Source of the DNA: an uncultured Sphingomonadales bacterium
Lineage (GTDB): Bacteria > Pseudomonadota > Alphaproteobacteria > Sphingomonadales > Sphingomonadaceae
Direction: 5' to 3'
Length of the DNA: 9,141 nucleotides
Assembly: GCA_903893935.1 (NCBI GenBank)
Contig: CAITOD010000303.1
Coordinates: 1-9,141, forward strand
Below are positions 1 to 9,141 of this stretch, in pieces. Numbering within the stretch: position 1 is the stretch's first letter; every line of letters begins with the position of its first letter. The notes below the pieces were generated by a model that worked only from the letters and a program-made list of their open reading frames with translations, was not told the DNA's origin and ran no database searches. The position numbers and the translations under genes were made by a program.

Positions 1-623
1 ACATTGGCCTGGGTATCGCCCCGCCGCCGCAGAGCGTGGATGCGCAGCGCATCGTCCTTCTGCTTGCCGGTCTGCTTGTCGAACCGCACCAGCCGCGCGC
101 GGTTGCCCGCCGCATATTCGGACAGCCCGCCCACCGCGATCATCGCATCGAGCAGTGTCATGTTGGCGCGATACGACAGCGAGGCAGGCTTTTCGGTTGC
201 CCCGACCACGCGCACCTGCTGGCTGTAAGTGCCGGAAAACTTGTTGACGATCACCGAAACGATCGGTTCCTGGATATATTGCGAAAGCTGCAGCTTGATG
301 TCTTCGGCCAGCATCGACGGGGTCTTGCCTACCGCCGGCATGTCGGTGATCAGCGGCGTGGTGATCCGCCCGTCGGGCCGCACCTGGACTTGCGCGCCAA
401 GTTCGGGGTTGCGCCACACGAAAATGGTCAGCTGGTCGAGCGGACCGATGATGTAATCCTCGCCCGGGCCTTCTTGCAGCGACACGAACGACGCCGGGGG
501 CAATTGCGCGCCGCCGCCGTTGGCACAGCCCGCGAGTGCAAGCGCCGCCACCCCGAGCACAGCGAATGCCGAACGCCGATTGACCGAGCGGTCGCAAAAG
601 GCAGGCTGGGCTTCGTCGTGCAT
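1..623 (-). CDS. Polysaccharide export outer-membrane lipoprotein, XrtA/PEP-CTERM type (partial, 3' end off window)
   Basis: This is the outer-membrane/periplasmic export protein of an exopolysaccharide system (Wza/EpsE-like), expected to form the secretion channel. The 207 visible residues begin at an ATG at 623 and run off the left edge in frame. A lipoprotein signal is visible: a basic n-region with RR at 16-17, a hydrophobic stretch at 19-31 and the lipobox LAGC with Cys33. A polysaccharide export domain follows from about 55 (DYIIGPLDQLTIFVWRNPEL, then VRPDGRITTPLI and a conserved GKT). The start of an SLBB-type domain is seen from about 135 (VRVVGATEKP, then the block MTLLDAMIAVGGLSEYAAGN and RARLVRF). 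This wording closely matches the export proteins found in exosortase A loci (the TIGR03027 type, from memory). An AAGGA ribosome site lies 6 bases before the ATG. Roughly the last 20 or more residues should be missing. The call is firm at family level; the XrtA assignment is supported by the neighbours. Confidence 0.92.
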   Translation of the reverse strand, partial: MHDEAQPAFCDRSVNRRSAFAVLGVAALALAGCANGGGAQLPPASFVSLQEGPGEDYIIGPLDQLTIFVWRNPELGAQVQVRPDGRITTPLITDMPAVGKTPSMLAEDIKLQLSQYIQEPIVSVIVNKFSGTYSQQVRVVGATEKPASLSYRANMTLLDAMIAVGGLSEYAAGNRARLVRFDKQTGKQKDDALRIHALRRRGDTQAN

Positions 624-802
624 GAACCGTCCTTTATCAAGCCTCGTCGCACCCGCATGCCGTAACGAGCAGGCCGGGTGTCCCGCATGTCTCCCAAAGG
701 GACAGGCAGGGCGCAATTTCAGGCAATGCTATGACCAAAAAGGGTGAAGATACCGTTAGTGCTTTGACGCGCCGCCCAAAATGTCCCGTTTGGCGACGTC
801 CG
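624..802 (-). promoter_or_regulatory. 179-base gap upstream of the export gene; probable promoter/leader region, no clear boxes
   Basis: This is the only sizeable non-coding stretch in the EPS part of the window. It lies between the end of the decarboxylase and the start of the export protein, all on the minus strand. It is more AT-rich than the flanking genes, especially at about 716-760, as expected for a promoter of the downstream EPS operon. I could not find a convincing -35/-10 pair. A short inverted repeat, TGTCCC (679-684) and GGGACA (699-704), lies in the leader, with no T-run after it. The promoter role is inferred from position only. Confidence 0.3.
630..634 (-). promoter_or_regulatory. 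Ribosome binding site of the export protein gene
   Basis: On the minus strand AAGGA precedes the ATG at 623 by 6 bases (spacer CGGTTC). It is the clearest Shine-Dalgarno in the left half and fixes the start of the export protein, placing the lipobox Cys at residue 33. Confidence 0.6.
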
Positions 803-2065
803 TTACGCAACAATCGCTGAACCCGAGCTTACCAGCATCTCGCGCGCGGGCCCGTGCCCCAGGAACGCCGCCGGGCTGGCACTGGCGCCATAAGCCCCGG
901 CGCAGAACAGCGCGACCAGATCACCCGGCTGTGCATGCGGCAGCGCCAGCGCGTCACCCAACCGGTCGAGCGGCGTGCACAGGCAGCCGACCACGTGCGC
1001 GACATCGTCGGCAGGCGCATCGAACCGCGTCGCGATCGCGCAAGGATAATTGCGCCGGATCACTGCGCCGAAATTGCCGCTGGCGGCGAGCTGGTGGTGC
1101 AGGCCGCCATCGACCACCAGAAACGTCTGGCCCCGGCTTTGTTTGCGCTCGATCACTTCGGCCAGATAGACGCCGGCTTCGCCGACCAGCCAGCGCCCGA
1201 GTTCGAGCACGAAGCGCGTTTGCGCCAGCGCCGGCGCGCGCCGATCGAGCAGATCACCAAGCCTGTCCCCGACTTGCGCCAGATCGAGCGCGCGCTGGCC
1301 GTGAAAATAGGGAATGCCGAAACCGCCGCCGAGATTGCACGCGGGCACCGTGACCCCGGCCGTCTCGGCCAGCTGCACCACCAGCGCGAGCGTTGCCGCC
1401 TGGCTGGCCACAATCGCTTCTCCATCGAGCGACTGGCTGCCCGCATAGACATGAAACCCGCACCACTGCGCACCGCTCGCGACCAGCCGCCGCGCCAGCG
1501 CGGGCACGAGTTCGGCATCGACCCCGAATGGCCGCGCGCCCCCGCCCATGCGCATGCCCGCGCCGGCGAGTTCGAAATCGGGATTGATGCGGATGGCGAG
1601 GCGCGGCGCGATCCCCAGCCGATCGCCGGCTGCGAGCGCGCGATCGGCTTCGTGCGCGGATTCGAGATTGAGCGTGACCCCCGCGCAGATAGCAGCAGCA
1701 AGATCGGCGTCGCGCTTGCCCGGCCCGGCAAAGCCGATGCGCCCGCCCGCAACGCCTGCCGCCTGCACCGCCGCCAGTTCGCCACCCGATGCGACATCGA
1801 ACCCGTCGACGTCGTGCGCCATGAACGCCAGCAGCGGCGCAAACGGATTGGCCTTGACCGCATAATGCAGGGCGAGCGCTTGCGGCATCGCTGCGCGCCA
1901 AGCCGCGATGCGCGCCGCGATCAGTGCCGCATCATAGACGAACAGCGGTGCGCCACCGGCGCGCGCCACCCAGTCGCGCGCGCGCACCCCGCCGATCGCC
2001 AGTTCGCCGTCGATCGCGGCAAAGCCTGGCGGTATCGGGCCCATCGGTTTGCTGGCGCCGGTCAT
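803..2065 (-). CDS. PLP-dependent decarboxylase, exosortase A system-associated (DAP/Orn decarboxylase fold III)
   Basis: This 420-residue protein is of the alanine-racemase-fold (group IV) amino acid decarboxylase type, related to diaminopimelate decarboxylase LysA. The PLP lysine is K71 in YAVKAN (68-73). Other family marks are ASGGEL (92-97), HVYAGS (205-210), the phosphate-binding GGGFG (246-250), ELGRWLVGEAGVY (288-300, the EPGR region), VVDGG (317-321), GCLCTPLD (360-367) with the probable catalytic Cys363, and AGAYG (389-393) with Tyr392 near the cofactor. The ATG at 2065 overlaps the ligase stop as ATGA, and no ribosome site precedes it, so translational coupling is likely. In exosortase A loci this family (TIGR03099 type) is regularly paired with the ligase found here. 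It is probably not a housekeeping LysA: the setting is EPS biosynthesis, and the substrate may be an ACP-bound amino acid as for butirosin BtrK. The substrate cannot be read from the sequence. Confidence 0.9.
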   Translation of the reverse strand: MTGASKPMGPIPPGFAAIDGELAIGGVRARDWVARAGGAPLFVYDAALIAARIAAWRAAMPQALALHYAVKANPFAPLLAFMAHDVDGFDVASGGELAAVQAAGVAGGRIGFAGPGKRDADLAAAICAGVTLNLESAHEADRALAAGDRLGIAPRLAIRINPDFELAGAGMRMGGGARPFGVDAELVPALARRLVASGAQWCGFHVYAGSQSLDGEAIVASQAATLALVVQLAETAGVTVPACNLGGGFGIPYFHGQRALDLAQVGDRLGDLLDRRAPALAQTRFVLELGRWLVGEAGVYLAEVIERKQSRGQTFLVVDGGLHHQLAASGNFGAVIRRNYPCAIATRFDAPADDVAHVVGCLCTPLDRLGDALALPHAQPGDLVALFCAGAYGASASPAAFLGHGPAREMLVSSGSAIVA

Positions 2066-3564
2066 GCCCCGGGCTTATCGGGCAAATCCGATAATTCATG
2101 GTAAAGGCGCGCGCGGTCGAGCTTGCCATTGGCATTGAGCGGCATTGTCGCGCGGGCATGGATCGCGCGCGGCACCATGAACCCGGGCAATTCGCGCGCC
2201 AGCACCGCACCCATCGCCGCGTGGTCGAACGTGTCGGGACTGACCACCAGATGGATCGCCTGGCCCAGCGCGGGATCGGGCAGCCCGAACGCCGCCGCCT
2301 CGGCGACCAGCCCGCTCGCCAGCACCACGTCCTCGATTTCCTGCGGGCTGACGCGCTGGCCGGCGGTCTTGATCATCGCATCGCGCCGCCCGACGAAATG
2401 AAGCAGACCCGCGGCATCGCGGCGCACGCGATCGCCCGACCACACCGCCACACCGCCCCCGCGCGAGAACGCGGGTGCTGCGCGAAACCGTTCGGCGGTG
2501 CGCACCGCATCGCGCCAATAGCCTTGTGCAACCAGCGGCCCGGCGTGGACCAGTTCGCCCTCGTCGCCGGGCCCGGCCGCAGTGCCATCGTCGCGCACCA
2601 CCATGATTTCGGCAAACGGGATCGCGTCGCCGATCGCGGTCGGATGTGCATCGATCAGCGCGGGATCGAGATAAGTCGAACGAAACGCCTCGGTCAGGCC
2701 ATACATCGCGTAAAGATCGGCCTGCGGCGCGCAATTGCGCAAGCGCTGCACCAGCAAAGCATCGAGCGCGCCGCCGCTGTTGGTCATGCGGCGCAGCGCC
2801 GGCAAATCAGGCCAGTCGAGCGTCACCAGCTGCCGCCACAGCGGGGGCACCCCGGCCAGCGTGGTAATGTGATGCGCGGCGAGCGCGCGCAGCACGTCGC
2901 GCGGCAGCAGGTAATCGTGCGGCACCACGCAGGCGCCCGCCGCCCAAGCCGACAGCAGCTGGTTCTGCCCATAGTCGAACGCCAGCGGCAGCACGGCCAG
3001 CACGCGGTCATCCGGCTTGAGCCGCAGAAAATGCGCCACGCTGATCGCGCCGAGCCAGAGATTGGCGTGGCTGAGCATCACCCCTTTGGCGCGCCCGGTC
3101 GATCCGCTGGTATAAAGCAGCGCAGCCAGCGTATCGACCGGCGCCGACGAGGGCGGCATGGCGCGCGCGTCATCGAGCGCAGCGAGCACCTGGCTATCGG
3201 TGACGGCGCCGGGCACTGTTGCCAGCATGGCCAGTCGTTCGGCATTGGCAATCAGCAGTGCGGCGCCGCTGTCGGCAAGGATGTGTTCGACTTGCGCGCG
3301 CTTGAGCACGGGGTTGACCGGCACATGCACCAGCCCGGCGCGCGCCGTGGCCAGGGGCAGCAGACAGGCCAGTTCGCCTTTGGGCAGCCAGCTGGCGACG
3401 CGTTCGCCGGGCGCGTTGCGGCTTGCCAACCACGCCGCAAGCTGGCCTATACGCCGATTTAACCCGGCATAGTCCATGACCCGGGTGCCCAGCACCAGCG
3501 CCGGCGCATCGCTTTGTCCCCGCAACGGCAGGTGATCAAGCGGGCAAGGCGCCGGATCGGGCAT
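2062..3564 (-). CDS. AMP-forming acyl-CoA/amino acid ligase, exosortase A-associated
   Basis: This ANL-superfamily adenylating enzyme is about 500 residues from the ATG at 3564. It carries the P-loop LLYTSGSTGRAKGV (149-162), an A4-like PLAFDYG (F196, D197), YAMYGLTEA (285-293), the ATP-ribose-binding SGD (376-378), the hinge GRRDAMIKTAGQRVSPQEIE (392-411) and the C-terminal PLNANGKLDR with catalytic Lys481. All core motifs are intact. It adenylates a carboxylate and passes it to a thiol, either CoA or the pantetheine arm of the nearby ACP. The FD at the A4 position resembles NRPS and DltA adenylation domains, where Asp holds the substrate amine, so an amino acid substrate is plausible. It matches the exosortase A ligase family (TIGR03098 type), which is always found beside the decarboxylase. 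A GTG at 3585 would give 7 more residues; neither start has a clear ribosome site. Confidence 0.9.
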   Translation of the reverse strand: MPDPAPCPLDHLPLRGQSDAPALVLGTRVMDYAGLNRRIGQLAAWLASRNAPGERVASWLPKGELACLLPLATARAGLVHVPVNPVLKRAQVEHILADSGAALLIANAERLAMLATVPGAVTDSQVLAALDDARAMPPSSAPVDTLAALLYTSGSTGRAKGVMLSHANLWLGAISVAHFLRLKPDDRVLAVLPLAFDYGQNQLLSAWAAGACVVPHDYLLPRDVLRALAAHHITTLAGVPPLWRQLVTLDWPDLPALRRMTNSGGALDALLVQRLRNCAPQADLYAMYGLTEAFRSTYLDPALIDAHPTAIGDAIPFAEIMVVRDDGTAAGPGDEGELVHAGPLVAQGYWRDAVRTAERFRAAPAFSRGGGVAVWSGDRVRRDAAGLLHFVGRRDAMIKTAGQRVSPQEIEDVVLASGLVAEAAAFGLPDPALGQAIHLVVSPDTFDHAAMGAVLARELPGFMVPRAIHARATMPLNANGKLDRARLYHELSDLPDKPGA

Positions 3565-3589
3565 GGGAACGGCAAGCGCGGTCACGATG
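3563..3589. promoter_or_regulatory. Head-to-head start region of ligase and GNAT genes with almost no intergenic DNA
   Basis: The divergent ligase and acyltransferase have candidate starts packed in 27 bases. On the minus strand these are ATG at 3564 and GTG at 3585; on the plus strand, ATG at 3563 and ATG at 3587. With the preferred starts (3564 minus, 3587 plus) only 22 bases separate the genes. Any promoter must therefore lie inside the opposite gene. No Shine-Dalgarno or promoter box is obvious on either strand. Confidence 0.55.
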
Positions 3590-4597
3590 CACGTCTATCA
3601 CGCAGACCTTGACGAAGCGCAAGCCGACCCGGCGCTGGCCGCGCTGTTCACGCCCGGGCCGGGTGTGAGCCCGTTCGACCGGCTCGACTGGCTGCGCTTG
3701 ATGGCGGCGGAATGTCTCGCGCCGGCGCGGTGCTTCGTGGCCGTGGCGCGCGACGGCGACGCCATCGCGGCGTTGCCGTTGTGCCAGACGCGCCACGGGC
3801 TCGGTGCGCTCGCCAACTGGTACAGCTTCTTAGCCCGGCCGCGCTATGCCGATGCCCTCCATGCGCCATTGCTGCGCGCGATCATGCGCAGTCTGGCAGG
3901 ATTCGGCGCGCTCGATTTCGCGCCCCTGCCAGCCGCAGAGGCGGCGCTGTTGCGCGGCGCGGCACGCGAAGCGGGCTGGATCGCTCTCGCCAGCCCCGCC
4001 GATCGCAACCACGTGCTTCACACCGGCGCGCGCGATTTCGCCGCGTGGTGGGCGACGCGCCCAGGCCCTTTGCGCGAAACCGTGCGGCGCAAGGCGCGCA
4101 AAATGCGCGTACGTGTGGCGCGCGCGTTCGATCCCGCCGACTGGGACACGTATGAGGCGATCTATGCGCAAAGCTGGAAACCAGCCGAAGGTTCGCCCGC
4201 TTTCCTGCGCCGGTTTGCCCAGGCCGAAAGTGCTGCCGGAAGGTTGCGGCTGGGGCTGGCCACTGTCGATGACGCGCCGGTTGCCGCGCAGTTCTGGACT
4301 GTCGAACAGGGCATCGCCTATATTCACAAGCTGGCGCACATTCCCGCCGCCGCCGCGCATTCGCCGGGCACCGTGCTCAGCCATGCAATGTTCGCCATGG
4401 CGTTCGACGAAGACCGGGTGACCATGATCGATTTCGGCACCGGCGACGACGGGTACAAGCGCGACTGGATGGAACACGTGCGGCTGCGCTACCGGCTCGA
4501 AGCGTTCCATCCGCGCGCGCCGCGCCAATGGCCGGGCGCGGTGCGGCTGCTTGCCAAAGCCGCGCTCGGCCTTGCCCGCCCTGATCGGGGTGGATAA
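3587..4597 (+). CDS. FemAB/BioF2-like GNAT-fold acyltransferase, EPS-associated
   Basis: This 336-residue cytoplasmic protein has no signal peptide or membrane segment. Its C-terminal half has the look of the Acetyltransf_6 (BioF2-like, FemAB-related) family: PVAAQFW (231-237) as the central strand, YIHKLAH (245-251), SPGTVLSHAM (259-268) as the acyl-donor-binding turn and helix, and IDFGTGDDGYKRDWM (281-295), where GDxxYKRxW is typical. A basic patch, RRKARKMRVRV (167-177), lies mid-protein. Such proteins sit in many EPS and exosortase loci and are thought to transfer an acyl or aminoacyl group onto sugars or lipids. It comes first in the plus-strand run, 9 bases ahead of the ACP, so an ACP-bound donor is a reasonable guess. 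I chose the ATG at 3587 over 3563 because the first strand (HVYHADL) begins there. Whether it belongs to the PEP-CTERM FemAB family proper is uncertain. Confidence 0.75.
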   Translation: MHVYHADLDEAQADPALAALFTPGPGVSPFDRLDWLRLMAAECLAPARCFVAVARDGDAIAALPLCQTRHGLGALANWYSFLARPRYADALHAPLLRAIMRSLAGFGALDFAPLPAAEAALLRGAAREAGWIALASPADRNHVLHTGARDFAAWWATRPGPLRETVRRKARKMRVRVARAFDPADWDTYEAIYAQSWKPAEGSPAFLRRFAQAESAAGRLRLGLATVDDAPVAAQFWTVEQGIAYIHKLAHIPAAAAHSPGTVLSHAMFAMAFDEDRVTMIDFGTGDDGYKRDWMEHVRLRYRLEAFHPRAPRQWPGAVRLLAKAALGLARPDRGG

Positions 4598-4599
4598 GG
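4596..4599 (+). promoter_or_regulatory. Ribosome binding site of the ACP gene
   Basis: AAGG overlaps the stop codon of the acyltransferase gene and lies 7 bases before the ACP ATG at 4607, supporting that start and co-translation in one mRNA. Confidence 0.5.
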
Positions 4600-4606
4600 C
4601 AGCGCA

Positions 4607-4864
4607 ATGGACGATGTTGATGCAGGCTTGCGCAAAGTGCTGGGGGACGTGCTGGGGCTGAACGCCGGGCGGCTCGCCGCGCTGACCCCCGACACGCCTT
4701 TGTTGGGCGCCCTGCCCGAACTCGATTCGATGGCGATCGCGACGCTGTTTGCCGCGTTGGAAGACCACTTTGCGCTGCTGTTCGACGACGCCGATGTGAC
4801 TGGCGAAACGCTTGCGACATTCGGCAGCCTGCTCGCGCTGGTCCGCGCAAAACGCGGATCGTGA
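4607..4864 (+). CDS. Acyl carrier protein, exosortase A-associated
   Basis: An 85-residue acidic helical protein with the phosphopantetheine site ELDSMAI, Ser41 in DSM (40-42). The usual ACP layout is present: helix 1 from residue 3 to 16, a long loop with TPDTPLLG (27-34), helix 2 starting at the Ser, and a final helix near 72-82. DSM instead of DSL is typical of stand-alone carrier proteins in secondary pathways rather than of fatty acid AcpP. It lies between the acyltransferase and hydrolase 2, and its TGA overlaps the next start as GTGA. The likely role is to carry the substrate activated by the divergent ligase and present it to the decarboxylase, GNAT or hydrolases. A separate phosphopantetheinyl transferase, not in this window, would be needed. 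The identity as a carrier protein is firm; its cargo is unknown. Confidence 0.9.
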   Translation: MDDVDAGLRKVLGDVLGLNAGRLAALTPDTPLLGALPELDSMAIATLFAALEDHFALLFDDADVTGETLATFGSLLALVRAKRGS

Positions 4865-5520
4865 TCATAACCTGGCCATGCCCGGGAGGCGATGAATTCG
4901 CCGCCGTGATCGATCGCGACCGGCGGTTCCGGCTGCTGATCGTGCCCCCGCTGTTCGAGGAAATGAACCGCACGCGCCGCATGCTGCGCAGCACAATGCG
5001 CGCGCTCGATCAACACGGCATCGACAGCTTTCTGCCCGATTTGCCCGGCACCAACGAAAGCCAGGCGTGCTTTGCCAGCCAGAGCCTGCATGCCTGGCGC
5101 ACCGCGATGGCACGCGCCGCACGGCATTTCGCCGCAACGCATGTGCTGGCGCTGCGCGGCGGCGCGCTGGTGTTTCCCAATGCGCTGCCCGGCTGGGTGG
5201 TCGAACCGGTTTCGGGCGCGCAAGTGCTGCGCCAGATGCTGCGCGCGGCGGTGATCGCTGCGCGCGAAGCCGGCGACTATGCCGACAGCGCCCAACTGCT
5301 CGAGATCGGGCGCAGCGAAGGGATCACGCTGGCCGGTTACGACTGCGGCCCCGCGCTGATCGCCGGGCTCGACAGCGCGCGCCCGCTCGACGAAGGCCAG
5401 CGCGAAATCCGCCAGTCGGAGCTTGGCGGCGCGGCGCTGTGGCAACGCGCCGAACCGGGCGACGACCCCGCGCAATCGGCGCGGCTGGCAGCGATCATTG
5501 CCGCCGGGATCGCCGCATGA
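4861..5520 (+). CDS. Hydrolase 2, exosortase A system-associated (alpha/beta-hydrolase fold, apparently without catalytic triad)
   Basis: A 219-residue protein starting at a GTG that overlaps the ACP stop (GTGA). The first in-frame ATG, at residue 35, would cut into the fold, so GTG is preferred. Family marks are LLIVPPLFEEMNRTRRM (25-41), typical of the exosortase-associated hydrolase 2 group (TIGR03101 type), then LPDLPGTNES (58-67), and GITLAGYDCGPALIAGLD (154-171). The nucleophile elbow HVLALRGGAL (94-103) has Arg99 where a Ser or Cys is expected, and no histidine occurs after residue 94. A conventional Ser-Asp-His triad is therefore absent. It may be a non-catalytic partner of hydrolase 1, with which it is translationally coupled, or it may use unusual chemistry. 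As I recall the family, Arg at this site is shared by relatives, so this is unlikely to be recent decay. No frameshift is seen. Confidence 0.8.
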   Translation: MIITWPCPGGDEFAAVIDRDRRFRLLIVPPLFEEMNRTRRMLRSTMRALDQHGIDSFLPDLPGTNESQACFASQSLHAWRTAMARAARHFAATHVLALRGGALVFPNALPGWVVEPVSGAQVLRQMLRAAVIAAREAGDYADSAQLLEIGRSEGITLAGYDCGPALIAGLDSARPLDEGQREIRQSELGGAALWQRAEPGDDPAQSARLAAIIAAGIAA

Positions 5521-6323
5521 CGCGGCGCATGCTCGTGTTTCCGTGCGGCGGCGCGAAGCTTGTCGGCTCGCTCGATTGCGGCAGCGCGCATGGCCAGACC
5601 GGGTTGCTGATCGTGTCGGGCGGCAGCGAAATCCGCGCCGGTGCCTTTGCCGGTCAGGCGCAACTGGCCGCGCGGCTGGCCGATGTGGCGGGCGTGCCGG
5701 TGTTCCGCTTCGACCGACGCGGGATCGGCGACAGCGAGGGCGACAACCCCGGCTGGCGCGGATCGCGCGATGATATCGCCGCAGCGCTTGGCACCTTTCG
5801 CGCCGCACTGCCCGGCATGCGACGCGTGGTCGGCTATGGCCTGTGCGATGCCGCCAGCGCGCTGATGCTGCATGCCGCCACGTTGGGCCCGCATGGTTTT
5901 GACGGGCTGGTGCTGGCCAATCCGTGGACAATCGACCGCGACGACGCGGCGCCCGATCACAGCCCCGCCGCGCTGCGCCGCCGCTATCTCGCGCGACTGT
6001 CCGACCCCCGCGCGCTGTGGCGCCTGCTGAGCGGGCAAGTCAATCTGGCGCGGCTGGTGCGCGGGCTGGGCCAGGCCACGCAGCGCGGCGCGACGCCTTC
6101 GCCGCTGGTCGATATGCTGCAAGCGGGCCTTGCCCGGTTTCACGGCCCGGCGACGCTGCTGGTCTCGGCCGAGGATCGCGTCGGCGCGCGGTTTCGCGAA
6201 CTCTGGCCCGACGACCCGCGCCTGCGCATCCACGAAGGCCGCAGCCACAGCCTGACCGACGATACCGCCAGCCGCGACTGGCTGTTCGAGCAACTGGTCG
6301 AAGCAACGGCTTCACGCCATTGA
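5517..6323 (+). CDS. Hydrolase 1, exosortase A system-associated (alpha/beta hydrolase with Cys nucleophile)
   Basis: A 268-residue alpha/beta-hydrolase starting at the ATG at 5517 that overlaps the hydrolase 2 stop as ATGA. The open frame extends 450 bases further upstream, but that part only shadows hydrolase 2. Motifs are the oxyanion-loop region LLIVSGGSEIRAGAF (30-44), FRFDRRGIGDSEGDN (63-77), the nucleophile elbow GYGLCDAASA (106-115) with Cys110 in the place of Ser, an acid at Asp220 (SAEDR) and a His at His244 (RSHSL). A Cys110-Asp220-His244 triad is thus intact. It matches the exosortase-associated hydrolase 1 group (TIGR03100 type). Cys nucleophiles are used in this fold by PHA synthases, dienelactone hydrolase and some thioesterases, so a thioesterase or acyl-transfer role on the ACP-bound intermediate is plausible. 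It is the last gene of the run. Confidence 0.85.
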   Translation: MTRRMLVFPCGGAKLVGSLDCGSAHGQTGLLIVSGGSEIRAGAFAGQAQLAARLADVAGVPVFRFDRRGIGDSEGDNPGWRGSRDDIAAALGTFRAALPGMRRVVGYGLCDAASALMLHAATLGPHGFDGLVLANPWTIDRDDAAPDHSPAALRRRYLARLSDPRALWRLLSGQVNLARLVRGLGQATQRGATPSPLVDMLQAGLARFHGPATLLVSAEDRVGARFRELWPDDPRLRIHEGRSHSLTDDTASRDWLFEQLVEATASRH

Positions 6324-6374
6324 TTCGGCTTCAGTACATTCCAATCCTCCGTTCGAACCGGATCACCCCGACCT

Positions 6375-6399
6375 AAAAACCCCCGTTCGTGCTGGAGGG
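6375..6399 (-). terminator. Possible weak intrinsic terminator after trxB
   Basis: On the minus strand, just after the trxB stop, CCCTC (6399-6395) can pair with GGGGG (6384-6380), including one G-U pair, across a 10-base loop, followed directly by TTTTT (6379-6375). The stem is short, so this is only a candidate. The rest of the 82-base convergent gap holds nothing else recognisable; no terminator is evident for the plus-strand run. Confidence 0.35.
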
Positions 6400-6405
6400 C
6401 AGGCC

Positions 6406-7371
6406 TTATTCCGCCGCAAGCCGCGCGGCTGCGAATTCGCGTTCGGCCAGAAAACGTTCTGCATCGAGCGCGGCCATGCAGCCGGTGCCGGCTGCGGTGA
6501 CCGCCTGGCGATAGGTGTGGTCCATCACATCGCCGCACGCAAACACGCCGGGGATGGCGGTTTTGGGCGTGCCCGGTGCGACCACGATATAGCCGCCCGC
6601 ATCGAGTTCGAGCTTGCCTTTGAACAGCTCGGTTGCGGGCGCATGGCCGATCGCCACAAACGCGCCATCGGTCGCCACTTCGCTGGGCGCGCCGGTCAGC
6701 GTGTCGATCAGCGCCACCCCGGTCAGGCCCTTTTCGCCGCCGATGAAATGGTCGACCTGCTTGTTCCACAGCACGCTGATCTTCGGATTGGCAAACAGAC
6801 GGTCCTGCAGGATCTTTTCCGACCGCAGCGAGTCGCGGCGATGGATCAGCACGACTTCGGAGGCATGGTTGGTAATATAGAGCGCTTCTTCGACCGCGGT
6901 GTTGCCGCCGCCGATCACCACGACTTTTTTGCCGCGATAGAAAAACCCGTCGCACGTCGCGCACGCCGAAACGCCTTTGCCGCCCAGTTCCGCTTCGCCC
7001 GGCACGCCCAGCCAGCGCGCCTGCGCGCCGGTGGCGATCACCAGGCAATCGCCGTCATAGACATCGCCGCTGTCGCCGTGCGCGCGGAACGGCGGTCCAT
7101 CGAGGCTGACCTCGGTGATCGTGTCCCACAGCATCCGCGTGCCGACATGTTCGGCCTGCGCCTGCATTTCCTGCATCAGCCAGGGGCCCTGGATCACGTC
7201 GCGAAACCCGGGATAGTTTTCGACATCGGTGGTGATCGTCAGCTGGCCACCCGGCTGCAGCCCCTGCACCACGATCGGTTCCATCCCTGCGCGCGCGCCA
7301 TAAATCGCGGCGCTTAGCCCGGCCGGTCCCGAACCGATGATCAACATGCGCGTCTTGTGTACCGTGGCCAT
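6406..7371 (-). CDS. trxB: Thioredoxin-disulfide reductase (NADPH)
   Basis: This low-Mr thioredoxin reductase transfers electrons from NADPH through FAD and a redox disulfide to thioredoxin in the cytoplasm. From the first of two tandem ATGs (7374) it is 322 residues; numbering here uses that start. It shows the FAD site GSGPAG (14-19), PGGQLTITTDVENYPG (41-56), the redox centre CATC (Cys138, Cys141), the NADPH site GGGNTA (155-160) with HRR (178-180), ATG (114-116), and the final FAD motif GVFACGDVMD (276-285) with YRQAVTAAGTGCMAA. Length and motifs are normal for the family. GGAG (7381-7378) lies 3 bases before the first ATG but 6 before the second, so 7371 is the better start. It is 45-48 bases downstream of the phosphatase gene on the same strand and may be co-transcribed with it. 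Confidence 0.97.
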   Translation of the reverse strand: MATVHKTRMLIIGSGPAGLSAAIYGARAGMEPIVVQGLQPGGQLTITTDVENYPGFRDVIQGPWLMQEMQAQAEHVGTRMLWDTITEVSLDGPPFRAHGDSGDVYDGDCLVIATGAQARWLGVPGEAELGGKGVSACATCDGFFYRGKKVVVIGGGNTAVEEALYITNHASEVVLIHRRDSLRSEKILQDRLFANPKISVLWNKQVDHFIGGEKGLTGVALIDTLTGAPSEVATDGAFVAIGHAPATELFKGKLELDAGGYIVVAPGTPKTAIPGVFACGDVMDHTYRQAVTAAGTGCMAALDAERFLAEREFAAARLAAE

Positions 7372-7377
7372 CATATT

Positions 7378-7381
7378 CTCC
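7378..7381 (-). promoter_or_regulatory. Ribosome binding site of trxB, deciding between tandem ATGs
   Basis: Minus-strand GGAG is followed by AAT and then ATGATG. The 6-base spacing to the second ATG (7371) is closer to the usual optimum than the 3 bases to the first (7374). Confidence 0.55.
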
Positions 7382-7419
7382 GTTTACGCCAGGCGAGATA
7401 AGCACCCGGGCAGCGGAGT

Positions 7420-8196
7420 TCAATCGATCAGGCGCGCTTCCATCGCGGCAATCTGTGCTGGTCCGACCCCGAGCACGGTTTCGGCATAAGCCTCGATACT
7501 GCCGTGGCGTTCGCGGATGGCGGCAAATGCGGTGTCGAGATAGATCGCCTCGACCCCCAGCACCACGCGCATCGTCGCATCGTCGAGACCCATGTCGGCG
7601 AGGCTCTGGCTCTGCGATACAATCCGTGCCTCGATATTGCCCGCGGTGTTGGTCAGCAGATAATCCTCGACAATGTCGTCGTGATGCACCCCCAGCAAGT
7701 GCTGCACCAGCGCGACGCCCAGCCCGGTGCGGTCTTTGCCGGCGAGGCAATGCAGCAGGCTTGCGCCATCGCGCTCGGCCAGCGCCGCGCCATAAAGGCG
7801 AAAAGTGCCCACCAGCACATCGCGAAACGCCATGCCCCGGTAGAGCCGGATCATCCGGTCGCGCGCATCCTGCGGCGTGCGGATGGCATCGGCCGCTTCG
7901 GCATGCGCGGCCTGGCCTTGCAGGCTGGCGGTTTCGCCGGGGTGAAACAGCACATCGCCGGCGAAATCCTCGTGCCGCAAACACGGAAATGCTGCGCGTT
8001 CGCTGTCGCCGCGCAAGTCGATCACCGTCGCAATGCCAAGATCGCGCACCCGCGCGAGATCGGCGGGCGTCGCGCCGGCATGCTGGCCCGACCGCCACAG
8101 CCGCCCGCGCACCAGCCGGCCGCCGCGCGCGGGGTAGCCGCCATAGTCGCGAAAATTGTGAATGCCTTCGAAAGGCAGGACCCGGTCGTCGCTCAT
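7420..8196 (-). CDS. Tyrosine-protein phosphatase, MptpB-like (Y_phosphatase3 family)
   Basis: A 258-residue cytoplasmic phosphatase with the P-loop HCLAGKDRTG (149-158), catalytic Cys150 and Arg156. The CxxGKDR form, with Lys154 and Asp155, is the mark of the MptpB/LipA-type family (PF13350), members of which hydrolyse phosphotyrosine, phosphoserine/threonine or phosphoinositides. The N-terminal GIHNFRDYGGY (11-21) and LWRSGQH (33-39), followed by TVIDLR (57-62), are the other conserved blocks of this family. A helical lid region fills about 90-125. No signal peptide is visible. It lies 42 bases after the M20 gene and 45-48 bases before trxB on the same strand, suggesting one transcript. The true substrate is unknown; EPS systems use tyrosine phosphorylation, but those phosphatases are of other families, so a link to the EPS locus is speculative. 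Confidence 0.88.
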   Translation of the reverse strand: MSDDRVLPFEGIHNFRDYGGYPARGGRLVRGRLWRSGQHAGATPADLARVRDLGIATVIDLRGDSERAAFPCLRHEDFAGDVLFHPGETASLQGQAAHAEAADAIRTPQDARDRMIRLYRGMAFRDVLVGTFRLYGAALAERDGASLLHCLAGKDRTGLGVALVQHLLGVHHDDIVEDYLLTNTAGNIEARIVSQSQSLADMGLDDATMRVVLGVEAIYLDTAFAAIRERHGSIEAYAETVLGVGPAQIAAMEARLID

Positions 8197-8238
8197 TGTT
8201 CCCGCCTGACGCCTGTTCGTGACGACCGTGTTAAACGA

Positions 8239-9141
8239 TCACTGAAAACCGTGCGCAAGAAACCGTTCGGCGCATCCGGCGAGCATCGCGGTGCCGAGCG
8301 GCAGCGCGGCTTCATCGACCATCATGCGCGGCGAATGGATGCTCGGGCACGTGCGCGGATCGACATCGGGCGCGGCAACGCCCAGAAAGAACATCGCGCC
8401 GGGCACTTTTTCAAGCACATAGGCAAAGTCTTCGGCGCCCATGATCGGGTGCGACAGACGGTGGAACGCCACCGGGGCGCCGATCGCCTGCGCCACGTGT
8501 TCGCCCAGATCGACTGCGCGCGGGTCGCACAATGTCACCGGAAACCCCTCAAAGATATGAATTTCGGCCAAAAGCCCGTGGGCTGCGGCAATGCCTTTGG
8601 CAAGCTGCGCCAATTGCTCGTGCACCGCCGCCCGGTTGCGCGGCGAAAGCGTGCGCAGCGTGCCTTTCATGCGCACGCGATCGGGGATCACATTGTGCGT
8701 GGTGCCCGCATGGAGTTCCGAGACAGTCACCACCACCGGGTCGGCGACCGGAAAGCGGCGCGTGACCATCGTCTGGATCGCGCCGACGATTTCGCACGCG
8801 ACCGGCATCGGATCGAGCGTCTGGTGCGGCATCGAGGCATGCCCGCCGCGCCCTTCGACCACGATCTCGAACCGATCGGCCGAAGCGAGCAGCGCGCCCG
8901 CCCGCCCCGCCACCACACCATGCGTGCTGTCGGGCATCACGTGGAGCGCAAAAGCCGCGTCGGGCAGCGGGTCGATAAGGCCATCGTCGATCATGTACCG
9001 CGCGCCATGCCAGCCTTCTTCGCCCGGCTGGAACATGAACTGGACTTCGCCCGCGAAGGTATCGCGACGCGCGCACAGCACATGCGCCGCGCCCGCCAGC
9101 ATCGCGGCATGCGTGTCGTGCCCGCACGAATGCATCGCGCC
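8239..9141 (-). CDS. M20 family amidohydrolase/metallopeptidase (partial, N-terminus off window)
   Basis: The C-terminal 300 residues of an M20D-type (hippurate hydrolase/IAA-amino acid hydrolase-like) zinc or manganese amidohydrolase that cleaves N-acyl amino acids or similar amides. The frame is open to the right edge, with GA preceding MHSCGHDTHAAM; the Cys and His of this motif are metal ligands. Further ligands are the Glu pair in QPGEEGWHGARYM, His in ALHVMP, and the late His in SIHSPRMMVDE. The dimerisation lid domain is seen as VEGRGGHASMPHQTLDP and TVSELHAGTTHNVIPD, and the C-terminal SHPIMGAEDFAYVLEKVPG is typical. About 100 N-terminal residues should lie outside the window, so the Met 6 bases inside the edge is not the start. 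It is the first visible gene of the run leading to the phosphatase and trxB. No role in the EPS pathway is evident. Confidence 0.92.
   Translation of the reverse strand, partial: GAMHSCGHDTHAAMLAGAAHVLCARRDTFAGEVQFMFQPGEEGWHGARYMIDDGLIDPLPDAAFALHVMPDSTHGVVAGRAGALLASADRFEIVVEGRGGHASMPHQTLDPMPVACEIVGAIQTMVTRRFPVADPVVVTVSELHAGTTHNVIPDRVRMKGTLRTLSPRNRAAVHEQLAQLAKGIAAAHGLLAEIHIFEGFPVTLCDPRAVDLGEHVAQAIGAPVAFHRLSHPIMGAEDFAYVLEKVPGAMFFLGVAAPDVDPRTCPSIHSPRMMVDEAALPLGTAMLAGCAERFLAHGFQ

Follow-up and report, generated by a model that had tools for sequence, protein, structure and literature searches.

The window analysed here, 9,141 nucleotides in length, is the whole of contig C303 from a fragmented, 82% complete genome of an uncultured Sphingomonadales bacterium. 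Six genes that we treat as one module lie within positions 803-6323 and adjoin an XrtA-type export gene:

3..647 as scanned, reverse strand: XrtA/PEP-CTERM exopolysaccharide export protein (TIGR03027, 188 bits, cut-off 180)
803..2065, reverse strand: fold III PLP decarboxylase, probably BtrK-type (TIGR03099, 549 bits, cut-off 478)
2062..3585, reverse strand: AMP-forming ligase, VinN-like (TIGR03098, 619 bits, cut-off 592)
3563..4597, forward strand: protein first annotated as GNAT, with a predicted FemX-type double-GNAT fold (PF13480 only)
4607..4864, forward strand: stand-alone acyl carrier protein, ACP (PF00550, 25.8 bits)
4861..5520, forward strand: putative pseudo-hydrolase, hydrolase 2-like (TIGR03101, 61.5 bits, cut-off 202.75)
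5517..6323, forward strand: hydrolase 1, an alpha/beta-hydrolase (TIGR03100, 209 bits, cut-off 168.45)

All six genes were found beside the export gene where the initial annotation had placed them, and the ATGA overlap that it described between the ligase and decarboxylase genes is real. The ACP and hydrolase 2 genes overlap by GTGA, and those for hydrolases 2 and 1 by ATGA. The export gene is truncated at the contig end, and its likely ATG start is at 623. The set associated with exosortase A (XrtA) and PEP-CTERM exopolysaccharide comprises TIGR03098-03101, 03027 and 03019, of which TIGR03098-03101 are named solely after their co-occurrence with exosortase A. The ligase, decarboxylase, hydrolase 1 and export gene of this locus all score above the cut-offs of their families in this set. 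Unlike the set, the locus has a hydrolase 2 that falls below its cut-off and a FemX-fold gene with no NCBIfam match at E <= 0.001.

The closest solved relative of the decarboxylase is BtrK of butirosin biosynthesis (7ru7, 242 bits, 37% identity over the aligned part), whereas the best diaminopimelate decarboxylase (DAPDC) scores 145 bits. Lys71 (1853-1855), in the motif YAVKAN, is invariant in 13 aligned sequences. In a tree from which two of the seven control loci (L159 and L160) are absent, their longest frame being unmatched, the DAPDCs form a separate clade (support 100/100). The split that unites the decarboxylase with BtrK, a long branch, has less than full support (92/80). These results uphold the proposed kinship with BtrK and support assignment of the sequence to the BtrK type rather than the lysine-pathway type. 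A role in lysine biosynthesis was rejected, given the separate DAPDC clade and a match to lysA (TIGR01048) of 212 bits, under the curated cut-off of 297.9. As in the BtrJ-BtrI-BtrK system, a carrier is present with the BtrK-like decarboxylase. The ligase differs: BtrJ is an ATP-grasp enzyme, whereas the locus ligase is an AMP-forming enzyme of PF00501, so the earlier likening of this ligase to BtrJ does not hold and BtrJ was discarded as its model. Sixteen relatives of the decarboxylase score under the cut-off, and an ACP was found near just seven of these; three loci (L063, L068 and L070) have few scanned neighbours, none of them polysaccharide-assembly genes.

The only Pfam matches of the ligase are PF00501 and PF13193. 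Its Asp204 (2974-2976) aligns with VinN Asp230, which contacts the amino group of the substrate, and its Ser270 (2776-2778) and Arg302 (2680-2682) align with Ser299 and Arg331, which bind the alpha-carboxyl. All three substrate-binding residues of VinN are thus kept. The Asp204 and Arg302 positions are invariant in 13 of 13 aligned ligases (alignment A1); some relatives have Thr at the Ser270 position. A pocket search with a single 69-residue ligase sequence gave no match at E <= 1e-6; a family profile of the same region recovered the VinN alignment. In a search at 1e-22 with a longer pocket region, VinN ranked second (104 bits) and the top match was the two-domain peptide synthetase 8xjz, with a total of 120 bits (63 and 55 per domain). 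The full ligase profile matched 8xjz with 403 bits in all, both domains taken together.

The conserved residues support the view, already put forward in the initial annotation, that the ligase activates an amino diacid through its side-chain carboxylate. That annotation named glutamate and aspartate as examples. The pocket predicts loading of aspartate or 3-methylaspartate, and the closer precedent of VinN-VinL-VinO favours these over glutamate. In the passages available to us, VinN recognises 3-methylaspartate and takes aspartate with low efficiency only (PMC11284099), and both VinN and BolO take, or are proposed to take, one or the other (PMC11284099, PMC7756342). As described there, VinN-VinL-VinO (vicenistatin) and BolO-BolC-BolN (bolagladins) likewise combine an adenylating ligase, a stand-alone ACP and a PLP decarboxylase (PMC11284099, PMC7756342). 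Unlike both systems, the window has no polyketide or peptide synthase; the partners here, in contrast to those of VinN-VinL-VinO, are a FemX-fold protein, a cysteine hydrolase, a pseudo-hydrolase and a polysaccharide export gene.

The ACP carries the phosphopantetheine serine, Ser41 (4727-4729), in PELDS. An ACP occurs in all 71 close-relative loci in which the ligase is present with 3.4 kb or more of upstream sequence; this is beyond chance. The adjacent protein, originally described as a GNAT, is modelled with a FemX-type double-GNAT fold across its whole length. The closest known enzymes are FemABX/GNAT-fold transferases that depend on aminoacyl-tRNA (FemX, Orf11, DhpH-C and Sbb17). Unlike FemABX proteins, it matches PF13480 alone at E <= 0.001 and not the Pfam FemAB family, and its gene is fused or adjacent to that of the ACP. 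No solved structure was matched convincingly by its sequence profile (best E 0.014); relatives emerged from the fold search alone. Tyr298-Lys299 is invariant (Lys at 4457-4459), with the lysine in 30 of 30 sequences; alignment A6 omits one of the 30 proposed relatives, L135, which has an overlong frame. The catalytic lysine of Weissella FemX is Lys305, to which Lys299 was matched by pattern only. With its fold corrected, this protein is the favoured candidate for the aminoacyltransferase. Because its gene is fused to that of the ACP (as a single reading frame in two genomes of two genera) or lies beside it, the donor is likely to be carrier-bound rather than a tRNA. The gene is absent from 12 of the 71 loci and present in just 10 of the 22 genomes with both module and XrtA; therefore it cannot be the sole transferase.

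Hydrolase 1 has a complete triad of Cys110 (5844-5846), Asp220 and His244. In the fold lists esterases and thioesterases are nearly tied, and no function is singled out; the fold neighbours DcsB and GrgF use cysteine nucleophiles. From its active site, the protein is a candidate cysteine acyltransferase or thioesterase. The literature matches listed, in the parts available, hold nothing on its function. Hydrolase 2 has Arg99 (5155-5157) at the nucleophile-elbow position, lacks a serine nucleophile and has no Pfam match at E <= 0.001. This corrects the name given to it earlier: it is a divergent relative and, to judge from these residues, a pseudo-hydrolase.

Across 349 genomes, no ligase passes its cut-off unless the decarboxylase passes too (24 of 25 genomes), and hydrolase 1 is above cut-off only in genomes whose decarboxylase is above its own. 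XrtA is above cut-off in all 21 hydrolase 1 genomes other than the incomplete one studied here. In that genome, PEP-CTERM proteins exceed the cut-off at seven places, and the only XrtA match has 82 bits (cut-off 208) in an assembly that is 82% complete. An XrtA-type ATPase (322.9 bits, cut-off 324.5) is encoded on another of its contigs (C103), which breaks off within a FemAB-type gene; such genes are no more than about 2 kb away from XrtA in most of the other XrtA genomes. The module is missing from five of 27 XrtA genomes. Among the 22 that combine the two, seven show no PEP-CTERM match at E <= 1e-4. One genome (G155) has 15 PEP-CTERM matches with XrtA not above cut-off. The ACP, ligase and decarboxylase occur without either hydrolase in 11 of the 71 loci. 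At one of these (L113) an XrtA-type ATPase is the single XrtA-linked neighbour, so an XrtA locus is not a requirement for this trio. The trio also occurs without XrtA, and two trios of other lineages are in polysaccharide loci.

On balance the six genes probably charge the carrier with side-chain-linked aspartate; they would then decarboxylate it to a beta-alanyl thioester, from which the beta-alanyl group is predicted to be transferred to an amine on the exopolysaccharide or on its precursor. The conserved VinN pocket suggests that the ligase would use ATP and L-aspartate (or 3-methylaspartate) to form beta-aspartyl adenylate and then beta-aspartyl-S-ACP. The decarboxylase, from its match to BtrK and the precedent of VinO, would remove the alpha-carboxyl to give beta-alanyl-S-ACP. 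In the described parts of the VinN-VinL-VinO route the decarboxylase acts on an ACP-bound amino diacid, and the same is predicted here from the genes alone. The fold of the FemX-like enzyme and the ACP fusions in two genera suggest that it would take the group from the ACP, not from a tRNA, and form an amide on an amino sugar. Active-site residues suggest that hydrolase 1 would also act on this carrier and that hydrolase 2, itself without catalytic activity, would be its partner. Hydrolase 1 is the second candidate for transfer, and where a genome has no FemX-fold gene it is the likelier of the two.

The trio could instead make a free small molecule, with hydrolase 1 as a cysteine thioesterase releasing a beta-amino acid or derivative that is exported or serves as a signal, and the polysaccharide merely a neighbour. 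The complete Cys-Asp-His triad, the thioesterases and esterases among the fold neighbours and the trios kept without export genes in some loci are consistent with this. The tracking of the decarboxylase by hydrolase 1 and the presence of XrtA in those 21 genomes argue against it, as do the predicted FemX fold, which suggests transfer to an amine, and the two trios in polysaccharide loci of other lineages; we consider it unlikely. We see a similarly small chance that the module aminoacylates an envelope lipid or protein (e.g., a lipid carrier or a PEP-CTERM protein) and not a polysaccharide. Slimmer is the chance that the route is right and the building block is another one: glutamate giving a GABA thioester, as in butirosin, or 3-methylaspartate giving a 3-aminoisobutyryl thioester. 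The best match of the decarboxylase is BtrK, a glutamyl-ACP enzyme going by the name of 7ru7, and VinN prefers 3-methylaspartate, according to the part of PMC11284099 cited above. Two points speak against another building block: the pocket residues kept here occur in VinN and BolO, enzymes that use, or are suggested to use, aspartate or 3-methylaspartate, and the window's proteins include no glutamate-mutase match.

Ordinary metabolism, with a diaminopimelate decarboxylase and a fatty acyl-CoA ligase as chance neighbours, is disfavoured and very improbable. The decarboxylase does match lysA, as the ligase does numerous models of acyl-CoA ligases, but among the matches listed both fall below the lysA and CoA ligase cut-offs and above those of the exosortase families. 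The separate DAPDC clade and the joint occurrence in 24 of 25 genomes also speak against it. Within the favoured aspartate route, a further and rather improbable reading is that the free amine of the beta-alanyl group on the exopolysaccharide is the acceptor for exosortase A as it cleaves PEP-CTERM proteins, the carrier replacing tRNA as donor of the FemABX-fold enzyme. The analogy is with sortase, which uses glycine bridges built by FemX. The counts of seven in 22 and five in 27 genomes given above, together with G155, are a weak test of this reading.

The chemistry of the module is assigned in no title or opening of an abstract among the literature matches listed. The main text available for the 2006 exosortase paper (PMC1569441) does not contain the words decarboxylase, ligase, acyl carrier or hydrolase, and the passages found in PMC11340318, PMC11631085, PMC9850573, PMC2907700 and PMC8776678 have no bearing on it.

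In summary, the VinN residue match, the BtrK-type decarboxylase and the predicted FemX-fold partner suggest a concrete route for TIGR03098-03101. It predicts mass shifts of +115 for aspartyl, a loss of 44, and +71 for beta-alanyl. We know of no earlier hint that an ACP feeds a FemX-fold transferase; if the route is true, this would be the first. It would also mean that bacterial exopolysaccharide is decorated with an amino acid built on a carrier protein, which would probably give the matrix positive charge or an attachment point. For exosortase research, it would offer a chemical entry point to the XrtA-linked polymer.

The genes for the ligase, carrier protein (ACP) and PLP decarboxylase lie in a divergently arranged module.

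Contig end, minus strand: export protein (TIGR03027), truncated
803–2065, minus strand: decarboxylase (TIGR03099)
2062–3585, minus strand: ligase (TIGR03098)
3563–4597, plus strand: PF13480 protein, initially annotated as a GNAT
4607–4864, plus strand: ACP
4861–5520, plus strand: hydrolase 2 (TIGR03101 match, under cut-off)
5517–6323, plus strand: hydrolase 1 (TIGR03100)
6406–9141, minus strand, beyond hydrolase 1: thioredoxin reductase, tyrosine phosphatase-like protein and cut M20 amidohydrolase

Overlaps between ligase and decarboxylase (ATGA), ACP and hydrolase 2 (GTGA) and the two hydrolases (ATGA) indicate tight packing of the module genes. The predicted starts of the divergent ligase (GTG, 3585) and PF13480 (ATG, 3563) genes overlap at 3563–3585, leaving no promoter space between them; alternative later starts (3564 and 3587) would give a 22-base gap. 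The thioredoxin reductase gene occurs in 38 of the 80 loci of the close set (the nearest 80 relatives kept out of 575 found). The window spans a complete contig of its source assembly, which is fragmented and 82% complete, and the closest relatives judged by the decarboxylase are Sphingomonadales records.

The initial annotation proposed a carrier-protein pathway modeled on BtrJ-BtrI-BtrK of butirosin biosynthesis. The carrier-protein idea survives first tests, with VinN-VinL-VinO of the vicenistatin pathway (described in PMC11284099), rather than BtrJ, as the precedent. VinN is the best single-domain PDB chain for a profile of 13 ligase sequences (303 bits; runner-up 277). The chains with higher totals are two-domain ones, LgrA (domains 217 and 268) and 8xjz (403 bits, summed over the whole chain). 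A profile of the substrate pocket matches VinN entries alone (E 7e-13; PDB, E ≤ 1e-4). In VinN, according to PMC7756342, Asp230 binds the amino group of beta-methylaspartate and Ser299 and Arg331 bind the alpha-carboxyl group. These residues (D246, S315 and R347 in the PDB chain, numbered +16) align with Asp204, Ser270 and Arg302 of the window ligase. The Asp and Arg motifs are each present in 75/75 close-set ligases and the Ser in 71, with Thr in the remaining four; six other ligases in fetched loci, which reach 425–447 bits against the family profile, do not carry the Arg. Given the pocket match and residue conservation, activation of an amino diacid at its side-chain carboxyl, as originally suggested, is the best prediction.

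The proposed relationship of the decarboxylase to BtrK is borne out. BtrK (2j66), which PDB entry 7ru7 calls glutamyl-[BtrI carrier protein] decarboxylase, is the top match among all PDB sequences (242 bits, E 1e-70, versus 145 bits for the top diaminopimelate decarboxylase). The VDGG-HH, R-NYP and LCTP regions are common to the window enzyme and BtrK and absent from the best-scoring diaminopimelate decarboxylase. A 48-sequence tree places the 25 exosortase-type decarboxylases in one clade (support 100/99) and five diaminopimelate decarboxylases in a separate one (100/100). BtrK joins the exosortase-type clade together with 12 related enzymes (92/80, under the tool's full-support mark), its exact position being unsure because its branch is long. 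Three loci with decarboxylases near BtrK (L069, L072 and L073) each have three ligase-like frames within 20 kb, and are possibly uncharacterised natural-product clusters.

The ACP serine site is present in 31/31 wide-set and 74/74 close-set sequences. Among 24 genomes above the decarboxylase cut-off (own genome excluded), the fetched 20 kb includes the ACP in 23 (exception L052) and the ligase in 23 (exception L045, where the ligase is located elsewhere in the genome). An ACP was detected near 7 of 16 fetched decarboxylase relatives under the cut-off (L063–L078). In the close set, every one of the 71 loci that include a ligase with 3.4 kb or more of upstream sequence has the ACP.

In a phylum sample of 349 genomes, the decarboxylase is above cut-off in 25, of which 15 are from the window's own family, so counts from this sample are not phylogenetically independent. 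All 24 ligase genomes and all 22 hydrolase 1 genomes above cut-off fall within these 25. In the 25th decarboxylase genome, G126, a ligase of 549 bits adjoins the decarboxylase, and hydrolase 1 scores 166.0 versus a cut-off of 168.45. Ligase matches exclusively below cut-off occur in 22 genomes, including G126 (E ≤ 1e-120). Exosortase A (XrtA) is above cut-off in 27 genomes, 22 of these within the 25; the other five lack the module. Three decarboxylase genomes have no XrtA above cut-off: the incomplete own genome, G107 and G155. Hydrolase 1 is missing from G107 and G155 as well. G155, with a weaker exosortase match (128 bits), probably carries another exosortase type. Its trio (loci L048 and L099) is without hydrolases, and the genome has 15 PEP-CTERM matches and no XrtA above cut-off. 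Seven PEP-CTERM places in the own genome score above cut-off, and its contig C103 encodes an XrtA-type ATPase (322.9 versus a cut-off of 324.5) together with the beginning of a FemAB-type gene; an XrtA locus split by contig ends is therefore likely.

The AlphaFold model of the PF13480 protein is confident (pLDDT 92.7), and the predicted fold is that of FemX. Top neighbours (Foldseek, VIA-align) are FemX, FemA and the streptothrisamine-binding synthases Sbb17/Sba18 (Z about 20), followed by MprF-type synthases (Z 16–17) and N-acetyltransferases (Z ≤ 15.7). Across 30 aligned sequences Tyr298-Lys299 is invariant and position 295 is Asp (16), Asn (12) or Ser (2), resembling the residues reported in PMC12945691 for DhpH-C (Asn325, Phe328 and Lys329) and FemX (Lys305). 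The protein is fused with the ACP in a single open frame, with differing linkers, in Blastomonas marina (L098) and Alteraurantiacibacter aquimixticola (L142). Its gene occurs in 59 of 71 close-set relatives and in only 10 of 22 phylum-sample genomes with both module and XrtA (E ≤ 1e-15). The XrtA-associated FemAB protein TIGR03019 may stand in for it: among 30 genomes searched it is above cut-off in 26, slightly below in G007, a truncated piece in the own genome, and not found in G107 and G155. From its modeled fold, the FemX-type enzyme is the likely transferase of the module.

The roles assigned to the hydrolases are putative. The nucleophile elbow of hydrolase 1 carries Cys in 22/22 wide-set and 62/63 close-set sequences, and this Cys aligns with the Ser of a GLSMG esterase in the PDB. 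The one close-set exception (L156:6797-7711) has Gly, in a locus without the FemX-fold gene. Cys110, Asp220 and His244 are unchanged across 31 sequences. In hydrolase 2 the nucleophile position is Arg in 22/22 wide-set sequences and throughout a larger alignment of 85 rows (window counted twice, L060 fusion excluded). In L060 (5984-7843) hydrolases 2 and 1 are fused as one open frame, directly downstream of a FemX-fold gene.

L082 shows the usual arrangement: after the ligase, decarboxylase and export genes come XrtA-set genes for a chain-length protein (330, cut-off 279), a tyrosine kinase (186, cut-off 231), an ATPase (342, cut-off 325) and a glycosyltransferase (367, cut-off 317), and two genes without a match are interspersed. 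The trio accompanies an XrtA-type ATPase (256, under cut-off) and a polysaccharide deacetylase (361, above) in L099, and only an XrtA-type ATPase (308, under cut-off) in L113. Distant trios neighbour glycosyltransferases, a deacetylase, a Wzy-type match under the Pfam cut-off and an amino-sugar aminotransferase-like gene (L043), or a hexapeptide transferase, glycosyltransferases and a Wza-type export gene (L071). L066:7871-13460 encodes consecutively ligase, decarboxylase, B12-binding radical SAM protein, ACP and an adjoining aminoglycoside-N-acetyltransferase-like gene, possibly for further modification of the carrier-bound group. The few neighbours scanned in L063 (efflux, iron-sulphur), L068 (GGDEF) and L070 (sulfotransferase, lytic transglycosylase) include no polysaccharide-assembly gene.

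We suggest that aspartate would be the ligase substrate and beta-alanyl-ACP the intermediate, and that the exopolysaccharide would receive the group from the carrier. Different acyltransferases giving the carrier-bound group to glycan amines would explain L043 and L071, and perhaps L066 too.
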